From Haladaptatus sp. QDMS2 (GTDB lineage: Archaea; Halobacteriota; Halobacteria; Halobacteriales; Halococcaceae): DNA of 64,000 bases. Where the stretch lies: assembly GCF_029338295.1 (NCBI RefSeq), contig NZ_CP119791.1, positions 2,480,001 to 2,544,000 on the forward strand, in the 5' to 3' direction. Positions within the stretch are counted from its first letter, which is position 1. Every line of letters starts with the position of its first letter. The position numbers and the translations under genes were made by a program. Under the pieces are notes generated by a model that worked only from the letters and a program-made list of their open reading frames with translations, was not told the DNA's origin and ran no database searches. Shown here one piece after another: positions 1 to 64,000 of the stretch.

Positions 1-1063
1 CGAGGCTGGCGTAGGCCGGGCGCTCCTGACCGGGGTACGGTGACTCGGGAACGACGCGCTCCCACTCGCCGGAGTTCGTGTCCTCGAAGGTCACGTCAGT
101 CGGCTGGTCTTCCCCGTACTTCTGCGGGTAGATAATCTGCTCTGAGCTGTTCGGTAAGTCGCTGTAGAGTCCGTTTACGCCGTCCCAGCCCTGCGTGCGG
201 TGAATTTGGCCGACGAAGCCGGGACCGTCGCTGTACGGGAAGAAGTTGAGGAAGTAGATTCCCCAGTGGAAGTCGTCTGGTACCCCGCCACCGCCGCCGG
301 AGTCGGGTGCTTCGAGGCACTCCCATTCGCCGCCACAGCGTTCCATGTAGAGGCGCTGGACGTAGTTTGCCTCACCCTCGATGAGGCCGTTGCGACCGTT
401 GTGGAGTTCGCGGGTCGGACGGGAGATGCGAGAGAGGTTGAAGTGCTGGTCCTGGAGGGCGTGGACGAGTTCGTGAGAGAGCGTCCCCTCAGCGTCGAGC
501 GACGGGGTGTCTGAGTTCGCCACGATGACGATGGCGTCCTCCTTCGGGCTGAAGTAGCCGAGGACGTTCGAACCGCGGTTCGTATTCTGGACATCGAGAG
601 CGTCTCTGTCCTCGCCGACGAAGAACATCGCCTCGAACTTCGTGTTGTCGAATGCGCGGAAGGCGTCGGTGTAGTTCTCGTTCGACTGGTTCTGGTACTC
701 TGCACGGGTGATGATTTCGACGGGAACCGTCTCCTGGAATTCGAGTTCGCGGACGTGCTCGACGCGGGCCATCGCTCGGGCAACGATGGCGTCGAGTTCC
801 GTCTCGTTCAGGCCGTCGTCGGTGTTGACCGACAACTGGGCGTCGTGCCAGTAGCCGTTCTCCCAGCCGAGGACGTCAGATTCGGGGTCGGGCCGCGGCG
901 TGGGAGCGGGCGTCTGCGTGCCGGGAGAATCGGTCGTCGGTGCGGCGGTCGACGGCGTGGAGGGCGTCTCCGTCGTCGTGTCGGTCTGCTCTCCAGTCAG
1001 TCCGGCGCTGCACCCAGAGAGAACGAGGAGGAGTGCAACGAGGACGCTGGCCAGTGCTCGCAT
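1..1063 (-). CDS. secreted HExxH lipoprotein, Hvo_1808-like (partial)
   Basis: The gene starts at the ATG at 1063 and runs off the left edge, so about 354 N-terminal residues are visible and the C-terminus is missing. Residues 1-17 form a hydrophobic signal peptide ending in a lipobox (Leu-Ser-Gly before Cys18). A Thr/Pro-rich linker follows, typical of haloarchaeal anchored lipoproteins. HELVH at residues 197-201 matches the HExxH zinc-metalloprotease signature and is followed by ALQDQHF. The arrangement resembles the Hvo_1808 family of surface proteins, a name recalled rather than searched. The product should sit on the outer face of the membrane. Protease activity is inferred from the motif only. 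Confidence 0.75.
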   Translation of the reverse strand, partial: MRALASVLVALLLVLSGCSAGLTGEQTDTTTETPSTPSTAAPTTDSPGTQTPAPTPRPDPESDVLGWENGYWHDAQLSVNTDDGLNETELDAIVARAMARVEHVRELEFQETVPVEIITRAEYQNQSNENYTDAFRAFDNTKFEAMFFVGEDRDALDVQNTNRGSNVLGYFSPKEDAIVIVANSDTPSLDAEGTLSHELVHALQDQHFNLSRISRPTRELHNGRNGLIEGEANYVQRLYMERCGGEWECLEAPDSGGGGGVPDDFHWGIYFLNFFPYSDGPGFVGQIHRTQGWDGVNGLYSDLPNSSEQIIYPQKYGEDQPTDVTFEDTNSGEWERVVPESPYPGQERPAYASL

Positions 1064-1121
1064 ACCCCCATAGACGGGCCTGAGCGTGAAAAAGTACCCG
1101 CCGTGTCAGAATTCGTCGCGA

Positions 1122-1138
1122 GCCAGTTTTTTGCTGGC
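1122..1138 (+). promoter_or_regulatory. TATA-like element inside an inverted repeat
   Basis: GCCAG and CTGGC form a perfect 5-bp inverted repeat around TTTTTTG. The T-run is centred about 28 nt before the ATG at 1158, the usual TATA-to-start distance for a leaderless haloarchaeal transcript. Confidence 0.5.
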
Positions 1139-1157
1139 GGCGAACGCACTCTCCAGC

Positions 1158-1742
1158 ATGAACCTCGACCCAGCCAGAGTCGCCGTCGTCGTCGTCGACA
1201 TGCAAAACGGGTTCTGTCACCCCGACGGCAGCCTCTACGCGCCCGGCAGCGAGGCCGTCGTAGACGACGTGGCCTCACTCGTCGCCGACGCGAGAGCAGC
1301 AGGCGCGACCATCGTCTACACCCGAGACGTCCACCCGCCCGAGCAGTTCGACGACGCCCACTACTACGACGAGTTCGCGCGGTGGGGCGAACACGTCGTA
1401 GAGGGAACCTGGGAGACCGAACTCGTCGCCGACCTCGACGTGCGCGACGAAGACCACATCGTCGTGAAACACACCTACGATGCCTTCTACCAGACCGATT
1501 TAGAGGGGTTTCTCGACGCGCACGGCATCGACGACCTCCTGATTTGCGGGACGCTCGCGAACGTCTGCGTGCTGCACACGGCGTCGAGTGCGGGCCTTCG
1601 GGACTTCCGCCCGATGATCGTCCGCGAGGCCGTCGGCGCTATCGAAGACGCCCACAAACAGTACGCCCTCGACCACGCGGACTGGCTGTTCGGCGAGGTG
1701 ATTTCACGGGCGGACGTGGCGTTCAGGACTGAAACAGTCTGA
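1158..1742 (+). CDS. cysteine hydrolase, isochorismatase/nicotinamidase family
   Basis: This 194-residue protein has the alpha/beta fold signature of the isochorismatase-like hydrolases. The catalytic triad is visible as Asp14 (VVVVDMQNGF), Lys104 (IVVKHTYDAF) and Cys137 (GTLANVCVLH). The family includes nicotinamidase (nicotinamide to nicotinate, NAD salvage) and other amidases. Nicotinamidase is plausible because metal-ligand-like residues follow (VHPPEQF), but the substrate is not proven. The ATG at 1158 was chosen over an upstream one at 1086 because a TATA-like element lies 28 nt before it. The 3' end overlaps the convergent thioesterase gene by 20 nt. Confidence 0.85.
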   Translation: MNLDPARVAVVVVDMQNGFCHPDGSLYAPGSEAVVDDVASLVADARAAGATIVYTRDVHPPEQFDDAHYYDEFARWGEHVVEGTWETELVADLDVRDEDHIVVKHTYDAFYQTDLEGFLDAHGIDDLLICGTLANVCVLHTASSAGLRDFRPMIVREAVGAIEDAHKQYALDHADWLFGEVISRADVAFRTETV

Positions 1743-2172
1743 AGGCGGCCTGTCCGGTGGCGACTTCTTTACGCTCGCCGTCTGGCGTCTCGCTCTCGAC
1801 AGTCACCTCGACCCAGCCAATCGACGACCCAGTGCGGATGACCTCTGCGTGGGCGGTAATGTCGCTCGACGCCCGACGCAGGTAGTTCACGTTGAGGTTG
1901 ACCGTCGCCAGCGTGTCCTCGATGGGGTTTTCGAGCGTGGTTCTGAGCGCGAGGCCGCCGGCGGTGTCGATGAGCGTGGCGGCGACGCCGCCGTGAATCG
2001 TCGGCGGGTCGGACGGGTTGGTGAGTTTGTCGTCGAACGGGATAGTAAGGTCCACCTCGCCGTAGCGCACGTCCTCGACCTGCGTTCCGAGCCATGACAG
2101 GAAGCCGTGGCGCTCGTCGATGAAGTGCTGGATGGTGCTCGCGGTGCCGTCGGGAACCTGTGGCTCGCTCAT
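1723..2172 (-). CDS. PaaI family thioesterase (hotdog fold)
   Basis: The 149-residue protein is the usual length for a single hotdog-fold thioesterase. The family signature is the central helix motif around His60-Gly61-Gly62 with Asp69 (TIHGGVAATLIDTAGG), where Asp is the expected catalytic acid. Proteins of this type hydrolyse acyl- or phenylacetyl-CoA thioesters in the cytoplasm, commonly as tetramers. The neighbours give no pathway, so the acyl substrate is unknown. Confidence 0.85.
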   Translation of the reverse strand: MSEPQVPDGTASTIQHFIDERHGFLSWLGTQVEDVRYGEVDLTIPFDDKLTNPSDPPTIHGGVAATLIDTAGGLALRTTLENPIEDTLATVNLNVNYLRRASSDITAHAEVIRTGSSIGWVEVTVESETPDGERKEVATGQAAFRLFQS

Positions 2173-2339
2173 ATGCGGGTCGTTACAGGGAACTGCCTTT
2201 TAGCCTCCGCTACGAAGATTGACGGATTTCTGTGACGAACAATATTATATATTTATATGTTCAGCTACTCAATATATGGCCAGTCGCCACTGAGGGGTCG
2301 GGGGCGAAGGGGTTATGCAGTGATACTACACTGGGGTCT

Positions 2340-2345
2340 GGAGGT
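2340..2345 (+). promoter_or_regulatory. strong Shine-Dalgarno site fixing the start at 2353
   Basis: GGAGGT lies 7 nt before the ATG at 2353 and supports that start over the in-frame codon at 2257. The very AT-rich stretch at 2239-2277 is the likely promoter, giving a 5' UTR of roughly 75 nt. Confidence 0.6.
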
Positions 2346-2352
2346 CGGCTGG

Positions 2353-2775
2353 ATGGTCGCGGTTCCAATCGTAGCCGCCGCTGTCCCCGTGTTCGGGTCG
2401 GCGCTCCGGTCGGTCACTGACATCGTGCCCTGGCGAAACCACGACGACAGCGAGAACATCCACGCAGCTTGTCCCATCCTCGTCGCCCACGTGGTCAAGC
2501 GCGTTCCGCCGGACACCATCGTCAGCAACTCCTGGGCAGACCCGATAAAGGATTGCCGGGCGCTTCAGTACATTCTGCGAGAGGCGTTTCTCTCACAGAA
2601 GGTGCCGAAGCTCGTCCTCACGAAATCGGAGACCGTCCACGAGGTCAAACACGTTCTCTCGCTGTTGCCGTACACGGAGGGTGAAGAGGAGAACGAACGC
2701 GACGGCTACTACGTGAACACCAGTCAGGGTGTGGTCGTGCTCACCCTGGAAGACCCGCTCAAGAACGGGAAATAG
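2353..2775 (+). CDS. hypothetical protein, 140 aa
   Basis: I do not recognise the family. Residues 1-15 are hydrophobic (MVAVPIVAAAVPVFG) and may be a weak membrane anchor. The rest is soluble and charged, with a run of glutamates near residues 107-111. The start was chosen from a GGAGGT site 7 nt upstream, although the frame is open from 2257. An unusually AT-rich region lies upstream. The last 17 nt overlap the convergent M23-like gene. It could be a genus-restricted protein, since nothing in the sequence links it to its neighbours. Confidence 0.55.
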   Translation: MVAVPIVAAAVPVFGSALRSVTDIVPWRNHDDSENIHAACPILVAHVVKRVPPDTIVSNSWADPIKDCRALQYILREAFLSQKVPKLVLTKSETVHEVKHVLSLLPYTEGEEENERDGYYVNTSQGVVVLTLEDPLKNGK

Positions 2776-3583
2776 CGAGTTCGACACGGTCACCGACCGC
2801 GAAGTCGTGGCCGCGGACTACCAGTTTTGCGCCGAATTCGTCCTGCGAACAGAACAGCGAGAGCCCAGTGAGCGCCACGCCGTTCGCCCGGAGGGAGACA
2901 GCGTCCCACGACACGTCGCGCCCGGTGGCGACGCCCACGCGCTCGCCCGCCACCGAGACCACTTGCTCGCTCCCGTCCTCGTTTCCGAGCGCGCCGCCGC
3001 CGTTGTAATGGGGTAGACCGCCGTCGAGCACGACGCCGGGTGCCCCCTCGATGCCGGCGAAGTACTCGCCGGGGGCGGGGTGGGCCGGTGCGTCGAGTCT
3101 GATCCAGGTTTCACCGGTTTCGACCACCGTTCCGGTCCCGTCCCACGGGAGGGGGCGAACGTCGAAATCGAGGTCGATTGGCACCGACCCCGACGCCCGG
3201 TACGGGTTCGCGTCGGAGTCGCGAAAGCCGAGGTGGATGTGATTTGCGACCCACGGGGCGAAAAAGCCCGCTCTGACCATCTCGCCGAGCGGGTCGCCGA
3301 CTTCGACGTGGTCGCCAGCCTCGACTGCGGGTTCGACGTGTAACATTCGGGCCACGTAGTCGCCCGCGTCGACGAGAATGAGGTAGTCGTGTTCCGGCGA
3401 ATAGGGCTTCGGCGGCGCCCTGACGGCTCGCGTGTCGAGCACCTCGCCGGCGACGGGGGAGGGTGCGACGTTCGTCTCTGGATAGAGGTCGATGGCGCAG
3501 CCGTGGTCGTGGGCCGCGTACGGCGAGTTGTAGAGCGAAAAGCGCGGATAGCGCGCGAGCAGAGCCGAGTCGAGCGTGACCAT
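2759..3583 (-). CDS. M23/duplicated-hybrid-motif protein
   Basis: The 274-residue protein has a LytM/M23-like core in its first half. HDHGCAID (residues 25-32) and NHIHLGF (114-120) correspond in placement to the HxxxD and HxH zinc-ligand motifs of M23 peptidases. There is no signal peptide or membrane segment, so it appears cytoplasmic, and haloarchaea lack murein. A hydrolytic role on cell wall is therefore unlikely and the real function is unknown. The second half (about 130-274) is a separate all-beta-looking region. The ATG at 3583 was chosen because upstream reading is antisense to the lipoate ligase-like gene. Confidence 0.7.
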   Translation of the reverse strand: MVTLDSALLARYPRFSLYNSPYAAHDHGCAIDLYPETNVAPSPVAGEVLDTRAVRAPPKPYSPEHDYLILVDAGDYVARMLHVEPAVEAGDHVEVGDPLGEMVRAGFFAPWVANHIHLGFRDSDANPYRASGSVPIDLDFDVRPLPWDGTGTVVETGETWIRLDAPAHPAPGEYFAGIEGAPGVVLDGGLPHYNGGGALGNEDGSEQVVSVAGERVGVATGRDVSWDAVSLRANGVALTGLSLFCSQDEFGAKLVVRGHDFAVGDRVELAISRS

Positions 3584-3637
3584 CGACCGCGTGTAGCAAG
3601 GGAGAGTGTTTAGTCCCGTCGGGAAGTGGTGACACCC

Positions 3638-4321
3638 ATGCGCGTCATTCGCGGCCGGGGCGACTCCGTCGAGGCTGACCGGGCGGTGACCCGCCGAATG
3701 CTCGATTGGGTCGCTGAAAGCGAGACGCCGGCGGTCAGAGTGTGGACGCCGCACCGACAGGTCGCCTTTGGCCGCCGGGATGCGACCGCGCCGGGCTACG
3801 AGCAGGCCAGACGAGCCGCAGAAACTCACGGCTTCCCGCCAATCGAGCGCAGCGTCGGTGGCCGCGCCGTGGCCTACACCGGGACGACCGTCGCGTTCGC
3901 CCGGGCCGTCCCCGTTGCGGACACGCGAACCGGCCTGAACGACCGATACGACGCCCTCACGGCAGACGTACAGGCTGGTCTTTCGCAACTCGGCGTCCAC
4001 GCCACCGCGGGCGAACCGCCGGACTCCTTCTGTCCCGGGGCGCACTCGCTGCAAGCGTCGGGAAAACTCGTCGGCATCGCCCAGCGCATCCAGCGCGGGG
4101 CGGCCCTCGTCGCGGGTATCTGCGTCGTCACCGACCACGAGGAAATCGCGGCGGTGCTCACCGAGGTGTACGACGCCCTCGACGTACCGTTCGACCCGGA
4201 TTCGGTGGGCAGCGTCGAGCGAGCGGGCGGTCCGGCAGACCCACAGGCGACCATCGACGCGCTGGAAGCCGCACTCGCGGGGTCGGGTGACCACGACGTC
4301 GTCCCGGTCCGGGACGTTTAG
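3638..4321 (+). CDS. lipoate-protein ligase/octanoyltransferase family protein
   Basis: The 227-residue protein shows the BPL/LplA/LipB fold signature. RSVGGRAVAY (residues 71-80) matches the family RRxxGGxxV motif that holds the acyl-adenylate, and Lys143 in SGKLVGIAQR matches the invariant lysine. Cys132 (SFCPGAHS) lies where LipM-type octanoyltransferases carry a nucleophilic cysteine, so it may be a transferase rather than an ATP-dependent ligase. It would act on the lipoyl lysine of proteins such as the E2 encoded at 49175 or the glycine cleavage H protein. A TTTAG element 26 nt upstream supports the ATG at 3638 over the GTG at 3626. Confidence 0.8.
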   Translation: MRVIRGRGDSVEADRAVTRRMLDWVAESETPAVRVWTPHRQVAFGRRDATAPGYEQARRAAETHGFPPIERSVGGRAVAYTGTTVAFARAVPVADTRTGLNDRYDALTADVQAGLSQLGVHATAGEPPDSFCPGAHSLQASGKLVGIAQRIQRGAALVAGICVVTDHEEIAAVLTEVYDALDVPFDPDSVGSVERAGGPADPQATIDALEAALAGSGDHDVVPVRDV

Positions 4322-4346
4322 GGTACTCCCCAGCGCAGGTGCATCC

Positions 4347-5603
4347 ATGCTCATCACTGACGCGACGCTCGCGGACGGTCGCCGCCGCGACGTGCGAATC
4401 GAGGACGGGACGATTTCGGAAATCGGGCGCACGCTTTCTGGAGACGCGGACGTAGACGCGAGCGGGAAGCTCCTCCTGCCGGGAATGATAGACGCCCACG
4501 TTCACTTCCGGCAGCCGGGATACGACCACAAAGAGACGTGGGAATCGGGCAGTCGCTCTGCGGCCGCAGGCGGCGTGACCACCGTCGTCGACCAGCCCAA
4601 CACCTCGCCGCCGACGGTGACGGGCGAGGCGTTCGACGAGAAGGCCAAATTTGCCGAACAATCCTACGTCGACTGGGGCATCAACGGCGGCGTGACCGAA
4701 AACTGGGAGCGAAAAAGCCTGCTCTCGCGCCCGCTGTTCGCTCTCGGTGAGGTGTTTCTCGCCGACTCGACGGGGAACATGGGTATCGCCCCGGTGTTGT
4801 TCGAGGACGCCGTGAAAGCCGCGACGAAGAAGGGCATCGCCGTCACCGTCCACGCCGAGGACGCGACGCTGTTCGACGAATTGGCGAAAGAACGCGACGA
4901 TGCCGACGCCTGGAGCGCATTTCGGACGGCAGAAGCAGAGGCCGAAGCCGTCGAGTTGGCGTGTAAGGTCGGCGAGAACGTGGGCGCACAGCTCCACATC
5001 GCCCACACGAGCACGCCGGAGGGGATAGACCTCGCCGCAGAGTACGGCATGACCTGCGAAGTCTCACCCCACCACTTGCTGCTCTCGCGTTCCGATTACG
5101 AGGACCTCGGCACGTTCGGACGGATGAACCCGCCGCTGCGCATCGAACAACGTCGCGCCGCCGTCTACGAGCGCGTCGTGAACGGAACGGTGGACATGAT
5201 TGCGACCGACCACGCCCCGCACACGCGCGAAGAGAAAGACGCGAGCATCTGGGACGCGCCAAGCGGCGTGCCGGGCGTCGAAACCGCCCTCCCGCTCCTG
5301 CTCGAAGAGGCGCGCAAAGGGAATCTGACCTACGAGCGCGTCCGGCAACTCACGGCGTCGAACCCGGCGGCCGTGTTCGACCTGCCGAAGAAGGGGCGCG
5401 TGGCCGTCGGTATGGACGCAGACCTCGTGCTCGTCGATCCGGACAACAGCCGCGAAATTCGCGGCGAAGACCTGCACTCGAAGTGCAACTGGACGCCGTT
5501 CGAGGGCATGAAGGGCGTGTTCCCCGAGTGGACAATGGTTCGCGGCGAGTTGGTGTTCGAGAACGGCGCGTTCGCCGACCCGGTTGGGCAGAACGTGCGC
5601 TGA
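4347..5603 (+). CDS. pyrC: dihydroorotase
   Basis: The 418-residue amidohydrolase catalyses the third step of pyrimidine synthesis, N-carbamoyl-aspartate to dihydroorotate. Metal ligands are visible in DAHVHFRQPG (HVH at 51-53), the later HAED and IAHTST segments, and MIATDHAPHT near the C-terminal third. GVTTVVDQPNT is also typical of class I dihydroorotases. The ATG at 4347 lies about 29 nt after a GTTTAG that overlaps the stop codon of the preceding gene, so it probably has its own leaderless transcript. The pyrD gene lies 28 kb away. Confidence 0.95.
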   Translation: MLITDATLADGRRRDVRIEDGTISEIGRTLSGDADVDASGKLLLPGMIDAHVHFRQPGYDHKETWESGSRSAAAGGVTTVVDQPNTSPPTVTGEAFDEKAKFAEQSYVDWGINGGVTENWERKSLLSRPLFALGEVFLADSTGNMGIAPVLFEDAVKAATKKGIAVTVHAEDATLFDELAKERDDADAWSAFRTAEAEAEAVELACKVGENVGAQLHIAHTSTPEGIDLAAEYGMTCEVSPHHLLLSRSDYEDLGTFGRMNPPLRIEQRRAAVYERVVNGTVDMIATDHAPHTREEKDASIWDAPSGVPGVETALPLLLEEARKGNLTYERVRQLTASNPAAVFDLPKKGRVAVGMDADLVLVDPDNSREIRGEDLHSKCNWTPFEGMKGVFPEWTMVRGELVFENGAFADPVGQNVR

Positions 5604-5604
5604 G

Positions 5605-5621
5605 CGAGAGTTTTGCTCTCG
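5605..5621 (+). promoter_or_regulatory. TATA-like element inside a perfect inverted repeat
   Basis: CGAGAG and CTCTCG flank TTTTG. The T-run is centred 27 nt before the ATG at 5640. The repeat starts just after the pyrC stop codon, so it could also act at the 3' end of pyrC mRNA. Confidence 0.45.
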
Positions 5622-5639
5622 GGGCGCGTAGCAACGTGA

Positions 5640-6059
5640 ATGGCCGAAATTCCCCCGGAGTTCCACGACCTGTTCGAGGGGCGGGCCTTCGCCCAGTTCG
5701 CCTCCGTCCTCCCCGACGGCACCCCCCACGTCGTCCCCATGTGGGTCGAGTACGAAGACGGCTTTCTCTACGTGAACACGGTGACGGGCAACCGCAAACA
5801 TCGGAACGTCGAACGCGACCCCCACGTCTCGATTGCGATTAGCGACCCCGAGAACCCGTATCGCTACCTCCACATCCGCGGCGAAGTCGTCGAAATGCGC
5901 GAAGACGTCGACCGTGAGCATCTGAACAAACTCGCAGAGCGGTACACGGGCGTCAGAAAGTATCCGCGAGATGCGTCGAACGAACCCGGACGCACGATTT
6001 TGAAGATTCGCCCCGATGCGGTTATGGGGCGTGCGCCGCCGACGCGCCAGCGTCGTTAG
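5640..6059 (+). CDS. PPOX-class flavin/F420-dependent protein
   Basis: The 139-residue protein matches the pyridoxamine-phosphate-oxidase-like split barrel. It contains the N-terminal FAQFASVLPDGTPHVVPMWV strand pair, VTGNRKHRNVERDP and a YLHIRGEVVEM strand, all characteristic of the PPOX class F420-dependent group. These proteins bind FMN or F420 and reduce diverse cytoplasmic substrates. No substrate can be assigned. The stop codon overlaps the convergent membrane-protein gene by 4 nt. Confidence 0.85.
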   Translation: MAEIPPEFHDLFEGRAFAQFASVLPDGTPHVVPMWVEYEDGFLYVNTVTGNRKHRNVERDPHVSIAISDPENPYRYLHIRGEVVEMREDVDREHLNKLAERYTGVRKYPRDASNEPGRTILKIRPDAVMGRAPPTRQRR

Positions 6060-6397
6060 ACGAACGACGCGACGACCGCGCCGAGCATTACACCCGCGCC
6101 GAACCCGGCGATGCGGGCCATCGCCCGGCGAGAATCTGCTTCTGTCCACTCTGACGACTCTGAGAGGTACGACTGCATCGTCTCGATGGAGCGACCCATG
6201 AACACGGAGCCGGTCCAGCCAAGCGTGGCGAAGCCGAGCGCGAGCGCCCCGAGGGCGAACACCTGATTGACGGCGAACGTGGCGTCACCCAGCCAGAGGC
6301 CGTAGGCGAGCGTGCCGACGACGCCGACGGCGAGGCCGACGAGGCCAGCCCCACCCAGCAGTCGGATGCGCGGGCGAAGCCACGCGAGCAGGTCCAT
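6056..6397 (-). CDS. small membrane protein of unknown function
   Basis: The 113-residue protein has three hydrophobic segments, at about residues 13-33, 42-65 and 92-113, with a charged loop (SESSEWTEADSRRAM) between the last two. Its ATG overlaps the stop codon of the upstream permease gene (TGATG), so it is the last cistron of the peptide-transporter operon and is probably translationally coupled to it. I do not recognise the family. It could be an accessory transporter subunit, but that rests only on position. Confidence 0.75.
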   Translation of the reverse strand: MDLLAWLRPRIRLLGGAGLVGLAVGVVGTLAYGLWLGDATFAVNQVFALGALALGFATLGWTGSVFMGRSIETMQSYLSESSEWTEADSRRAMARIAGFGAGVMLGAVVASFV

Positions 6398-7311
6398 CAG
6401 TCGATGGCGTCGCGCATCCGTGGGTCCAGTGCATCGCGCATCCCGTCACCAAGGAGGTTGAATCCGAGGACGGTGATGGCGAGGAACAGGCCGGGGAAGA
6501 ACGACCACCACCAGATGCCAGAGAGCAGGCCCTTGTTGACCCCGTTCGAGAGCATCAGCCCCCACGACGGCGTCCCGGGCGCGGCACCGAAGCCGAGGAA
6601 CGAGAGCGCCGCAAGGTCGATGATGGCGAGGCCGAAGTTGAGCGTACTCTGGACCGTGATGGGCGCGAGCGTGTTCGGCAGGATGTGGCGGAACAACACC
6701 CGCGGGTCGCGTGCGCCGAGCGCGACGGTGGCGTCCACGTACTCGTCTTCGAGCACTTTGAGCGCCGCCCCGCGGACGACGCGTGCGAAACGCGGCGTGT
6801 AGACGAGGGTGAGCGCGATGACCACCTTCCAGAGTCCCGCGCCGAAGATGGCGACGAGCGCCAGTGCGAGCAGGAGCGATGGGAACGCGAGCAGCACGTC
6901 CATCGTCCGCATGATGACGTTGTCCGTGAGGTCGGAGTAGTAGGCGGCCATGATGCCGAGCGTGATGCCCGCCACCGTCGAGAGGCCGACCGTGATGGTC
7001 CCGAACTTCATCGCCAGCCACGCGCCGTACATGACGCGCGGGAAGATGTCGCGGGCCTGCCCGTCCGTCCCGAACCAGAATTCGGCCGACGGTGCGGCGC
7101 GGTCGGGGTTCGTCCCGAGTTGCGACGTGGTAATCGCACCGACGTCGATGAACAACCGTGCGTAGATGGCGATGACCAGCATCGAGAAGATGATGAGCAG
7201 GCCAGCGACGGCGAGCCGGTTCGACAGGAGTTCAGAGAGGAACGGCGAGGCTTGCAGGCGGTCGAGAAGGCCGCGGTCGTTCCGTTGCTTGGTTTTGGTT
7301 TCCGTACTCAT
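6397..7311 (-). CDS. dppC: ABC transporter permease, DppC/OppC type
   Basis: The 304-residue integral membrane protein has an N-terminal extension and one transmembrane segment (about 32-52) ahead of the five-helix permease core. The cytoplasmic EAA loop that docks the ATPase is seen at VALGARDPRVLFRHILPN. This matches the second permease of the peptide/nickel family. Its ATG overlaps the stop of the dppB-like gene by 4 nt (ATGA) and its stop overlaps the next start. Peptides, nickel or other solutes are all possible substrates, and context does not separate them. Confidence 0.9.
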   Translation of the reverse strand: MSTETKTKQRNDRGLLDRLQASPFLSELLSNRLAVAGLLIIFSMLVIAIYARLFIDVGAITTSQLGTNPDRAAPSAEFWFGTDGQARDIFPRVMYGAWLAMKFGTITVGLSTVAGITLGIMAAYYSDLTDNVIMRTMDVLLAFPSLLLALALVAIFGAGLWKVVIALTLVYTPRFARVVRGAALKVLEDEYVDATVALGARDPRVLFRHILPNTLAPITVQSTLNFGLAIIDLAALSFLGFGAAPGTPSWGLMLSNGVNKGLLSGIWWWSFFPGLFLAITVLGFNLLGDGMRDALDPRMRDAID

Positions 7312-8324
7312 TGTTCGATCCTCGGGTCAAGGTAGCTGTAGGTGATGTCGACGCCCAGGTTCACGAGCGTGAACAGGAACGCGAAGGTGAGGACTGTCCC
7401 CTGCACGACCGGATAGTCGCCCACCTCGATGGCCTCGACGAGCAGCGTGCCGATGCCGTTGAGCGAGAACACCGTCTCGGTCAGCACCGCGCCGCCGAGC
7501 AGCGTCCCGAACTGAATCCCGATGACCGTGATGACCGGGATTAGCGCGTTCTTGAAGCCGTGTTTCATCAGCGTGATTTTCACGCCCTGACCCTTCGCGC
7601 GGGCGGTGCGGATGTAGTCCTGGCGGACGACTTCGAGCATCGACGAGCGCATCATCCGCGAGAGCAGCGCCATCGAGTAGATACCGATGACGCAGGCCGG
7701 CAGGATGAGGTGGTGGACCGCCGAGAAGAACGCGTCGTACTGCCCGTACAGGAGCGTGTCTATCGTCAGTAGGCCCGTGATGGGTTCCGGCGTCGAGAAC
7801 AGCGGCGAGATGCGCCGGCCCGTCGGGAAGACGTCGTACTGCTGGGCAAGCAGTAGGATGAGCAGCGGCCCGCTCCAGAAGATGGGGACGCTGATGCCGG
7901 TGAGCGCGCCGATTCGCGTGAAGTGGTCGGTCAGGGAGTCCTGTTTGACCGCCGAAATCACGCCGAGTGGAATCCCGAGCAGGATACCGATTATCTGCCC
8001 GTACAGCGCGAGTTCGAGCGTGACGGGGATGCGAGTCTGGAGCAACTGCTGGACGCTCGAGTCCTTGTCGATGACGAACGAGTTTCCGAACTCGAACTGC
8101 GCCGCGTCGACGAGGAAGCGCCCGTACTGGACGTAGATTGGGTCGTTCAAACCGAGTTGATTCTCTATCTGTCTGACTGCCTCCTCTGTGGCCCGTTGCC
8201 CAGCGATGACGCGCGCCGGGTTGCCCGGCGCGAGGTGGAGGATTGCAAAGACGAGCGTCGCGACTCCGAACAACACCGGAATCAGCAACAGGAGTCGCTT
8301 TGCAACGAACCGCTTTGAGACCAT
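7308..8324 (-). CDS. dppB: ABC transporter permease, DppB/OppB type
   Basis: The 338-residue permease begins with the typical first transmembrane helix (LLLLIPVLFGVATLVFAILH) followed by PGNPARVIAG and a long external region. The EAA loop is ARAKGQGVKITLMKHGFKNA. It forms the channel heterodimer with the DppC-like protein. It lies 40 nt after the receptor gene and overlaps the next permease by 4 nt, so the receptor-permease-permease order is one operon. Confidence 0.9.
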   Translation of the reverse strand: MVSKRFVAKRLLLLIPVLFGVATLVFAILHLAPGNPARVIAGQRATEEAVRQIENQLGLNDPIYVQYGRFLVDAAQFEFGNSFVIDKDSSVQQLLQTRIPVTLELALYGQIIGILLGIPLGVISAVKQDSLTDHFTRIGALTGISVPIFWSGPLLILLLAQQYDVFPTGRRISPLFSTPEPITGLLTIDTLLYGQYDAFFSAVHHLILPACVIGIYSMALLSRMMRSSMLEVVRQDYIRTARAKGQGVKITLMKHGFKNALIPVITVIGIQFGTLLGGAVLTETVFSLNGIGTLLVEAIEVGDYPVVQGTVLTFAFLFTLVNLGVDITYSYLDPRIEQ

Positions 8325-8364
8325 AGTTCACTAAAAACGAAGTTCAATCAAAAATTGCCCGATT

Positions 8365-10056
8365 CTATTGTGAGAGGGTAACGTCCTTCAGGTACGGCCC
8401 GCCGATTGCAGTCGGGGTGTACCCGGAGACGCCGTTGGCGACGCCGCGAAGCTCCTGTGCGTGGTCGATGAAGACCCACGGAGCCTCGTCGTGTGCGAGT
8501 TGGGCAGCCTGGTTGTACTTCTCCGTGCGAGTTGCCTCGTCGTAGGTGGCCTGGCCCTCTTCGACGAGCGTCATGTACTCCTGATTCGCCCAGCCAGCGA
8601 CGTTGAGGGTGTTGAAGCCCTCGGTGTCGAAGGTGACGTAGTCCTGCCCGTCTGGCGATTCGACGCCGGGGTGGAGCAGTGCGTAGAAGAAGTTGTCCGG
8701 GTCGCCGTTGTCGGTGTACCAGCCGAGGAAACACGCGTCGTGTTTGCCCTCTGCGGTGTAGTCGAGGAACGGGTCGAACGACTGCTGGTTGATTTCGACG
8801 GTGATGCCGATGGCACCGAGGTCAGAGCGGACCTTCTCCGCGGTCGAAATCGGCGACGGGTTGTACCCGCGTGGGTTCTTGAACGTCGCGAGTTCGAAGG
8901 TGAAGCCGTCACCGTAGCCGGCCTCGTCGAGGAGTGACTGGGCCTTCTCCTGGTCGTATTTGTACTCCGAGATTTCGTCGTTGAAGCCGAGGACGTTCGA
9001 CGGAATCGGCTGGTTTGCCTGCTCTGCGAAGCCTTCGTAGATGTTGTCCACGATGGCTTTCGTGTCGATGGCGTAGCTGATAGCCTGGCGAACCTTCTTG
9101 TTGCGGAACTCCTCGCGCTTTGCGAAGTTGAACGCCATGTAGCCGATGTTGATACCCTCGAACTGTTCGAGGGAGGCGTTCGAGGAACTGTCCACGATTT
9201 TCGCTGCCTCGCTACCGAGGCCGTCCACGATGTGCGTCTCGCCCGCGTCAAGCGACTGGGCACGCGCCGTGTTCTGCTTCGTCGTGAGGAACACTGCTTC
9301 GTCCACCTTCGGACCGTCGCCCCAGTAGTCGTCGAAGGCTTCGAGACGGACGGTTTCCGTGCTGTCTTCGAGGGCCTTCAGCTGGAATGGACCGGTGCCG
9401 ACTGGGTCAGAAGAGAGGTCCGTGCCCTTCTCCTGGATGGCTTTCTCCGAGTGAACGGAGGAGGCGAACATCGCGAGGTTACGCAGGAACGGTGCGTACT
9501 TCTCTTTGAGTTCGATGGTGAGTTTGTAGTCCTCCTCTGCGTTGACACTCTTGATCCAGTTGCCGAGCGTGAACGGCCCGTACGCGGAGGCGTAGTCGGA
9601 GCCGGGGAAGTGTTCGTACTCGGTGTCCACGAAGCGGCGGTAGGTCGCCTTGAAGTCGGACGCGGTGAACTCCTCGCCGTTGTGGAATGTGACGCCCTCG
9701 CGGAGGGTGAGCGTGGCCGTCGTGCCCGAGAGGTCCCACTCCGTCGCGAGACCCTTCATGAGGGAGGTCTTGCCCGGCTCGAACATCACGAGCTGGTCGT
9801 ACATCTGGTTGGTGACCTTCACGTCCTCGCCCGAGGTCGTGTTCTGTGGGTCGAGGGTACCCGAGTGAGAGCCACGGGAGTAGAGCAGCGTGCCGCCCGA
9901 GCCGCCGTTGCCGCCGCCGTTCCCGTTGCCGTCACCGTTGCCACCGCCGTCGCCCTCATCGTTGCCCGCGATACAGCCGGCCATGGATGCAGCGACTGCT
10001 GCACCGCCTGCTGCCTTGAGGAAGCTACGACGCTTCAGGTTGTCTTCAGAAGACAT
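8365..10056 (-). CDS. dppA: ABC transporter substrate-binding lipoprotein, family 5
   Basis: The 563-residue protein starts with a twin-arginine signal (RRSFLK at residues 9-14), a hydrophobic stretch and a lipobox ending in Cys28 (SMAGC). Export is therefore folded via Tat, with lipid anchoring outside the cell. A Gly/Asn/Asp-rich linker (about 32-56) follows, and then the SBP_bac_5 domain with motifs such as LTLREGVTFHNGEEF and KVRQAISYAIDTK. It captures solute for the DppB/DppC channel. Peptide binding is the family default, and some members bind nickel or sugars. Confidence 0.92.
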   Translation of the reverse strand: MSSEDNLKRRSFLKAAGGAAVAASMAGCIAGNDEGDGGGNGDGNGNGGGNGGSGGTLLYSRGSHSGTLDPQNTTSGEDVKVTNQMYDQLVMFEPGKTSLMKGLATEWDLSGTTATLTLREGVTFHNGEEFTASDFKATYRRFVDTEYEHFPGSDYASAYGPFTLGNWIKSVNAEEDYKLTIELKEKYAPFLRNLAMFASSVHSEKAIQEKGTDLSSDPVGTGPFQLKALEDSTETVRLEAFDDYWGDGPKVDEAVFLTTKQNTARAQSLDAGETHIVDGLGSEAAKIVDSSSNASLEQFEGINIGYMAFNFAKREEFRNKKVRQAISYAIDTKAIVDNIYEGFAEQANQPIPSNVLGFNDEISEYKYDQEKAQSLLDEAGYGDGFTFELATFKNPRGYNPSPISTAEKVRSDLGAIGITVEINQQSFDPFLDYTAEGKHDACFLGWYTDNGDPDNFFYALLHPGVESPDGQDYVTFDTEGFNTLNVAGWANQEYMTLVEEGQATYDEATRTEKYNQAAQLAHDEAPWVFIDHAQELRGVANGVSGYTPTAIGGPYLKDVTLSQ

Positions 10057-10140
10057 GCGTCAAAGTCCAACATACATCATTGATAATAGTATCGGATATA
10101 TCTCGTGAACATAAGAACAGGCCCGAGAGGACCTCAAGAG

Positions 10141-12597
10141 CTAGTTTTCGGAGGGTTGGTCGTAGAGGTGGCAGGCAGCGGGATGAGACTCATCCTGCAA
10201 CAGTGGGCGGGACTGTTCACAGATGCTCGCAAATGTACTCCGGAGCGTGGCCGCGGCCTGCTCCCAGTCGCCGTCTGCGAGGTGGCGCATCGACTCTTCG
10301 ACCACGTCGCGAGGTTCGCCCGTGAGTTCCCGGTCGAACTCGCGGTCGTAGAGCGCGTCGATGAACGCGGTGAGTGGGGCCGGGTAGCCACCGTCGGTGG
10401 CGACGGCCGAAGACGCCTGTGAATCGGCCGTCGCCCAGACGGGGTCTAACACGAGGTCTTCGTTCTCGACGCGCTCGCGGAAGTCCATCACTTCGCGGTA
10501 GGCAGCCTGTTCGATGTCGAGGCCCTCCGGTGGGATGACCTGTGGACACCGCGTGCGGAAGTGGCAGCCAGAAGGTGGATTGATGGGGCTCGGCACGTCG
10601 CCTTCGAGCAGGATGCGGTCGGTCTCCGCGTGGGGGTCGGGTTCTGGAATCGCAGAGAGCAACGCCTGCGTGTAGGGATGGCGCGGGTCTGCGAACAGGT
10701 CGTCGGTTTCCGCGATTTCGACGACTTCCCCGAGGTACATCACGGCCACGCGGTCACACAGGTGGCGCACCACGGAGAGGTCGTGGGCGATGAACAGGTA
10801 GGTCAGGCCAAATTCGTGCTGGAGGTCTTCGAGCAGGTTCAGAATCTGGGCCTGCACACTTACGTCGAGCGCCGAGACTGGCTCGTCACAGACGATGAAG
10901 TCAGGGTCCACGGCGAGCGCACGGGCGATGCCGACGCGCTGGCGCTGGCCGCCGGAAATCTCGTGGGGGTACCGGTCGTACTGGGCGGGGTCGAGGCCGA
11001 CGGCCTCCATCAGTTCCTCGACGCGCTCGCGGCGACGACCCTCCGCGAGGTCGTGAATCTTGAGCGGTTCTTTGATGATTTGCCCGACGTTCATGCGCGG
11101 GTCGAGACTGGACATCGGGTCCTGGAAAATCATCTGCATGTCCCGGCGCAGCTCGCGCATCTCGGTCTTCGAGAGGTGGTTGATGTCCTCTCCCTGGAAC
11201 ACCACGGTCCCTTCGGTTGGGTCGAGCAGTCGCAGGACGGTCCGCCCGGTCGTGGATTTGCCACAGCCAGATTCGCCGACGAGGCCGAGCGTTTCGCCCT
11301 CGTAAATATCTAAGTCCACACCGTCTACGGCTTTCACGCTCTCCGGGTTCTTCGCGAGCAGTTCGTCTAACATCCCGTCTGCCTTCGAGAAGTGCTTTTT
11401 CAGGTCGCGCACGGAGAGAATTTGCTCTGCGTCGTAGTCCACCGTGGACTCGTGGGCGGAGACACCCTCGCGGTCTGCGCCGTACTCGTCCTTGTCGAAC
11501 GATTCGAAGATGCACTTCGCCCGGTGGTCTACGTCTTCGGGACCGTGCTGGAGGAACGGAATCTCACCTGCGGTACACTCCTCGGTCGCCCACGGACACC
11601 GGTCTGCAAAGTGGCACCCGTCGGGCATATCGATGAGACCCGGGACGTTCCCCTCGATTGGCGTGAGGCGGTCTGCGTCCTCGCGCGGGATGGATTCGAG
11701 CAGCGCGTAGGTGTAGGGGTGACTCGGGTTGTCGAAGATTTCCTCGACTGGCCCCTCTTCGACGATTTCGCCGGCGTACATCACGGCCACGCGGTCGCAG
11801 GTCTCTGCGACCACGCCGAGGTCGTGGGTAATGAACAGGACGGACATCCCGAGGTCGTCCTGGAGTTCGTTGATGAGTTCGAGAATCTGGGCCTGAATCG
11901 TCACGTCGAGGGCCGTCGTCGGCTCGTCTGCGATGAGCAACTGGGGCTGGCAAGCGAGCGCGATGGCGATGAGCACGCGCTGGCGCATCCCGCCGGAGAA
12001 CTCGTGTGGGTAGCTCTCGATGCGGGCTTCGGGTTCCGGAATGCCTACCGCAGAAAGAATGTCGATGGTGTCCTCGAGAATCTCCTCGCTCATGTCGGAG
12101 CCGAGTTTCGGCAGGATTTCTCGGACGGCGTTCAGCCACGAGTCCTTCCGGCGGCCCCCGTACTGGTGGAGACGCAGGCTCTCTGCGACCTGCTCGCCAA
12201 CGGTGAGCGCCGGGTTGAGCGACGTCATCGGGTCCTGGAAAATCATGCTCATCGCGCCGCCGCGAATCTCGCGCATGGCCGATTCAGGCGCGTTCGTGAT
12301 GTCGATGACGCCCTCGTCCTGGTCGACGAACTGGTCCGAATTCTTGTACTTGCGTGCGAGTTCGTCGGCGACCTCGGGAGCGTGAAACGTCACCGACCCG
12401 CCGGCGATGTGTCCCGGGTCGTCGACCAGGTTCATCGTCGAGAGTGCGGTCACGCTCTTGCCCGAGCCCGATTCGCCGACGAGGCCCACGGTTTCGCCTT
12501 CGCGAATCGTGAGGTCGATCCCGTCCACTGCCTTCACGGCACCCCGCTCCGTGTTGAACTGCGTGCGGAGGCCCGATATGGAGAGCAGGTCGGTCAT
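10141..12597 (-). CDS. fused two-domain ABC ATPase (DppD-DppF type)
   Basis: The 818-residue protein joins the two ATPases that are separate in bacterial Opp/Dpp systems. The first domain has Walker A GESGSGKS (41-48), signature LSGG-like FSGGMRQRV, Walker [13 protein letters not shown] and the oligopeptide C-terminal module ([10 protein letters not shown], then a Cys pair in [12 protein letters not shown]). The second domain, from about residue 395, repeats this with GESGCGKS near 440, ISGGQRQRV and DEPVSALD, then [14 protein letters not shown]-terminal tail of about 110 residues is extra. It powers the importer encoded downstream. The receptor gene starts 84 nt after its stop. Confidence 0.92.
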
Positions 12598-12619
12598 TGA
12601 GGCAAATTTTGAAATCTCA

Positions 12620-12630
12620 CTATAAACCAG
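12620..12630 (-). promoter_or_regulatory. TATA box of the transporter ATPase gene
   Basis: On the minus strand GGTTTATAGTG is centred about 28 nt before the ATG at 12597, consistent with a leaderless transcript that starts the transporter operon. Confidence 0.5.
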
Positions 12631-12707
12631 TACCGAATGTCCCTAACACCCACGCGAACCGACCCCACAGCCGAACCCTTTTGAACCACGGCGGGTCACG
12701 TACGGGT

Positions 12708-13190
12708 ATGTCTGAGGAAGCCCACAACCCGCTTGGCCGGGTCTCCGGCCAGTGGGACGCCGTGCTCGCCGACATGGAGGCGACCGCCGAGGAGTACCGC
12801 GACGACAACTGGGAGGTCGTCGAGTTACACCCCGGCGACAGCGTCGCCATCGCGGACGAGGTGCGCTACGGTATCGACCTCATCGTCTCCTCCTCCGAAT
12901 TCGAGGAACTCGCCGGCTGGATGGACAACGAACACGCCGAGTTCGACTCCTACGAGGTGTTTCGCGCCGGGAACGAGGACATCATCTACCTCTTGCTAGT
13001 TATCCGCGACGAACGCGCAAAACGCGCCATCTGCCTCCCGGCGTACTACGACGTGCGAGCCGGTGGCGACATGATTTCGCGTGCCCGCGAAGAAGGTGTC
13101 GTCTACACCCACGTCCGACGACTCTCGACCGACCGCATCATCACGTTCACCCACGAGCAGGCGGCGATGTTGTTGCCACAGCGAGACTAG
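12708..13190 (+). CDS. haloarchaeal protein of unknown function, 160 aa
   Basis: The 160-residue acidic soluble protein begins MSEEAHNPLGRVSGQWDAV. It has no signal peptide, membrane segment or recognisable catalytic motif. The pattern of alternating hydrophobic strands (IIYLLLVIRDERAKRAICLP) suggests a compact alpha/beta domain. It resembles uncharacterised proteins common in haloarchaea, but I cannot name a function. The ATG at 12708 follows GTACGGGT rather than a clear ribosome site. It stands alone between the transporter and a convergent flavoprotein gene. Confidence 0.75.
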   Translation: MSEEAHNPLGRVSGQWDAVLADMEATAEEYRDDNWEVVELHPGDSVAIADEVRYGIDLIVSSSEFEELAGWMDNEHAEFDSYEVFRAGNEDIIYLLLVIRDERAKRAICLPAYYDVRAGGDMISRAREEGVVYTHVRRLSTDRIITFTHEQAAMLLPQRD

Positions 13191-13227
13191 GCGGATTTCG
13201 GGGTATAGTGAGAAAGAGTGGAGAGGC

Positions 13228-14622
13228 TCAGACAGTCGGTTTGATGTTCTGGTTCAACCGGAACAGATTGTCCGGGTCCCACTTATTTTTGAGCGCAACG
13301 AGGCGGTCGTAGTTCTCCAGATACGCCATCGATTGCTCACCGTCGGATTCGGTTGTGAAGTTCACGTAGGTTCCACCGGTCGCGTGGGGGGCTAACGCCT
13401 CGAAGTACTCCCGAGTCCACCCAATACACGCATCATCTTGGTTGGGGCTTTGCCAGCGTGTCGTGATGTTCACCAAGAAATCTGCGTCTCGGTGGGGATA
13501 GGCCGTCGCATCCGAAGGAACGCGATTTACCGCACCGCCGAGGTGGGTGACAGAGACGCGCGTTTCAGGCGTTGGCGGTGAAATGGCGTGGTCAGTGATG
13601 CAATCAAGCGCTTCGGCAGACGGGGATTTGAAATTGTGCGACTTCCAGAAATAGCGCTCGCCGGCCGGATACGACGCGTCGAACGCCTGTTGCCACTCGA
13701 CGAACCGCCACGGTTCGACCGTGTCGGCGAGGAGCGTGCCCAGTTTCTTGAACGGCGCAATCGCCTCCCAGCCGTCTTCGACGGCACCCGAGAATATCGG
13801 AATAACCGAGAGAATCCGTTTGCCGTGGTACACTTCCGGGATGAACGGTTCGGGAGCAGCGGTGGAGAAATTGAGCCACACGGACAACTCGTCGGGAGCG
13901 TTTGCAGCGTGCTCCCACCACGACCGGACGACCGAGTGTGCCTCTGCAGCAGGATAAATAAGCAACCCCGCGAGAACCCCCTCCAGTTCGTGGAGGGCGA
14001 ACTCGAAGTTTGTCACGATGCCGAAGTTGCCACTGCCGCCCCGAACGCCCCAGAACAGGTCGGGGTTGCGCTCAGCACTGGCGTGGACGAGTTCGCCCTG
14101 CGCTGTGACGAGGTCTATCGACCGGAGGTTGTCTATCGTCAATCCGTGTTTTCGACAGAGATAGCCGAACCCACCACCGAGGGCCAGTCCTGCGACGCCC
14201 GTGATTGAAACGACGCCCGCGGGTGCGACAAGGCCGAGCGGCGCGGTTTCGTGGTCAACGTCGCCCAATCGCGCGCCGGGGCCGACGTGAACCGTTCGGG
14301 CCTCGGTATCGACACGGACGGAAGTCATGTTACAGAGGTCAATTTGGAGGCCACCGTCACAGACGGCATTCCCCGCAACGTTGTGGCCACCGCCTTTCAC
14401 GGCAATCACGAGGTCGTGTTCTCGGGCGAAATCGACCGCAGCCATCACGTCGGCAGCCCCAGTCGGACGCACGACGACAGCAGGGCGGCGGTCGATCATC
14501 GCGTTGTATACCGTCCGAGCCTCGTCGTATCCGTCGTCGCCCGGTTGAATCACCTGCCCGCGTATGTTCGCCTTGAGCCCACGTACTGCACTATCAGCTC
14601 CCGAGTTCGTGGTAAGTGCCAT
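13228..14622 (-). CDS. FAD-binding oxidoreductase, berberine-bridge-like
   Basis: The 464-residue protein has the PCMH-type FAD domain at about 47-215 and a C-terminal BBE domain. GGGHNVAGNAV contains His80, expected to carry 8-alpha-linked FAD. The position that in plant bicovalent enzymes holds a cysteine reads VSITGVAGLALGGGFG, so attachment is probably monocovalent. The C-terminal motif TYVNFTTES and the ending LKNKWDPDNLFRLNQNI are typical of the family. Substrates range from sugars to alkaloids and are unknown here. Codon third positions look less GC-biased than in neighbours, and with the patchy distribution of the family this hints at transfer. ATG 14622 is preferred to the GTG one codon upstream. 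Confidence 0.88.
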   Translation of the reverse strand: MALTTNSGADSAVRGLKANIRGQVIQPGDDGYDEARTVYNAMIDRRPAVVVRPTGAADVMAAVDFAREHDLVIAVKGGGHNVAGNAVCDGGLQIDLCNMTSVRVDTEARTVHVGPGARLGDVDHETAPLGLVAPAGVVSITGVAGLALGGGFGYLCRKHGLTIDNLRSIDLVTAQGELVHASAERNPDLFWGVRGGSGNFGIVTNFEFALHELEGVLAGLLIYPAAEAHSVVRSWWEHAANAPDELSVWLNFSTAAPEPFIPEVYHGKRILSVIPIFSGAVEDGWEAIAPFKKLGTLLADTVEPWRFVEWQQAFDASYPAGERYFWKSHNFKSPSAEALDCITDHAISPPTPETRVSVTHLGGAVNRVPSDATAYPHRDADFLVNITTRWQSPNQDDACIGWTREYFEALAPHATGGTYVNFTTESDGEQSMAYLENYDRLVALKNKWDPDNLFRLNQNIKPTV

Positions 14623-14701
14623 CACAGCTCACAGTTACCAGACGCTTCCCGATTGCATAAACTCACACGCCAGACGCCTGCTCGGTGATGTTCCAGAAAA
14701 G

Positions 14702-14713
14702 CAGTGACCACTG
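14702..14713. repeat. 12-bp palindrome upstream of the FAD oxidoreductase gene
   Basis: CAGTG and CACTG are separated by AC, 80 nt before the start of the flavoprotein gene. It is operator-like in form. No regulator is adjacent. Confidence 0.3.
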
Positions 14714-14765
14714 AGAAATGAAAGCGACTGCCGTCACCGACTGCAACGAAACGGGGCGGGCAATC

Positions 14766-15428
14766 TCAGGGTTCGTGAATGCACCCGCACTCGGGGCACT
14801 CGACTTCTTCGTACCGTAATTCCTGACTCGCCTGGCGCACCTCGCGCATCACGGTCGAAATCCGCTCTTCTGCGGCCAGTTCCTCGTCCACCGCGAGGTC
14901 CACGCCTTCGACTTCGAGGAGGAATTTCGCCACCTCCGTCGCCTCGTACATCACGTCGTCGAGTTCCTCCGCGGTGAAGAAGTCGCACATCGCGCCGTAG
15001 AGGAAGGTCGCCCCGGCTTTGCGAACCTTGCCTTCGAACGACGACCGGGCCTGATTGACGGCCTGTGGCGAGTAGGTGTCCGTCATGAACGGGACGAGTT
15101 CCGGCAGGTTCTTGCCGATTTTCGTCATCTCGACGCCCGTCTCGGTGCGGAAATCAGAGCAGAGACGCGCGATGGCCCACTCGCGGGCGGTGATGTGCGT
15201 TCGGTCGCGCAGGAACTGGTTGACGCGCTCGTAGGCCGCCCCGTCCATCTTCGAGAAGCGGGCGTACTCGCGGACGTCCGCGGGGATGTCGCGTTCCGGC
15301 TGGTCCTGGGCGGCTGCGTCCGCCGCGTCATCTCCGGAGTGTGCGGTCTCCGCTGGCGCTGCTGATTGCTCCTCCGTGCCCGATTCCTCGCGTGCTGGCT
15401 CCTCGGAAGCCGGCGGGTCGCCTGCCAT
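14766..15428 (-). CDS. haloarchaeal DUF5806-like protein
   Basis: The 220-residue protein has a disordered acidic N-terminus (about 1-45, rich in Glu, Ala and Ser) followed by an alpha-helical core and ends with CPECGC at 211-216, a half zinc-ribbon. I associate this architecture with the uncharacterised DUF5806 family of haloarchaea, from memory only. No catalytic motif is visible. It is divergent from the UspA gene at 15509 with an 80-nt gap. Confidence 0.75.
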   Translation of the reverse strand: MAGDPPASEEPAREESGTEEQSAAPAETAHSGDDAADAAAQDQPERDIPADVREYARFSKMDGAAYERVNQFLRDRTHITAREWAIARLCSDFRTETGVEMTKIGKNLPELVPFMTDTYSPQAVNQARSSFEGKVRKAGATFLYGAMCDFFTAEELDDVMYEATEVAKFLLEVEGVDLAVDEELAAEERISTVMREVRQASQELRYEEVECPECGCIHEP

Positions 15429-15508
15429 ACCTCACCCAGTTTCGCCGGCCCCAAAACCGTATCGACGGAGGGACAACGACTTTGCCGCCGGGTCGCCTTG
15501 CTGGGCGT

Positions 15509-15877
15509 ATGAAGGTCCTGCTGGGCATCGGTGGCAGCGACGACTCCCTCCACGCGCTGGAGGAGGTCGTCGAACGCACCAAAGTGACGGGCGACACCCT
15601 CACCGTCGCGATTCTCGACAACCCCGAGTCCGACCGCGCGACCGCCACGGTCGAACGACGGGTACGCGAGGTCCTGGACGACGGCGGCGTCGAAGCGAAC
15701 ATCCAGCACCTCTCGGGCCATCCCGGGAGCAAACTGGTAGAACTGGCAGACAGCGGCGAATTCGACCGCGTGGTTCTCGGCGGCGGCCAGCGCAGTCCGA
15801 TGGGGAAGATAAACCTCGGGAGCATCTCCGAATTCGTCCTCCTCAACTCGAGAACGTCGGTGACGCTCATCCGATGA
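15509..15877 (+). CDS. UspA family universal stress protein
   Basis: The 122-residue protein has the Usp fold signature, with MKVLLGIGGSDDS at the N-terminus and VVLGGGQRSPMGKINLGS near the C-terminus. The ATP-binding motif of the family is G-x2-G-x9-G-S/T. Here the second glycine of that spacing is replaced (GGGQ), so nucleotide binding is uncertain. The stop codon overlaps the start of the GNAT gene (ATGA at 15874), so the two are coupled. Confidence 0.85.
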   Translation: MKVLLGIGGSDDSLHALEEVVERTKVTGDTLTVAILDNPESDRATATVERRVREVLDDGGVEANIQHLSGHPGSKLVELADSGEFDRVVLGGGQRSPMGKINLGSISEFVLLNSRTSVTLIR

Positions 15878-16398
15878 GTCACGAAATCTATCCCGAAGAG
15901 GTGGCGGGACCCTTCGAGAAACCGCCGCGCTCGGTCACGGACAAGGATGGCCGCGAGATAGCCGTCGAGACCTACGACGGCGAGGACGTGTCAGACCTCG
16001 TCGCGATGTACACCGAGTTCGACCCCGCAGACCGCGCTCAGGGCATCCCGCCCGTCCGCGAGGAGGGGATTCGCGAGTGGCTCGAAAATATCGTCCCGAA
16101 GGGCTACAACGTGGTCGCCCGCAACGAGGGCGACGTCATCGGCCACGCGACGCTCGTCCCCGACGGCGAGGAGGCCTACGAACTCGCCATCTTCGTCCTC
16201 CACGACTACCAGGGAGCAGGCATCGGCTCTGCGCTGTTGACCGCACTGCTCGGCGAGGGTGCAGCCCGCGGCGTCGAGAAGGTGTGGCTCACCGTCGAAC
16301 GGTGGAACGCCGCGGCTATCGGGCTGTATCACAAGGTCGGCTTCGAGACGAGTGGGAGCGAGAGTTTCGAACTCGAGATGTCGATTCGGCTAAACTGA
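15874..16398 (+). CDS. GNAT family N-acetyltransferase
   Basis: The 174-residue protein has the GNAT core. Beta4 (AYELAIFVLHDYQGAGIG) is followed by the acetyl-CoA pyrophosphate loop Gln-Gly-Ala-Gly-Ile-Gly, then ALLTALLGEGAARGVEKVWLTV and the C-terminal NAAAIGLYHKVGFET strand typical of the fold. It transfers an acetyl group from acetyl-CoA to an amine or protein. Translation coupling to an upstream UspA and the proximity of two further UspA genes suggest a stress context. A UspA target is only a guess. Confidence 0.88.
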   Translation: MSHEIYPEEVAGPFEKPPRSVTDKDGREIAVETYDGEDVSDLVAMYTEFDPADRAQGIPPVREEGIREWLENIVPKGYNVVARNEGDVIGHATLVPDGEEAYELAIFVLHDYQGAGIGSALLTALLGEGAARGVEKVWLTVERWNAAAIGLYHKVGFETSGSESFELEMSIRLN

Positions 16399-16839
16399 GA
16401 GGACGGGCTGGCTCGCGTAGAGCAACACGTATTCTGCGGATTTCGAGAGAACTTCGTCCGGACGACCGGTGAGCGGTTCGCGCGGAATGACGAGGAAGTC
16501 AGCGTCCACCTCGTCGGCCACGTCGAGGATGACGCTGCCGGGGTGCTGGGTCTTGCGCTTGAGCGAGAAGCCAGCGGCGGCGGAGTGGCCGATGGTGACT
16601 CCCTCGGGGACGATGGATTCGAGCGATTCGACGAACGTCTCCATCCGGTTTGCGACGGTCTCGGGTTCGAGTTCGCCGGTCGCCATCGCACGGACGGAGT
16701 CTTCGCTTACGATGCTCAGGATGTGGACCGATGCGCCGTAACGTTCGGCGATCGCGAGTGCGTACTCGGCAGCCTGCATGGACGCTTCGCTGCCGTCTAC
16801 GGGGGCGAGCACCGTGTCGACTGAAACGGGCGCAGCCAT
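16390..16839 (-). CDS. UspA family protein without ATP-binding motif
   Basis: The 149-residue Usp-fold protein begins MAAPVSVDTVLAPVDGSEAS, with the conserved Asp-Gly-Ser. The expected glycine-rich nucleotide loop reads PREPLTGRPDEVLSKS and lacks the G-x2-G-x9-G pattern, which places it with the non-ATP-binding type. The 3' end overlaps the convergent GNAT gene by 9 nt. A TTTTTTA element lies 27 nt upstream of its ATG. Confidence 0.85.
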   Translation of the reverse strand: MAAPVSVDTVLAPVDGSEASMQAAEYALAIAERYGASVHILSIVSEDSVRAMATGELEPETVANRMETFVESLESIVPEGVTIGHSAAAGFSLKRKTQHPGSVILDVADEVDADFLVIPREPLTGRPDEVLSKSAEYVLLYASQPVLSV

Positions 16840-16862
16840 GTCGCAACCTGCGTCGCCCCACC

Positions 16863-16899
16863 TAAAAAAGCCTCCGAGGGTGGACAGGCAGAGTTTATA
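16863..16899. promoter_or_regulatory. divergent promoters of two UspA genes
   Basis: On the minus strand TTTTTTA (16863-16869) is 27 nt before the ATG at 16839. On the plus strand TTTATA (16894-16899) is 27 nt before the ATG at 16924. Both fit leaderless transcripts, and the two boxes are only about 25 bp apart, so regulation could be joint. Confidence 0.6.
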
Positions 16900-16923
16900 C
16901 ACTATCGACCAGAAGATGGACGC

Positions 16924-17358
16924 ATGATAGACTCCGTGGTCATCGCGACCGACGGCTCTGCGAGCGTAGAGCGAGCCGTCACCGTGGCACTCGACCTCGC
17001 AGACCGCTTCGATGCCACGGTCCACGCGCTCTACGTCGTCGACGACAGCGAGATAGACACCGCCCCCGACACCATCCGCGACGAGTTCCGCGACGCGCTC
17101 GAAGCCTCCGCCGACGAGGCGCTTTCCGCCGTCAAAGACGCCGCGAGCGGCGAGGTCATCACCGCAATCGAAACGGGTCGCCCGGCGAGCGTCATCTGCG
17201 AGTACGCCCGCGACAACGACGTCGACGTGGTCGCAACGGGCACGCGAGGCCGCCACGGCGAACACCGCTTCCTGCTCGGCAGCGTTGCGGAGACGGTCGT
17301 CCGTCGGTGCTCGGTTCCCGTCCTCACGGTCCGCCAGCTCGAAGGCGAACCCGCCTGA
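16924..17358 (+). CDS. UspA family universal stress protein, ATP-binding type
   Basis: The 144-residue protein is a canonical UspA. It opens with MIDSVVIATDGSAS and carries the complete nucleotide loop GTRGRHGEHRFLLGS, which fits G-x2-G-x9-G-S exactly. It ends with SVPVLTVR. It is the only one of the three UspA proteins here with the full motif, so a hetero-complex with the degenerate partners is conceivable. Family roles are stress survival and nucleotide sensing in the cytoplasm. Confidence 0.9.
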   Translation: MIDSVVIATDGSASVERAVTVALDLADRFDATVHALYVVDDSEIDTAPDTIRDEFRDALEASADEALSAVKDAASGEVITAIETGRPASVICEYARDNDVDVVATGTRGRHGEHRFLLGSVAETVVRRCSVPVLTVRQLEGEPA

Positions 17359-17404
17359 GCCCGGCCCGCTCAACCGAGTCGTTCTTTTCGCGTCAGTTCG
17401 TCGA

Positions 17405-18496
17405 ATGCCTATGGACGATTATCTCATCGACGACGAACGACTCTCGCTGCCCCGGAAATCCGTCCTTCCGGGGACCGGCTTTTTCACCCCCGATTCGTTC
17501 GAAGACGAACTCGAAGTACAGGAGATAGCGGAGGCCCTGGACGGCGCAACGACCGTCGTCATCGCCGACCCGGACGCAGACGGCCTCGCCTGCGTGGCGC
17601 TCATCCGCGCGGCCTACGGCGAGGCCGCGCTCGTCGGCGCGGGCCCCTACGACCTGGAGGACGCGATGGAGCACGTCGCCGAGTACGCCGAACCGGGCGC
17701 GACCGTTTTCGTCTGCGACCTCTGTCCGGACAAGTTCGAGTACGTAGACGAGGAACTGAATCTGCTCGTCGACCACGCGGACGTGACGTGGTTCGACCAC
17801 CACCAGTGGAACGACGAGGTGGCTGAAGCCGTCCGCGAGACGGGCGTCGAACTCGTCATCGGCGACTCAGAGGAGGAGTGTACCGCGGACGTGGCGCTTC
17901 GCTCGCTCGACTTCGACTTTCCCGAGTACCTGGTCGAACTCGCCGCCGTCACCCGCGACCACGACCTCTGGCTGCGCGAAGACCCGCGCAGCGACGATCT
18001 CGCGGACCTCGCCTACTGGAGCGAACCTGAAGAGTACGCAGCAATCATCCAGGAACACGGCGCTGCCCTCCCCGAGGACGCCCTCGAATTCTTAGCGGAG
18101 ATGCGCGTCGAGAAGGAGGCGCTCATCGAACAGGCCGTCTCGCGGGCCGAGTTCCACGAAATCGGCGACTGGACCGTCGGCGTGACCTACGGCCGCTGTT
18201 CACAGAACGAAGTCGCAGAAGCCCTGCGCGAACAGGGCTCAGACGCCGCGGTCATCGTGAAACCCGCCGGCAGCGCGTCGATTCGCGGCACGGAAAACTT
18301 CGAACGCTGCCACGAAGTCGCCGCGCAGGTAAACGGCGGCGGCCATCCGAAAGCCGCCGGATGCAAACCGGACATCTACAACGACATGTTAGATTACGCG
18401 CATCACTGGACGACGCAGGGCGCGGTGACCAAGCAGACGATTCTCTCCGCGTTTGAGCGCCTCGCTGCGGAGGAATTGCCGACCGACGAGGACTGA
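17405..18496 (+). CDS. DHH family phosphoesterase (archaeal RecJ-like)
   Basis: The 363-residue protein has DHH motif I as ADPDADG (54-60), an Asp motif in CDLCPD, the name-giving DHH at 131-133 (WFDHHQW), and a DHHA1 C-terminal domain with GGGHPKAAGC. Members degrade single-stranded nucleic acid or small phosphodiesters using manganese. Archaeal versions include RecJ/GAN homologues, and the function here is not resolved. Two in-frame ATGs occur, at 17405 and 17411. The first is listed because the T-rich promoter element lies 25 nt upstream. Confidence 0.88.
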   Translation: MPMDDYLIDDERLSLPRKSVLPGTGFFTPDSFEDELEVQEIAEALDGATTVVIADPDADGLACVALIRAAYGEAALVGAGPYDLEDAMEHVAEYAEPGATVFVCDLCPDKFEYVDEELNLLVDHADVTWFDHHQWNDEVAEAVRETGVELVIGDSEEECTADVALRSLDFDFPEYLVELAAVTRDHDLWLREDPRSDDLADLAYWSEPEEYAAIIQEHGAALPEDALEFLAEMRVEKEALIEQAVSRAEFHEIGDWTVGVTYGRCSQNEVAEALREQGSDAAVIVKPAGSASIRGTENFERCHEVAAQVNGGGHPKAAGCKPDIYNDMLDYAHHWTTQGAVTKQTILSAFERLAAEELPTDED

Positions 18497-18557
18497 GGAG
18501 CGCATCGGCCGAGAATCGTGGCCGAATATTCAGATATTCTGTCGATACGGGGTTAAA

Positions 18558-18566
18558 CTTTATATC
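18558..18566 (+). promoter_or_regulatory. orphan TATA box
   Basis: CTTTATATC has the haloarchaeal TATA consensus. The predicted transcription start, about 27 nt downstream, falls at 18588-18590, where no ORF begins but a strong hairpin does. Confidence 0.5.
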
Positions 18567-18585
18567 ACATTACGTGAATAATTAT

Positions 18586-18621
18586 GTAGGGGCAATCGGT
18601 TATTGTTCTACGTGCCCCTAC
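18586..18621 (+). ncRNA. candidate small RNA with 5' hairpin
   Basis: GTAGGGGCA (18586-18594) and TGCCCCTAC (18613-18621) form a perfect 9-bp stem with an 18-nt loop. The stem begins at the start site predicted from the TATA box at 18558. The transcript would run toward the 3' end of the convergent gene at 18655. No credible ORF starts here: the ATG at 18584 is followed at once by TAG. The end of the RNA cannot be placed. It could instead be the 3' UTR structure of the DHH gene. Confidence 0.35.
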
Positions 18622-18654
18622 CCCACCCCACTTCAACGACTCCGTGAGCGGACG

Positions 18655-19104
18655 TCAGGCTTCGCGGTCGACGACGACCCACCGGTCAGAGTAGGCAGCC
18701 CCGCAGGTACAGTGGGCGTAGGCGTGGATGACGTCACCTTCCGCGTAGAGGCCGCCAACCTCTTCGTTTTGCTCCTCGGCGAACGCGAAGATGTTACGAA
18801 TCTGGTGGTCGTCGTCCGACTCTTCGTCCCACTTCTGCGGACAGGTTCCAGAGAGCAGGTCGCCGCCGATGTCGCCGTCGTTGCCCATCGCTCGCTGCGC
18901 GAACGTCATCGGGTCTACGCCCGTCGCCTTCTCGTACATCGCGCGCCCCTGCTTGCCGGGGAGGACCATCACGACGCCCTCGTCACGGACTTCGCCATGT
19001 TCGGCGAGCGCCTCGGGATTCGAGAGGGCGTGTGCGGCGAAGAAAATCAACACGTCGTCGGTACGCTTTCCAGCCAGGAACTCCTCACGCGCGGTTTCGC
19101 TCAT
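18655..19104 (-). CDS. haloarchaeal DUF5807-like protein
   Basis: The 149-residue cytoplasmic protein begins MSETAREEFLAGKRTDDVL. It carries a Cys at GDLLSGTCPQKW and a CTCG pair near the C-terminus, possible metal ligands. It looks like the uncharacterised DUF5807 family of haloarchaea, recalled and not verified. No enzymatic motif is apparent. The start ATG at 19104 is 38 nt from the stop of the next minus-strand gene, so the two may be co-transcribed. Confidence 0.75.
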   Translation of the reverse strand: MSETAREEFLAGKRTDDVLIFFAAHALSNPEALAEHGEVRDEGVVMVLPGKQGRAMYEKATGVDPMTFAQRAMGNDGDIGGDLLSGTCPQKWDEESDDDHQIRNIFAFAEEQNEEVGGLYAEGDVIHAYAHCTCGAAYSDRWVVVDREA

Positions 19105-19142
19105 GGCCGTGCTATCGGTGCGGTGGATAAAAACCGTGTGGC

Positions 19143-19490
19143 TCAGGGTTCGAGCGACGTTGCCGCGAGGAGGACGCGAAGCGCCTGCTCCGGCGGCAAG
19201 TCAGGAGCCACCGCCTCGGTGACCGCCAGCAGGAGGTCCTCGAAGGCCGCCCCGAGGTCGTTGGTCGAAATCGCCGTCTCAGCGTGCACGCCCTCGACCC
19301 GCAGGGAAAGGGCGAACTCGTACGCTCGCGCTGGCGTCTCGGCTGCGGCCTGAACCTCGGGCGGCGTCGGCCCGTCCGCACCAGACGTGATGACGAATCG
19401 ATTGTCCCCGAGCGGTTTCGCAAATGATTCGGGAAGTTCGAGGTCTGCGGGGTCGAGTGGGTCTGTGGTTTCGTCGTCGTGGCTGGTCAT
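19143..19490 (-). CDS. hypothetical haloarchaeal protein, 115 aa
   Basis: The 115-residue acidic protein has an N-terminal Asp/Glu-rich tail (1-20) and a predicted alpha/beta domain ending in an Ala/Leu-rich helix (PPEQALRVLLAATSLEP). There is no recognised motif. A TATAAAAA element on the complementary strand near 19519-19527 is about 32 nt upstream of the start. It is probably co-transcribed with the following 149-residue protein. Confidence 0.7.
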   Translation of the reverse strand: MTSHDDETTDPLDPADLELPESFAKPLGDNRFVITSGADGPTPPEVQAAAETPARAYEFALSLRVEGVHAETAISTNDLGAAFEDLLLAVTEAVAPDLPPEQALRVLLAATSLEP

Positions 19491-19543
19491 TGGAATCTCG
19501 CTACGAGTAAAGCTGCTGTATAAAAAGTGGAGTGAGGTCTAGA

Positions 19544-20140
19544 TTAGACTAAGACGTAGTCCTTCGAGCCCAGTGTGTCTGGGACGTTCACACCGTACGT
19601 GGTGGTCGCGCCGGACTGGTCGATGACACGGAGGGTCGCCGTCTCTCCTTCAGCGAGAGTGGCTCCTTCGATAGCGTTCGCGGCAATCTGAATTTTGAGT
19701 CGTTCGCTCGATTGGTCAAGAACGGTGTCCGAAACGTTGGTATTCGACGAATCGAGTACGACGTAGTGGGTTCCATTTGCCGTAAGACCGTCATGGTAAA
19801 CGAGCGTCGCGTCGCTCGTATCACTCACGTACTGAATTGTCGCTTGACTGAGGTCAATTGGATCGGATCCCGGTGATTTCTTCACGAGAAACGTGACGGT
19901 GTCGACACCAGGGCTCGTATCGTTCACAGCGCCAGTGGCGCTCACGACGTCGATTTGATTGGAAACTTGTGCCTGGGCGTCTGCGCCCATGTCTTCAGCG
20001 CGGCTCTGGAGCAGGCCCGCGGTGTTGATGAGCACACCGGCAGCGACAGCTGCGACGAGTACCATTGCGATGAAGATGATGAGTGTCCCGATACCGACCT
20101 GCCCGCGGTCGTTGTCATCGGAGTTGCTGAATAGTTCCAT
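19544..20140 (-). CDS. archaellin (flagellin-like) protein
   Basis: The 198-residue protein has a class III (type IV pilin-like) signal. Arg12-Gly13 precedes [20 protein letters not shown], so prepilin peptidase PibD should cut after Gly13. The 20-residue hydrophobic helix forms the filament core and the rest is the surface domain. Asn-X-Ser/Thr sites (NDTS, NGTH, NVSD) may be glycosylated. It is somewhat shorter than many archaellins. No fla/arl motor or chemotaxis genes are in the window, so this is an isolated copy. AAGGTGA lies about 9 nt before the ATG, so the mRNA has a leader. Confidence 0.88.
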
Positions 20141-20181
20141 AGTTGAATTTCACCTTGTGCATCGCGACTCGTCCACAGTCC

Positions 20182-20298
20182 GTTGGGAGCCAGGGGGCTG
20201 GTCCAACGAAAGTCGCCGCCTCGCACTGACATCAGTGCCGGGGTGTCCGAACGGACGAATCGCCGAGTGACATTGTTTCGTGGGTCACTCCCACGAGA
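20182..20298. promoter_or_regulatory. cluster of inverted repeats between archaellin and padR genes
   Basis: Four inverted repeats lie in about 120 bp: CGTTGG/CCAACG (20181-20186, 20203-20208) with an inner AGCC/GGCT; CACTGA/TCAGTG (20224-20229, 20232-20237); GTCCG/CGGAC (20245-20249, 20252-20256); and TCGTGGG/CCCACGA (20278-20284, 20290-20296). The last contains the GTG start codon of the PadR gene. They are candidate operators for the adjacent regulator. Confidence 0.5.
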
Positions 20299-20570
20299 TC
20301 CTCTTACTCATCGGTTTTCGCGGCGCGACCCACGGCAAGGAGCTCATGGGAGACATCTCGAAACTGTTCAACGCTCACCTGAGTCCGGGGACCGTGTACC
20401 CGGCGCTTCACGAACTCGAAGCGGCGGAGGTCCTGGAGATGCACAAACTCGTCCGAACCAAAGAGTACACCATCGCAGACGATGCGACGGCCCGCGCACA
20501 AATCGAACGCTCGATGGCTCAACACCTCGCGATTGGGTTGTTCCTCTACGGGTCACTCCAGCACGTCTAA
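20280..20570 (+). CDS. PadR family transcriptional regulator
   Basis: The 96-residue protein is a compact winged helix-turn-helix. HGKELMGDISKLFNAHLSPG and TVYPALHELEAAEVLEM match the PadR DNA-binding domain, and the C-terminus is short. PadR proteins act as dimeric repressors. It is transcribed divergently from the archaellin gene across a 139-bp region rich in palindromes, so control of archaellin synthesis and of itself is likely. The start is a GTG inside a hairpin, and no earlier in-frame start exists after the TGA at 20268. The stop overlaps the convergent gene by 4 nt. Confidence 0.85.
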   Translation: MGHSHEILLLIGFRGATHGKELMGDISKLFNAHLSPGTVYPALHELEAAEVLEMHKLVRTKEYTIADDATARAQIERSMAQHLAIGLFLYGSLQHV

Positions 20571-21010
20571 TTTTCGTCGAGGTTCCGGGCGATGTCTGCG
20601 AGACTCGAGTTCGGTGATTCGACCGCTTTGTAGACCGCACGCTGTCCCGGCACTCTGACCCCGTAGAGGAACCCCTTCTCGACGATATCAACCAGCACGG
20701 AACTGCCAAAGGACCGACCGGAGTTCCGAACCCACGCATCGAGGTGGTTCTCGCCCTCGCCGGGATTGCGAGCGAGCCGCGCGTTGTCGTAGGCACCGCG
20801 GATTTCCGGGTCGTCGCTCCCGAGGGGCGATTCGATTTTGGCGAAGTACTGCGTGCCTGAGAGAACGAGTCGGACGACCTCACCCACCGGGAACGCGTCG
20901 TGGTGCTCCTCCGGGATGGTAATCGTGGCGCGGTCGGTGCGCCCGCGGCGGGCGAGTTTGGCGCGGACCTCCGTCACCGCGGGGTTGTCACTCGAAACGT
21001 TGTCTGCCAT
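20567..21010 (-). CDS. haloarchaeal protein of unknown function, 147 aa
   Basis: The 147-residue protein begins MADNVSSDNPAVTEVRAKLA and contains RATITIPEEHHDAFPVGEVV, which looks like a small beta-barrel or AbrB-like edge. The family has no function known to me (possibly DUF7112, not verified). It follows the S6e gene on the same strand by 42 nt and may be co-transcribed. ATG 21010 is preferred over the GTG-type start at 21037 because the upstream nine residues look like untranslated sequence. Confidence 0.7.
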   Translation of the reverse strand: MADNVSSDNPAVTEVRAKLARRGRTDRATITIPEEHHDAFPVGEVVRLVLSGTQYFAKIESPLGSDDPEIRGAYDNARLARNPGEGENHLDAWVRNSGRSFGSSVLVDIVEKGFLYGVRVPGQRAVYKAVESPNSSLADIARNLDEN

Positions 21011-21052
21011 GGGAGGGAAAACGAAAGCGGGCGTCAAATGCCCTGCGATTAC

Positions 21053-21454
21053 TTACTCTGCGTCTTCGTCGCCGCCTTCGCCGAGGAGGTCCTCGATGGA
21101 CTGGTCCCCGCGGGCGATGATTTTGGCGTTAATCTGGCGCGTTTCGTCGGAGATTTCGCGGCCGCGAACGGTGATGCGTCGGCGCTCACCCTGCCGTTCT
21201 GGCTTGTAGCCAGTGCCGCCGGTGAGGAGCACTGCTTTTACGTTCGGCCCGGCGACGTCGGGGCGCATTGCGCGGCCCGTGTTGTCGGAACCACCGGTGA
21301 TTTCGAGCGTGTAGCCGTCGAGGCCAACGGCCGTCCCGTCCACTTCGTCGCCGATGTCCTTACCGAGGAATCGGTTCGCATCCTGTCCCTCAATCTCGCG
21401 CTGGAAGGTCTCGCCGGAGTCTGGGTCGGCGACGACGACCTGAAAGTCTGCCAT
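21053..21454 (-). CDS. rps6e: 30S ribosomal protein S6e
   Basis: The 133-residue protein is the archaeal/eukaryotic small-subunit protein S6e. It contains [40 protein letters not shown] and [17 protein letters not shown], hallmarks of the family, where the GG-S/D segment and the basic stretch contact 16S rRNA. The length matches other archaeal S6e proteins, which lack the eukaryotic phosphorylated tail. The acidic C-terminus (GEGGDEDAE) is a haloarchaeal trait. Confidence 0.96.
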
Positions 21455-21688
21455 GCGTGTCTAAAAATGGTCGCGCTTGAAAAGCACATCGAAACCTCGT
21501 TTCGACGCGCCTTGCCCCTCGTCGCCCCGCATCGGGGATACAATTCGTCACGGTGACAGGACAGACGCGGTATGATTCAGTGAATATCGACAGAACCCCA
21601 TGAGAAGACCTCTCGCTGCCGTAATCCGGGGAATTGACCTCGGTAGCCCCGAAGTCTCAAGTGCGTCCGACACTAACTTGAAGGCATC

Positions 21689-21973
21689 ATGGATGCAAAG
21701 CGGCTCGAACGGGCACTCTCAGAGGAGTTCGACCCGGATGCTGGAGAGCTGCGTGTTGTCGTTCGTCAGGCCTGTGACCTGGCGGATTCGGGGTTGATAG
21801 AACGTGACCGCGGTCACGAACTGGAAGTCAGGGACGTCGTCGCGAACCTGAACGACGCACCGAAAAACAGCTCGCTCTCACAGCGCTGGAACTGGTGGCT
21901 CGGCTCGCTCGAAACCGCCTACGGCGGCTACGCCGAATTCAGAATTCTGCCGACCCTCTTTGAGGACATCTGA
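21689..21973 (+). CDS. hypothetical haloarchaeal protein, 94 aa
   Basis: The 94-residue cytoplasmic protein begins MDAKRLERALSEEFDPDAGE and contains a Trp-rich segment (SQRWNWWLGSLETAYGGYAE). No known domain is recognised. It precedes the beta-CASP nuclease gene by 40 nt on the same strand, so the two may form an operon, which would make a role in nucleic-acid metabolism possible but unproven. Confidence 0.7.
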   Translation: MDAKRLERALSEEFDPDAGELRVVVRQACDLADSGLIERDRGHELEVRDVVANLNDAPKNSSLSQRWNWWLGSLETAYGGYAEFRILPTLFEDI

Positions 21974-22013
21974 ACCGATGGAGGCAAACGGCATCGTCCG
22001 CTACGTCCGATAG

Positions 22014-23246
22014 ATGAAGCTACGCTTTCTTGGCGGGGCACGCGAAGTTGGCCGGAGTGCCATCCTCGTGAACGACCGCCTCCTTTTGGACTACGGGATG
22101 GCCCCCGGCGACCCGCCAGCCTACCCCGTCGGTGACGTGTCGCCCGAGGCCGTCGTCGTCTCGCACGGTCACTTAGACCACGTCGGAGCGCTGCCGACGC
22201 TGCTATCTGGGGACGAGCGCCCGCCGATTCACTGGACGCCACCCACCCGCGAACTCGCGCTGACGCTCGCCAGGGACACGCTGAAACTCCACGGGGGCAC
22301 CTACGACTGCCCGTTCACCGAAGTCGAAGTCAGTCGGATGACGCAGGTGTCAGCAGAACACGGGTACGGCGACTCCTTCGAGGCTGCCGGCCACGAAATC
22401 ACCTTCTTCAACGCCGGACACATTCCCGGCAGCGCCCACGTTCTCGTCGACGACGGCGAGACGCGCCTGCTCTACACGGGCGACTTTCACACCGACGACA
22501 CCCGCCTACTCTCGGGGACGACGGACCGCCCCGAGGCGGACGTGGTCATCTGCGAATCGACGTACTCGGACGTAGACCACGACCCCCGCGAGCAAGTCGA
22601 ACGACGATTCGTCGAGAGCGTCCAGACGACGGTCAGGGAGGGTGGCACGGTCGTCGTCCCCGCCTTCGCTATCGGCAGAACGCAGGAGATGCTCCACGTC
22701 TGCGCCGCCCACGGCGTCGATTGCTACGTCGATGGGATGGGCAAGTACATCACCCAGATGCTCCGCAACTACCCCGACTACGTGCGCGACGAGACGGCCC
22801 TCCAGCGGGCGAAATCGAACGCCCGATTCGTGACCGGGAAGAACGGCCAGCGGAAACGTATCGCCGCCCAAAACACCGTCATCGTGACGACGAGCGGGAT
22901 GCTCACCGGCGGTCCAGCGATGACCTACGTACCGGAAATCCGCACCCATCCGGTGAACAAAATCACCTTCACTGGCTATCAGGTCGAAGGCACGCCCGGC
23001 CGCGAACTACTGGAACGGGGTCGTGCAGAATTGAACGGCCACGTCCGCCCGGTGAGCGCACAGGTAGAGGCCTACGACTTTTCCGCGCACGCAGACAGCG
23101 ACGGTCTCCGCGAGTTCCTCGCCGCCTACGGGGGGACGCCGATTTTGCTCAACCATGGCGACCGCTGTGAAGCGTTCGCAGCAGAGTTGCAGGCCGCGGG
23201 CCACGACGCACACGCGCCCGTCCTCGACGAGACGGTCGAAATCTGA
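22014..23246 (+). CDS. beta-CASP metallo-beta-lactamase nuclease (aCPSF2-like)
   Basis: The 410-residue protein has the metallo-beta-lactamase motif HGHLDH at 51-56, the later His in AGHIPGSAHV, Asp in YTGDFH and CESTYSD, and the beta-CASP C-terminal elements VPAFAIGRTQE and DFSAHAD. The family cleaves RNA endonucleolytically or 5'-3' exonucleolytically. At about 410 residues without N-terminal KH domains it corresponds to the aCPSF2 group rather than the larger termination factor aCPSF1/FttA. The zinc ligands look complete, so it should be active. Confidence 0.88.
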   Translation: MKLRFLGGAREVGRSAILVNDRLLLDYGMAPGDPPAYPVGDVSPEAVVVSHGHLDHVGALPTLLSGDERPPIHWTPPTRELALTLARDTLKLHGGTYDCPFTEVEVSRMTQVSAEHGYGDSFEAAGHEITFFNAGHIPGSAHVLVDDGETRLLYTGDFHTDDTRLLSGTTDRPEADVVICESTYSDVDHDPREQVERRFVESVQTTVREGGTVVVPAFAIGRTQEMLHVCAAHGVDCYVDGMGKYITQMLRNYPDYVRDETALQRAKSNARFVTGKNGQRKRIAAQNTVIVTTSGMLTGGPAMTYVPEIRTHPVNKITFTGYQVEGTPGRELLERGRAELNGHVRPVSAQVEAYDFSAHADSDGLREFLAAYGGTPILLNHGDRCEAFAAELQAAGHDAHAPVLDETVEI

Positions 23247-23765
23247 TTACTCGTTCAACAGGTGCTGTTCGATGCCGGAATCGCCCCCGAGCAGCGCATT
23301 CAGCCGTCGCGTGATGAAGTCGAAGAAGGCGACCAGCGGGTAGAGAAGTCGTTCGATGAACGAGATGGGGATGGCGACGGTGAGCGCCCACTTCGCCGCG
23401 TTACCGAGACCGTAGGATTTCGGGACGATTTCACCGAAGACGAGGACGACGAAACTGCCGACGAGGGTGGCGACGGTCACCGCCTGACCCGTAGACAGGT
23501 ACTCGATAGTGAGGACCGTGATGATGCTCGAGATGGCGACGTTGACGACGTTGTTGCCGACGAGCAACGTGACGAGCAGGCGGTGGGGGTCCCCGCGAAG
23601 GTCCGCAAGTGTATCGACGCGAGAATCGTGCCCGGGCGTCTGCGAGGCGAACCACGAGTCGGGAAGTGTGAAGATGGCCGTTTCGCTGCTCGAGAAGAAC
23701 GCACTCAGCGCGATGAGACAGGCCAACACGACGATAGCGACCAGGGTGACCGAGAACGAAACCAT
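23247..23765 (-). CDS. DUF21/CNNM transmembrane domain protein
   Basis: The 172-residue protein consists of the DUF21 membrane domain alone, with SAFFSSSETAIFTL near residues 21-34, LLVGNNVVNVAISS and VFGEIVPKSYG. These motifs are shared with CNNM/CorC magnesium transporters. The CBS pair and the CorC domain that usually follow are absent, and the gene ends directly after the fourth hydrophobic region. Short DUF21-only proteins occur in haloarchaea as pairs, but no partner is adjacent here. Role in ion transport is inferred from the family. Confidence 0.82.
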   Translation of the reverse strand: MVSFSVTLVAIVVLACLIALSAFFSSSETAIFTLPDSWFASQTPGHDSRVDTLADLRGDPHRLLVTLLVGNNVVNVAISSIITVLTIEYLSTGQAVTVATLVGSFVVLVFGEIVPKSYGLGNAAKWALTVAIPISFIERLLYPLVAFFDFITRRLNALLGGDSGIEQHLLNE

Positions 23766-23829
23766 ACCATGGATGCGGACGCCAGCCTCAAAGAACCCGC
23801 TCCAGTGAAGTGGGAGGGAATCGAACAGG

Positions 23830-25083
23830 ATGGCGATGGCCGCAGTGTTGAGTTCCGAGACGGCGATTTTTCTGCTCCTGCAAATCGTGCTACTGTTGGC
23901 TGTGGCTCGGCTGCTCGGGGCGTTCACCGAGCGTATCGGCGCAACGCGCGTCGTCGGCGAACTCACGACGGGATTCGTCCTCGGCCCGTCGATACTGGGC
24001 GTCGCCGCCCCGCCCGCCTACGAGGCGCTGTTCGCCGTCGAAGAATCTGCCTCGCTCGAAGTGCTGTCGCTGCTTGGCCTCGTGTTGTTGCTCACCCTCG
24101 CCGGCATCGAGATGGAGTTTCAGTTGATTCGCCGACGCCTCCGGGACGTAGTCGTCATCGGGTCTGCGGGTCTCGCACTACCCTTTGGCCTCGGGCTGGG
24201 CCTCGGATTGCTCGTGCCCGGGAGTCTGCTCGTCAGTTCGTCACCTCGCCTCGTGTTTGCGCTCTTTCTCGCGACGGCGCTCAGCATCTCCGCGATTCCC
24301 GTCATCGTGCGCATCCTGCGCGACCTGAACGTCTTTCACCAGCCATTCGGCCAACTCACGGTGGCGACGGCGATGTACACGGACACCCTCGGATGGGTGT
24401 TGTTGAGCGTCGTCGTCGGCATCAGTCGGGCCGGGTCGCTCGAACTCGGCGCGATCGGCGTCGTCCTGCTCGTCCTGCTTGGCTTCCTCGCGGTGGCGTT
24501 CACCGTCGGGCAACGAGTCGTGGACAGCGTTCTCCGGCAGATCGGCACCGACGGGAAGGGGCAACTCGCGCTGGTCGTCGGGACAGCAGTGCTCGGCAGT
24601 GCAACGACGATTGCGCTCGGCATCGAACCCGCACTCGGGGCGTTCGTCGCTGGCCTGCTCATCTCGCGAAGCGGCGGCGTCAAACCCGCCGTCTCGGACA
24701 CCCTCGAACGCGTGACCGTCGGTATCTTCGCGCCGCTGTTTTTCGGCATCGCGGGCCTCCGCGCTGACCTCGGCGCACTGGCCGACCCAACCGTCGCCCT
24801 GTTCGGATTCGTGACACTCGCCGTCGCGACGGTCGGGAAACTGGCCGGCGTCTACCTCGGGGCCACCGCACTCGGGTACTCACGCACCGAGGCACTCGGC
24901 ATGGGGGCGGGTCTGAACGCTCGCGGCGCCATCGAAATCGTCATCGCCACCGTCGGCCTCGAACTCGGGATTCTCTCGGTCGAGGTTTACACCATCATCC
25001 TGGGCGTCGCCATCCTCACTTCCGCGATGACCGCGCCGCTGCTCCGAATGGTCGGCCCGCAACTCACCCGCGAACTGGCCTGA
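23830..25083 (+). CDS. cation:proton antiporter, CPA2 family
   Basis: The 417-residue protein has about 12 hydrophobic segments over its whole length. Signature segments are RIGATRVVGELTTGFVLGPS near the N-terminus and LGAFVAGLLISRSG in the second half, corresponding to the inverted-repeat ion-binding helices of KefB/NapA proteins. No TrkA-N/TrkA-C cytosolic domain follows, so it is probably an ungated Na+/H+ or K+/H+ exchanger. It is divergent from the DUF21 gene with a 64-nt gap. Confidence 0.88.
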   Translation: MAMAAVLSSETAIFLLLQIVLLLAVARLLGAFTERIGATRVVGELTTGFVLGPSILGVAAPPAYEALFAVEESASLEVLSLLGLVLLLTLAGIEMEFQLIRRRLRDVVVIGSAGLALPFGLGLGLGLLVPGSLLVSSSPRLVFALFLATALSISAIPVIVRILRDLNVFHQPFGQLTVATAMYTDTLGWVLLSVVVGISRAGSLELGAIGVVLLVLLGFLAVAFTVGQRVVDSVLRQIGTDGKGQLALVVGTAVLGSATTIALGIEPALGAFVAGLLISRSGGVKPAVSDTLERVTVGIFAPLFFGIAGLRADLGALADPTVALFGFVTLAVATVGKLAGVYLGATALGYSRTEALGMGAGLNARGAIEIVIATVGLELGILSVEVYTIILGVAILTSAMTAPLLRMVGPQLTRELA

Positions 25084-25131
25084 ATTCCCGCCAGACGAAC
25101 TCCTATCCGTCTGCCGTGCCTACGGCCGCGC

Positions 25132-25977
25132 ATGGTCCAGAATCAGCGCGACACGTTCGACATCGGCGGCGACCTCACCGTCAATCGCCTCGGCTTCGGC
25201 GCGATGCGCATCACCGGTGACGGCATCATCGGCGAACCCGACGACGTAGAGAGCGCAAAAGACGTCCTCCAGCGAGCGGTCGAACTCGGCGTCAACTTCA
25301 TCGACACCGCAGACTCCTACGGGCCGGGAACGAGCGAACGACTCATCCGCGAGGCACTCGCCCCCTACCCCGAGGACCTCGTCATCGCGACGAAAGGCGG
25401 CCTGCTCCGCAACCGAGACACCCAGTGGAAGGCACACGGCGACCCTGACTACCTCCGAAACGCCCATCTCGCCAGTCTCGACCGCCTCGGCGTAGACAGC
25501 ATCGACCTCTACCAGCTCCACCGCCCCGACCCGGACGTGGACTTCGAAGACTCGGTGACAGCACTCGCAGAACTCAAAGACGACGGCGTCGTCGAACACG
25601 TCGGCCTCAGCAACGTGAGCGTCGAACAGTTGGAGACCGCCCGCGACATCGTGGACATCGCCACCGTCCAGAACAAGTACTCCATCAAGCAACGCGAGTC
25701 AGCAGACGTCCTTCAGGTGTGCGAGGAGGAGGGAATCGGCTTCATCCCGTGGTTCCCACTCGGCGCGGGCGACCTCGGCGAGACGGGCGAGGTTTTAGAC
25801 GACATCGCGAGTAGCTACAGCGCGACCCGTTACCAGATTGCCCTCGCGTGGTTGCTCCAGCACTCGCCAGTCATGCTCCCGATACCGGGCACCTCCAGCG
25901 TGACGCACCTCGAAGAAAACGTCGCAGCCTCGGAGATTTCGCTCTCGGACGACGAAATCGCACGTCTCGACGGGTAA
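25132..25977 (+). CDS. aldo/keto reductase
   Basis: The 281-residue NADPH-dependent oxidoreductase shows the complete catalytic tetrad: Asp58 and Tyr63 (FIDTADSYGPGTSE), Lys88 (VIATKGG) and His130 (DLYQLHRPDP). The coenzyme-binding end is visible as ALAWLLQHSPVMLPIPGTSS near residue 240. Substrates are usually aldehydes or ketones and cannot be predicted. A weak TATA element 27 nt before the ATG suggests monocistronic leaderless expression. Confidence 0.93.
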   Translation: MVQNQRDTFDIGGDLTVNRLGFGAMRITGDGIIGEPDDVESAKDVLQRAVELGVNFIDTADSYGPGTSERLIREALAPYPEDLVIATKGGLLRNRDTQWKAHGDPDYLRNAHLASLDRLGVDSIDLYQLHRPDPDVDFEDSVTALAELKDDGVVEHVGLSNVSVEQLETARDIVDIATVQNKYSIKQRESADVLQVCEEEGIGFIPWFPLGAGDLGETGEVLDDIASSYSATRYQIALAWLLQHSPVMLPIPGTSSVTHLEENVAASEISLSDDEIARLDG

Positions 25978-26018
25978 AGAGGCATATCTCTTTTAGCTCT
26001 GGCGTGGTAGTTCATAGC

Positions 26019-26411
26019 ATGATTCAGAAGGACCTCTCTGCGGACGAAAAGGCGGCACTCCACGAACTCCAGCTCGGTAGCGAACACCTGTATCGCGCCT
26101 ACGGGAAGTTACTCGATTTCCACCACGCCGTCGGGCACGCGATGGACCGGTTTGCGAACGCCGAAGAAAATCTGCGAGCGGCGGGGTATACCGAACTTGC
26201 GGACGAACTCCGTGACCAACACCTGCCTGCCGGCGTCATCGACGACAAGTGGACGTACGAAATCGTCGAAGAATTCGAACACGGCTTCCTCGCCGCAACC
26301 ACCGATTTCGAAAAGCGCGTCTGTCTGGAACTGGCCGAAGGGATGGACCACGTCAGCGAACGCGAGTTGCAATCGATGCTGCGGGTCAGGTCGCGACAAC
26401 AGGGTCGCTAA
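26019..26411 (+). CDS. hypothetical haloarchaeal protein, 130 aa
   Basis: The 130-residue protein is mostly helical, with several conserved-looking histidines and acidic residues (HLYRAYGKLLDFHHAVGHAM, EFEHGF, EGMDHVSERE). This could be a four-helix bundle, perhaps metal-binding, but there is no exact match to a known signature. CTCTTTTAGCTC is centred 26 nt before the ATG at 26019, which fixes the start over a longer upstream reading frame that overlaps the aldo/keto reductase gene. Confidence 0.75.
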   Translation: MIQKDLSADEKAALHELQLGSEHLYRAYGKLLDFHHAVGHAMDRFANAEENLRAAGYTELADELRDQHLPAGVIDDKWTYEIVEEFEHGFLAATTDFEKRVCLELAEGMDHVSERELQSMLRVRSRQQGR

Positions 26412-26423
26412 CGCAGTTTGAAA

Positions 26424-26699
26424 CTACGCTTCGTCTACCTTCTCCGCGTACTTCTCGAGTTCCGCCGCCAGTGTTCGCGCCTCTTCGGCCGTCAGTCGCA
26501 CCGAATCTGCGTGCGGCGCGAGGGTGTCGAGTTCCGTCGGGTCGAGTTCCACCTGCAGTGAGACGTGGTCCGGATTCTTTCGCGGAGCCGTGACGTTGAG
26601 CGTGGCGAACGCCTCCTCGGTGAACCCGTGGCCCTCCGCTTGCGCGTCCAGGAGGTCGAGCGTGGTGTACGCGTTGACCGTCATGATGCGGTCGGGCAT
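26424..26699 (-). CDS. small haloarchaeal protein coupled to nitrite reductase
   Basis: The 91-residue protein begins MPDRIMTVNAYTTLDLLDAQ. It has a predicted beta-rich core (VSLQVELDPTELD) and a C-terminal helix. It looks like DUF6360, a name recalled and unverified. Its start overlaps the stop codon of the nitrite reductase gene (TGATG at 26697-26701), so it is translated together with that enzyme. The context suggests a helper role in nitrite assimilation, with no direct evidence. Confidence 0.75.
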   Translation of the reverse strand: MPDRIMTVNAYTTLDLLDAQAEGHGFTEEAFATLNVTAPRKNPDHVSLQVELDPTELDTLAPHADSVRLTAEEARTLAAELEKYAEKVDEA

Positions 26700-28447
26700 C
26701 AGTCGTCAGATGGCGCGGGCGAGGCGTCCATGCCGTCGTCTTCCGCGTAGGGGTACCACGTCATCTTCGTGTTGTGCATGAACGGGTCCTCGTAGTCCGT
26801 CTCCTCGGGTTCGGCGAGGCCTTGCAGGTCGTCTTCGTCTTTCGCCGCGATGAAGTCGCGGAAGCTCTGTCCGTCTTCGCGCTGGTCTTCGTACACCTGC
26901 AGGAGGTTCTTGATGTAGCCGGGCACCTCGTCCGCGGCGACGCGCATCTCGACCCACTCTGCGAACTGCGGGTTCTCGCCGAGGCCGCCGCCGAGACCGA
27001 TGTCGAAGGCTTCGACGGGGTCGCCGTCCTTGCGCGTCTTCATGCCCCGGAGGCTGATGTCCGCAATCTGGGGCTGGGCGCAGGAGGCCGTACAGCCCGA
27101 GAGGTGGATGTGGAAGTCGGTGACACCGTCTGGAACCTCGACGTTGTCGCGGAGCCAGCGGCCGTAGCGCACCATCCGGTTTTTCGTCTCGACGATCGAG
27201 AGCGAGCAGTACTCCGTGCCGGTACAGGCGATGGAACCTCGCATGAACGGGTGAGGGTCCGGCGAGTACTCTTCCAGAAGCGGCTCTGCGAGGAAGTCGT
27301 CTAAGTCCTCCTCCGCGATGTCGGCGACGATGAGATTCTGGCGCTGGGTGATGCCAATCATCTCGGAGCCGTACTCCTCGGCGAGGTCGGCGAGTTCGAT
27401 GACGTCCTGGGCGTTCTGTCGGCCGACGAGGACGTACAGGCCGACGAAGTACTGGCCATCGCTCTGCTTGTGGACGCCAACGTAGTCGCCCGGCGCGTCG
27501 TTGCGCCCGGAGTTGTAGTCGTACTCGTGGCGCAGGTCCTCGCCTGCGGTTTCGAGTTCGTAGTCGATGTACTCGTCTTGCAGGACGCTGCGGAACTTCT
27601 CTGCGCCCCACTCGTCGACGAGGAACTTGATGCGGGCGTTGAACCGGTTGTCGCGGTCGCCGTGGTCGCGGAACAGTGCGGAGATGCCGGCGGACACGTC
27701 AGTCATCTCCTCTGGGCGGCAGAACACGTCGATGTCGCGGGCGAGACGCGGTTCCTTGCGGGCGAGGCCGCCGCCGACGCGGACGTTGAAGCCGGTGACT
27801 TCCTCTCCATCGAGTTCCTTCGTCGCGGGTTCGAAGGCGAGGTCGTTGATGTCGCCCTGCCCTGCGCCACGGGTGTCGCCGGTCACCGACACCTTCCACT
27901 TGCGCGGGAGGTTCGAGTACGCCGGGTTGCCCTTGAACTCGTCGTTCAGTTCCTGGACGAGCGGCCAGACGTCGATGTGCTCGTCCGCGTCGCGGCCGGC
28001 GACGGGACTGCCGACGATGTTGCGCCACGAGTCACCGCAGGCCTGAATGGTAGAGAGACCGACGTCCTCGAGTCGGGAGAAGATGTCCGGGATGTCCTGC
28101 AGTTGAATCCAGTGGAGCTGGATGGACTGGCGGGTCGTCCAGTCACAGACCGCGCCGGGCCACTCGGGATTGTCGGCGGGGCCGTGGGCGTAGTCTTCGG
28201 CGATTTCACCGACGACGCGCAGTTGTTCTGGCGTCAGGCGGCCCATCGGGACGCCGACGCGCATCATGAAGTAGCTCTCCTGGCCGGAGCGCTGGTGGTA
28301 GAGGCCCCACCACTTGAAGCGCTCGAACCAGGCGTCGTGTTCGTCTTCCGGGATGGCTTCCCAGCCCTCCTCGGCGAATCGTTCGAGGTGGTCACGGATT
28401 TCGAGACCGTAGGTCTCGTCTTTCCAGCCCTCGACTTTGCTTGGCAT
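26699..28447 (-). CDS. nirA: ferredoxin-nitrite reductase (assimilatory)
   Basis: The 582-residue protein carries two nitrite/sulfite reductase ferredoxin-like repeats and two siroheme/4Fe-4S domains. The cluster cysteines are Cys408 and Cys414 (CTGTEYC) plus Cys452 and Cys456 (SGCTASCAQPQIAD). It reduces nitrite to ammonium with six electrons from ferredoxin. A sulfite reductase has the same fold, and nitrite is preferred from the overall similarity and length. No nitrate reductase or nitrate transporter is in the window. GTATATGAG 26 nt before the ATG is a good leaderless promoter. Confidence 0.88.
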   Translation of the reverse strand: MPSKVEGWKDETYGLEIRDHLERFAEEGWEAIPEDEHDAWFERFKWWGLYHQRSGQESYFMMRVGVPMGRLTPEQLRVVGEIAEDYAHGPADNPEWPGAVCDWTTRQSIQLHWIQLQDIPDIFSRLEDVGLSTIQACGDSWRNIVGSPVAGRDADEHIDVWPLVQELNDEFKGNPAYSNLPRKWKVSVTGDTRGAGQGDINDLAFEPATKELDGEEVTGFNVRVGGGLARKEPRLARDIDVFCRPEEMTDVSAGISALFRDHGDRDNRFNARIKFLVDEWGAEKFRSVLQDEYIDYELETAGEDLRHEYDYNSGRNDAPGDYVGVHKQSDGQYFVGLYVLVGRQNAQDVIELADLAEEYGSEMIGITQRQNLIVADIAEEDLDDFLAEPLLEEYSPDPHPFMRGSIACTGTEYCSLSIVETKNRMVRYGRWLRDNVEVPDGVTDFHIHLSGCTASCAQPQIADISLRGMKTRKDGDPVEAFDIGLGGGLGENPQFAEWVEMRVAADEVPGYIKNLLQVYEDQREDGQSFRDFIAAKDEDDLQGLAEPEETDYEDPFMHNTKMTWYPYAEDDGMDASPAPSDD

Positions 28448-28468
28448 GACTCGCTAGTTGCCCTCGGC

Positions 28469-28477
28469 TCATATACG
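28469..28477 (-). promoter_or_regulatory. TATA box of the nitrite reductase operon
   Basis: On the minus strand TATAT is centred 26 nt before the ATG at 28447, so transcription should begin at or next to the start codon. Confidence 0.6.
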
Positions 28478-28535
28478 CCCAAGCGTGCCGTCAAGCATCC
28501 CCGCGTCTGCCCAATTGAGGAGAGTATTGCCCCTT

Positions 28536-28862
28536 CTACGCGGACGTACCTCGGTGTCGCAGCCGAGGGATGTGGATGCTTTCGGGGACGACACCGTAGA
28601 ACGTGCCATCTATGACCCGCCCGACGGTCACCCAGTCGGTGACGCTCTCTTCGCCGCAGACGATACAGCGACCCGCGATTTTCGCGGCAATGTCACCGTC
28701 TGCAACACCGACATCGACGAATCCCTCCGCGAGAAAGTCGGCGACTTCGCAGGCGCAGACGTCGTGTCGGGCCAGCAACCAGAGGTCGCTCACGCTCACG
28801 CGACGCGCATCGTTTACGCTAATCCACGCGCCGTCGTCGAGCGTGTGGACGGCAACTTGCAT
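28536..28862 (-). CDS. hypothetical protein with CxxC, 108 aa
   Basis: The 108-residue protein begins MQVAVHTLDDGAWISVNDAR. Cysteines occur in HDVCACEVADF and GRCIVCGEE, four in all, which could bind zinc or respond to redox. It is not a family I recognise. The ATG at 28862 was chosen because the upstream extension of the frame is rich in Arg and Gly and unlike haloarchaeal protein. It lies on the same strand as nirA, upstream of the nirA promoter. Confidence 0.65.
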   Translation of the reverse strand: MQVAVHTLDDGAWISVNDARRVSVSDLWLLARHDVCACEVADFLAEGFVDVGVADGDIAAKIAGRCIVCGEESVTDWVTVGRVIDGTFYGVVPESIHIPRLRHRGTSA

Positions 28863-29077
28863 ACCCCGTCTTTGCGCCCGGCTACCCAAAGTCCGACGGC
28901 CCGAGCAACGTTCCCCGGCGGTGATGACGAACCAATCTGGCAGAACCGGCCGCATGCGAGCGGTTTTCGTGTGAATCGGCCGTCGTAGAAAGCGGCCGCG
29001 GTTGCCGCCAAGCGGTTTTCAGGGTCACAATTTCAGGTGAACGCGGGCTTATTTTAGGTGGGACAATAGAGTCGAGC

Positions 29078-29134
29078 ATGTCAGAAACTCCCGACGCCAC
29101 GATGCTCGCCTCGACACGGAGGGATGCCAATTGA
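29078..29134 (+). CDS. leaderless 18-codon mini-ORF
   Basis: An ATG at 29078 follows TTATTTTAG (29049-29057) by the usual TATA distance, so the mRNA should start at this codon. The ORF encodes 18 residues (MSETPDATMLASTRRDAN) and its TGA overlaps the TTG start of the next gene (TTGA at 29131-29134). It could be a leader whose translation controls the downstream gene, or a chance ORF. Confidence 0.4.
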   Translation: MSETPDATMLASTRRDAN

Positions 29135-29271
29135 GTAAGCAGACAGTCGAGCCCGAACCCGAGGTGAGCGACGACCACGATACGAGCCACCTGGACGACT
29201 TAGAAGACGGAAGCGGCTGCACCGAGATCTGGGAGAAACTCTCAGAACAACGCGAGATTCCAGAAGAGTAG
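29131..29271 (+). CDS. small protein, 46 aa, TTG start
   Basis: The TTG at 29131 is preceded by GGAGGG 7 nt upstream (29118-29123), a near-ideal ribosome site that justifies the rare start. The 46-residue acidic protein ends with a Gly-Ser-Gly-Cys-Thr-Glu-Ile-Trp-Glu segment and a helix (KLSEQREIPEE). I recall similar short haloarchaeal proteins with a Cys-x-Glu-Ile-Trp-Glu core but cannot name a function. It is preceded by an overlapping mini-ORF and followed 63 nt later by a larger gene on the same strand. Confidence 0.65.
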   Translation: MSKQTVEPEPEVSDDHDTSHLDDLEDGSGCTEIWEKLSEQREIPEE

Positions 29272-29334
29272 GACGTTGTGACCGGCGTGCACAGCACGCG
29301 CAGATTTTTAAGGCTCATCCACCTACGCCGACCC

Positions 29335-30009
29335 ATGAGAGAGGCGCGGCGACGCGACGAGATTGGCGCAGGGCGCAGGTCACCCGTCGGTGAGCCCGTC
29401 ATCCGCGGTGACCCCTCGGTCACCGGCGAACGAGCCCAGGAAGCCGCCCGCTTCGACCCCAACGACCCCGACAGCCTCGCCCGCGCTGCGGAGACGGTTC
29501 AGAACTTCGCGACGAAGACCATCGGCGACGAGGACTACGTCTACATGCTCGAAGGGGCCGCCGCCTGCGCTGCACTCGTCCGGGGCGAAGGCTCGTACAA
29601 GGCCGCCGCCGCCCGCGCCGGCGGCGACGTGACCGTCTCGTTCATCCGGAAGTGGGCACGCGTCCACGACCTCCCCCGCGCCATCCGTCGCCACGTCGCC
29701 CAAGGCGAAATCGCCCCGACCGCCGCCAAACACATCGCCCGCGTTCGGGGGGAAGCGCGCTTCCTCCTCGCGTGGGCCGTCCTCGACAACGACCTGACCG
29801 TCCGGCAGGTGCGCGCTGCCGCGAGCGCCATCAACAACGGGACGAGCGTCGAGGCCGCGCTCGCAGAACAGGGCGTCCACCCCGGCGAAGTGACGCTGTC
29901 GCTCCCCGTCGACGCCTACCGTGAACTCCGCCGACAGGCCGCCAATCAGGGCGTCGAACCCGGCGAGCTCGTCGCCGACGCGCTCGAAGCGGTGTGGCAA
30001 ACGGAGTAG
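29335..30009 (+). CDS. haloarchaeal protein with ParB/KorB-like HTH, 224 aa
   Basis: The 224-residue protein has a disordered, basic N-terminus (1-30), a helical central region and a segment (PTAAKHIARVRGEARFLLAW, continuing AVLDNDLTVRQVRAAASAI) that resembles the helix-turn-helix of ParB-type proteins. A C-terminal ribbon-helix-helix-like stretch (VTLSLPVDAYRELRRQAANQ) is also seen. DNA binding is therefore plausible. The family may be DUF7119, not verified. ATTTTTAAGG centred 27 nt upstream marks its promoter. It directly precedes tRNA-Lys. Confidence 0.7.
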   Translation: MREARRRDEIGAGRRSPVGEPVIRGDPSVTGERAQEAARFDPNDPDSLARAAETVQNFATKTIGDEDYVYMLEGAAACAALVRGEGSYKAAAARAGGDVTVSFIRKWARVHDLPRAIRRHVAQGEIAPTAAKHIARVRGEARFLLAWAVLDNDLTVRQVRAAASAINNGTSVEAALAEQGVHPGEVTLSLPVDAYRELRRQAANQGVEPGELVADALEAVWQTE

Positions 30010-30067
30010 GAAACTGGCAGACGGAATCGTAAAGGTTTACCACTAACCGCCGGTAGTCTGTGGTACA

Positions 30068-30141
30068 GGGCTGGTAGCTCAGTTAGGCAGAGCGTCTGGC
30101 TTTTAACCAGACGGCCAGGGGTTCAAATCCCTTCCAGCCCG
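30068..30141 (+). tRNA. tRNA-Lys (UUU)
   Basis: The 74-nt gene folds as a cloverleaf: acceptor stem GGGCTGG/CCAGCCC, discriminator G, and anticodon stem TCTGG/CCAGA around loop CTTTTAA, giving anticodon TTT. The T-loop is GTTCAAA. CCA is not encoded, as is normal in archaea. No intron is present. The noncoding region that follows holds a second copy of its last 13 nt. Confidence 0.96.
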
Positions 30142-30386
30142 CTTTTGCAACGAACAACACCGCGAGCACCGCGGAGCGTGTGCTCGCAACTCCGTGAGGA
30201 GTTAAACGGCTCCGAAGGAATTTGAATCAGGGAGCAGCTCTGCTGCGACCGAGGTTCAAATCCCGACACGCCGTATTGTGTTTTTAGGATACACTCGCAA
30301 AACTCACAGAGTTTTGCTCACTTCCGATGCGGCTTTGCCGCATCGACGTTCGTAATCACGTGGTGATTACTCACTTCCAGCCCGCT
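30131..30386. repeat. 13-nt direct repeat of the tRNA-Lys 3' end
   Basis: CTTCCAGCCCGCT occurs at 30131-30143 (end of the tRNA gene plus two nt) and again at 30374-30386. The copies are 243 nt apart, in the same orientation. Short duplications of a tRNA 3' end are typical of integration events at tRNA genes, but no integrase lies between them. Confidence 0.5.
30217..30370 (+). repeat. T-arm/hairpin module 1
   Basis: A 58-nt element (30217-30274) is followed by hairpins at 30297, 30325 and 30352, spaced by 7 and 6 nt. The element begins with a near-complement of a tRNA T-arm and ends with the T-arm sense sequence GTTCAAATCCC and ACACGCC. The middle hairpin is CGATGCGGC/GCCGCATCG around TTT. 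Confidence 0.6.
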
Positions 30387-30435
30387 ACATTCTCTCGCGA
30401 GCAACGTGGCGAGCGAGTGCTGTGTCGATACTGGG

Positions 30436-30593
30436 GGGATTTGAACCAGGGAGCAGCTCTTCTGCGACCGGCGTTCAAATCCCGACACGCCGTTCGACTC
30501 CGTCTCACGCCAGTCGTCGTTCGTGAACGCACGCGTTCACTCACCGCCGATGCGGCAAAGCCGCATCGAGGCTCGCAAACCCGAAGGGTTTGC
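30436..30593 (+). repeat. T-arm/hairpin module 2
   Basis: The 58-nt element (30436-30493) matches the module 1 copy at 53 of 58 positions and has a perfect 11-bp inverted repeat (30436-30446 with 30473-30483). Three hairpins follow at 30523, 30548 and 30575, again spaced by exactly 7 and 6 nt. The middle hairpin is the exact reverse complement of that in module 1 (loop AAA instead of TTT). The outer hairpins differ in sequence but not in form. Confidence 0.6.
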
Positions 30594-30609
30594 TCGCCGC
30601 CGAGGCGTA

Positions 30610-30619
30610 CCTTTATTTC
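30610..30619 (+). promoter_or_regulatory. TATA box of the 65-residue membrane protein gene
   Basis: CTTTATTTC is centred about 27 nt before the ATG at 30642. The promoter lies immediately after the last hairpin of the noncoding island, so the island is outside the expected transcript. Confidence 0.55.
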
Positions 30620-30641
30620 AAAACCAGACACAGAGAGAGCC

Positions 30642-30839
30642 ATGCAACTCGGGTCCGATGTCCTCTCTTCGTTGTTGATTGTGGCGGGTGGGTTCGTCGC
30701 GCTGGTCGGGCTTGCGACCATCGCAGGAATGCCGTGGACGACGAAGGCGAGTGGACTCGCGGCGGGGGTCCAGGTGGGCGGCGCGCTCGCGGCGGTGGCG
30801 CTCGGCGCGGGACTCGTGTGGCTCGGAAGAAAAGCGTAG
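30642..30839 (+). CDS. small two-helix membrane protein, 65 aa
   Basis: The 65-residue protein has two hydrophobic helices, about residues 8-29 and 39-61, joined by a short loop (GMPWTTKAS) and ending in a positive tail (RKA). A good TATA element 27 nt upstream supports a leaderless start. The family is not recognised. Its stop is 7 nt from the stop of the convergent surface-protein gene. Confidence 0.7.
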   Translation: MQLGSDVLSSLLIVAGGFVALVGLATIAGMPWTTKASGLAAGVQVGGALAAVALGAGLVWLGRKA

Positions 30840-30846
30840 ACGGCGG

Positions 30847-31698
30847 TTAGCCCTTGCGCGGGAGGTACGCGAAGGAGAGGATGAAGATGACTGCGAGGAG
30901 GCTCAGGATGATGATTCCCCAGAGGCCGTTGATGGTGTCTTCGAAGTCAGTGACCTTCGCTTGCTCCTCGGCGTAATTTTCGTAGTTCGGCGAAAGCTGG
31001 ACCTCTTCCTCCGAGATGAAGTTCACGACGTAGTCCTGTCCGGAGAGTGTGACGTTGCCGCCCTGTGAGAGGTCAATCGTGTTCGTCCGTGGGGCGTTCC
31101 AACCGACCGTCACGCCGCTTTCAGAGACACTCTGGACGGTGGTCGAGTTGTTCTGATACTGCAGTTGGTCTCCAGTCTGGAACTCTTGATTGTCGGGTTC
31201 CGGCAGGTATTCAGAGAGCAGTCGCAGCGTCTCGTTTTCTGAGTAGACGACGTACCGAGAGCCGTTCCGGGTAATGGTCTCGTTGTCGACCGCCGGGTCA
31301 GCGGCGAGGCGCTGGGTGACGTTGAACTCCTGGGTCATCGTGAACGAGGAGACGTTCGACCCGTTCGGAACGAGGACGCGGTAGGTGTCGTTGTTGTAGG
31401 GCACGGTGGAGTTGTTCGCGAGTTCCGCCGTGTAGAGGGCGGACTGGTTGGTCCACGTGAGTTCACCCGCGAAGCTGGCTCCGCCTCCGCCACCGTGACC
31501 GCCTCCGCCGCTCGATTCTTCGAGCGAGAGGCTCGCCACCGTGTACGTTCGGTCGCCGACTGTGAGCGTGTCGTTCACGCCGTAGGTTGGGCTGTCCAGT
31601 TTGATGTGCGGCTGTTCGGCCGTTGCGATGAGCCCGTAGGCCCCCGCACCGGCAACGACGAAGAACACTGCAAATATGGCCGCGGCGCGTCGTTGCAT
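30847..31698 (-). CDS. glycosylation-site-rich membrane-anchored surface protein
   Basis: The 283-residue protein has an N-terminal hydrophobic helix (about 7-25), a large extracytoplasmic domain and a C-terminal transmembrane helix (about 258-278) ending PRKG. The external region carries about a dozen Asn-X-Ser/Thr sites and a Gly/His-rich loop (SSGGGGHGGGGG at 62-73), which could bind metal. Similar topology occurs in uncharacterised haloarchaeal surface proteins. Function is unknown. Confidence 0.75.
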   Translation of the reverse strand: MQRRAAAIFAVFFVVAGAGAYGLIATAEQPHIKLDSPTYGVNDTLTVGDRTYTVASLSLEESSGGGGHGGGGGASFAGELTWTNQSALYTAELANNSTVPYNNDTYRVLVPNGSNVSSFTMTQEFNVTQRLAADPAVDNETITRNGSRYVVYSENETLRLLSEYLPEPDNQEFQTGDQLQYQNNSTTVQSVSESGVTVGWNAPRTNTIDLSQGGNVTLSGQDYVVNFISEEEVQLSPNYENYAEEQAKVTDFEDTINGLWGIIILSLLAVIFILSFAYLPRKG

Positions 31699-31848
31699 GC
31701 CTGAAGCGTCGAACGGACGCCGTATAACGGTTACTTTTCTCGCAGGCCGCGGGGTACAGCGGCGCTGTTCGTCGGTTCACGCACGCAAGCCGCCAGACGG
31801 CAGTGACGTGTCGCTGAGCTAACACGGACGCAACCACGAGCAGATAGC

Positions 31849-31873
31849 GTTATATGTTACCGAGTAGCATAAC
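31849..31873. promoter_or_regulatory. palindromic promoter/operator of the winged-helix gene
   Basis: GTTAT and ATAAC bracket a 25-bp site that holds the TATA-like TTATATG and an inner imperfect repeat ATGTTAC-CGA-GTAGCAT (6 of 7 pairs). It lies 15 bp before the ATG at 31888, where a bound repressor would block initiation. Autoregulation by the encoded winged-helix protein is the simplest reading. Confidence 0.45.
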
Positions 31874-31887
31874 TGGTAGAGGTATCG

Positions 31888-32172
31888 ATGGCTACAATGA
31901 CCCAGCGAGCAGCATGGATGCACTCCGCCGACCACCGGATTCTGGACTATTTACAGCGCGAGCGACCGGATTACGCCCCGCTCATCGCGAACCGACTCGG
32001 GATGCACTTGAAGTACGTAGAGGAGCGCATCGACGTGCTCTGTACGTATGGCCTGCTCGAAGCCATCAGCGGTGAGGTCGTCTACCGCATCACCGACCGG
32101 GGCGTGGCGTATCTCGAAGGTGAAATCGACCCGACGACGCTCACCCCGGAATACGGCGAGACAGAAGCCTAA
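31888..32172 (+). CDS. winged-helix transcriptional regulator, PhiH1-like
   Basis: The 94-residue protein is almost entirely one winged helix domain: ADHRILDYLQRERPDYAPLI, then ANRLGMHLKYVEERIDVLCT (recognition helix) and a wing VVYRITDRGVAYLEGE. It resembles the PhiH1 repressor-like regulators widespread in haloarchaea. It probably binds DNA as a dimer. The palindromic promoter just upstream is a likely target. Starts at 31888 or at the second Met (31897) are both possible. Confidence 0.82.
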   Translation: MATMTQRAAWMHSADHRILDYLQRERPDYAPLIANRLGMHLKYVEERIDVLCTYGLLEAISGEVVYRITDRGVAYLEGEIDPTTLTPEYGETEA

Positions 32173-32585
32173 AACGAGAGGTGCGACGAGGAGGAGGGCA
32201 TATCGTCGCCGTCGTCGAGGCCGCCCTCGTGGAGGAATCTGCATTTTGCGTCCGTGAGATATACGTCGCCGTCTTCGACGGTCACGTCCACTTCGACGAG
32301 TGTCGATTCTGCAGCCTTGCCGTTGTCGCAGTAGCCAGAACAGCCGTCGAACATCGAGCCGTGTTTGGGGCAGATGATTTCGCCGTCGCGCATGGCCGCG
32401 CCCATGCCGCGGTCGAGTCGCTGGTCGGTCTCGTGCTGGCAGAAGTTCTTCCACGCCGCGATGCACGTGGCCGTCTTGACGAGGATGACCTCCTCCTCGC
32501 TCCCATCCAGTTCGCGGACGGTGAACAGGTACGATTCGTTTTCGGCGAGGTCAGAAGCGGAGACGAGATGGGTTCCGCGGGGCAT
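32169..32585 (-). CDS. Rieske 2Fe-2S protein
   Basis: The 138-residue cytoplasmic protein has the Rieske ligand pairs Cys49-X-His51 (NFCQHET) and Cys72-X2-His75 (IICPKHGSMF). The 20-residue spacing is that of ferredoxin-type Rieske proteins rather than of the cytochrome bc1 subunit, and no signal peptide or membrane anchor is present. It carries one electron in an unknown reaction, probably for an oxygenase or nitrite reductase small-subunit-like role. Nearby genes do not include an oxygenase. Confidence 0.88.
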   Translation of the reverse strand: MPRGTHLVSASDLAENESYLFTVRELDGSEEEVILVKTATCIAAWKNFCQHETDQRLDRGMGAAMRDGEIICPKHGSMFDGCSGYCDNGKAAESTLVEVDVTVEDGDVYLTDAKCRFLHEGGLDDGDDMPSSSSHLSF

Positions 32586-32673
32586 ACCCAGAGTCGGGAG
32601 AGCACGGACTTAGACCCGACGCTCGCTGCTACATCCACGGGCTTTATCGACGTGGCATCCACTTCCTGACACA

Positions 32674-33729
32674 ATGAGACTCTACAGCGCGGCGAAGCCG
32701 GTTCTGTTCAGGCTTCCACCGGAGACGGCCCACGGGCTGGTCCACGGCCTGCTCGGGAAAGCGGACGGGACACCTCTGATGAGGGCGATGCGTCGCTTCT
32801 ACACCGTGAACGACGACCGCCTCACGGTCCGGGCGTTCAACCAGCAGTTCGAGAATCCCATCGGCGTGGCTGCGGGGTTCGACAAGAACGCAGAGATACC
32901 GGGCGCGCTTGGTGGCCTTGGGTTCAGTCACGTCGAAGTCGGCGGCGTCACCGCAGAACGCCAACCCGGAAATCCCAAGCCACGGATGTTCCGCCTCCGC
33001 GAGGACGAGGCGCTCGTAAATCGTATGGGGTTCAACAACGAGGGCGCAGACCGCATCGGCGAACGATTAGCCGACGTGGACGTGGACTTCCCCCTCGGCA
33101 TCAACATCGGGAAGTCGAAAGCAACAGCCCTCGAAGACGCCGCAGACGACTATCTGTACACCTACGAGCGCGTCAAAGACGGCGGCGACTACTTCGTCGT
33201 AAACGTCTCCAGCCCGAACACGCCGGGTCTGCGCGAACTCCAGAACCGCGAACCACTGGAGCGAATTTTCTCCACACTGCAGGACGCCGGCGCGAGTCCC
33301 CTCCTCGTCAAACTCTCGCCGAACCTCACGAACGCCGCCGTCGAAGACGTCATCGACGTGGTGGAGGACCTGGACCTGGACGGCATCGTGGCGACCAACA
33401 CCTCGACCGATCGACCGGCCCACCTCCAGAGCGCAAACAGTTCGCAGACCGGTGGCCTCTCGGGCAAACCAATCGAGGGACGAGCCACCGAGATGATTCG
33501 CTTCGTCGCAAAACGCACGGACAAGCCAGTCGTCGGCGTCGGCGGCATCGACTCTGCCGAAGGAGCCTACCGAAAAATCAAGGCCGGTGCGAGCGTCCTC
33601 CAACTCTACACCGGCCTCGTCTATCACGGCCCATCCATCGCTCGCGACATCAACAAGGGACTGCTCGAACTGCTCGAACGAGATGGATACGACAGCGTGG
33701 AAGACGCCGTCGGCGCGGATTTACCGTAG
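32674..33729 (+). CDS. pyrD: dihydroorotate dehydrogenase (quinone), class 2
   Basis: The 351-residue FMN enzyme oxidises dihydroorotate to orotate. The N-terminal helices (MRLYSAAKPVLFRLPPETAH) are those that attach class 2 enzymes to the membrane and quinone. The flavin site includes NPIGVAAGFDKNAEIPGALG, and the catalytic Ser lies in VVNVSSPNTPGLRELQ. VGVGGIDSAEGAYRKIKAGA is the phosphate-binding end. The 3' end overlaps a convergent acetyltransferase gene by 9 nt. Dihydroorotase is encoded at 4347. Confidence 0.95.
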   Translation: MRLYSAAKPVLFRLPPETAHGLVHGLLGKADGTPLMRAMRRFYTVNDDRLTVRAFNQQFENPIGVAAGFDKNAEIPGALGGLGFSHVEVGGVTAERQPGNPKPRMFRLREDEALVNRMGFNNEGADRIGERLADVDVDFPLGINIGKSKATALEDAADDYLYTYERVKDGGDYFVVNVSSPNTPGLRELQNREPLERIFSTLQDAGASPLLVKLSPNLTNAAVEDVIDVVEDLDLDGIVATNTSTDRPAHLQSANSSQTGGLSGKPIEGRATEMIRFVAKRTDKPVVGVGGIDSAEGAYRKIKAGASVLQLYTGLVYHGPSIARDINKGLLELLERDGYDSVEDAVGADLP

Positions 33730-34185
33730 GTCCATTCGCATCGTCACGAACTCGTATTCCCCGCCGTTCGTCTCCTGTTCGTATCGCCCAGTCTCCTCGA
33801 AGCCGACGCGCTCGTATACTCGAATCGCACGCTCGTTGAACGCCGCTACCGCGAGTTCGAAGGCGGTTGGGTCGAAGCGTTCTCGAGCAAAGGCGAGTCC
33901 CGTCCTGAGGAACTTCTCTCCGAGTCCCCCTCCGGTCAGGTCTGGAGCCATCCCGAGGCCAATCGTCACGACGCCATCTGTTTCTGAAAAACTGAAGAAG
34001 CCGACGAAGGTTCCGTCTGCATCTTCGACTGCGAAGTACGAACCCGGCCAATTGCTGGCCTCGAGGAACTCCTCGCGGTCTGCGGGGTCCGCATCCAAAT
34101 TGTAAAAATCGAACGGCGGCTCGTAGCGCCAGCTATCGACTGCATTGGCGTCTGCCTGTGTCAGCGGACGAAACGAGAACTCCAT
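33721..34185 (-). CDS. GNAT family N-acetyltransferase
   Basis: The 154-residue protein begins MEFSFRPLTQADANAVDSWR and has the GNAT acetyl-CoA loop LTGGGLGEKFLRTGLAFARE, then NERAIRVYERVGFEETGRYE, as in the RimJ/RimL group that acetylates ribosomal or antibiotic-like amines. The start at 34185 was chosen from the conserved N-terminal strand. The target is not predictable. It follows pheT on the same strand, 37 nt away. Confidence 0.88.
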   Translation of the reverse strand: MEFSFRPLTQADANAVDSWRYEPPFDFYNLDADPADREEFLEASNWPGSYFAVEDADGTFVGFFSFSETDGVVTIGLGMAPDLTGGGLGEKFLRTGLAFARERFDPTAFELAVAAFNERAIRVYERVGFEETGRYEQETNGGEYEFVTMRMDLR

Positions 34186-34222
34186 TCGAAAACAGACCGC
34201 GACGAGTGAGAAAAGTGGGTCG

Positions 34223-35938
34223 CTACTGCAAGGCTCGCAGGTCGAATTCGAAGCCAGCGACCGGCAGTTCGAGGCCGTGTTCGACGAGCACCTTCGGGTG
34301 AAGCTCGCCGATGACGCCGACTTCCTCGCCGTCGATGACGACGGCGGCGGTGCGCCCGGCGATGAACGATGGATGTTCCGTGGCCGGGGTTTCGAGGGCA
34401 ACGTCGAACGCGCGACAGAGTGCCTGCAGGCGCGATTTCGCGTCCTCGTAGGACACGTCGTGGCGGGCGAGGACGGCGGCGACGTGGCGTGCTTCTGCGA
34501 CGCGGGTGTTCAGCGAGTCGTCGCGGTGGGCGACGAAGCCGATTTCCGCTAAGTCCTGTGGATAGGCGCGGTGCGTGTTGTTTTCGAGAACCATCAGCAG
34601 CGACGGGAGGTTCCACGTTCGAAGCGTCGTGTACTCCTCGCTGTACGGTTCGGTGATGGTCACGGGCGTTTCCGCACCGAGAGCGTCGTCCGCGGGCGAG
34701 ATGCCCATGCGCTCGAAGTTCTCCACCTCGCTCGTCATGTGGAAGTTGAGCAGGTCCTGGAACCCGAGGCCGACGAGCGTGTCACGGGTGGCGGTTTCGA
34801 GCCGCGAGCGGTCGTGCAGCCCACCCACCGTCGAGACGTCCGGGTACGTCGGTTCGAGTTCGTTGAAGCCGTAGGCCCGCCCGATGTCGTCCACGATGTC
34901 GAGCGGGTGGAGCACGTCCACGCGGTACGGCGGGACCGAAACCTCGTAGACCGGTTCGCCGTCCTGTGTCTCCGTCTCGGCGTCGAGGCCGGCGCGTTCG
35001 AGCAGGTCGACGACCTCTTTCTGGTCTAAGTCGATGCCGAGCAGTTTCTCGATGCGCTCGTGGCTGACCGTCTTTGTCTCGAGTTCGAAGTCGGGACGGA
35101 CGAGTTCGTGGTCGGGGTACTCGACGTTCACCTTCTCGACGGTGCCGCCGCGGGCGTCGAGCGCGTAGCAGATGATGTTGCACATCCGGTCGATGGTCCA
35201 CTGGTCCGTGCCCGTGAGTTCGATGAACAGGTCACGCGAGTCGGTCGAAACCTCCGTCCGGCGGCCGTTGATGACCGGCGGGAACGAGAACAGCCCGATG
35301 TCGTCGTAGATGGCTGGGAAGCGGTCGAGCCCCTCCACGAGGGCTGCGTACTTCTTGCCCGTCTCGTGTTCGGTGAGGACTTCCCGTGGTGTGAGTTCCT
35401 TGTCGGAATCGAGCGCGACGAAGGTCTCCGCGTCCGGGTCCACGCCCTTGTAGGTGATCGATTGATCGCCTGCGCCGTCGGTCGCTTTCGCGCCCTTCAG
35501 CATGGTCAGGTCGTGGACGCCGATTGCGCCCTTGGCGCGTTTGCGGCCCATCGTCGCGTGGAGTTTCTCCTGTAACTGGATGAGCGAGTCGAGGCCGTCC
35601 GCAGAGAGATTCGCGCCACGGACGATTGCACCCGTGACGTAGGGTCGTTCTTCGGGAACCGATTCGTCAACGACGATAGACCAGTCGGCGTCGTTCGTCC
35701 GGGGGACGTACACGCCGCGGTCGTCACCGTACTGGTAGCGCAGCGAGCGGGCGACGCCCTCCACCGAGAGGCGGTCGAGACGGTCCGGGGCGAACTCCAG
35801 TTGGAAGTCGCCGTCGGCTGTTTCGCCCTCGAATTCGAGGCCGAGGCCGAACAGGTCGGTTTTCAGTTCCTCGTCGCTCTTCTCGTCGTGGCCGGTCAGG
35901 CGGCGCAGTTCGTCTGGGTTGACGTCGACAACTGGCAT
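34223..35938 (-). CDS. pheT: phenylalanine-tRNA ligase subunit beta
   Basis: The 571-residue subunit is of the shorter archaeal/eukaryotic type, without the bacterial tRNA-binding N-terminal OB domain. It starts MPVVDVNPDELRRLTG and contains the B3/B4 editing-type region (VTGAIVRGANLSADGLDSLI, then QEKLHATMGRKRAKGAIGVHD), a B5 domain and a catalytic-like core. With the alpha subunit it forms the alpha2beta2 enzyme. Its ATG overlaps the pheS stop codon (TGATG), so the pair is coupled and shares any upstream control. Confidence 0.95.
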   Translation of the reverse strand: MPVVDVNPDELRRLTGHDEKSDEELKTDLFGLGLEFEGETADGDFQLEFAPDRLDRLSVEGVARSLRYQYGDDRGVYVPRTNDADWSIVVDESVPEERPYVTGAIVRGANLSADGLDSLIQLQEKLHATMGRKRAKGAIGVHDLTMLKGAKATDGAGDQSITYKGVDPDAETFVALDSDKELTPREVLTEHETGKKYAALVEGLDRFPAIYDDIGLFSFPPVINGRRTEVSTDSRDLFIELTGTDQWTIDRMCNIICYALDARGGTVEKVNVEYPDHELVRPDFELETKTVSHERIEKLLGIDLDQKEVVDLLERAGLDAETETQDGEPVYEVSVPPYRVDVLHPLDIVDDIGRAYGFNELEPTYPDVSTVGGLHDRSRLETATRDTLVGLGFQDLLNFHMTSEVENFERMGISPADDALGAETPVTITEPYSEEYTTLRTWNLPSLLMVLENNTHRAYPQDLAEIGFVAHRDDSLNTRVAEARHVAAVLARHDVSYEDAKSRLQALCRAFDVALETPATEHPSFIAGRTAAVVIDGEEVGVIGELHPKVLVEHGLELPVAGFEFDLRALQ

Positions 35939-37443
35939 TAGTAGACTACCTCCACGTTCCGCAGCAGGTCAAGGTCACAGAGCGTGCCGTGAACGTCGCG
36001 GATATCTTCGAATCCGTGCATCAACATGAGCAGGCGTTCTAAGGCGAGGCCCCACGCCATGACGTCGCACTCGACGCCGAGTGGGTCGAGCACCTCGCGG
36101 CGGAAGATGCCGCTGTTCCCGATTTCGATGATTTCACCCGTCTCCGGGTGGCGACCGAACAGTTCAAAACTCGGCTCCGTGTACGGGTTGTAGTGGGGTT
36201 TGAATTCGAGGTCGGTGATACCGAACTGCTCGTAGAACTCGGTGAACGTGCCCATCAGGTCGCGCACCGAGAGGTCCTCGGCCATGACCCAGCCCTCAAT
36301 CTGGTAGAATTCGAGTAGGTGCGTCGGGTCGAGCGTGTCGTTGCGGTACACCTTCTCGACGGAGAAGTACCGGGCCGGTTCTTCGAGTTTGCCGATTTCG
36401 TGGCCGGAGAGATACCGCATCGAGAGCGAGGTGGTGTGCCCGCGAAGGTCGATAGAGCGCGCCACGTCCTCGGTCCACGGCGAGTGGTACCCCTCGCCGT
36501 CCTCGCCCGCGCCGTACAGGTGGGCGTCGTGGACGCGTTCGAGCAGGTCCTCGGGGAGGTCCTCCATCGGCGGCACGTCTAAGGCGAACTGGTCCCAGTG
36601 GGTGCGCGCCGGGTGGTCCTGTGGCATGAACAGGCAGTCGTTGATCCAGAACTCGCTGTCCGCGTGCGGGCCTTCCATCTCCTGGAAGCCCATGCCGACG
36701 AGCACGTCCTTGACGCGGTTTGCCGTCTGGCGCAGGATGTGTTCTTTGCCGCCGCGATACACTTCGGCGTCAGCCTCGACGTTGTACTCGGCGAAATCGA
36801 CGTCCTGCCACTCGCCAGAAGTGAGCATCTCGGTCGTGAGACGGCCAACGGTTTCTGCGACTTCGACGCCGGCCATCAGCGCGTCCACGCCCTCGTCCGT
36901 GAGCAGCACGGAGCGAATCGTCGATTCAGAAATCTCGACGAGGTCACGACGTTCGAGTTGCGAGAGGACGTCGCCATCCGCGACAGAATCGCCCGCGACG
37001 AGCGCGGCGAGTGCGTTCGCCTCGTCGTCGGCGTCGGGGTCGGCGTCCGGGTTCACGGACACCGCACCGCTGTCGATGGAGCCGTAGCCCTTGCGAGCGA
37101 AATTAGAGAGCGCGATGTTCACCTGTGGGCCGCCGAGGCTGGATGCACCGATGATGCGGCCCATCTCAACGGGTCCCTCGTCAGCACCCTGTTCGAGCGC
37201 GGCCTCGTAGAGACGAATTTCGGGGAGCCCCTCTGTTGCGTATTCTTCGCCTTCGTCGGTGACGGAAACCGCCTCTGTCGTCTCCTCGGAGACGGTGACG
37301 AGTCCCTCGGCTTCGAGGGCGAACGCGGCCCCGGCGACCGTCTCTTCGGGGAGTTCTGTGGCTTCCGCCAGTTGGTCGAGCGTCTGTGCCTCTGTGGCGG
37401 ACGCGGCCTCTAAGACCGCGACCTGTGGTTCGGGTAATCTCAT
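35938..37443 (-). CDS. pheS: phenylalanine-tRNA ligase subunit alpha
   Basis: The 501-residue subunit has an N-terminal winged-helix region (about 1-90) of the archaeal/eukaryotic type and the class II catalytic domain. Motif 2 is seen near SVEKVYRNDTLDPTHLLEFY and motif 3 as VMAWGLALERLLMLMHGFED. It activates phenylalanine. No ribosome-binding site and no TATA at the usual distance lie before its ATG at 37443. The nearest good promoter is about 180 nt upstream, at a Phe-rich leader ORF. Confidence 0.95.
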   Translation of the reverse strand: MRLPEPQVAVLEAASATEAQTLDQLAEATELPEETVAGAAFALEAEGLVTVSEETTEAVSVTDEGEEYATEGLPEIRLYEAALEQGADEGPVEMGRIIGASSLGGPQVNIALSNFARKGYGSIDSGAVSVNPDADPDADDEANALAALVAGDSVADGDVLSQLERRDLVEISESTIRSVLLTDEGVDALMAGVEVAETVGRLTTEMLTSGEWQDVDFAEYNVEADAEVYRGGKEHILRQTANRVKDVLVGMGFQEMEGPHADSEFWINDCLFMPQDHPARTHWDQFALDVPPMEDLPEDLLERVHDAHLYGAGEDGEGYHSPWTEDVARSIDLRGHTTSLSMRYLSGHEIGKLEEPARYFSVEKVYRNDTLDPTHLLEFYQIEGWVMAEDLSVRDLMGTFTEFYEQFGITDLEFKPHYNPYTEPSFELFGRHPETGEIIEIGNSGIFRREVLDPLGVECDVMAWGLALERLLMLMHGFEDIRDVHGTLCDLDLLRNVEVVY

Positions 37444-37545
37444 TATTGCTTGTTGTCGCGTACACTGCCAGCAAGTCAGTTAGCGGTTCCGAATACACCC
37501 ACGTCGGTTTCCTCGAGCCCGGAGGCCGGATTCCACCGTCGCGTC

Positions 37546-37623
37546 TCAGAACCGAAAAAAGCCGAACCCAGCGGTCCGCAGGGAGTCGTCGCCGGTCAAC
37601 ACTGGCGTGGGTTCGGTAGCCAT
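37546..37623 (-). CDS. Phe-rich leader peptide of pheST (proposed)
   Basis: The 25-residue ORF starts at the ATG at 37623 and stops at 37546. Its last residues read Gly-Phe-Gly-Phe-Phe-Arg-Phe, with Phe at positions 20, 22, 23 and 25 and nowhere else. It lies on the pheST strand, 102 nt before pheS. A TTTTTTA element about 28 nt upstream implies a leaderless mRNA beginning at this ATG. The composition mirrors the pheST leader peptides of enteric bacteria, where ribosome stalling on Phe codons controls the operon. Function is inferred and conservation is untested. Confidence 0.6.
   Translation of the reverse strand: MATEPTPVLTGDDSLRTAGFGFFRF
37562..37616 (-). promoter_or_regulatory. attenuator-like stem in the pheST leader
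   Basis: In the transcript CCGAACCCA pairs perfectly with TGGGTTCGG (9 bp, arms 37608-37616 and 37562-37570), followed one nucleotide later by six U. A smaller hairpin (37590-37607) sits in its loop. The 5' arm can pair instead with CGTGGGT at 37497-37503 (7 bp), so two structures exclude each other. The U-run itself encodes Phe-Phe. Confidence 0.5.
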
Positions 37624-37646
37624 ACCCGGTGATACGAGCGGATTCG

Positions 37647-37655
37647 CTAAAAAAC
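37647..37655 (-). promoter_or_regulatory. TATA-like box of the pheST leader
   Basis: On the minus strand GTTTTTTAG is centred about 28 nt before the leader ATG at 37623. No comparable element precedes pheS itself. The rest of the 361-nt gap 37444-37804 holds the leader and, at 37738-37750, an AT-rich stretch that may serve the plus-strand methyltransferase gene. Confidence 0.5.
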
Positions 37656-37804
37656 GTTCCGGACACCGCGTATGCCCAGCGTGCATACCCGTTCTTACGA
37701 CTCATTACAGGAGAGTATTGACGTTACCGGTATGTTGAAATAATACTTTTCTGCCCACCAGTGCTACCGTGTGACCACCAACCGGGCAGTCCGGGTTTCG
37801 CACA

Positions 37805-38485
37805 ATGAACGCAACGTACGCAGACGAGACGGTAATCGAATGGAACGAGTTCTACGAAAACGGCGAGTACGAGCGCATCGCCTACATCGGCGAGGAAGCG
37901 ATGCCGAAACTCCTCCACCGCTTCTTCGAGCGCCACGGTGCACCTGGGAGTTTCGCCTCCATCGGGTGTGGCCCGGCGGCCGCGGAGTTCGACCTCGCCC
38001 CGGATTACCCGAACACCGAGTTCTACGGCTACGACATCTCACAGGCCGTCATCGACGACAACGCGGCCCACGCCGCGAGAGAAAAGCTCGACAACATGCA
38101 CTTCGACGTGGCGAGTCTTCCGAACCTCGGCATCGACCGGCAGTTCGACGTGGTGTACTGCCTCGCCACGCTCTACTTCGTCGATGGTGTCGATAAGTCA
38201 GTGAAAGCGCTATACAACCTCGTCGAGCCGGGTGGCTACCTCATCTTCAACTACCCCAACCGCTACACGATGTGGACGTTCGACGAGGCGTTCGAGGGGT
38301 CCCGCCGCGACCTGTTCCACCGGGTCGTGGAGGGGAAGAACCTGCTCTCCTACGAACGCATCCGCAACCTCCTCGGGGCGAACCCGCGGAGCTACTGGAC
38401 GTTCATGGACGCCGCAGACCTGCCGTTCGTCGGTCGGGACACGCCGTGTGTCTATCTTCGAAAACCGCTCGAAAACGAGGATTGA
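37805..38485 (+). CDS. class I SAM-dependent methyltransferase
   Basis: The 226-residue protein has the class I fold. FASIGCGPAAAEFDLA is motif I (SAM-binding GxGxx), EFYGYDISQAVIDD supplies the acidic residue for the ribose, and VVYCLATLYFVDGVDKSVKA and LVEPGGYLIFNYPN are motifs II and III. No substrate-recognition domain is evident. It is divergent from the pheST operon. Substrate unknown. Confidence 0.88.
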   Translation: MNATYADETVIEWNEFYENGEYERIAYIGEEAMPKLLHRFFERHGAPGSFASIGCGPAAAEFDLAPDYPNTEFYGYDISQAVIDDNAAHAAREKLDNMHFDVASLPNLGIDRQFDVVYCLATLYFVDGVDKSVKALYNLVEPGGYLIFNYPNRYTMWTFDEAFEGSRRDLFHRVVEGKNLLSYERIRNLLGANPRSYWTFMDAADLPFVGRDTPCVYLRKPLENED

Positions 38486-38488
38486 GAG

Positions 38489-40021
38489 TTAGCGACGCGG
38501 CGACGTGAGTTCGATGTCCGCCTCTTCGAGCAAGTGTTCGACCTCGGCGCGCTTCTCCTGATGCTCTGCTAAGAACTCTTTCATCAGTTTTGCGGCCTGT
38601 TCCTTACAACCGCCACAGAGGCGTTCGCCGCCGACACACTCGTCGTAGACTTTCTTCGCGAAGGCGTCGTCGTCGGCCGCGAGCAGGTAAGCGTAGAGTT
38701 CGTACACCGGACACTTGTCCGCCTCGCCACCGAGTCGGCGCTGCTCTTCGGCCGTCGAGCGACCACCGGTCGTCGCGGATTTCACCTTGTCGTAGCCGTC
38801 CTGTGGGTCGTCGAGCAGGCTGATGTGGCTCGCCGGAATCGAGGAGGACATTTTGCCACCGGTGAGGCCCGTCATGAAGCGGTGGTAAATCGAGGATGGG
38901 GCGTAGAAGCCGTACCCACCGTTCTCGATTTCGATTTTCCGGGCGAGCTCTTCTGCCTCCTCGCGGGTAAGTTCGAACGAGTCGATGTGCTCGTCGTAGA
39001 CGCGCTTTTCGCCTTCCACGGCCTCGATGAGCGCGTCGAAGGCTTCCGGCGTGGCGTTTCGGTCCACGAATCGGACGCGCGGTTCGATTGGTTCCTTCCC
39101 GGCCGAATCGAGTTTGGCGACCACGCTGTCGAAGCCATCGCCGTCGGGATTACCGTGTTCGCGAAGCCACGCAGCGGCGTCCTCACAGCGGACGGTTTCG
39201 CCGTCGTCGGCAGAGAGCGCGCCGTAGGCGGCTCCGAGGAGTTCTCGCTCTGCGTCGTCCGCCTCGAAACTCGCGAAGGCCTTGGTCACGCCAAAGTAGC
39301 GCATCCGGGCGGCGAGGTCACGGGCCAGTCGGACGTGGGGGTCCTGGTCGGGGCCGACCGGGATGACCGTCGGCTTTGGCTCGTCGAGTTGCGGGTAGAG
39401 GATGTCCGCCATCTGCGTGACGACGCTCTGCATGTGCGAAACGTCCGTCTCGCCGTCGAAGCCGTAGATGTTCTCCAGTTCGGAGAAGTTGGCCTTGATG
39501 CCGAGTTCGAACGCGAGGTCCTGCAGTTCGCGGTTGTCTGACTGTCGGTAGAGTTCGCCCGCCTCGGGGTCGAAGCCGAGGGCGAGCAGGCTCAGCAGGT
39601 AGTCGCGAGCGTGTTCGTCGATTTCCTCCCACGAGAGACCGCGGGCGGAGTGGGCTTCTAAGTCAGCAATCAGGGCGTAGGCGTCTGCGCCCTGCTGTTG
39701 GTGCCAGATTATCTCGTCGAAGACGAGTTTGTGACCGATGTGCGGGTCGCCCGTCGGCATGAACCCCGAGAGCGCGGCCGTTGGCTTGCCCGCAGCCATC
39801 GCCTCGAGGACGGCGCGGTAGTCGCGGTGGCCGAAGATGACGCCCCGACGCATCAGGTAGTGTGGATTTTCGACGTCGGGAAGCACCTCGTCGAACTCCT
39901 CGATGCCGAACTCCTCGAACAGTTTTCGGTAATCCGCGATGGTCGACGAACCCCACGGGTCGAGCGTCGTCGCATCTGTTTCGTCCGCTGCTCCCGTGTC
40001 GTGTTCTGAATCGCGTGTCAT
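38489..40021 (-). CDS. trpS: tryptophan-tRNA ligase
   Basis: The 510-residue class I synthetase has HIGH at 94-97 (GDPHIGHKLVFDEI) and KMSSS near 391 (GGKMSSSIPAS). It is longer than bacterial TrpRS because of archaeal/eukaryotic N-terminal elements and a central insertion of about 90 residues (about 238-325) typical of haloarchaea. Its ATG overlaps the endA stop by 4 nt, which ties synthesis of TrpRS to the splicing enzyme that matures intron-containing haloarchaeal tRNA-Trp. Confidence 0.95.
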   Translation of the reverse strand: MTRDSEHDTGAADETDATTLDPWGSSTIADYRKLFEEFGIEEFDEVLPDVENPHYLMRRGVIFGHRDYRAVLEAMAAGKPTAALSGFMPTGDPHIGHKLVFDEIIWHQQQGADAYALIADLEAHSARGLSWEEIDEHARDYLLSLLALGFDPEAGELYRQSDNRELQDLAFELGIKANFSELENIYGFDGETDVSHMQSVVTQMADILYPQLDEPKPTVIPVGPDQDPHVRLARDLAARMRYFGVTKAFASFEADDAERELLGAAYGALSADDGETVRCEDAAAWLREHGNPDGDGFDSVVAKLDSAGKEPIEPRVRFVDRNATPEAFDALIEAVEGEKRVYDEHIDSFELTREEAEELARKIEIENGGYGFYAPSSIYHRFMTGLTGGKMSSSIPASHISLLDDPQDGYDKVKSATTGGRSTAEEQRRLGGEADKCPVYELYAYLLAADDDAFAKKVYDECVGGERLCGGCKEQAAKLMKEFLAEHQEKRAEVEHLLEEADIELTSPRR

Positions 40022-41046
40022 GGTGTGAGTCGACCTACCGACAACCAGGTCTCTGTTCCGTCGTTCGCATCCGTCAGCGCAAAAACCATTCGTTTCCGGA
40101 CCCCGTGGGCGAGGCGCACGTCGAGTGCCAACTCTCGCAGGGCGAAGGCGTGGTCGCGTTCGAGCACGCGAATCAGGTACTCCGAGTGGCTGAGGTCCGA
40201 CACAGATTCCACGTCGGCGTAGGTGCGGAAGTCAGCACCGAACTTGAACCCCGTCTTGGGGACGACCTGCCGGTCGCGCAGTTCGGTGTACACCCTCAGT
40301 CGGCGGTCGAATCGCTCGCCTTCGACCTCGTGACCACGCGCGACGATGGCATCTGTCCCACCGTCTACGGTGAGCGTCCCCTCGTCAGTGAGGTAGGCCG
40401 CTTCGAGCAGCGAGAGCTGGACGGGTCCTTCCTCCTTCTTGCGACCGCCGAGCGGTTGGCCGTAGAACGCGGAGGCGTAGAGGGCACTCGGCGGGTCCCA
40501 GACGACCACGCGGTCGTCGATGAGCGTGCCCCTGCACGGTGGGAGGTCGAACGTGGTCGAACCCGTGATAGCGAGGGTGTCCGTGTCGAGGTAGGTGATT
40601 TCACCTTCCTCGTCCACCACGGCGAGGACGCAGTCGCCGAGCGCCGCGGCCGGGACGCGCGTTCGTTCGCCCACGGTGCGGATGCGATAGGCGATCTCGT
40701 CGTCCCACGGGCCGCTGCCGCGTGGGAACACCACGAAGTCCTCGTCGCCGGTCGGTTCGACCCAGCCGTCGCGTGCGGGAGAGAGGTAGAATCCCCGGTC
40801 GCGCAGGTCGCGGTAAACCTGAAAGCGGACGGCGAAGCCCTCGCCGGTTGCATCGGCGAAGAACGCCTCGAAATCCATGCCCTCGACCGTGTCGAGGTCG
40901 CCGCGAAACAGCAGGTGGGCCGCCTCGACGGGGTCTAAGGCGACCTCGTTGCCGTCGAGCGGCCGGCCGTAGCCTCGGGCGTCGTAGTAGCGCTGGCGGG
41001 CGTTTCCGCCGACCTTCACGACGCCATCTTCGAGCGTGCCGTTCAT
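40018..41046 (-). CDS. endA: tRNA-splicing endonuclease (fused-dimer type)
   Basis: The 342-residue protein contains two tandem endonuclease repeats, the alpha2 (pseudo-dimer) architecture of haloarchaea. The catalytic Tyr, His and Lys lie in the second repeat: Tyr in FRTYADVES, His in DLSHSEYLIRVL and Lys in HGVRKRMVFAL. It cuts bulge-helix-bulge introns from pre-tRNA and pre-rRNA. The ATG at 41046 was chosen because the longer frame overlaps the upstream zinc-finger gene. It is followed by trpS with a 4-nt overlap. Confidence 0.94.
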   Translation of the reverse strand: MNGTLEDGVVKVGGNARQRYYDARGYGRPLDGNEVALDPVEAAHLLFRGDLDTVEGMDFEAFFADATGEGFAVRFQVYRDLRDRGFYLSPARDGWVEPTGDEDFVVFPRGSGPWDDEIAYRIRTVGERTRVPAAALGDCVLAVVDEEGEITYLDTDTLAITGSTTFDLPPCRGTLIDDRVVVWDPPSALYASAFYGQPLGGRKKEEGPVQLSLLEAAYLTDEGTLTVDGGTDAIVARGHEVEGERFDRRLRVYTELRDRQVVPKTGFKFGADFRTYADVESVSDLSHSEYLIRVLERDHAFALRELALDVRLAHGVRKRMVFALTDANDGTETWLSVGRLTP

Positions 41047-41083
41047 GACTAGAGGCAGACGGCGGGCGACAAAGGGCCTGCGG

Positions 41084-41803
41084 TCACACCGCGTCGCAGG
41101 TGGCGTCGAGACACCGATGACCGGACGCAGTTTCGAATTGGGGCAAGCCACACGGACAGTTTCCCGCGTGCGTGCCCGTCGGGAACGCGAACCCAGTCTC
41201 ACAGTCGGGATAGTTCTCGCACCCGGCGATGAGGCTACCCCGCCGGAGTATGTTGAGGTTGCCGTCGCACTCGGGACACTGCCACTCGCCGTCGAACTCG
41301 GCTTTGATTCGCTCGTCGAGCGAGTCACACGAGCGGTCGATGCAGAGTTCGAACGCCTTCCCGTGCGTGGCGCGCATCTTCGGGAGGCCACAGTCCGCGC
41401 ACTGCTCGTCCAGGATGGCTGCGTGCTGAGGCAGGCCGTAGTGGGCTTCACAGCCGAGACAGGAGACGTGCCTGCGTGTCTTGACCAGTGTTCCGTCGCA
41501 CTCGGGGCAGGTGCCGACGGGCGTGCCGGCTTTCGCGGCAGGCACAGAAGTGGCGGTGTACTCGTCGTGGACGGTGACGGTCAACGACTGGTCGCCGTCC
41601 TGGGCGATGATGGCCGTGTCGCTCATCGAGAGGGAGGCGGCGCGAGTCAGCCACGCGACCGGCTGGTAGCCGTCTGCGTCGTGGACGAGGAGCGTGTTGT
41701 CGGGTTTGGCGATGACGACGACGTGGCCGCGGGCGGTCTGCTCACGGGTACCTTCGAAGATGGTCGTACAGTCGCCGGCGAGGACGCGAATCGAGTCGGG
41801 CAT
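41084..41803 (-). CDS. NucS-N-like domain plus topoisomerase-type zinc fingers
   Basis: The 239-residue protein begins with a region (MPDSIRVLAGDCTTIFEG, GHVVVIAKPDNTLLVHDADG) that matches the N-terminal dimerisation domain of the NucS/EndoMS endonucleases. The nuclease domain is missing. In its place are four or five Cys4 fingers (CPECDGTLVKTRRHVSCLGC, CADCGLPKM, CPECDGNLNILRRGS, CPCGLPQFET). A nucleic-acid-binding accessory role is likely. A strong TATA box at 41827-41836 gives it its own promoter within the helicase-endA-trpS series. Confidence 0.85.
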   Translation of the reverse strand: MPDSIRVLAGDCTTIFEGTREQTARGHVVVIAKPDNTLLVHDADGYQPVAWLTRAASLSMSDTAIIAQDGDQSLTVTVHDEYTATSVPAAKAGTPVGTCPECDGTLVKTRRHVSCLGCEAHYGLPQHAAILDEQCADCGLPKMRATHGKAFELCIDRSCDSLDERIKAEFDGEWQCPECDGNLNILRRGSLIAGCENYPDCETGFAFPTGTHAGNCPCGLPQFETASGHRCLDATCDAV

Positions 41804-41826
41804 GGCCCGGACTGGTCCCGTATTGG

Positions 41827-41836
41827 TATATAAAAT
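41827..41836 (-). promoter_or_regulatory. TATA box before the zinc-finger gene
   Basis: On the minus strand ATTTTATATA is centred about 28 nt before the ATG at 41803 and abuts the stop codon of the helicase gene. Confidence 0.65.
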
Positions 41837-44179
41837 TCAGTCCACGCGAACCGTCTTCGTCTCGGTCTGTGGCAGGAGCGGCAGGTCGGGATACGCGACG
41901 TGGACGGCGTACTCGATTTCCTCGAAGTTCCCGCCGAAGACGGGGACGAGAAGCGTGTCTTCGCCGAGATAGGAGGACTTCGCTGAGAGTTCGGTGTCGT
42001 TTCCAGTGACGCGGAGGCCAGCGCGAGCACCGCCACGGCGATTTTTCACGTTGACTTCGCACATGTTGTTCTGGCCCGCGGCGATAGAGGTGGGGAAGTC
42101 GCCCCAGTCGATTTCGACGTTCGGGAGGTTGTTGGCCGACTCGTAGACGCGCTCTGCGACGCCCGCAGAGAGTCCGGCGTCGATGAGGCCTTCGACGCCC
42201 GCGGCCCGCACGTCTTCGGGCGTCTCGATACCTTCTTTCGCGAGTTTGTGGGCGCGTCCTGAGCCAACGCCGTCGATGGCGGTGAGGCCGACGGCGGCAC
42301 TGGAGATGCCGGTTTCCACGCGCGCTTCCACGCGACGTGCGAGGTTCGCCGTCTCCGCGGTGTCGAACCGTTCTAAGAACGACTGCATCGCCGCGAGCAG
42401 GCGGCGAGCGTTCTGCTGGATGACCCACGCGTCAGAGCGCAGTTCCGGCGGCGTGCCGCCGTTCATGCTTGCTCTGAGGATGGCGAGCACTTTGCGCTGG
42501 CCGGGTTCCATGCTGTCCGGCGTGTGCTGGCCCACGAGGATGGCGTTGATGGCGTCGCGCTCCGATTGCCGGGCGCTCACGCTGTCGAACTCGGCGGCGC
42601 AGGACACGGTTTCGAGAATTGCGGCTTCGTCCACGAACTCACGGTCGGCGAGGCGTTTGAATCGCTCTGCGGTGGCGAGGCGCAGGTAGAACTTCGAAGC
42701 GAGCACGCCGAGGGCCGTCCCGTCTACGCCGAGGTCGTCGTCCATCTCGACGAAGCCACGGGAGACGAGTCCCGAGAGCGCGTTTCGCACCCGGTCGCGC
42801 AGGCCGTCGAAGTCGTACTCCTTCGGTTTCGACCGCGAGCGGATGGCGTAGAAGGTGGTGTCGAGCCAGCTCATCACGTCGTCTAAGTCCCGGAGGGTTC
42901 CCATCGCGATTTCTGCGTTTAGGTGGGCGTCCAGGTCGTCCGCGAGTCGGGATTCGATTTCCTTGCCCTCGCGCAGGAGGCGGCGGTACTTGTCGGCCTC
43001 GGCACGGTCACAGACCACCCAGCCGTAGCCCACGTCGTCGTACCCCGGTCGCCCCGCGCGTCCGAGCATCTGGAGCACGTCGAGGGGACTCATGTCCACC
43101 TCGCCTTCGAGCGGGTCGTGGAGCTTCGTGTCGCGGATGACGACACAGCGAGCCGGGAGGTTTACCCCCCACGCGAGCGTGGAGGTCGAAAACAGCAACT
43201 GGATTTTACCCTCGCGGAACCACTTTTCGACGGCATCCTTGTCCTCTTTCGAGAGGCCCGCGTGGTGGAACGCAACCCCGTCGGTGACGGAGTTTTTGAG
43301 CGTGTTGTTCTGGAGGTCTTTCGCCTCGGTGTGGAAGTCGTAGTCGCCGCGGGCACCGATTGGGATGTCGCGCTCTGCGAGTTCGTCGCGGGCCTTCTTC
43401 GCCGCCTGCACGGTGTCCTGCCGGCTCGCGACGAACACGAGCGCCTGCCCGCCGTCTTTGATGTGCGGTTCGGCGAGGTCGATGGCGCGATAGAGGCGAC
43501 GGTACTTGTCCGCGAACGAGTTGTCCCCGTGCGTGTACGTCTGGACGTCCGCGTGGAGGTCCACGGGCCGGTAGGCGTCGTCGAATTCGAGCGTCGTCTC
43601 GGGGACCGCACCGAGCCAGTCGGCCACGTCCGCGATGTTTGGCATGGTCGCAGAGAGCGCGACGATGCGCGGGTCACACAGTCTGCGAAGTCGCGAGACG
43701 GTCACTTCGAGGACGCTGCCACGTCGGTCTGAGTCGAGCAGGTGCACCTCGTCGATGACACAGCAGGTGACGTCTGTGATGAACGAATAGCGCGGCGAGT
43801 CGTGCTTTCGGGTGGCAGAGTCGGTCTTCTCTGGGGTCATCACGAGGATGTCGGCGCGTTCGGCCCGCCGGGAGTTCAGGTCGCGTTCGCCCGTGACGAC
43901 GTAGACGGAGTAGCCGAGTTGTTCGAAGCGTTCCCACTCGGCTTCCTTCTCGTTGGTGAGCGCCCGGAGTGGCGCGATGAACAGCGCCTTGCCGCCGTCG
44001 CGCAGGGCCTTGCAAATCGCCAGTTCCGCGAGCGCCGTCTTGCCACTCGCGGTGGGCGCACTCGCGACGAGGTTCTCCTCGCGCGTCAAAATCGCGGGCA
44101 ATGCCTCGCGTTGCATCTGGTTGAACTCCTCGAACGGGAACACCGACTCGAACTGCGGGATGGCCTCTGCGACCTTCAC
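41837..44179 (-). CDS. DEVH superfamily 2 helicase (Hel308/Sec63-type)
   Basis: The 780-residue helicase has Walker A APTASGKT (41-48), DEVH (Walker B, near 140), SAT motif LSATMPN, and motif VI as QMLGRAGRPGYDD. A winged helix follows, then a Sec63-like helical region, a helix-hairpin-helix (TAIDGVGSGRAHKLAKEG) and a C-terminal FN3-like domain. The last two make it closer to Brr2/ASCC3-like helicases than to plain Hel308. The substrate may be DNA forks or RNA. GTG 44179 follows GAGGTG by 6 nt. A GTG at 44188 and an ATG at 44257 are alternatives. Confidence 0.88.
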   Translation of the reverse strand: MKVAEAIPQFESVFPFEEFNQMQREALPAILTREENLVASAPTASGKTALAELAICKALRDGGKALFIAPLRALTNEKEAEWERFEQLGYSVYVVTGERDLNSRRAERADILVMTPEKTDSATRKHDSPRYSFITDVTCCVIDEVHLLDSDRRGSVLEVTVSRLRRLCDPRIVALSATMPNIADVADWLGAVPETTLEFDDAYRPVDLHADVQTYTHGDNSFADKYRRLYRAIDLAEPHIKDGGQALVFVASRQDTVQAAKKARDELAERDIPIGARGDYDFHTEAKDLQNNTLKNSVTDGVAFHHAGLSKEDKDAVEKWFREGKIQLLFSTSTLAWGVNLPARCVVIRDTKLHDPLEGEVDMSPLDVLQMLGRAGRPGYDDVGYGWVVCDRAEADKYRRLLREGKEIESRLADDLDAHLNAEIAMGTLRDLDDVMSWLDTTFYAIRSRSKPKEYDFDGLRDRVRNALSGLVSRGFVEMDDDLGVDGTALGVLASKFYLRLATAERFKRLADREFVDEAAILETVSCAAEFDSVSARQSERDAINAILVGQHTPDSMEPGQRKVLAILRASMNGGTPPELRSDAWVIQQNARRLLAAMQSFLERFDTAETANLARRVEARVETGISSAAVGLTAIDGVGSGRAHKLAKEGIETPEDVRAAGVEGLIDAGLSAGVAERVYESANNLPNVEIDWGDFPTSIAAGQNNMCEVNVKNRRGGARAGLRVTGNDTELSAKSSYLGEDTLLVPVFGGNFEEIEYAVHVAYPDLPLLPQTETKTVRVD

Positions 44180-44267
44180 GGAGGACACCTCGACGCAGTT
44201 CGCAATGGAAACGTGGGAGAGACCGCCATCTGGTAGTGAGGTTGGTCGCCCTGCCAAAAGGCGTTTC

Positions 44268-45689
44268 CTAGTCGGCCGCCGTCGCGCTCGCCCGCCGGAA
44301 CATTCCGGTGTTGGCCGAGTGATAGAAGTAGATGCCGAGTCCGACGGCGGCGGCGATGTTAGACAGGGTCACCGCCCAGAACACCGCGTGCATGCCAAAG
44401 GAGAGGACGAGGCCGCCGACGGCGGCGATGGGCAGCCGCACGCCCCAGTACTGGACGACCGAGGCGTACATGCTCACCTTCGTCCGGCTCGCGCCGTTGA
44501 ACCCGGCCTGGAACAGGTAAATCGCGCCGAGTGCGGGGTAGCCGTAGGCCAGAATCCGCAGGTACTCGACCGAGAGCGCGAGGCCTTCGGGGGACAGTTC
44601 CGGGACGAACGCCTCGGTGAGGACGACCGGGAGCAGCCACTGGATGACGCCGATGACGCCAAGGCCGATTGCGGCGAGCCGGACGCCGAGCCACGTCGTG
44701 CGCTTCGCGCGGTCGAGTTTTTTCGCGCCGAGGTTCTGCCCGACGATGCTCTGGGCGGCCTGCTGGAGTCCCTGTGCCGGGATGAACGCGATGCTCGCGA
44801 CGCGGGCACCGACCGTGTACGCCGCGATGCCCGCGACGCCGCCGACGGCGAAGACCACGGCGACGATGATGAGGCGGACGATTTGATTCGTCCCCTGCTG
44901 GACGGCCGTCGGAAGCCCTACCTCGAAGACGGCGCGAATTTCACTCGCGTCTACGACGAACGACCGCTCTGAGAGCATCCCGCCATTGCGCCCGCGAATG
45001 ATGAGGGTCAACCCGAGCAACATGCCACTGCTGTAGCCGATGACCGTCGCGAGCGCCGCGCCCGTGACGCCCATGCCCTCGATTGGACCGTATCCGAAGA
45101 TGAGCAGCGGGTCGAGGACGATGTTCACGCCGACCGACGTGAGGTTCATCCAGAGCGAGGCCCGAGAGTCGCCCCACGCGACGAGACCGGCTTCGAGCGT
45201 GTCGCCGAGGGCGATGAGCGGCAGGCCGAGCGCGATGGTTCCGAGATAGGCGATGGCCATCACGGGGACGACGCCATCGACGCTCATCGGGTTGGTGCTC
45301 ACGAGCAGCGAGACGAGCGGCCGGGCGCCGAACCACGCGATGACGCCGAGGAGGGTGCCGACGCCGAGCGCGATGTAGATGCCCGACCCCAGCGACCGCC
45401 TGGCCCCGGCGACGTTTTCGCCGCCGATGCGCTGGGCGACGCGAATCTGTGTGCCGACGTACGGAATAAAAATCGAGAACGAAAACAGCAGCGCGACGGC
45501 GGGTGCGGCGAGGCCGACGGCGGCGACGGCGTCACCGCTCAACCGGCCGAGAAAGATGAGGTCGACGATTTGCACTACCACCTGAACGAGATTCTGGACC
45601 AGGAGCGGGGCCGAAAGAACAACCAGCGCCCGGAGTAACGGTCCGTCGGTGATATCAGATGGAGAGAGCTCAAAGTTTGGTCGCCACAT
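44268..45689 (-). CDS. MATE family efflux transporter
   Basis: The 473-residue protein has 12 predicted membrane helices in two homologous halves, typical of MATE proteins. The N-terminal conserved sequence is ALVVLSAPLLVQNLVQVVVQ, then VGLAAPAVALLFSFSIFIPYVG and RIGGENVAGARRSLGSG. It exports organic cations or drugs in exchange for Na+ or H+. TGAGA/TCTCA (45692-45707) flanks an AT-rich core just upstream and might be a regulator site. Confidence 0.92.
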   Translation of the reverse strand: MWRPNFELSPSDITDGPLLRALVVLSAPLLVQNLVQVVVQIVDLIFLGRLSGDAVAAVGLAAPAVALLFSFSIFIPYVGTQIRVAQRIGGENVAGARRSLGSGIYIALGVGTLLGVIAWFGARPLVSLLVSTNPMSVDGVVPVMAIAYLGTIALGLPLIALGDTLEAGLVAWGDSRASLWMNLTSVGVNIVLDPLLIFGYGPIEGMGVTGAALATVIGYSSGMLLGLTLIIRGRNGGMLSERSFVVDASEIRAVFEVGLPTAVQQGTNQIVRLIIVAVVFAVGGVAGIAAYTVGARVASIAFIPAQGLQQAAQSIVGQNLGAKKLDRAKRTTWLGVRLAAIGLGVIGVIQWLLPVVLTEAFVPELSPEGLALSVEYLRILAYGYPALGAIYLFQAGFNGASRTKVSMYASVVQYWGVRLPIAAVGGLVLSFGMHAVFWAVTLSNIAAAVGLGIYFYHSANTGMFRRASATAAD

Positions 45690-45878
45690 ACTGAGATATA
45701 TTTCTCAATTATTGCCCCGAATACATATATTTGACAGGGTTTCTCGCGGGGAGAGATAACGTGGAGGTTCGACCGTCGAATTCGACCTGTGATGCCGCGA
45801 GAGCGGGCACGTGGCCGGAAGATGCAGTGGGTCGGGGTTACCCCATCTTTTTGTCCCCGTATCCCCAGACATCTGGTA

Positions 45879-46817
45879 ATGAGTCGCGTGCGGAAACCTG
45901 ACTGGCTGAAGATGCGGCCACCATCCGGCCAGCAGTTCACGAAAATCAAACAGACCCTGCGCGAGCACAACCTCCACACCGTGTGTGAGGAGGCCAGTTG
46001 CCCGAACCTGGGCGACTGCTGGAGTGGTCGCAACGGGCCGGGCACGGCGACGTTCATGCTGATGGGCGACCGCTGTTCACGGGGCTGTAACTTCTGTGAC
46101 GTACAGACCGGCGGGATGGAACCGTTAGACGAGGACGAACCCGCGAACGTCGCCGAGGCCATCGCAGAAATCGGCCTCGATTACGTCGTCCTCACGTCCG
46201 TCGACCGCGACGACCTGCCCGACCAGGGAGCGGGCCACTTCGCCGAGACCATCCGCGAAATCAAGCGCCGCGACCCAGGCATCCTCGTGGAAGTGCTGAT
46301 TCCTGACTTCCAGGGCGAACCCGAACTCGTTCGGAAAATTATCGACGCCAAGCCCGACGTCATCGCCCACAACATCGAGACGTGCGAGCGCCTCCAGTGG
46401 CCGGTTCGTGACAAGCGGGCGGCCTACGACCAGAGCCTTTCGGTGCTCGAACAGGTGGCAGACGAATCCGACATCTACACCAAGACGAGCATCATGCTCG
46501 GCGTCGGCGAGTACGACCACGAGGTGTACCAGACGCTCTCCGACCTCCGGGAATCCGACGTGGACATCGTCACCCTCGGCCAGTACCTCCAGCCGTCGCG
46601 TCGCCACCTCGACGTGACCGAGTTCGTCCACCCCGACCGCTTCGACGTCTGGCGACAGGTGGCGGAAGCGGAACTCGGTTTCCTCTACTGTGCGAGCGGG
46701 CCGATGGTTCGCTCGTCGTACAAGGCCGGTGAACTGTTCGTCGATGCGATTCTCCGCGAAGGCAAGACCATAGACCAGGCCCGCGAGGAAGCGCGGGCCG
46801 CGTCCAATTCGGCCTGA
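45879..46817 (+). CDS. lipA: lipoyl synthase
   Basis: The 312-residue radical-SAM enzyme inserts two sulfurs into protein-bound octanoate. The auxiliary cluster motif C-x4-C-x5-C (CEEASCPNLGDC) and the radical-SAM motif C-x3-C-x2-C (CSRGCNFC) are both complete, and the C-terminal SSY serine ligand is in MVRSSYKAGE. ATG 45879 was chosen over an in-frame start at 45789 because a T-rich element is centred 29 nt upstream. It lies directly before the E1-E2-E3 operon whose E2 needs lipoate. Confidence 0.96.
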   Translation: MSRVRKPDWLKMRPPSGQQFTKIKQTLREHNLHTVCEEASCPNLGDCWSGRNGPGTATFMLMGDRCSRGCNFCDVQTGGMEPLDEDEPANVAEAIAEIGLDYVVLTSVDRDDLPDQGAGHFAETIREIKRRDPGILVEVLIPDFQGEPELVRKIIDAKPDVIAHNIETCERLQWPVRDKRAAYDQSLSVLEQVADESDIYTKTSIMLGVGEYDHEVYQTLSDLRESDVDIVTLGQYLQPSRRHLDVTEFVHPDRFDVWRQVAEAELGFLYCASGPMVRSSYKAGELFVDAILREGKTIDQAREEARAASNSA

Positions 46818-46856
46818 GTCGCTCGTTTTCTGCCTCGATTTCGACCGCGACACGCT

Positions 46857-46868
46857 GTGGCTAGCCAC
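46857..46868. promoter_or_regulatory. 12-bp perfect palindrome upstream of the 2-oxoacid dehydrogenase operon
   Basis: GTGGCTAGCCAC is a perfect palindrome 26 nt before a second TATA-like element (ATTTTATATC, 46892-46901). It could be an operator for a distal promoter of the operon or part of the lipA 3' UTR. Confidence 0.35.
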
Positions 46869-46959
46869 GCCGTCGCTCGATTTGTCACGAAATTTTATAT
46901 CTGACCAGAATTGTCCATCAACTCCACAAATATTCTCTAGACTGTCCCACTCTTCGCCG

Positions 46960-46979
46960 TCGAAATGGACGAATTTCGA
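46960..46979. promoter_or_regulatory. inverted repeat TCGAAAT/ATTTCGA
   Basis: The 7-bp arms are perfect, separated by 6 nt, and lie about 55 bp upstream of the proximal TATA box of the operon. The form is that of a dimeric activator or repressor site. No regulator is adjacent. Confidence 0.4.
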
Positions 46980-47024
46980 GGAATGGGCGGCAAGAATGGG
47001 GGTTATCCAAAGCGCTTTACGAAA

Positions 47025-47033
47025 ATACTTTAA
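47025..47033 (+). promoter_or_regulatory. proximal TATA box of the 2-oxoacid dehydrogenase operon
   Basis: ATACTTTAA is centred 28 nt before the ATG at 47057, the start of an eight-codon mini-ORF that overlaps the GTG start of the E1alpha gene. Confidence 0.55.
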
Positions 47034-47056
47034 CCGAGGATGATGACCTTTTGCTC

Positions 47057-47083
47057 ATGTCAGGAAGGTGGGTTCGACCGTGA
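47057..47083 (+). CDS. leaderless 8-codon mini-ORF
   Basis: ATG at 47057 is placed for leaderless initiation 28 nt after the TATA box. The ORF encodes MSGRWVRP and its TGA (47081-47083) overlaps the GTG of the E1alpha gene. GGAAGGTGG inside it can serve as the ribosome site for that GTG. It could couple ribosomes into the operon, or it may simply be the 5' leader. Confidence 0.35.
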   Translation: MSGRWVRP

Positions 47084-48186
47084 GTACGCTTCAGCGTGAC
47101 CCAAGCGACCAGGTACAGATTCTCGACGAAGATGGGAACGTCTTAGAAGGTGCAACCGTCCCCGACCTCGACGACGACACGCTCGTGGACATGTATCGGA
47201 ACATGATGCTCGCTCGTCGCTTCGACCAGCGGGCGGTCAGCCTCCAGCGCCAGGGCCGGATGGGGACCTATCCACCACTCTCGGGTCAGGAGGGTGCACA
47301 GATTGGCAGCATCATGGCCCTCGAAGAAGAGGACTGGATGTTCCCCTCCTACCGCGAACACGGGGCCGCCCTCATTCGTGGCCTGCCACTCAAACAGACG
47401 CTGCTCTACTGGATGGGCCACGAGGAGGGCAACCGCCCGCCAGACGACGTGAACATCTTCACGGCCTCCGTCCCAATCGCGACGCAGGTGCTCCACGCCA
47501 CGGGTGCGGCGTGGGCCTCGAAACTCAAGGGGGAAAAGAAGGCGTTCATCTGCTACTTCGGTGACGGCGCGACCAGCGAGGGCGACTTCCACGAGGGACT
47601 CAACTTCGCGGGCGTCTTCGACACGCCGAACGTCTTCTTCTGTAACAACAACCAGTGGGCCATCTCCGTGCCTCGCGAACGACAGACCGCCGCGAAAACC
47701 ATCGCCCAGAAGGCCGTCGCCTACGGCTTCGAGGGCGTGCAGGTAGACGGGATGGACCCACTCGCGGTCTATCAGGTCACCAAAGACGCCGTGGACAAGG
47801 CCAAAGACCCGCAGGGCGAACTTCGTCCGACGCTCATCGAGGCCGTCCAGTATCGCTTCGGGGCGCACACGACGGCGGACGACCCGACCGTCTACCGCGA
47901 CGACGACGAGGTCGAACGCTGGAAGCAGAAGGACCCGATTCCGCGCTTAGAGAAGTTCCTCCGCAGTCAGGGCCTGCTCGACGACGAGAAAGTCGAGGCC
48001 ATCGAACAGTCCATCGAGGACGACGTCGCCGAGGCAATCGCCGAGGCGGAGGCCGTCGAGCGGCCATCGCCCGACGAAATCTTCGCACACGTCTTCGAAG
48101 AGATGCCCGACCGCGTCCGCAGACAGTGGGAGGAGTTCGAACAGCTCCGCGAACGGTACGGCGACGAACAACTTCTGGAGGAATAA
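47080..48186 (+). CDS. pdhA: 2-oxoacid dehydrogenase E1 component, alpha subunit
   Basis: The 368-residue subunit binds thiamine diphosphate. GDGATSEGDFHEGLNFAGVF and NNNQWAISVP form the ThDP motif. With the beta subunit it decarboxylates a 2-oxoacid and passes the acyl group to the E2 lipoyl arm. The GTG at 47080 is chosen because AGGTGG lies 9 nt upstream and MSTLQRD is a plausible N-terminus. Another GTG at 47068 is possible. Haloarchaea oxidise pyruvate with ferredoxin oxidoreductases, so branched-chain or other 2-oxoacids are equally likely substrates. Confidence 0.93.
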   Translation: MSTLQRDPSDQVQILDEDGNVLEGATVPDLDDDTLVDMYRNMMLARRFDQRAVSLQRQGRMGTYPPLSGQEGAQIGSIMALEEEDWMFPSYREHGAALIRGLPLKQTLLYWMGHEEGNRPPDDVNIFTASVPIATQVLHATGAAWASKLKGEKKAFICYFGDGATSEGDFHEGLNFAGVFDTPNVFFCNNNQWAISVPRERQTAAKTIAQKAVAYGFEGVQVDGMDPLAVYQVTKDAVDKAKDPQGELRPTLIEAVQYRFGAHTTADDPTVYRDDDEVERWKQKDPIPRLEKFLRSQGLLDDEKVEAIEQSIEDDVAEAIAEAEAVERPSPDEIFAHVFEEMPDRVRRQWEEFEQLRERYGDEQLLEE

Positions 48187-49173
48187 ATGAGCGACACCCA
48201 AAATCTGACGCTTGTACAGGCGGTCCGCGACGGGCTGAAAGGCGAGATGGAACGCGACGACGACGTCATCGTCATGGGCGAAGACGTCGGGAAAAACGGC
48301 GGCGTGTTCCGCGCCACGCAGGGCCTCTGGGACCAGTTCGGTGACGACCGCGTCATCGACACGCCGCTCGCAGAGTCCGGCATCGTCGGGTCGGCCATCG
48401 GCATGGCCGCTTACGGCATGAAACCGGTTCCAGAAATCCAGTTCATGGGGTTCATCTACCCCGCCTTCGACCAGATCGTGAGCCACGCCGCACGCCTCCG
48501 CACCCGGAGTCGCGGGCGCTACACCTGCCCGATGGTGGTTCGCGCCCCGTACGGCGGCGGCATCCGCGCCCCAGAACACCACTCCGAGTCGAAGGAAGCG
48601 TTCTTCGCCCACGAACCAGGCCTGAAGGTCGTCGTCCCCTCGACGCCGTACGACACGAAGGGCCTGCTCGCGAGTGCGATTCGCGACCCAGACCCGGTCA
48701 TCTTCCTCGAACCGAAACTCATCTACCGCGCCTTCCGCGAGGAAGTGCCAGACGAGACGTACACCGTCCCACTCGGTGAAGCCGCGACCCGGCGCGAAGG
48801 AACCGACGTCTCCGTGTTCACGTGGGGTGCGATGACACGACCGACGCTCAAGGCCGCAGACGAACTTTCAGAAGAGGGCATCGACGTGGAAGTCATCGAC
48901 CTCCGCACGCTCTCGCCGCTCGACGACGATGCCATCATCGAGTCGTTCAAGAAGACCGGCCGCGCGGCCGTCGTCCACGAGGCCCCGCTCACGGGCGGTC
49001 TCGGCGGCGAAATCGCCGCGACGATTCAGGAGGAAGCCCTCATCTACCAGGAAGCGCCCGTAAAGCGCATCACCGGCTTCGACACGCCGTTCCCACTCTA
49101 CGCCCTCGAAAACTACTACCTCCCGCAGGTTGCGCGTATTAAAGAGGGCATCAAGGAGGCCTACGAGTTCTAA
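48187..49173 (+). CDS. pdhB: 2-oxoacid dehydrogenase E1 component, beta subunit
   Basis: The 328-residue subunit starts directly after the E1alpha stop codon. Its conserved stretches are VMGEDVGKNGGVFRATQGLW, RVIDTPLAESGIVGSAIGMA and VIDLRTLSPLDDDAIIESFK, as in transketolase-like E1beta proteins. It completes the ThDP site and binds the E2 core. The genes are spaced by 0-1 nt across E1alpha-E1beta-E2, indicating coordinated translation. Confidence 0.94.
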   Translation: MSDTQNLTLVQAVRDGLKGEMERDDDVIVMGEDVGKNGGVFRATQGLWDQFGDDRVIDTPLAESGIVGSAIGMAAYGMKPVPEIQFMGFIYPAFDQIVSHAARLRTRSRGRYTCPMVVRAPYGGGIRAPEHHSESKEAFFAHEPGLKVVVPSTPYDTKGLLASAIRDPDPVIFLEPKLIYRAFREEVPDETYTVPLGEAATRREGTDVSVFTWGAMTRPTLKAADELSEEGIDVEVIDLRTLSPLDDDAIIESFKKTGRAAVVHEAPLTGGLGGEIAATIQEEALIYQEAPVKRITGFDTPFPLYALENYYLPQVARIKEGIKEAYEF

Positions 49174-49174
49174 G

Positions 49175-50677
49175 ATGGTATACGAATTCAAACTCCCCGA
49201 CGTCGGGGAAGGACTGACGGAAGCAGAAATCGTAAACTGGCTCGTCTCGGAGGGGGACGAAGTCACCGAAGATATGCCAGTCGCCGAGGCGGAAACTGAC
49301 AAAGCAGTCGTCGAAATTCCGTCGCCGGTCAACGGCACAGTAAAGGAAATTCTCGCCGAGGCAGGCGAGATGGTTCCAGTTGGCAACGTCATCATCACGT
49401 TCAATGTAGAGGGTGAGGAGCCAGCCGAGGAGGAGACAGAAGCAGCGGAACCAGCCGCCGAAGCTGAAGCGGAACCAGAAGCCGACAAGTCCGCCGCGAA
49501 CGGCGAGTCCTCGGCCAAGGGTGGCCGCATCTTCGCCGCGCCGAGCGCCCGCCGGCTCGCCCGGGAACTGGGCGTGGACATCGGGAGCGTCGCCGGGTCC
49601 GGCCCGAGCGGCCGCGTGACCGAACAGGACGTTCGAGCAGCCGCAGAAGGTGGCGACGACGGCGCACAAGCCGCCGCGGAGCCAGCCGCAGAATCCGATG
49701 CTGAGGAACCAGCGCCAGCACCCGAGACCACCGAATCGGCAGGCTCGGGTGGCACACAGCAGGCATCCGTCTCGATGCAGAAGGCGGACCGCGACCGGAC
49801 GCTCGCCGCGCCTGCGACGCGCAAACTTGCCGCTGACCTCGGCGTGGACCTGAACGCCGTGCCCGAGGTCGAACAGCGCGAGGGCCAGTCGTTCGTGACC
49901 GCAGACGCCGTCCAGCAGTTCGCCGAGGCGCAGACGGAAGCACAACAGGCCGACGTGGCGGCGCTCGGAACGACCTCGAAAGAGGACGAGCGCGTGCCGT
50001 ATCGCGGCATTCGACGCACCATCGGTCGGCAGATGGAGAAGTCGAAGTACACCGCCCCGCACGTCACCCACCACGACGAAATCGACGTGACGGAACTCGT
50101 CGAAACGCGCGCAGACCTCAAGGAGGAAGCCGAGAAGCGCGGCGTGAAACTCACCTACATGCCGTTCGTGATGAAGGCCGTCGTCGCCGGGCTAAAGGAG
50201 TTCCCGTACATGAACTCCATGCTCGACGATGACGCAGAGGAAATCGTCCTCAAGAAGGACTACAACATCGGTATCGCCGTCGCCACGGACGCCGGCCTCA
50301 TGGTGCCAGTCGTGAAAGGGGTAGACCAGAAGGGGATGCTCCAAATTTCGACGGACATGAACGAACTCGTCGGCAAAGCGCGTGACCGCTCCATCGAGCG
50401 CAGCGACATGCAGGGTGGCACGTTCACCATCACGAACTTCGGCGCGATTGGCGGCGAGTACGCGACGCCCATCATCAACGTTCCCGAAGTCGCCATCCTC
50501 GGGCTCGGCGCAATCAAGGAAAAGCCACGCGTCGTCGACGGCGAAGTCGTCCCACGGCACGTGATGACGATTTCGCTGTCGATCGACCACCGTATCATCG
50601 ACGGGGCAGTCGCGGCACAGTTTGCCAACACGGTGAAGAACTATCTCGAAAACCCCGCACTACTACTACTCGAATAA
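49175..50677 (+). CDS. pdhC: 2-oxoacid dehydrogenase E2 (dihydrolipoamide acyltransferase)
   Basis: The 500-residue protein has one lipoyl domain (1-80) with Lys43 in ETDKAVVEIPS, followed by Ala/Glu-rich linkers. Two peripheral-subunit-binding-like segments follow: FAAPSARRLARELGVDIGSV and the similar LAAPATRKLAADLGVDLNAV. The catalytic core ends with His472 and Asp476 in DHRIIDGA. Most E2 proteins have a single binding segment, so the duplication is notable. It transfers the acyl group to CoA. The ATG at 49175 follows the E1beta stop by 1 nt. Confidence 0.94.
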   Translation: MVYEFKLPDVGEGLTEAEIVNWLVSEGDEVTEDMPVAEAETDKAVVEIPSPVNGTVKEILAEAGEMVPVGNVIITFNVEGEEPAEEETEAAEPAAEAEAEPEADKSAANGESSAKGGRIFAAPSARRLARELGVDIGSVAGSGPSGRVTEQDVRAAAEGGDDGAQAAAEPAAESDAEEPAPAPETTESAGSGGTQQASVSMQKADRDRTLAAPATRKLAADLGVDLNAVPEVEQREGQSFVTADAVQQFAEAQTEAQQADVAALGTTSKEDERVPYRGIRRTIGRQMEKSKYTAPHVTHHDEIDVTELVETRADLKEEAEKRGVKLTYMPFVMKAVVAGLKEFPYMNSMLDDDAEEIVLKKDYNIGIAVATDAGLMVPVVKGVDQKGMLQISTDMNELVGKARDRSIERSDMQGGTFTITNFGAIGGEYATPIINVPEVAILGLGAIKEKPRVVDGEVVPRHVMTISLSIDHRIIDGAVAAQFANTVKNYLENPALLLLE

Positions 50678-52102
50678 ATGGTCGTTGGAGACATCGCAAC
50701 TGGAACGGACGTATTGGTAATCGGTGCGGGACCAGGCGGCTACGTCGCCGCCATCCGCGCCGGACAGCTCGGCTTAGACGTGACGATGGTCGAGAAGAAC
50801 GCCTACGGCGGGACCTGCCTGAACTACGGCTGTATCCCCTCGAAGGCGCTCATCTCGGCGACCGACGTCGCGCACAACGCCGCGAACGCAGAGGACATGG
50901 GCATTCACGCGGACCCCGTCGTCGATATGCAGGGCATGGTCGCCTGGAAAGACGGCGTCGTCGACCAGCTCACCGGCGGCGTCGAGAAGCTGATGAAAGC
51001 AAACGGCGTGAACCTGATGCAGGGCACCGCCGAGTTCGCCGGCGAGAACACCGTCCGCGTCGCCCACGGCGGCGAGGGACAGGGCTCTGAGTCCATCGAA
51101 TTCGACTCCTGTATCATCGCGACTGGCTCGCGGCCCTTCCAGATTCCGGGCTTCGAGTTCGACGGCGAACACGTGCTCAGTTCGCGCGAGGCACTCGCAC
51201 TCGACGAGATTCCGGAGAAACTCGTCGTGGTCGGCGCGGGCTACATCGGGATGGAACTTTCGACGGTATTCGCAAAACTCGGCACCGACGTGACAATCGT
51301 CGAAATGCTCGACGACGCCCTGCCCGGCTACGAGACAGACGTCGCTCGCGTGGTCAAGAAGAAGGCAGAAGCACTCGGCATCGAGTTCCACTTCGGCGAG
51401 GCCGCAAAGGAGTGGCGCGAGGAGGCAGACGGCATGACCGTCGTCACCGAGAACGAGGACGGCGAACAGTCCGAATTCAAGGCCGACAAGACGCTCGTCG
51501 CCGTCGGTCGTTCCCCGGTCACCGACACGCTCAACCTCGAAGCCGTCGGCCTCGAACCGAACGAGAAGGGCTTCCTCGAAACCGACGAGCAGTGTCGAAC
51601 CGACGTGGGCCACATCTACGCCATCGGCGACGTCGCTTGCGAGCCAATGCTCGCCCACAAGGCCTCGAAAGAGGGCCACGTCGCCGCCGAAGTCATCGCC
51701 GGCGAGCCATCGGCACTCGACTATCAGGCCATCCCCGCTGCCGTGTTCACCGACCCGGAGATTGGGACGGTCGGCATGACACAGGAGGAGGCGAGCGAAG
51801 CAGGCTTCGACGTGGCCGTCGGCAAGTTCCCGTTCACCGCGAGCGGGCGTGCCCTCTCGACGGGACACACCGACGGCTTCGTCCGCGTCGTCGCAGACGA
51901 GGAGTCCGGCTTCATCCTCGGCGCGCAAATCGTGGGCCCAGAGGCCTCCGAACTCATCGCCGAACTCGCCCTCGCCATCGAGATGGGCGCGACCATAGAA
52001 GACCTGACCGCGACGATTCACACCCACCCGACGCTCGCAGAAGCCGTGATGGAAGCCGCCGCCAACGCGAAAGGCGAGGCTATCCACACGCTGAACCGGT
52101 AA
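50678..52102 (+). CDS. lpdA: dihydrolipoyl dehydrogenase (E3)
   Basis: The 474-residue flavoprotein reoxidises dihydrolipoamide with NAD+. The redox disulfide is Cys47/Cys52 (GGTCLNYGCIPSKAL), the FAD motif is VIGAGPGGYVAAIRAGQ, the NAD motif is VVGAGYIGMELSTVF, and the His-Glu base is in IHTHPTLAEAVMEAA near the C-terminus. Its ATG follows the E2 stop directly. It may also serve the glycine cleavage system. Confidence 0.95.
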   Translation: MVVGDIATGTDVLVIGAGPGGYVAAIRAGQLGLDVTMVEKNAYGGTCLNYGCIPSKALISATDVAHNAANAEDMGIHADPVVDMQGMVAWKDGVVDQLTGGVEKLMKANGVNLMQGTAEFAGENTVRVAHGGEGQGSESIEFDSCIIATGSRPFQIPGFEFDGEHVLSSREALALDEIPEKLVVVGAGYIGMELSTVFAKLGTDVTIVEMLDDALPGYETDVARVVKKKAEALGIEFHFGEAAKEWREEADGMTVVTENEDGEQSEFKADKTLVAVGRSPVTDTLNLEAVGLEPNEKGFLETDEQCRTDVGHIYAIGDVACEPMLAHKASKEGHVAAEVIAGEPSALDYQAIPAAVFTDPEIGTVGMTQEEASEAGFDVAVGKFPFTASGRALSTGHTDGFVRVVADEESGFILGAQIVGPEASELIAELALAIEMGATIEDLTATIHTHPTLAEAVMEAAANAKGEAIHTLNR

Positions 52103-52166
52103 CGCTCGGGTCGCTTTTTACACGCTGTGACGACATTTTTGCTGACTGGGGACCTACAGGTCTAGT

Positions 52167-52373
52167 ATGGTCGAATCGGTCTGGCTGCGACGGGGCGTCA
52201 GCATCGTCGTCGGCGTGCTCGTCGGATTTGTCGTCGGCGTCGCCGTAACCGCGTGGCTCGAAGCGGTCGTCTGGCCGTCGCTGTTCGTCGGTATTCCGGC
52301 GGCAGTCGTCACCAGCATCGTCGTGGGGGCGGTGGTCTACGCCGTCCTTTCGAGGCGGACGGCGCGAGTGTAG
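52167..52373 (+). CDS. small membrane protein, 68 aa
   Basis: The 68-residue protein consists of two hydrophobic helices (about 10-31 and 38-61) with a Trp-rich connection (AWLEAVVWPSLF) and a basic C-terminal tail. No family is recognised. It stands between the E3 and Hsp20 genes. GACGACATTTTTGC upstream holds a possible T-rich promoter element. Confidence 0.6.
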   Translation: MVESVWLRRGVSIVVGVLVGFVVGVAVTAWLEAVVWPSLFVGIPAAVVTSIVVGAVVYAVLSRRTARV

Positions 52374-52477
52374 CGCGGAGCGAAAGGTTCGCGATGGCGA
52401 CAGACGCGCACCAGCGTTAAATCCCAGTCTGACGTATGTTGTACCCGAGGGTCTCGGGGTAGACCCAGTGGTTTCCA

Positions 52478-52903
52478 ATGGCAATGCGAAAATACAACCC
52501 GTTCGACGAGCTCGAAGAGATGTTCGACCGCATGAGCCGCCAGTTCGAGGACATGCCTCGACGCGGCATGATGGGCATGTCCCAGATCATGGTGGACGTA
52601 GAGGAGCGCGACGAGGACTTCGTCCTCACCGCGGACCTGCCCGGCTTCACTCGCGAGGACATCCACCTCTCGGTGCTCGGTGACCGCGTCACCATCAAAG
52701 CCGAACACGAGGAATCGATGGACGAAGAAGACACGAACTACGTTCGCAAAGAGCGACGCCACCGCACGGTTCGCCGCTCGCTGCACCTTCCAGAGGACGT
52801 GGACGGCGACAAGGCCAAAGCGTCCTACAAGAACGGCGTCCTCTCGGTGACGCTGCCGAAGATGGAAGGCACGTCGAAGGGCAAGCAGATTAACATCGAC
52901 TGA
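52478..52903 (+). CDS. Hsp20/alpha-crystallin family chaperone
   Basis: The 141-residue small heat-shock protein has a short N-terminal arm (FDELEEMFDRMSRQFEDMPR) and the alpha-crystallin domain from about 38 (IMVDVEERDEDFVLTADLPG) with A-x-Y-K-N-G-V-L (KASYKNGVLSVTLPK) at the end. It forms oligomers that hold unfolding proteins. TTAAAT at 52417-52422 suggests a start near 52447, and the leader begins with a CCCGAG/CTCGGG hairpin (52444-52458) that might respond to temperature, which is speculation. Confidence 0.92.
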   Translation: MAMRKYNPFDELEEMFDRMSRQFEDMPRRGMMGMSQIMVDVEERDEDFVLTADLPGFTREDIHLSVLGDRVTIKAEHEESMDEEDTNYVRKERRHRTVRRSLHLPEDVDGDKAKASYKNGVLSVTLPKMEGTSKGKQINID

Positions 52904-52908
52904 GTCGG

Positions 52909-52935
52909 TTTTTGCTCGTGGGACCCCCAGGTCCC
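52909..52935 (+). terminator. U-run and hairpin after the hsp20 gene
   Basis: TTTTT at 52909-52913 follows the stop codon closely, and a GGGACC/GGTCCC hairpin (52920-52935) lies just beyond. U-runs are the archaeal termination signal. The hairpin also lies in the leuS upstream region. Confidence 0.35.
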
Positions 52936-53006
52936 GCGAGGCTATCAGACACCTGCGAGCGTCAGGTATGGGAGTTCTTTTACCTTCGCCACCTGAAGCA
53001 CAGTAC

Positions 53007-55835
53007 ATGGATTACGACCCCCGCACAGTCGAGGGGAAGTGGCGCGAGCAGTGGGCCGAGGCGGGCCTGTACGAAGCCACCCCTGACGACCGAGAGGAGG
53101 CGACGTTCATCACGGTGCCGTATCCGTATCCGAGCGGCGGGATGCACATCGGACACGCCCGGACCTACACCGTCCCGGACGTGTACGCCCGGTTCCGACG
53201 CCAGCAGGGCGACAACGTGCTGTTCCCCATCGCGTGGCACGTCACGGGCACGCCCATCATCGGTGCCGTCGAGCGGTTGAAGAAGGGCGAGGAGAAGCAA
53301 CTGTCCGTCCTACGCGACACCTACAACGTCCCCGAGGAGACGTTGAAAGATTTGGAGACGCCGATGGGCTTTGCCCGCTACTTCATCGAAGAGCACTACA
53401 AGAAGAACATGAAGGCACTCGGCCTGTCGGTCGACTGGCGTCGTGAGTTCACGACGAACGACGAGCGCTACTCGAAGTTCATCACCTGGCAGTACGAGAC
53501 GCTGCGCGAGCGCGGCCTGCTGGAGAAGGGCCTGCACCCGGTCAAGTTCTGTACGAACGAGATGAACCCGGTGACGACTCACGACCTGCTAGAGGGCGAA
53601 AACGCCGAGTTCCAGGAGTACACGCTGGTCAAGTTCGAGCAGGGCGATACCGTCCTGCCGATGGCGACGCTGCGTCCGGAGACGGTGTACGGCGTCACGA
53701 ACGCTTACGTCCAGCCAGACGGCGAGTACCGTCGGGCGACGGTCGACGGCGAGGAGTGGGTCGTCTCCGCCGAGGCTGTCGAGAAGCTGCGCTTACAGGA
53801 GCGCGACGTAGAGGTCGTCGAAGAGCTGACGGGCGAGGACCTGGTCGGAACGCGCGTCACGAACCCCGTGACCGACGAGGACGTGCTCATCCTGCCCGCC
53901 GACTTCGTGGACACGGACAACGCGACGGGCGTCGTCATGTCCGTGCCGGCTCACAGCCCGGACGACTGGGTGGCGCTAGCGGAGGCGAAAGCCGACACAG
54001 AACGCATGGAAGCGTTCGGCATCGACCCCGCGGAAGTGCAGGCAATCGAGCCACGCGCAATCCTGACCGTCGAAGATTACGGCGAGTTCCCGGCGAAGGA
54101 CGCCGTCGAAGCTCACGGTATCACGTCTCCGGACGACCCGGCACTGGAAAAGGCCACCAAGGAGGTCTACAACCGCGAGTTCCACGCCGGGAAGCTGAAC
54201 GACATGTACGGTGAGTACGCCGGCGAAATCGTCGAACACGTCCGCGAGGACCTGAAGGCCGACTACCAGAGTCGTGGGGCCTTCGACGCGATGTACGAGT
54301 TCTCAGAGGAGGTTATCTGTCGTTGTGGCGGCGAAGTCGAAGTCGCGAAACAGGACACGTGGTTCCTGCGCTACAACGACGAAGACTGGAAGCAAAAGAC
54401 CAAGGAGACCATCGCGAATCTGGACGCGATTCCGGAGAGCACCCGCGAGCAGTACCTGCACACGGTCGATTGGCTGAACGAGTGGCCGTGTATCCGCAAT
54501 TACGGACTGGGAACCCGCCTGCCGTGGGACAAAGACTTCGTCATCGAGCCGCTGTCGGACTCGACCATCTACATGGCGTACTACACCATCGCCCATCGCA
54601 TCGATGACGTGCCGACGGAGGACCTCACGCCCGAGTTCTTCGACACGCTATTGCTGGGTGAAGGTGACGACGAGACGGCACTCGACCTGCGCGAAGAGTG
54701 GGACTATTGGTACCCGGTGGACTACCGCTGTTCGGGCAACGACCTGATTTCGAACCACCTGACGTTCTACCTGTTCCACCACGCAGAGCTGTTCGAGCCG
54801 CCAAAACAGCCACAGGGCATCACCATCATGGGGATGGGCCTGCTCGAAGGCGACAAGATGTCCTCATCGAAGGGGCACGTCGTCCTGCCAGCAGACGCCA
54901 TCGAGAAGTACGGCGCGGACACCGTCCGCCTGTTCTTGCTGAACTCAGCCGAACCGTGGCAGGACTACGACTGGCGAGCAGACCAGGTGGAGTCCACCCG
55001 CAACCAGTTAGACCGCTTCTGGTCTCGCGCCCAGGACATCATCGAGGGCGACGAAGGCGAGAAAGACCTGAAGCACATCGACACGTGGCTGCTGGCGAAA
55101 CTGCAGGACACCATCCAGACGACGACCGACGCCCTCTCGAACTTCGAGACGCGAACGGCGAGTCAGGCAGCGTTCTACAGCTTCGAAGAGAGTCTACGCT
55201 GGTATCGCCGCCGCGCCGACTTAGACCGGCCGGGCGCGAAGTGGACGCTGCGCAAGGTGCTGGAGACGCGCCTGCGCTTGCTGGCTCCCATCATTCCGTT
55301 CGCGACGAACGAACTGCACGAGCAACTGACCGGGAAGTCGGTCGAGGAGTCGCCGTGGCCCGAGGTCGAAGCCGAGTTCGTGAGCACGGAGACGGAAGTG
55401 CGCGAACAGTTGGTCGAGCGTCTGACCGACGACATCCAGGACATCATCAACGTCACCGACTCCAGCCCGGAGACGATTCGCATCTACACCGCCGCAGACT
55501 GGAAGTACACCGTCTTCGACACCGTCGTCGAAACCGGCACGAACGTCGGACAGGTGATGGGCACAGTTATGCAGAACGAGGAACTGCGCGAGAAAGGCAA
55601 CCAGGTGAACGACCTGGTCCAGAGCCTCGTCGAGGTCGTCCGCGGGCGCGACGACGACGTCCTCGACGCGATGGCTGAACTGGACGAGACGGACGTCTAC
55701 GAGGACGCCGCCCGCTTCTTCAGCGCGGAGTTCGACGCGAACATCGAGATCTACCGCGAGGGCGAAGCCGCCGTCGACCCCGCAGACAAGGCTCGCCTCG
55801 CAGAGCCATTCCGGCCAGCGATTCACCTAGAATAA
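53007..55835 (+). CDS. leuS: leucine-tRNA ligase
   Basis: The 942-residue class I synthetase has HIGH at 47-50 (GGMHIGHARTY) and KMSSSK near 618 (GDKMSSSKGHVVLP). The CP1 editing domain is inserted between residues about 220 and 420. A C-terminal region typical of archaeal/eukaryotic LeuRS follows the anticodon-binding helices. ATG 53007 was chosen over 52968 because CTTTTACC is centred 27 nt upstream, and the extra 13 residues are not typical of the family. Confidence 0.95.
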   Translation: MDYDPRTVEGKWREQWAEAGLYEATPDDREEATFITVPYPYPSGGMHIGHARTYTVPDVYARFRRQQGDNVLFPIAWHVTGTPIIGAVERLKKGEEKQLSVLRDTYNVPEETLKDLETPMGFARYFIEEHYKKNMKALGLSVDWRREFTTNDERYSKFITWQYETLRERGLLEKGLHPVKFCTNEMNPVTTHDLLEGENAEFQEYTLVKFEQGDTVLPMATLRPETVYGVTNAYVQPDGEYRRATVDGEEWVVSAEAVEKLRLQERDVEVVEELTGEDLVGTRVTNPVTDEDVLILPADFVDTDNATGVVMSVPAHSPDDWVALAEAKADTERMEAFGIDPAEVQAIEPRAILTVEDYGEFPAKDAVEAHGITSPDDPALEKATKEVYNREFHAGKLNDMYGEYAGEIVEHVREDLKADYQSRGAFDAMYEFSEEVICRCGGEVEVAKQDTWFLRYNDEDWKQKTKETIANLDAIPESTREQYLHTVDWLNEWPCIRNYGLGTRLPWDKDFVIEPLSDSTIYMAYYTIAHRIDDVPTEDLTPEFFDTLLLGEGDDETALDLREEWDYWYPVDYRCSGNDLISNHLTFYLFHHAELFEPPKQPQGITIMGMGLLEGDKMSSSKGHVVLPADAIEKYGADTVRLFLLNSAEPWQDYDWRADQVESTRNQLDRFWSRAQDIIEGDEGEKDLKHIDTWLLAKLQDTIQTTTDALSNFETRTASQAAFYSFEESLRWYRRRADLDRPGAKWTLRKVLETRLRLLAPIIPFATNELHEQLTGKSVEESPWPEVEAEFVSTETEVREQLVERLTDDIQDIINVTDSSPETIRIYTAADWKYTVFDTVVETGTNVGQVMGTVMQNEELREKGNQVNDLVQSLVEVVRGRDDDVLDAMAELDETDVYEDAARFFSAEFDANIEIYREGEAAVDPADKARLAEPFRPAIHLE

Positions 55836-55910
55836 GCCGGCAAGCAGAGATACGCCGGAAATCCAGACGATAGGCGCGATTTCATTCTTTTACAGCGCGA
55901 TTAGTAGGGC

Positions 55911-56213
55911 ATGAGTGATAGCGAAACCGCACAACAAGAGACCCCGGTCCTTTCAGACGACCTCAAATCGGTCTACCGCACCGTGACCGAACCGATGGGA
56001 ATGCACGGAAACAACGAGATGAGCTTGCTCGGCCTCATCTGGTTCGGGCTGCTCGTGGTCCTCCTCATTCCGCTCGCGCCGTTTATCGCCCTCGTCTGGG
56101 TGATTGGCTACCTGCGCGAGCGACTGCTCTCGACAGAGGAAGTTGACCTGCAGGTCCGCGACCAGATTCGAGCGAGAGAACGAGCGCGCAGACGGCAGGG
56201 CCGCCCGGGCTAA
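55911..56213 (+). CDS. membrane protein of unknown function, 100 aa
   Basis: The 100-residue protein has a soluble N-terminus (1-40), one strong hydrophobic stretch (about 43-69, LGLIWFGLLVVLLIPLAPFI and beyond) and an Arg/Glu-rich C-terminal tail that could form a coiled coil (DQIRARERARRRQ). It is similar in outline to small haloarchaeal membrane proteins of unknown role. CTTTTACAG upstream may be its promoter. Confidence 0.7.
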   Translation: MSDSETAQQETPVLSDDLKSVYRTVTEPMGMHGNNEMSLLGLIWFGLLVVLLIPLAPFIALVWVIGYLRERLLSTEEVDLQVRDQIRARERARRRQGRPG

Positions 56214-56219
56214 TCGCGG

Positions 56220-57215
56220 TTATCGAAGCGACGTGCCGATGAGGTCGAACGGATAGCCGTTGTTGTTCTCGTCTGCGTGTTCGTAGACGACGTGTGCGGC
56301 GGCGACGTCCTGAATCGCGAGGCCCGTGGAGTCGAAGACGGTGAGGCCGTCTGCGTCAGTGCGGCCTTCCTTTTTGCCGACGACGATTTCGCCAATCTGG
56401 CCGTAGATGTCCTCGTCCGTGAGGACGCCCTCGTGGAACGGGACATTGATTTCGCCCGAGTGGGTCGTCTGGTCGTAGTCGTCGATGACGAGTTTCGAGT
56501 CGAGCAGAATCTCGTCTGCGAGTTCGTGTTTTCCTTCTGCGTCCGCACCCATCGCGTTGATGTGGGTGTGCTCGCCAACAGCTTCGCGGGAAACGATTGG
56601 GGATTCGACGGGCGTGACCGTCGAGAGAATGTCACACTTCGCGGCCTCCTCGATGGAGCCTGCGCGAACGTCGAAGCGGTCGTCGAAGGCGTCGATGAAG
56701 TCGGCGACGGCTTCTTCGTCTAAGTCCGAGATGATGACCGTCTCGATGTCGCGAATCTCGCTGATGGCTTCGAGTTGCGTGTACGACTGGACGCCCGCGC
56801 CGACGAGGCCCATGGAGGTCGCGTCTTCGACGGCGAGGTGGTCGGTGGCGACGGCGGCGGCCGCGCCCGTGCGCTTCATCGTGAGTTCCGTCCCGTCCAT
56901 GATGGCGAGCGGGAAGGCGTTCTCCGGGTCCGAGTAGACCATCGTGCCCATGACCGTCGGCAGGCCGAACTTGTCGCGGTTGTCCGGGTGGACGTTGACC
57001 CACTTGATGCCGGCTGCGTCCCAGCCGTCTGCCTTGATGTAGGCGGGCATCGACCGGAAGTCACCGTTGTACTGTGGCAGGTCGATGTAGGACTTCGCGG
57101 GCATCTGCGCGTCGCCGCGCTCGTAGGCCGCGAAGGCATCCTCGATGGCCTGGATGAGTTCCGACATCTGCGTGTTTTCGTCGACTGCCTCCCGATTGAG
57201 CAGCAAGGTTTCCAT
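56220..57215 (-). CDS. ornithine cyclodeaminase/alanine dehydrogenase family
   Basis: The 331-residue protein of the mu-crystallin fold has the substrate-binding Lys in GIKWVNVHPDN, the NAD loop GLVGAGVQSYTQLEAISE near residue 135, and PVESPIVSREAV in the domain interface. Archaeal members include the Archaeoglobus alanine dehydrogenase, so alanine dehydrogenase (alanine to pyruvate) is favoured over ornithine cyclodeaminase. The choice needs activity data. It stands alone, facing the lipoprotein operon across a 131-nt gap. Confidence 0.88.
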   Translation of the reverse strand: METLLLNREAVDENTQMSELIQAIEDAFAAYERGDAQMPAKSYIDLPQYNGDFRSMPAYIKADGWDAAGIKWVNVHPDNRDKFGLPTVMGTMVYSDPENAFPLAIMDGTELTMKRTGAAAAVATDHLAVEDATSMGLVGAGVQSYTQLEAISEIRDIETVIISDLDEEAVADFIDAFDDRFDVRAGSIEEAAKCDILSTVTPVESPIVSREAVGEHTHINAMGADAEGKHELADEILLDSKLVIDDYDQTTHSGEINVPFHEGVLTDEDIYGQIGEIVVGKKEGRTDADGLTVFDSTGLAIQDVAAAHVVYEHADENNNGYPFDLIGTSLR

Positions 57216-57346
57216 GGAGGCGATTTTTGCGCCCGGAACTTAGTTCCATCTTTCCGCGTTTCCCACAGAGAACGCAGGAAACGTCCAGATTCACCTTCGC
57301 AGATTGACCAAAAAGCCTATTCCGGGGGGTCGAATCGTTTCAGGTA

Positions 57347-58285
57347 ATGCACAGGTCCTCCCTCGTAAGTATCCTCTGTGGACTGCTGGTCGTCACCGCC
57401 GGGTGTACCGGTTTGACGGGCAGTGAGCCAACACAGGATGTCTCTACGACGCCCGCCGACGTGCCAGCAGAAGACCACGCAGCAATGTCGTGCAACGTAA
57501 TGGAAGGTGCCGAATCTTCGAACGACGTCTCTTCGAAACCCGCCGACGCACCAGCAGACAACGCATCGTATCCCCCAGGCGTCTCTGAACAGGGCGTCGA
57601 AGATAGTTGGGCGCTGGTCAAATCCCATCTACACGCTGCCCCAAATGGGTCGTTCGAACTGACCGCTAGTCACAAAGAAGTGAAACGCGATGACTACGGG
57701 AGTTCAGTCAAACACTGGTCCCAACACGTGACCGCAAACACGACCAACGGGAGGTTTCTCCTGAATCGAACCAATGTTCGGAACAACAAAACAGTTCAGT
57801 GGACGACGTATCAAAATCAGACGAAACTGTTCTGGCTCTCGACCAGCGAAAACAAGACACTGTGTCACGTACTTCCCGCGGACTCCAATCTCACGGTTGG
57901 TGGGTTCGTCGATAACGAGGAGTTCTCGATAATCTCGCAAGCCGGAGATTGGAACGTCACCCGCATCGAAGGGACTGAAGACCAGTTCCGCCTCCAGTCG
58001 AACTCGTTCAAAGAGGACTCGTGGTTAAAAGACCCAAACTCGTCAGTTTCAGCGTCGAATCTCACCATCGACATGGTCGTGCGGTCCGACGGGACGATTC
58101 TCGAATATCGCTACTCAGTAGAGAAGTCGAGACCAGAATTCGGAGAGACAACTCGAATTACCACTGAGTACGAGCTTTCCAACCTCGGCGAACCCGTCTC
58201 CATCGAGGAACCCGACTGGGTTTCTGAGGTGAACGTAACGAGTGAGCAAACAACCGACGGACAGGCGACTACTGCGTCGAGTTGA
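57347..58285 (+). CDS. lipoprotein of a five-gene paralogous array, first member (1 domain)
   Basis: The 312-residue lipoprotein has a signal peptide ending at Cys20 (TAGC lipobox), a Thr/Pro/Ala-rich linker and one copy of the array's domain, which opens with YPPGVSEQGVED and closes with LGEPVSIEEPDWVSE. Several Asn-X-Ser/Thr sites are present. The mean hydrophobicity is low, as for an external globular domain. The fold is unknown to me. A LolA/LppX-type lipid-binding fold is one possibility. This and the next genes resemble the haloarchaeal DUF7537 lipoproteins, not verified. Confidence 0.75.
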   Translation: MHRSSLVSILCGLLVVTAGCTGLTGSEPTQDVSTTPADVPAEDHAAMSCNVMEGAESSNDVSSKPADAPADNASYPPGVSEQGVEDSWALVKSHLHAAPNGSFELTASHKEVKRDDYGSSVKHWSQHVTANTTNGRFLLNRTNVRNNKTVQWTTYQNQTKLFWLSTSENKTLCHVLPADSNLTVGGFVDNEEFSIISQAGDWNVTRIEGTEDQFRLQSNSFKEDSWLKDPNSSVSASNLTIDMVVRSDGTILEYRYSVEKSRPEFGETTRITTEYELSNLGEPVSIEEPDWVSEVNVTSEQTTDGQATTASS

Positions 58286-58293
58286 GAACGGTA

Positions 58294-60528
58294 ATGAGAC
58301 ATTTCGTAGCCGCCGTCGCCGTTTCGTTCCTTCTGGTGACCGCCGGATGTAGTGGGATTCTTGGTGGTAGCAGACCGTCCGTTGACATCTCCGCGACGCC
58401 TGTTGCTGTGCCGAGCGACCCGACGTGGCCGCCCGGCGTCAATGAAACGAGTGTTTCCAACGTGACCGCACTCATGGCTGGACACCGGGATGCCCTTTCG
58501 AATCAGGCGGCGGTAATTCACATAGAGCGAACGACCACCCAGTTGTGCGAGGAGCAGGCCGCACCCCACGGCGACGCAGACACCTGTGAGAATGCGACGG
58601 TTATCAGGGATGGATTCTCCGAAGGGAAGTATAGCGCCAATCACAGCCATCACTCGGCCCGTGGCTACACCTTCGCGAATTCGACGCACATGGAGAGAGC
58701 GCGCACCTCACACTATCACACCTACGGTGAGGGCGAGCAACTGTACATCAATCAAACGCACGATGGCAACTCGTCCTACCAAGTCGTCTACGACCAGTAC
58801 GCTTCGTCTGCAGACCCAGACGAACCCTCGCTCCCACGAATGCTCCGGCAGGACCGGGTTGCGGAGGTCCTCGGCCAGATGGAGGCCGTCGATGTATCGG
58901 TGATTCAAGAATCGCCGCAGAAACGGTATCGAATCACCGCCCGTGGCTTCGAAGACTCCCGTGAGATTCTGGAGCGGTACGATGCCAACGACATCAAATC
59001 GAGTCAGCTGTCGATGGTTGTCACAGAAACGGGTGCGATTCTATCCTCCGAGTACTCCTACACCCTTGTTCACGACGAAGGGCCGCGACAGTACGAGTAC
59101 GCTGCAACCCTCGAGTATCCGGATACCCTGTCCCCCGTTAAACCGGACTGGATTTCGACGATGAACGGGGTCGACATGCCACCGGGACTGAACACGTCGG
59201 GAATCTCGAACAGTTCTGCCTTGACAACCGCCCACGAATCAGCACTTGCCAATCAGTCGGCCACGATTCACTATTCGAGCGGTCGAGAGGGGGCCCAGTC
59301 AGTCGTCGTTGGGCCGAACGCAGACCAGTTCCGACTCGTAACGCGCTCTCCAGGCGGCGTCCGGGAAATCGCTTCGAATGGGTCTGCAACGTACGCGTTC
59401 AACGGGAGCGAAGGCTATCAAGTTCAGCAGGTTGACAATCCAGAACAGGCGCGTTCGAACCTGACTCACGGCGAATTCGTCTCTCGTGTCCTGCACACTG
59501 CAGAGGAAGCAGCTGCGCTTCGAGTGAGAGGCGAAAATGTCCGGACCGAAAGTCCGGTGTACTACCTGTCCGGCACCATCGAGGGGAACGAAACGTCCCT
59601 CGAGCCGGCGATAAACGGGTCGGTAGAGGAGATACGGTTTAGAGCAGAGGTCACATCGAACGGCCTCGTCCGCCATGCGTATCTATACTACACCGTGCCG
59701 GAAGATGGGGAAAGGGACAGATACAGGGAGAGCGTTTGGTTCGGAAATGTCGGAAACACCACTGTCTCGGAACCGCCGTGGTGGGGTGAAGGAACGTGGC
59801 TGGTCGGGAAGAACGCGACTGGGCAACGCGAGCTTGTAGACAGTCACGAGGCTTCGCTCGAAAACCGGTCCCTGACAATCTACGCGACGAGTCAGACAGA
59901 GTCACAAACTGACAGTGGACAGTTCTTGTTCGAATCGTCCACTCGACGCGAAGGACGAATTGCGGCGAATGGGTCGCACTATCGGGTGGACATCCAGCGC
60001 TACAATCAGTCTGCGAACGGGACGACCAGAGATCGTGTGGTCGCGTGGGCAAACGGGTCTGCACGGTTCGAACGAACCAATGTGGACAGAGATAGCTACG
60101 AGTACACACTGGTTCGTGACGAGCAAGGGAACGTCGCAGACCCAGCCGCTTTGCTGCAGGTCGAACGTATCGATGGCGACGATATCGAGCTGCTCCTTTC
60201 CACGATTGAGGTGGACTCGATTTCCGCACACAATCGTGGGACGAGCGGAGATACACTCACCGTCGACTACCGATTGTCTGGCCACAATGTAACCGACCGA
60301 GCAGCCTTCGAAGCGTGGACTGGTCACGAAAATGTGTCAGCCCTTTCCATGGAGATGACGGTCCGCGATGGCGTTGTCAGGGAGTACCGACTCGATTACG
60401 ATACCACTGAAAACGGGACGACCGACCGTATATCACGAGAGGTGAGAATGCACAATATCGGACGGACCGAGGTCCCGTTTCCTGAATGGGTCGAAACAGC
60501 GAGAGAACGGACGAACAAATCCACATGA
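58294..60528 (+). CDS. lipoprotein of the paralogous array, second member (3 domains)
   Basis: The 744-residue lipoprotein (lipid Cys19, TAGC) carries three consecutive copies of the domain, about 1-285, 290-497 and 498-744. Each ends in a Trp motif, respectively SPVKPDWIS, TTVSEPPWWGEG and RTEVPFPEWVE. Repeats begin with WPPGVNETSVSN and MPPGLNTSGISN. The third opens differently (GTWLVGKNATG). The ATG at 58294 was chosen because it heads the hydrophobic signal. The stop overlaps the next ATG (ATGA). Confidence 0.8.
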   Translation: MRHFVAAVAVSFLLVTAGCSGILGGSRPSVDISATPVAVPSDPTWPPGVNETSVSNVTALMAGHRDALSNQAAVIHIERTTTQLCEEQAAPHGDADTCENATVIRDGFSEGKYSANHSHHSARGYTFANSTHMERARTSHYHTYGEGEQLYINQTHDGNSSYQVVYDQYASSADPDEPSLPRMLRQDRVAEVLGQMEAVDVSVIQESPQKRYRITARGFEDSREILERYDANDIKSSQLSMVVTETGAILSSEYSYTLVHDEGPRQYEYAATLEYPDTLSPVKPDWISTMNGVDMPPGLNTSGISNSSALTTAHESALANQSATIHYSSGREGAQSVVVGPNADQFRLVTRSPGGVREIASNGSATYAFNGSEGYQVQQVDNPEQARSNLTHGEFVSRVLHTAEEAAALRVRGENVRTESPVYYLSGTIEGNETSLEPAINGSVEEIRFRAEVTSNGLVRHAYLYYTVPEDGERDRYRESVWFGNVGNTTVSEPPWWGEGTWLVGKNATGQRELVDSHEASLENRSLTIYATSQTESQTDSGQFLFESSTRREGRIAANGSHYRVDIQRYNQSANGTTRDRVVAWANGSARFERTNVDRDSYEYTLVRDEQGNVADPAALLQVERIDGDDIELLLSTIEVDSISAHNRGTSGDTLTVDYRLSGHNVTDRAAFEAWTGHENVSALSMEMTVRDGVVREYRLDYDTTENGTTDRISREVRMHNIGRTEVPFPEWVETARERTNKST

Positions 60529-61442
60529 GACGAGTGATTCCAGCGGTTCTCGTTGCCGTGCTCCTCACGACGGCCGGTTGCAGCGGTTTGATGGGCGACG
60601 AACCGACGGAAGACGTTTCGGCGACACCCATGGACGTGCCCGAGGACCCTACCTACCCGCCGGGTGTCACCGAGAATGGTGTCGAGAGCGTGAGCACCCT
60701 CCTCCATGCGCACAAAGAAGCCCTCGCGAAGCAGTCGGTGACGTTCCATCAGGAGACGACGGCGACGCGCATCTGCTCGCGAGTCAACGCCTCCGACGGC
60801 GAGGCATTCAGTTGTGAGAATTCGAGTTTCATGTACGACGGGTTCATTCACGGCCAATACCTCGAAAACAGGAGTCACTTTCTGACCCACACCCGCTCTG
60901 AGTCGGCAACGATTTACGACGACTACACCGTCCGCTCGTACGCAGACGGTGAGCGTGTCTACGTCAATCAGACGCGGTCTGATAACTCGACCTACCGAAT
61001 CGCGTACGGCCCAGACGGCGAACCCACCGACCCGCGCAAGATGATGTTCGTCAATCTGGACAAGGAGGGCGTACTCACGAACTACCTCCACACGATGAAC
61101 GTCGTGTCAGTCGAACGGATTCAGGACTCCCCGACGGAGCTGTATCGAATCACTGCTCGGGACTTCGAGAAGGAAGACCAGTTCACGAACGACCGCGGGT
61201 ACGAAGCAGTTTCTGATGGCCGTCTCTCGCTCGTCGTCGCCGAGACCGGCGCGATTCAGTCGTACAACGTCACCTACACCTTCACCGACGAGAAAGGGCG
61301 CGTCCGGTTCGAGCAGACAGTGACGTACTCCGACTGGGGCAACACGACCATCGAGGAACCGGATTGGCTCTCCAAGGTAAACGAGTCAGACGCTCAGCGG
61401 CCGGAGAGTCATACAGCAACCGCGACGGAGGAGGGACGGTGA
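60525..61442 (+). CDS. lipoprotein of the paralogous array, third member (1 domain)
   Basis: The 305-residue lipoprotein (lipid Cys19, TTAGC) has a single domain that opens YPPGVTENGVES and ends NTTIEEPDWLSKVNES. Internal segments such as TLLHAHKEALAKQSVT match the first repeat of the second member (TALMAGHRDALSNQAAV) in length and hydrophobic pattern. It overlaps its upstream neighbour by 4 nt and the next gene by 1 nt (TGATG). Confidence 0.8.
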   Translation: MRRVIPAVLVAVLLTTAGCSGLMGDEPTEDVSATPMDVPEDPTYPPGVTENGVESVSTLLHAHKEALAKQSVTFHQETTATRICSRVNASDGEAFSCENSSFMYDGFIHGQYLENRSHFLTHTRSESATIYDDYTVRSYADGERVYVNQTRSDNSTYRIAYGPDGEPTDPRKMMFVNLDKEGVLTNYLHTMNVVSVERIQDSPTELYRITARDFEKEDQFTNDRGYEAVSDGRLSLVVAETGAIQSYNVTYTFTDEKGRVRFEQTVTYSDWGNTTIEEPDWLSKVNESDAQRPESHTATATEEGR

Positions 61443-62962
61443 TGCGTCGCATCGTCGCCACAGTTGCGGTTTTCGTGCTTCTCGTGTCGGCGGGGTGCAG
61501 CGGCATCACGGGCGACGAACCCGAACAGGAGTTCTCCGCGACGCCGGTAGACGTGCCGACGGACGAACCGACGCCTACGCCCGAGCCAATCGTTCCCGGC
61601 ATCGGAGCGGAGGGCGTGTTCGACGCCGACTGGGTGGTTCAGTCTCACGAAGCGGCACTGGCTGGGCAGTCGGTGACCCTCCACGTCGAAGAGAATCATC
61701 GACTTCCCGGCGAACGCAGCGCGCACGTCGCGTCGTCGTGGGCGTTCGTCGGGGCCGACCGAGAGCGGTTCCATCTGGTCCAGCAGATTGGTGTGGCAGC
61801 GGAGCGAAACAGAACCCTCGTCGAATACGCCTCGAACGGGTCTTCGACGTACGAACTGAGCGAGCAGGCGAACTTCACCATCCGGAACGTCGGTGAGGGC
61901 ACACCTCCACAGGTCCAGAAAGCGACGTACGGTGAACTGCTTCGCATCCTGTTCTCGTCGGTCGAAATGGACGCCCCACAACAAACCTGGGAAGATGGCG
62001 AAGTGTTGTATCAGGTTCGGGGGCGCACGCTCGCCGACGAGCAGGCGTTCGAGGAGTGGGCTGGCGCCGAGAACGTGACGAGCGTGTACGTGAACGCCAA
62101 GATTACCGAGGACGGGTTCGTCCGCGCCCTGCAACTGCGATACGTCGTGGCGCATCCGGACGGAAAGATCGTGTTCAACAAGCAACTCACCTACTCCGAC
62201 GTCGGTGGCACTGAAGTCACGCTCCCGCCGTGGTGGGGGCAAGACCTGTGGCTCATCGGTGAGAACAGCGGTGGCGAGGCCGCACTCGGCAAGCGAAGCG
62301 TCGCCGCACTCGAGAACAAATCGATAACGGTTCGATGGTCCAAAGACGTGCTCGATAACGCCTCCGACTATCGGTCGCGCCTTTCGTCCGTACACCTTTA
62401 CGGAACCCTCGGCGCGAATCGCGACCGATACCGGACGAGAGTGTACATCAACAACTCCACCGAACAGGTCGACTTCGAGGCGTTCTCGAACGGCACCGTT
62501 CGAATCGAACGCCGGGTGACGCGCGACACGGAGAACGTCACCGTTGCCTCCGACGAGGCAGGGAATCCAATCGACCCGGCCGCCGCGAGACGAGTTCGGC
62601 AACTGTCCGTCGCCGAGGCGGAGACGCTGCTTTCTGCCATCGAGTTCGAGGATGTCATCGTAGACACGAACGCCGAACCGGGCGAAGGACCGGGGCCGCG
62701 GTACATCTTCGTTGGGCGCGCTGTTGGAGATGAACAGGCAATGCGGGAATGGACCGGGTACGACAACGTCTCCAACGTCTCAGCAAGTGTGTCAATTGCA
62801 GCGTCCGGCGCGATTCGTGGATACAGGCTCGAATACACCATCCACCGAAACGGCCAGTCGGATGGGGTGAGCGAGACGTACTACGTCCACGGCGTCGACG
62901 AAGTACAAGTCGACGCTCCATACTGGGCGAATCAGACAACAGAGCCGGATTCAGCAGCATGA
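61442..62962 (+). CDS. lipoprotein of the paralogous array, fourth member (2 domains)
   Basis: The 506-residue lipoprotein (lipid Cys19, SAGC) has two domain copies, about 1-265 and 266-506. The first ends GTEVTLPPWWGQDLWLIGEN, and the second ends VQVDAPYWANQTT. The linker after the lipid carries TDEPTPTPEP. It keeps the SHEAALAGQSVTLHVEE motif of the repeat. It overlaps the next ATG by 4 nt. Confidence 0.8.
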   Translation: MRRIVATVAVFVLLVSAGCSGITGDEPEQEFSATPVDVPTDEPTPTPEPIVPGIGAEGVFDADWVVQSHEAALAGQSVTLHVEENHRLPGERSAHVASSWAFVGADRERFHLVQQIGVAAERNRTLVEYASNGSSTYELSEQANFTIRNVGEGTPPQVQKATYGELLRILFSSVEMDAPQQTWEDGEVLYQVRGRTLADEQAFEEWAGAENVTSVYVNAKITEDGFVRALQLRYVVAHPDGKIVFNKQLTYSDVGGTEVTLPPWWGQDLWLIGENSGGEAALGKRSVAALENKSITVRWSKDVLDNASDYRSRLSSVHLYGTLGANRDRYRTRVYINNSTEQVDFEAFSNGTVRIERRVTRDTENVTVASDEAGNPIDPAAARRVRQLSVAEAETLLSAIEFEDVIVDTNAEPGEGPGPRYIFVGRAVGDEQAMREWTGYDNVSNVSASVSIAASGAIRGYRLEYTIHRNGQSDGVSETYYVHGVDEVQVDAPYWANQTTEPDSAA

Positions 62963-63876
62963 GACGACTACTATCGACAATTTTGGTGGCACTACTCCTC
63001 ACCACTGCTGGCTGTAGCGGCATCCTTCCCGGCCAATCCGAACCGACAGCGGACATCTCTGCGACGCCGGTACCGGTTCCGGGTAATGGTTCGTACCCGC
63101 CCGGTTCACAGCACGTCGATATCGCTGACAACGTCTCGTATCCGCCGGGCGTGACGGAAGCGGGGCTCGAAAACGGGGTCGCCCTCCGCGAAGCGAACGC
63201 TGACTGGATTTCCGGAAAACGATACACGGTCGTTCGAACGGTGATTCGGGAGCGAACCCAGTCAGCTGAATTCGACAAAACTGAAACGAGGCTGGAAATC
63301 GCCAACAACACCTCCTTCTACCTCCAGCGGACGACCTACTGGGACGAGTCACAGACCATGCTCCGTGCGCATTCGCTCTGGGCGACCGGTGACAAAATCT
63401 ACGAACACGAGGTAGAGGGGAATCAGACAGAGACCGACGTCGTACACGACGGAATCGTCCATCCAACGGGAGAGCGAACGATAGACGGGATTGCCGAAGA
63501 GGAACTCGCTCTGCTCCTCTCTACGAACGGAAACGTGACCGTCGAACCGGCTTCAGTCACGATAAATGGGGAACAAGCCTTCGTCCTCACCGGCAAGCAA
63601 ATTTCAGAAGACGATTTCTTCGACAGCCCACAGTACCTCACTGAGACTGACGGGTTCGCGATTGAGAACGTCACTATCCGAGTGCTGGTGACGAGTGAGG
63701 GGAAAATTTGGTCATACCACTACGCACTCTTTGGAGAGCGAGACGGGGAATCGTACACCGAGCGCGCGACGGTCGAGTACAAACACGTCGGGCAGGGGCG
63801 CGTTCACGAACCCCACTGGGCTGACGAACTAAACGGAACTGACAGCGATTCCACTCAGGAAGCGGCGTCGGCGTAG
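62959..63876 (+). CDS. lipoprotein of the paralogous array, fifth member (1 domain)
   Basis: The 305-residue lipoprotein (lipid Cys19, TTAGC) has one domain, opening YPPGVTEAGLEN (residues about 61-72) and ending VGQGRVHEPHWADELNGTD. A repeated phrase (NGSYPPG and NVSYPPG) occurs before the domain. It is the last of the five coupled genes. A T5 run at 63937-63941 may terminate the operon. Confidence 0.8.
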   Translation: MRRLLSTILVALLLTTAGCSGILPGQSEPTADISATPVPVPGNGSYPPGSQHVDIADNVSYPPGVTEAGLENGVALREANADWISGKRYTVVRTVIRERTQSAEFDKTETRLEIANNTSFYLQRTTYWDESQTMLRAHSLWATGDKIYEHEVEGNQTETDVVHDGIVHPTGERTIDGIAEEELALLLSTNGNVTVEPASVTINGEQAFVLTGKQISEDDFFDSPQYLTETDGFAIENVTIRVLVTSEGKIWSYHYALFGERDGESYTERATVEYKHVGQGRVHEPHWADELNGTDSDSTQEAASA

Positions 63877-63939
63877 AAAAACGGTCGAAACGCGATTCGT
63901 TCAGCGGTCAGGTGTGGGAGATGGGCTGAGAGCCGATTT

Positions 63940-64000
<61 letters not shown>

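Follow-up and report, generated by a model that had tools for sequence, protein, structure and literature searches.

The genes for phenylalanine--tRNA ligase (pheST) in Haladaptatus sp. QDMS2 are preceded by a short leader-peptide ORF whose phenylalanine codons are clustered near its end. From comparison with related genomes, we consider it likely that this leader forms a ribosome-mediated pheST attenuator which senses charged tRNA-Phe. The analysis follows up an original prediction made from the sequence of the window (the whole 64,000-nucleotide stretch of DNA presented above), and that prediction is partly supported. Its core, that pheST is controlled by a leaderless Phe leader peptide with a functional stem, draws support from conservation, from covariation, from cognate specificity relative to the trpS2 and metG leaders and from the published 5'-end map of Haloferax volcanii, while the pairing switch that it proposed found no support among relatives.

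The leader, its promoter and its conservation

Re-reading of the window sequence returned the predicted coordinates of the Phe-rich ORF (37623-37546, minus strand, 25 codons, MATEPTPVLTGDDSLRTAGFGFFRF*), in which Phe occupies codons 20, 22, 23 and 25 and no others. A gap of 102 nt separates the leader stop from the pheS ATG (37443) on the same strand. The identity of the downstream genes, pheS and an archaeal pheT, was confirmed by NCBIfam matches. The features of the locus are given below in the order of transcription.

37646..37660, minus strand: leader promoter P1, GGAACGTTTTTTAGC (BRE plus TATA-like T-run); T-run 31 nt before the ATG
37546..37623, minus strand: leader-peptide ORF, 25 codons, MATEPTPVLTGDDSLRTAGFGFFRF; kept in 75/80 pheS loci, with the frame preserved in model-detected loci
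37608..37616, minus strand: arm A of hairpin 1, CCGAACCCA, codons 3-6; covaries with arm B
37562..37570, minus strand: arm B of hairpin 1, TGGGTTCGG, Ala-Gly-Phe-Gly codons; covaries with arm A
37549..37566, minus strand: putative sensor Phe codons 20, 22, 23 and 25; Phe cluster conserved
37555..37560, minus strand: U6 tract from Phe codons 22-23, immediately 3' of the hairpin 1 stem; more U-tracts across leaders than codon usage predicts
37535..37543, minus strand: arm C of hairpin 2, CGCGACGGU, just past the stop codon; C:D covariation, one A.A mismatch in the window (manual pairing)
37532..37534, minus strand: invariant GGA, 5' side of the internal loop (YGGA/GAAA)
37508..37511, minus strand: invariant GAAA, 3' side of the internal loop
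37500..37508, minus strand: arm D of hairpin 2, ACCGACGUG; C:D covariation
37479..37490, minus strand: promoter-like block GGAACCGCTAAC (possible P2), about 41 nt before pheS; conserved
35938..37443, minus strand: pheS, phenylalanine--tRNA ligase alpha subunit; NCBIfam NF003210, 582 bits
34223..35938, minus strand: pheT, phenylalanine--tRNA ligase beta subunit (archaeal); TIGR00471, 454 bits

The TTTTTTA promoter element noted in the original prediction is present and begins 31 nt upstream of the leader ATG. Its spacing is conserved, as the T-run starts 29-31 nt before the leader ATG in 72/73 loci scored (consensus CGCAACGYTTTT) and is preceded across loci by CGCAACG. This distance between P1 and the ATG fits a leaderless haloarchaeal transcript. 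A published dRNA-seq study of Hfx. volcanii (PMC4983044) lists a 26-aa uORF of pI 5.9 before HVO_2948 pheS among the 5'-UTRs of 150-250 nt (Table 2), and several sister Haloferax species carry a leader of 26 aa and pI 5.94 that starts 212 nt before pheS. The mass given there for the Hfx. volcanii uORF (2772) is slightly unlike those of the sister-species leaders, the comparison being one with relatives only. By the published TSS map (PMC4983044), the leader ORF and pheS of Hfx. volcanii lie on one transcript; for other species this follows by homology only.

It had also been predicted that pheS has neither a promoter nor a ribosome site of its own. The latter statement held, as no Shine-Dalgarno sequence is present, while the promoter-like block GGAACCGCTAAC leaves the absence of a promoter uncertain. 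Across loci the block (CGGAACCGCTAAC) is conserved some 41 nt upstream of pheS, in most cases with AAC 40-44 nt ahead of the ATG, and it is kept also in the leader-less loci L077, L080, L028 and L042. One possibility is a second promoter, weak or conditional, that could provide a bypass of the leader. The Hfx. volcanii data (PMC4983044) record no additional TSS at pheS itself, the promoter-like block included.

The original prediction had suggested comparing the DNA upstream of pheS among haloarchaea, and this comparison found the Phe-rich leader in 75/80 loci and the element as modelled below in 237/292 genomes. Of the haloarchaeal pheS loci, 80 were retrieved; with the window added, 80 had usable upstream DNA, and the 75 leaders scored among them are 23-48 codons long, start with ATG (73) or GTG (2) and usually follow the pattern MA[SPT]E[SP]H...GFGFFFAR*. 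Their stop codons lie 93-347 nt from pheS without frame constraint. A covariance model (R1) built from relatives, with seeds that all bear the ORF, matched the 237 genomes noted above, all from Halobacteria and representing 69/77 genera. A search of the 3.9 Mb genome of the organism itself returned this locus with E = 4.5e-13 and a next best match of 0.64. Outside the class Halobacteria the model gave no match in a phylum sample of 247 genomes, all 32 matched genomes there being Halobacteria. Further matches elsewhere in the genomes, candidates for a second copy, were weak (21-28 bits), lie in coding DNA and look like chance. Some haloarchaea, including several Halorubrum and Halohasta, are without the leader, with losses in Halorubrum californiense (L077), H. 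aidingense (L080), Halohasta (L042) and L028. The distance between the arms of hairpin 1 is 41, 44, 47, 50 or 53 nt, which is a single frame, in 35/35 measurable model-detected loci, a count mildly biased by the ORF-bearing seeds.

Hairpins and codon choice

Arm A (CCGAACCCA, 37616-37608) and arm B (TGGGTTCGG, 37570-37562) form a 9-bp stem without mismatch, and the U6 tract follows one base 3' of it, in agreement with the original description. Among relatives, the A:B covariation score was 0.320 compared with 0.159 for shuffled alignments (0/500 shuffles), 91.5% of cells pair, and the duplex energy was 7.7 sd better than that of permuted partners. Compensatory sets include CCGAAUCC/GGAUUCGG and CCGAACCC/GGGUUCGG, UCGAAUCC/GGAUUCGA in MALES...GFDF leaders and CUCGAACGC/GCGUUCGAG in Halorubrum. 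The hairpin overlaps the sensor codons, the first Phe codon sitting in arm B, and pairing is kept despite loss of a Phe codon in GUCGGACGC/GCGUCCGAC and CCGGACCC/GGGUCCGG. Single-sequence folding of the window RNA was not unusual (z = +1.0) and is uninformative, so the support for the element is comparative rather than thermodynamic.

In most species the leader stop is followed by a second hairpin with a covarying outer stem, an invariant YGGA/GAAA internal loop and a covarying inner stem; the C:D covariation score was 0.446 compared with 0.158 shuffled (0/500 shuffles). The loop sequence suggests three consecutive sheared G.A-type pairs, and the internal loop of hairpin 2 (37500-37543) is possibly a protein site. 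L126 and the genus of L127 and L129 lack hairpin 2 but still have leader and hairpin 1. L129 carries only P1, the leader, hairpin A:B and pheS, which starts about 50 nt past the leader stop. Judged from this arrangement, which lacks hairpin 2, the minimal system would consist of promoter, leader, hairpin 1, Phe codons and pheS. L127 and L129, from a single compact-genome genus, may be regarded as a natural minimal version.

The switch in the original prediction relied on an alternative pairing of arm A with CGTGGGT. This sequence (37503-37497) is part of the 3' arm of hairpin 2, and across 41 relatives the pairing gave no signal (observed -7.36, permuted -7.40 kcal/mol). A B:C antiterminator is 91% complementary but without covariation, and pairing of the leader tail with arm C (GCCCGG/CCGGGC in Natrialbales) is not general (0.9 sd). 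Results from relatives indicate no signal for any of the mutually exclusive pairings B:C, B:D, A:D and leader-tail:C. Since these are unsupported and the comparison favors only A:B and C:D, we do not claim an exclusive-fold switch or membership in the classical two-fold trp/phe-type attenuators.

The 2064 leader codons include 281 Phe codons, nearly all within the last 9 codons. Arm-B Phe is TTC in 69/69 cases, and Phe outside arm B is TTT in 66/212 (31%) compared with 74/1491 (5%) in pheS (p = 6e-27). TTTTTC occurs in 33/75 leaders, where recoding predicts 5.5 and gave at most 14 in 2000 trials, a T-run of at least 4 occurs in 46/75 against 6.6 expected, and Val inside the Phe cluster is GTT in 8/8 cases compared with 4.8% in pheS. 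These TTT, TTTTTC, T-run and GTT biases exceed expectation and argue that the U-tract has been selected in addition to Phe. It cannot be the whole signal everywhere, because a T-run of at least 4 is missing from 29/75 leaders. In the loop codons, third positions do not change more often than the others (668/621/629, 28-codon leaders), which suggests that the middle of the peptide is unconstrained and that conservation is limited to the reading frame, the two arms A and B, and Phe.

Cognate leaders before other synthetase genes

The second TrpRS gene, trpS2, is preceded by leaders such as MVSTSHANCWRWHAFREVDSIAV and MQSAPAWRWRTQTPGADSVGSASGAA, with hairpin arms near the start (GUCCACUUCC/GGAAGUGGAC, GUCUACUUCC/GGAAGUAGAC, GUCCGCUCUCG/CGAGAGCGGAC), and the Hfx. 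volcanii table also has a 23-aa uORF before a TrpRS gene (PMC4983044). At metG, 16/30 loci have leaderless-type ORFs, nearly all with a GTG start and with at least 2 clustered Met codons (mostly MRM or MRMR); a CGGGTGGACC block is conserved past the stop of many of them. The Haladaptatus genome carries all three leaders, the other two lying outside the window on the minus strand: the Trp leader MESAFDWRWPGSRADSFACAGVAA with hairpin GTCCGCTTTCGA/TCGAGAGCGGAC at trpS2 (L181, about 2584.26 kb) and the GTG-start leader VTQTVPFRFSMRM at metG (L188/L200, about 2011.0 kb).

The codons track the downstream gene. Phe clusters were found in 66/80 pheS, 0/38 trpS2 and 0/30 metG loci, W.W leaders in no pheS, 30/38 trpS2 and no metG loci, and M.M leaders in no pheS, no trpS2 and 16/30 metG loci; the Trp and Met patterns were picked after examples had been seen, and the empty off-diagonal cells serve as the fair control. 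The comparison indicates that the element is a class and not a singleton, with Phe, Trp and Met leaders before the matching synthetases. The geometry is not identical, as the cognate codons of the Trp and Met leaders lie in the hairpin loop and not after the hairpin as in the Phe leader; arm B of the Trp and Met leaders may be located past the stop. A crude scan of the other synthetase genes and the chorismate-binding genes of the same genome, where start sites are uncertain, found no further cognate leader.

Proposed mechanism, alternatives and relation to known systems

Sequence comparison gives an anatomy in which a leaderless mRNA begins at the leader ATG, A pairs with B, the Phe-codon U-run follows at once and the stop comes a few codons on, usually with a second hairpin between the stop and pheS. 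We propose that the delay of the ribosome on the cognate codons would be the signal. With ample Phe-tRNA, the leader ribosome would finish and leave, A:B would close and the Phe-encoded U-tract would be exposed; RNA 3'-end formation at the exposed tract, probably by aCPSF1/FttA, would then end transcription before pheS. With scarce Phe-tRNA, the ribosome would be held on the Phe codons, keeping A:B open and the U-tract covered, and RNA polymerase would read on into pheST. Hairpin C:D may serve to pause RNA polymerase, holding it near until the ribosome comes, and would be dispensable since some lineages are without it.

Because the polymerase passes the U-tract before the ribosome decodes the same Phe codons, Phe sensing needs an event after U-tract synthesis. 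Purely intrinsic U-tract termination could not report on Phe, while a later event, such as nascent-RNA cleavage by aCPSF1/FttA, can. In a reporter in Hfx. volcanii, 95% of transcripts are terminated by a T5C sequence (PMC7237163), aCPSF1 of Methanococcus recognizes U-tracts through its KH domains and cuts farther downstream (PMC8716108), and the exclusion of aCPSF1 by coupled ribosomes has already been proposed (PMC8116511). The U-run within the ORF as an aCPSF1/FttA site is the most plausible part of the mechanism originally offered; the aCPSF1/FttA-masking step by itself would be a possible route on which we place somewhat less than even weight. With similar reserve we put forward a tentative general idea: haloarchaea would have evolved leader-peptide attenuators of their own that respond to tRNA charging, at no fewer than three synthetase genes (pheST, trpS2, metG). 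In these, a 5'-terminal hairpin would fold the leaderless uORF back on itself; in the Phe case, the sensor codons would double as an aCPSF1/FttA-type terminator U-tract and the ribosome would guard the termination signal that it translates.

The main rival to this attenuator places the readout in translation or mRNA stability, with a stalled leader ribosome altering pheS translation or the decay of the leadered mRNA and transcription termination not involved, as at bacterial erm leaders. Such control seems rather unlikely to us, yet it deserves serious weight: no covarying antiterminator was found, A:B lies at the extreme 5' end of a leaderless mRNA where it would affect re-initiation or 5' decay, and in L129 pheS follows closely on the leader stop. 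The U-tract bias beyond Phe coding suggests instead an RNA 3'-end signal, and the widely varying, frame-free distance from stop to pheS speaks against direct coupling to pheS initiation. These readouts overlap with the general attenuator reading, as the leader ribosome would still be the sensor.

A cis-acting RNA site recognized by a protein, such as PheRS in autoregulation or a factor bound to the YGGA/GAAA hairpin, would account for the invariant loop and covarying stems of hairpin 2 and make the ORF incidental; it appears improbable given that the Phe codons and the open frame persist through TTC/TTT exchanges and through indels by multiples of three, that L126 and L129 keep the Phe leader without hairpin 2, and that cognate codons track the downstream synthetase. 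Still less probable is a functional micropeptide. In its favor are the conservation of the ORF and the mapping of its transcript in Hfx. volcanii (PMC4983044), but the loop codons lack a third-position excess, the length varies freely and the residue conservation is accounted for by Phe and by the demands of arms A and B. The combination of a chance ORF and a chance stem in GC-rich DNA, with which the insignificant single-sequence fold would agree, is already refuted by comparative data (conservation and covariation in 237/292 genomes and the 3x3 specificity) and carries practically no weight.

Leader-peptide attenuation is textbook bacterial regulation. Enterobacterial pheMST (pheM) and pheA have a Phe-rich short leader peptide, with the position of the ribosome on the Phe codons as the proposed sensor, and haloarchaeal pheST is likewise preceded by a short leader peptide rich in Phe codons. 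The haloarchaeal element differs in having no supported antiterminator pairing, in its leaderless archaeal mRNA and in the placement of its Phe codons at the 3' base of hairpin 1, where they form a U-tract within the ORF. In tnaC-type attenuation a stalled ribosome excludes Rho; a ribosome held on the haloarchaeal leader would similarly mask the RNA site of a termination factor, but the proposed factor is aCPSF1/FttA and the stall would come from missing charged tRNA rather than from a free amino acid. T-box leaders regulate Gram-positive aaRS genes according to tRNA charging by direct tRNA binding, whereas haloarchaeal sensing would be via the ribosome; Rfam models, including the T-box model, gave no match in window positions 36000-39000 at E up to 1.

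The same pheS uORF (26 aa) and the TrpRS one (23 aa) appear in Table 2 of Babski et al. 2016, where the section consulted lists the uORFs and says nothing of their Phe or Trp codons, of hairpins or of conservation and regulation (PMC4983044). As far as found, no earlier description of an archaeal amino-acid attenuator exists in the open-access literature, to which the search was confined. If the proposal is true, archaea sense tRNA charging by transcription-translation coupling on leaderless mRNAs with a eukaryote-like termination factor, a testable system is at hand in the genetically tractable Haloferax volcanii, and some unexplained haloarchaeal short uORFs and 5' RNAs gain a candidate role.

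In the window, a class I methyltransferase-like gene with weak BioC/UbiG-type matches (37805-38485, plus strand) is divergent from the leader promoter and lies between trpS and pheST.
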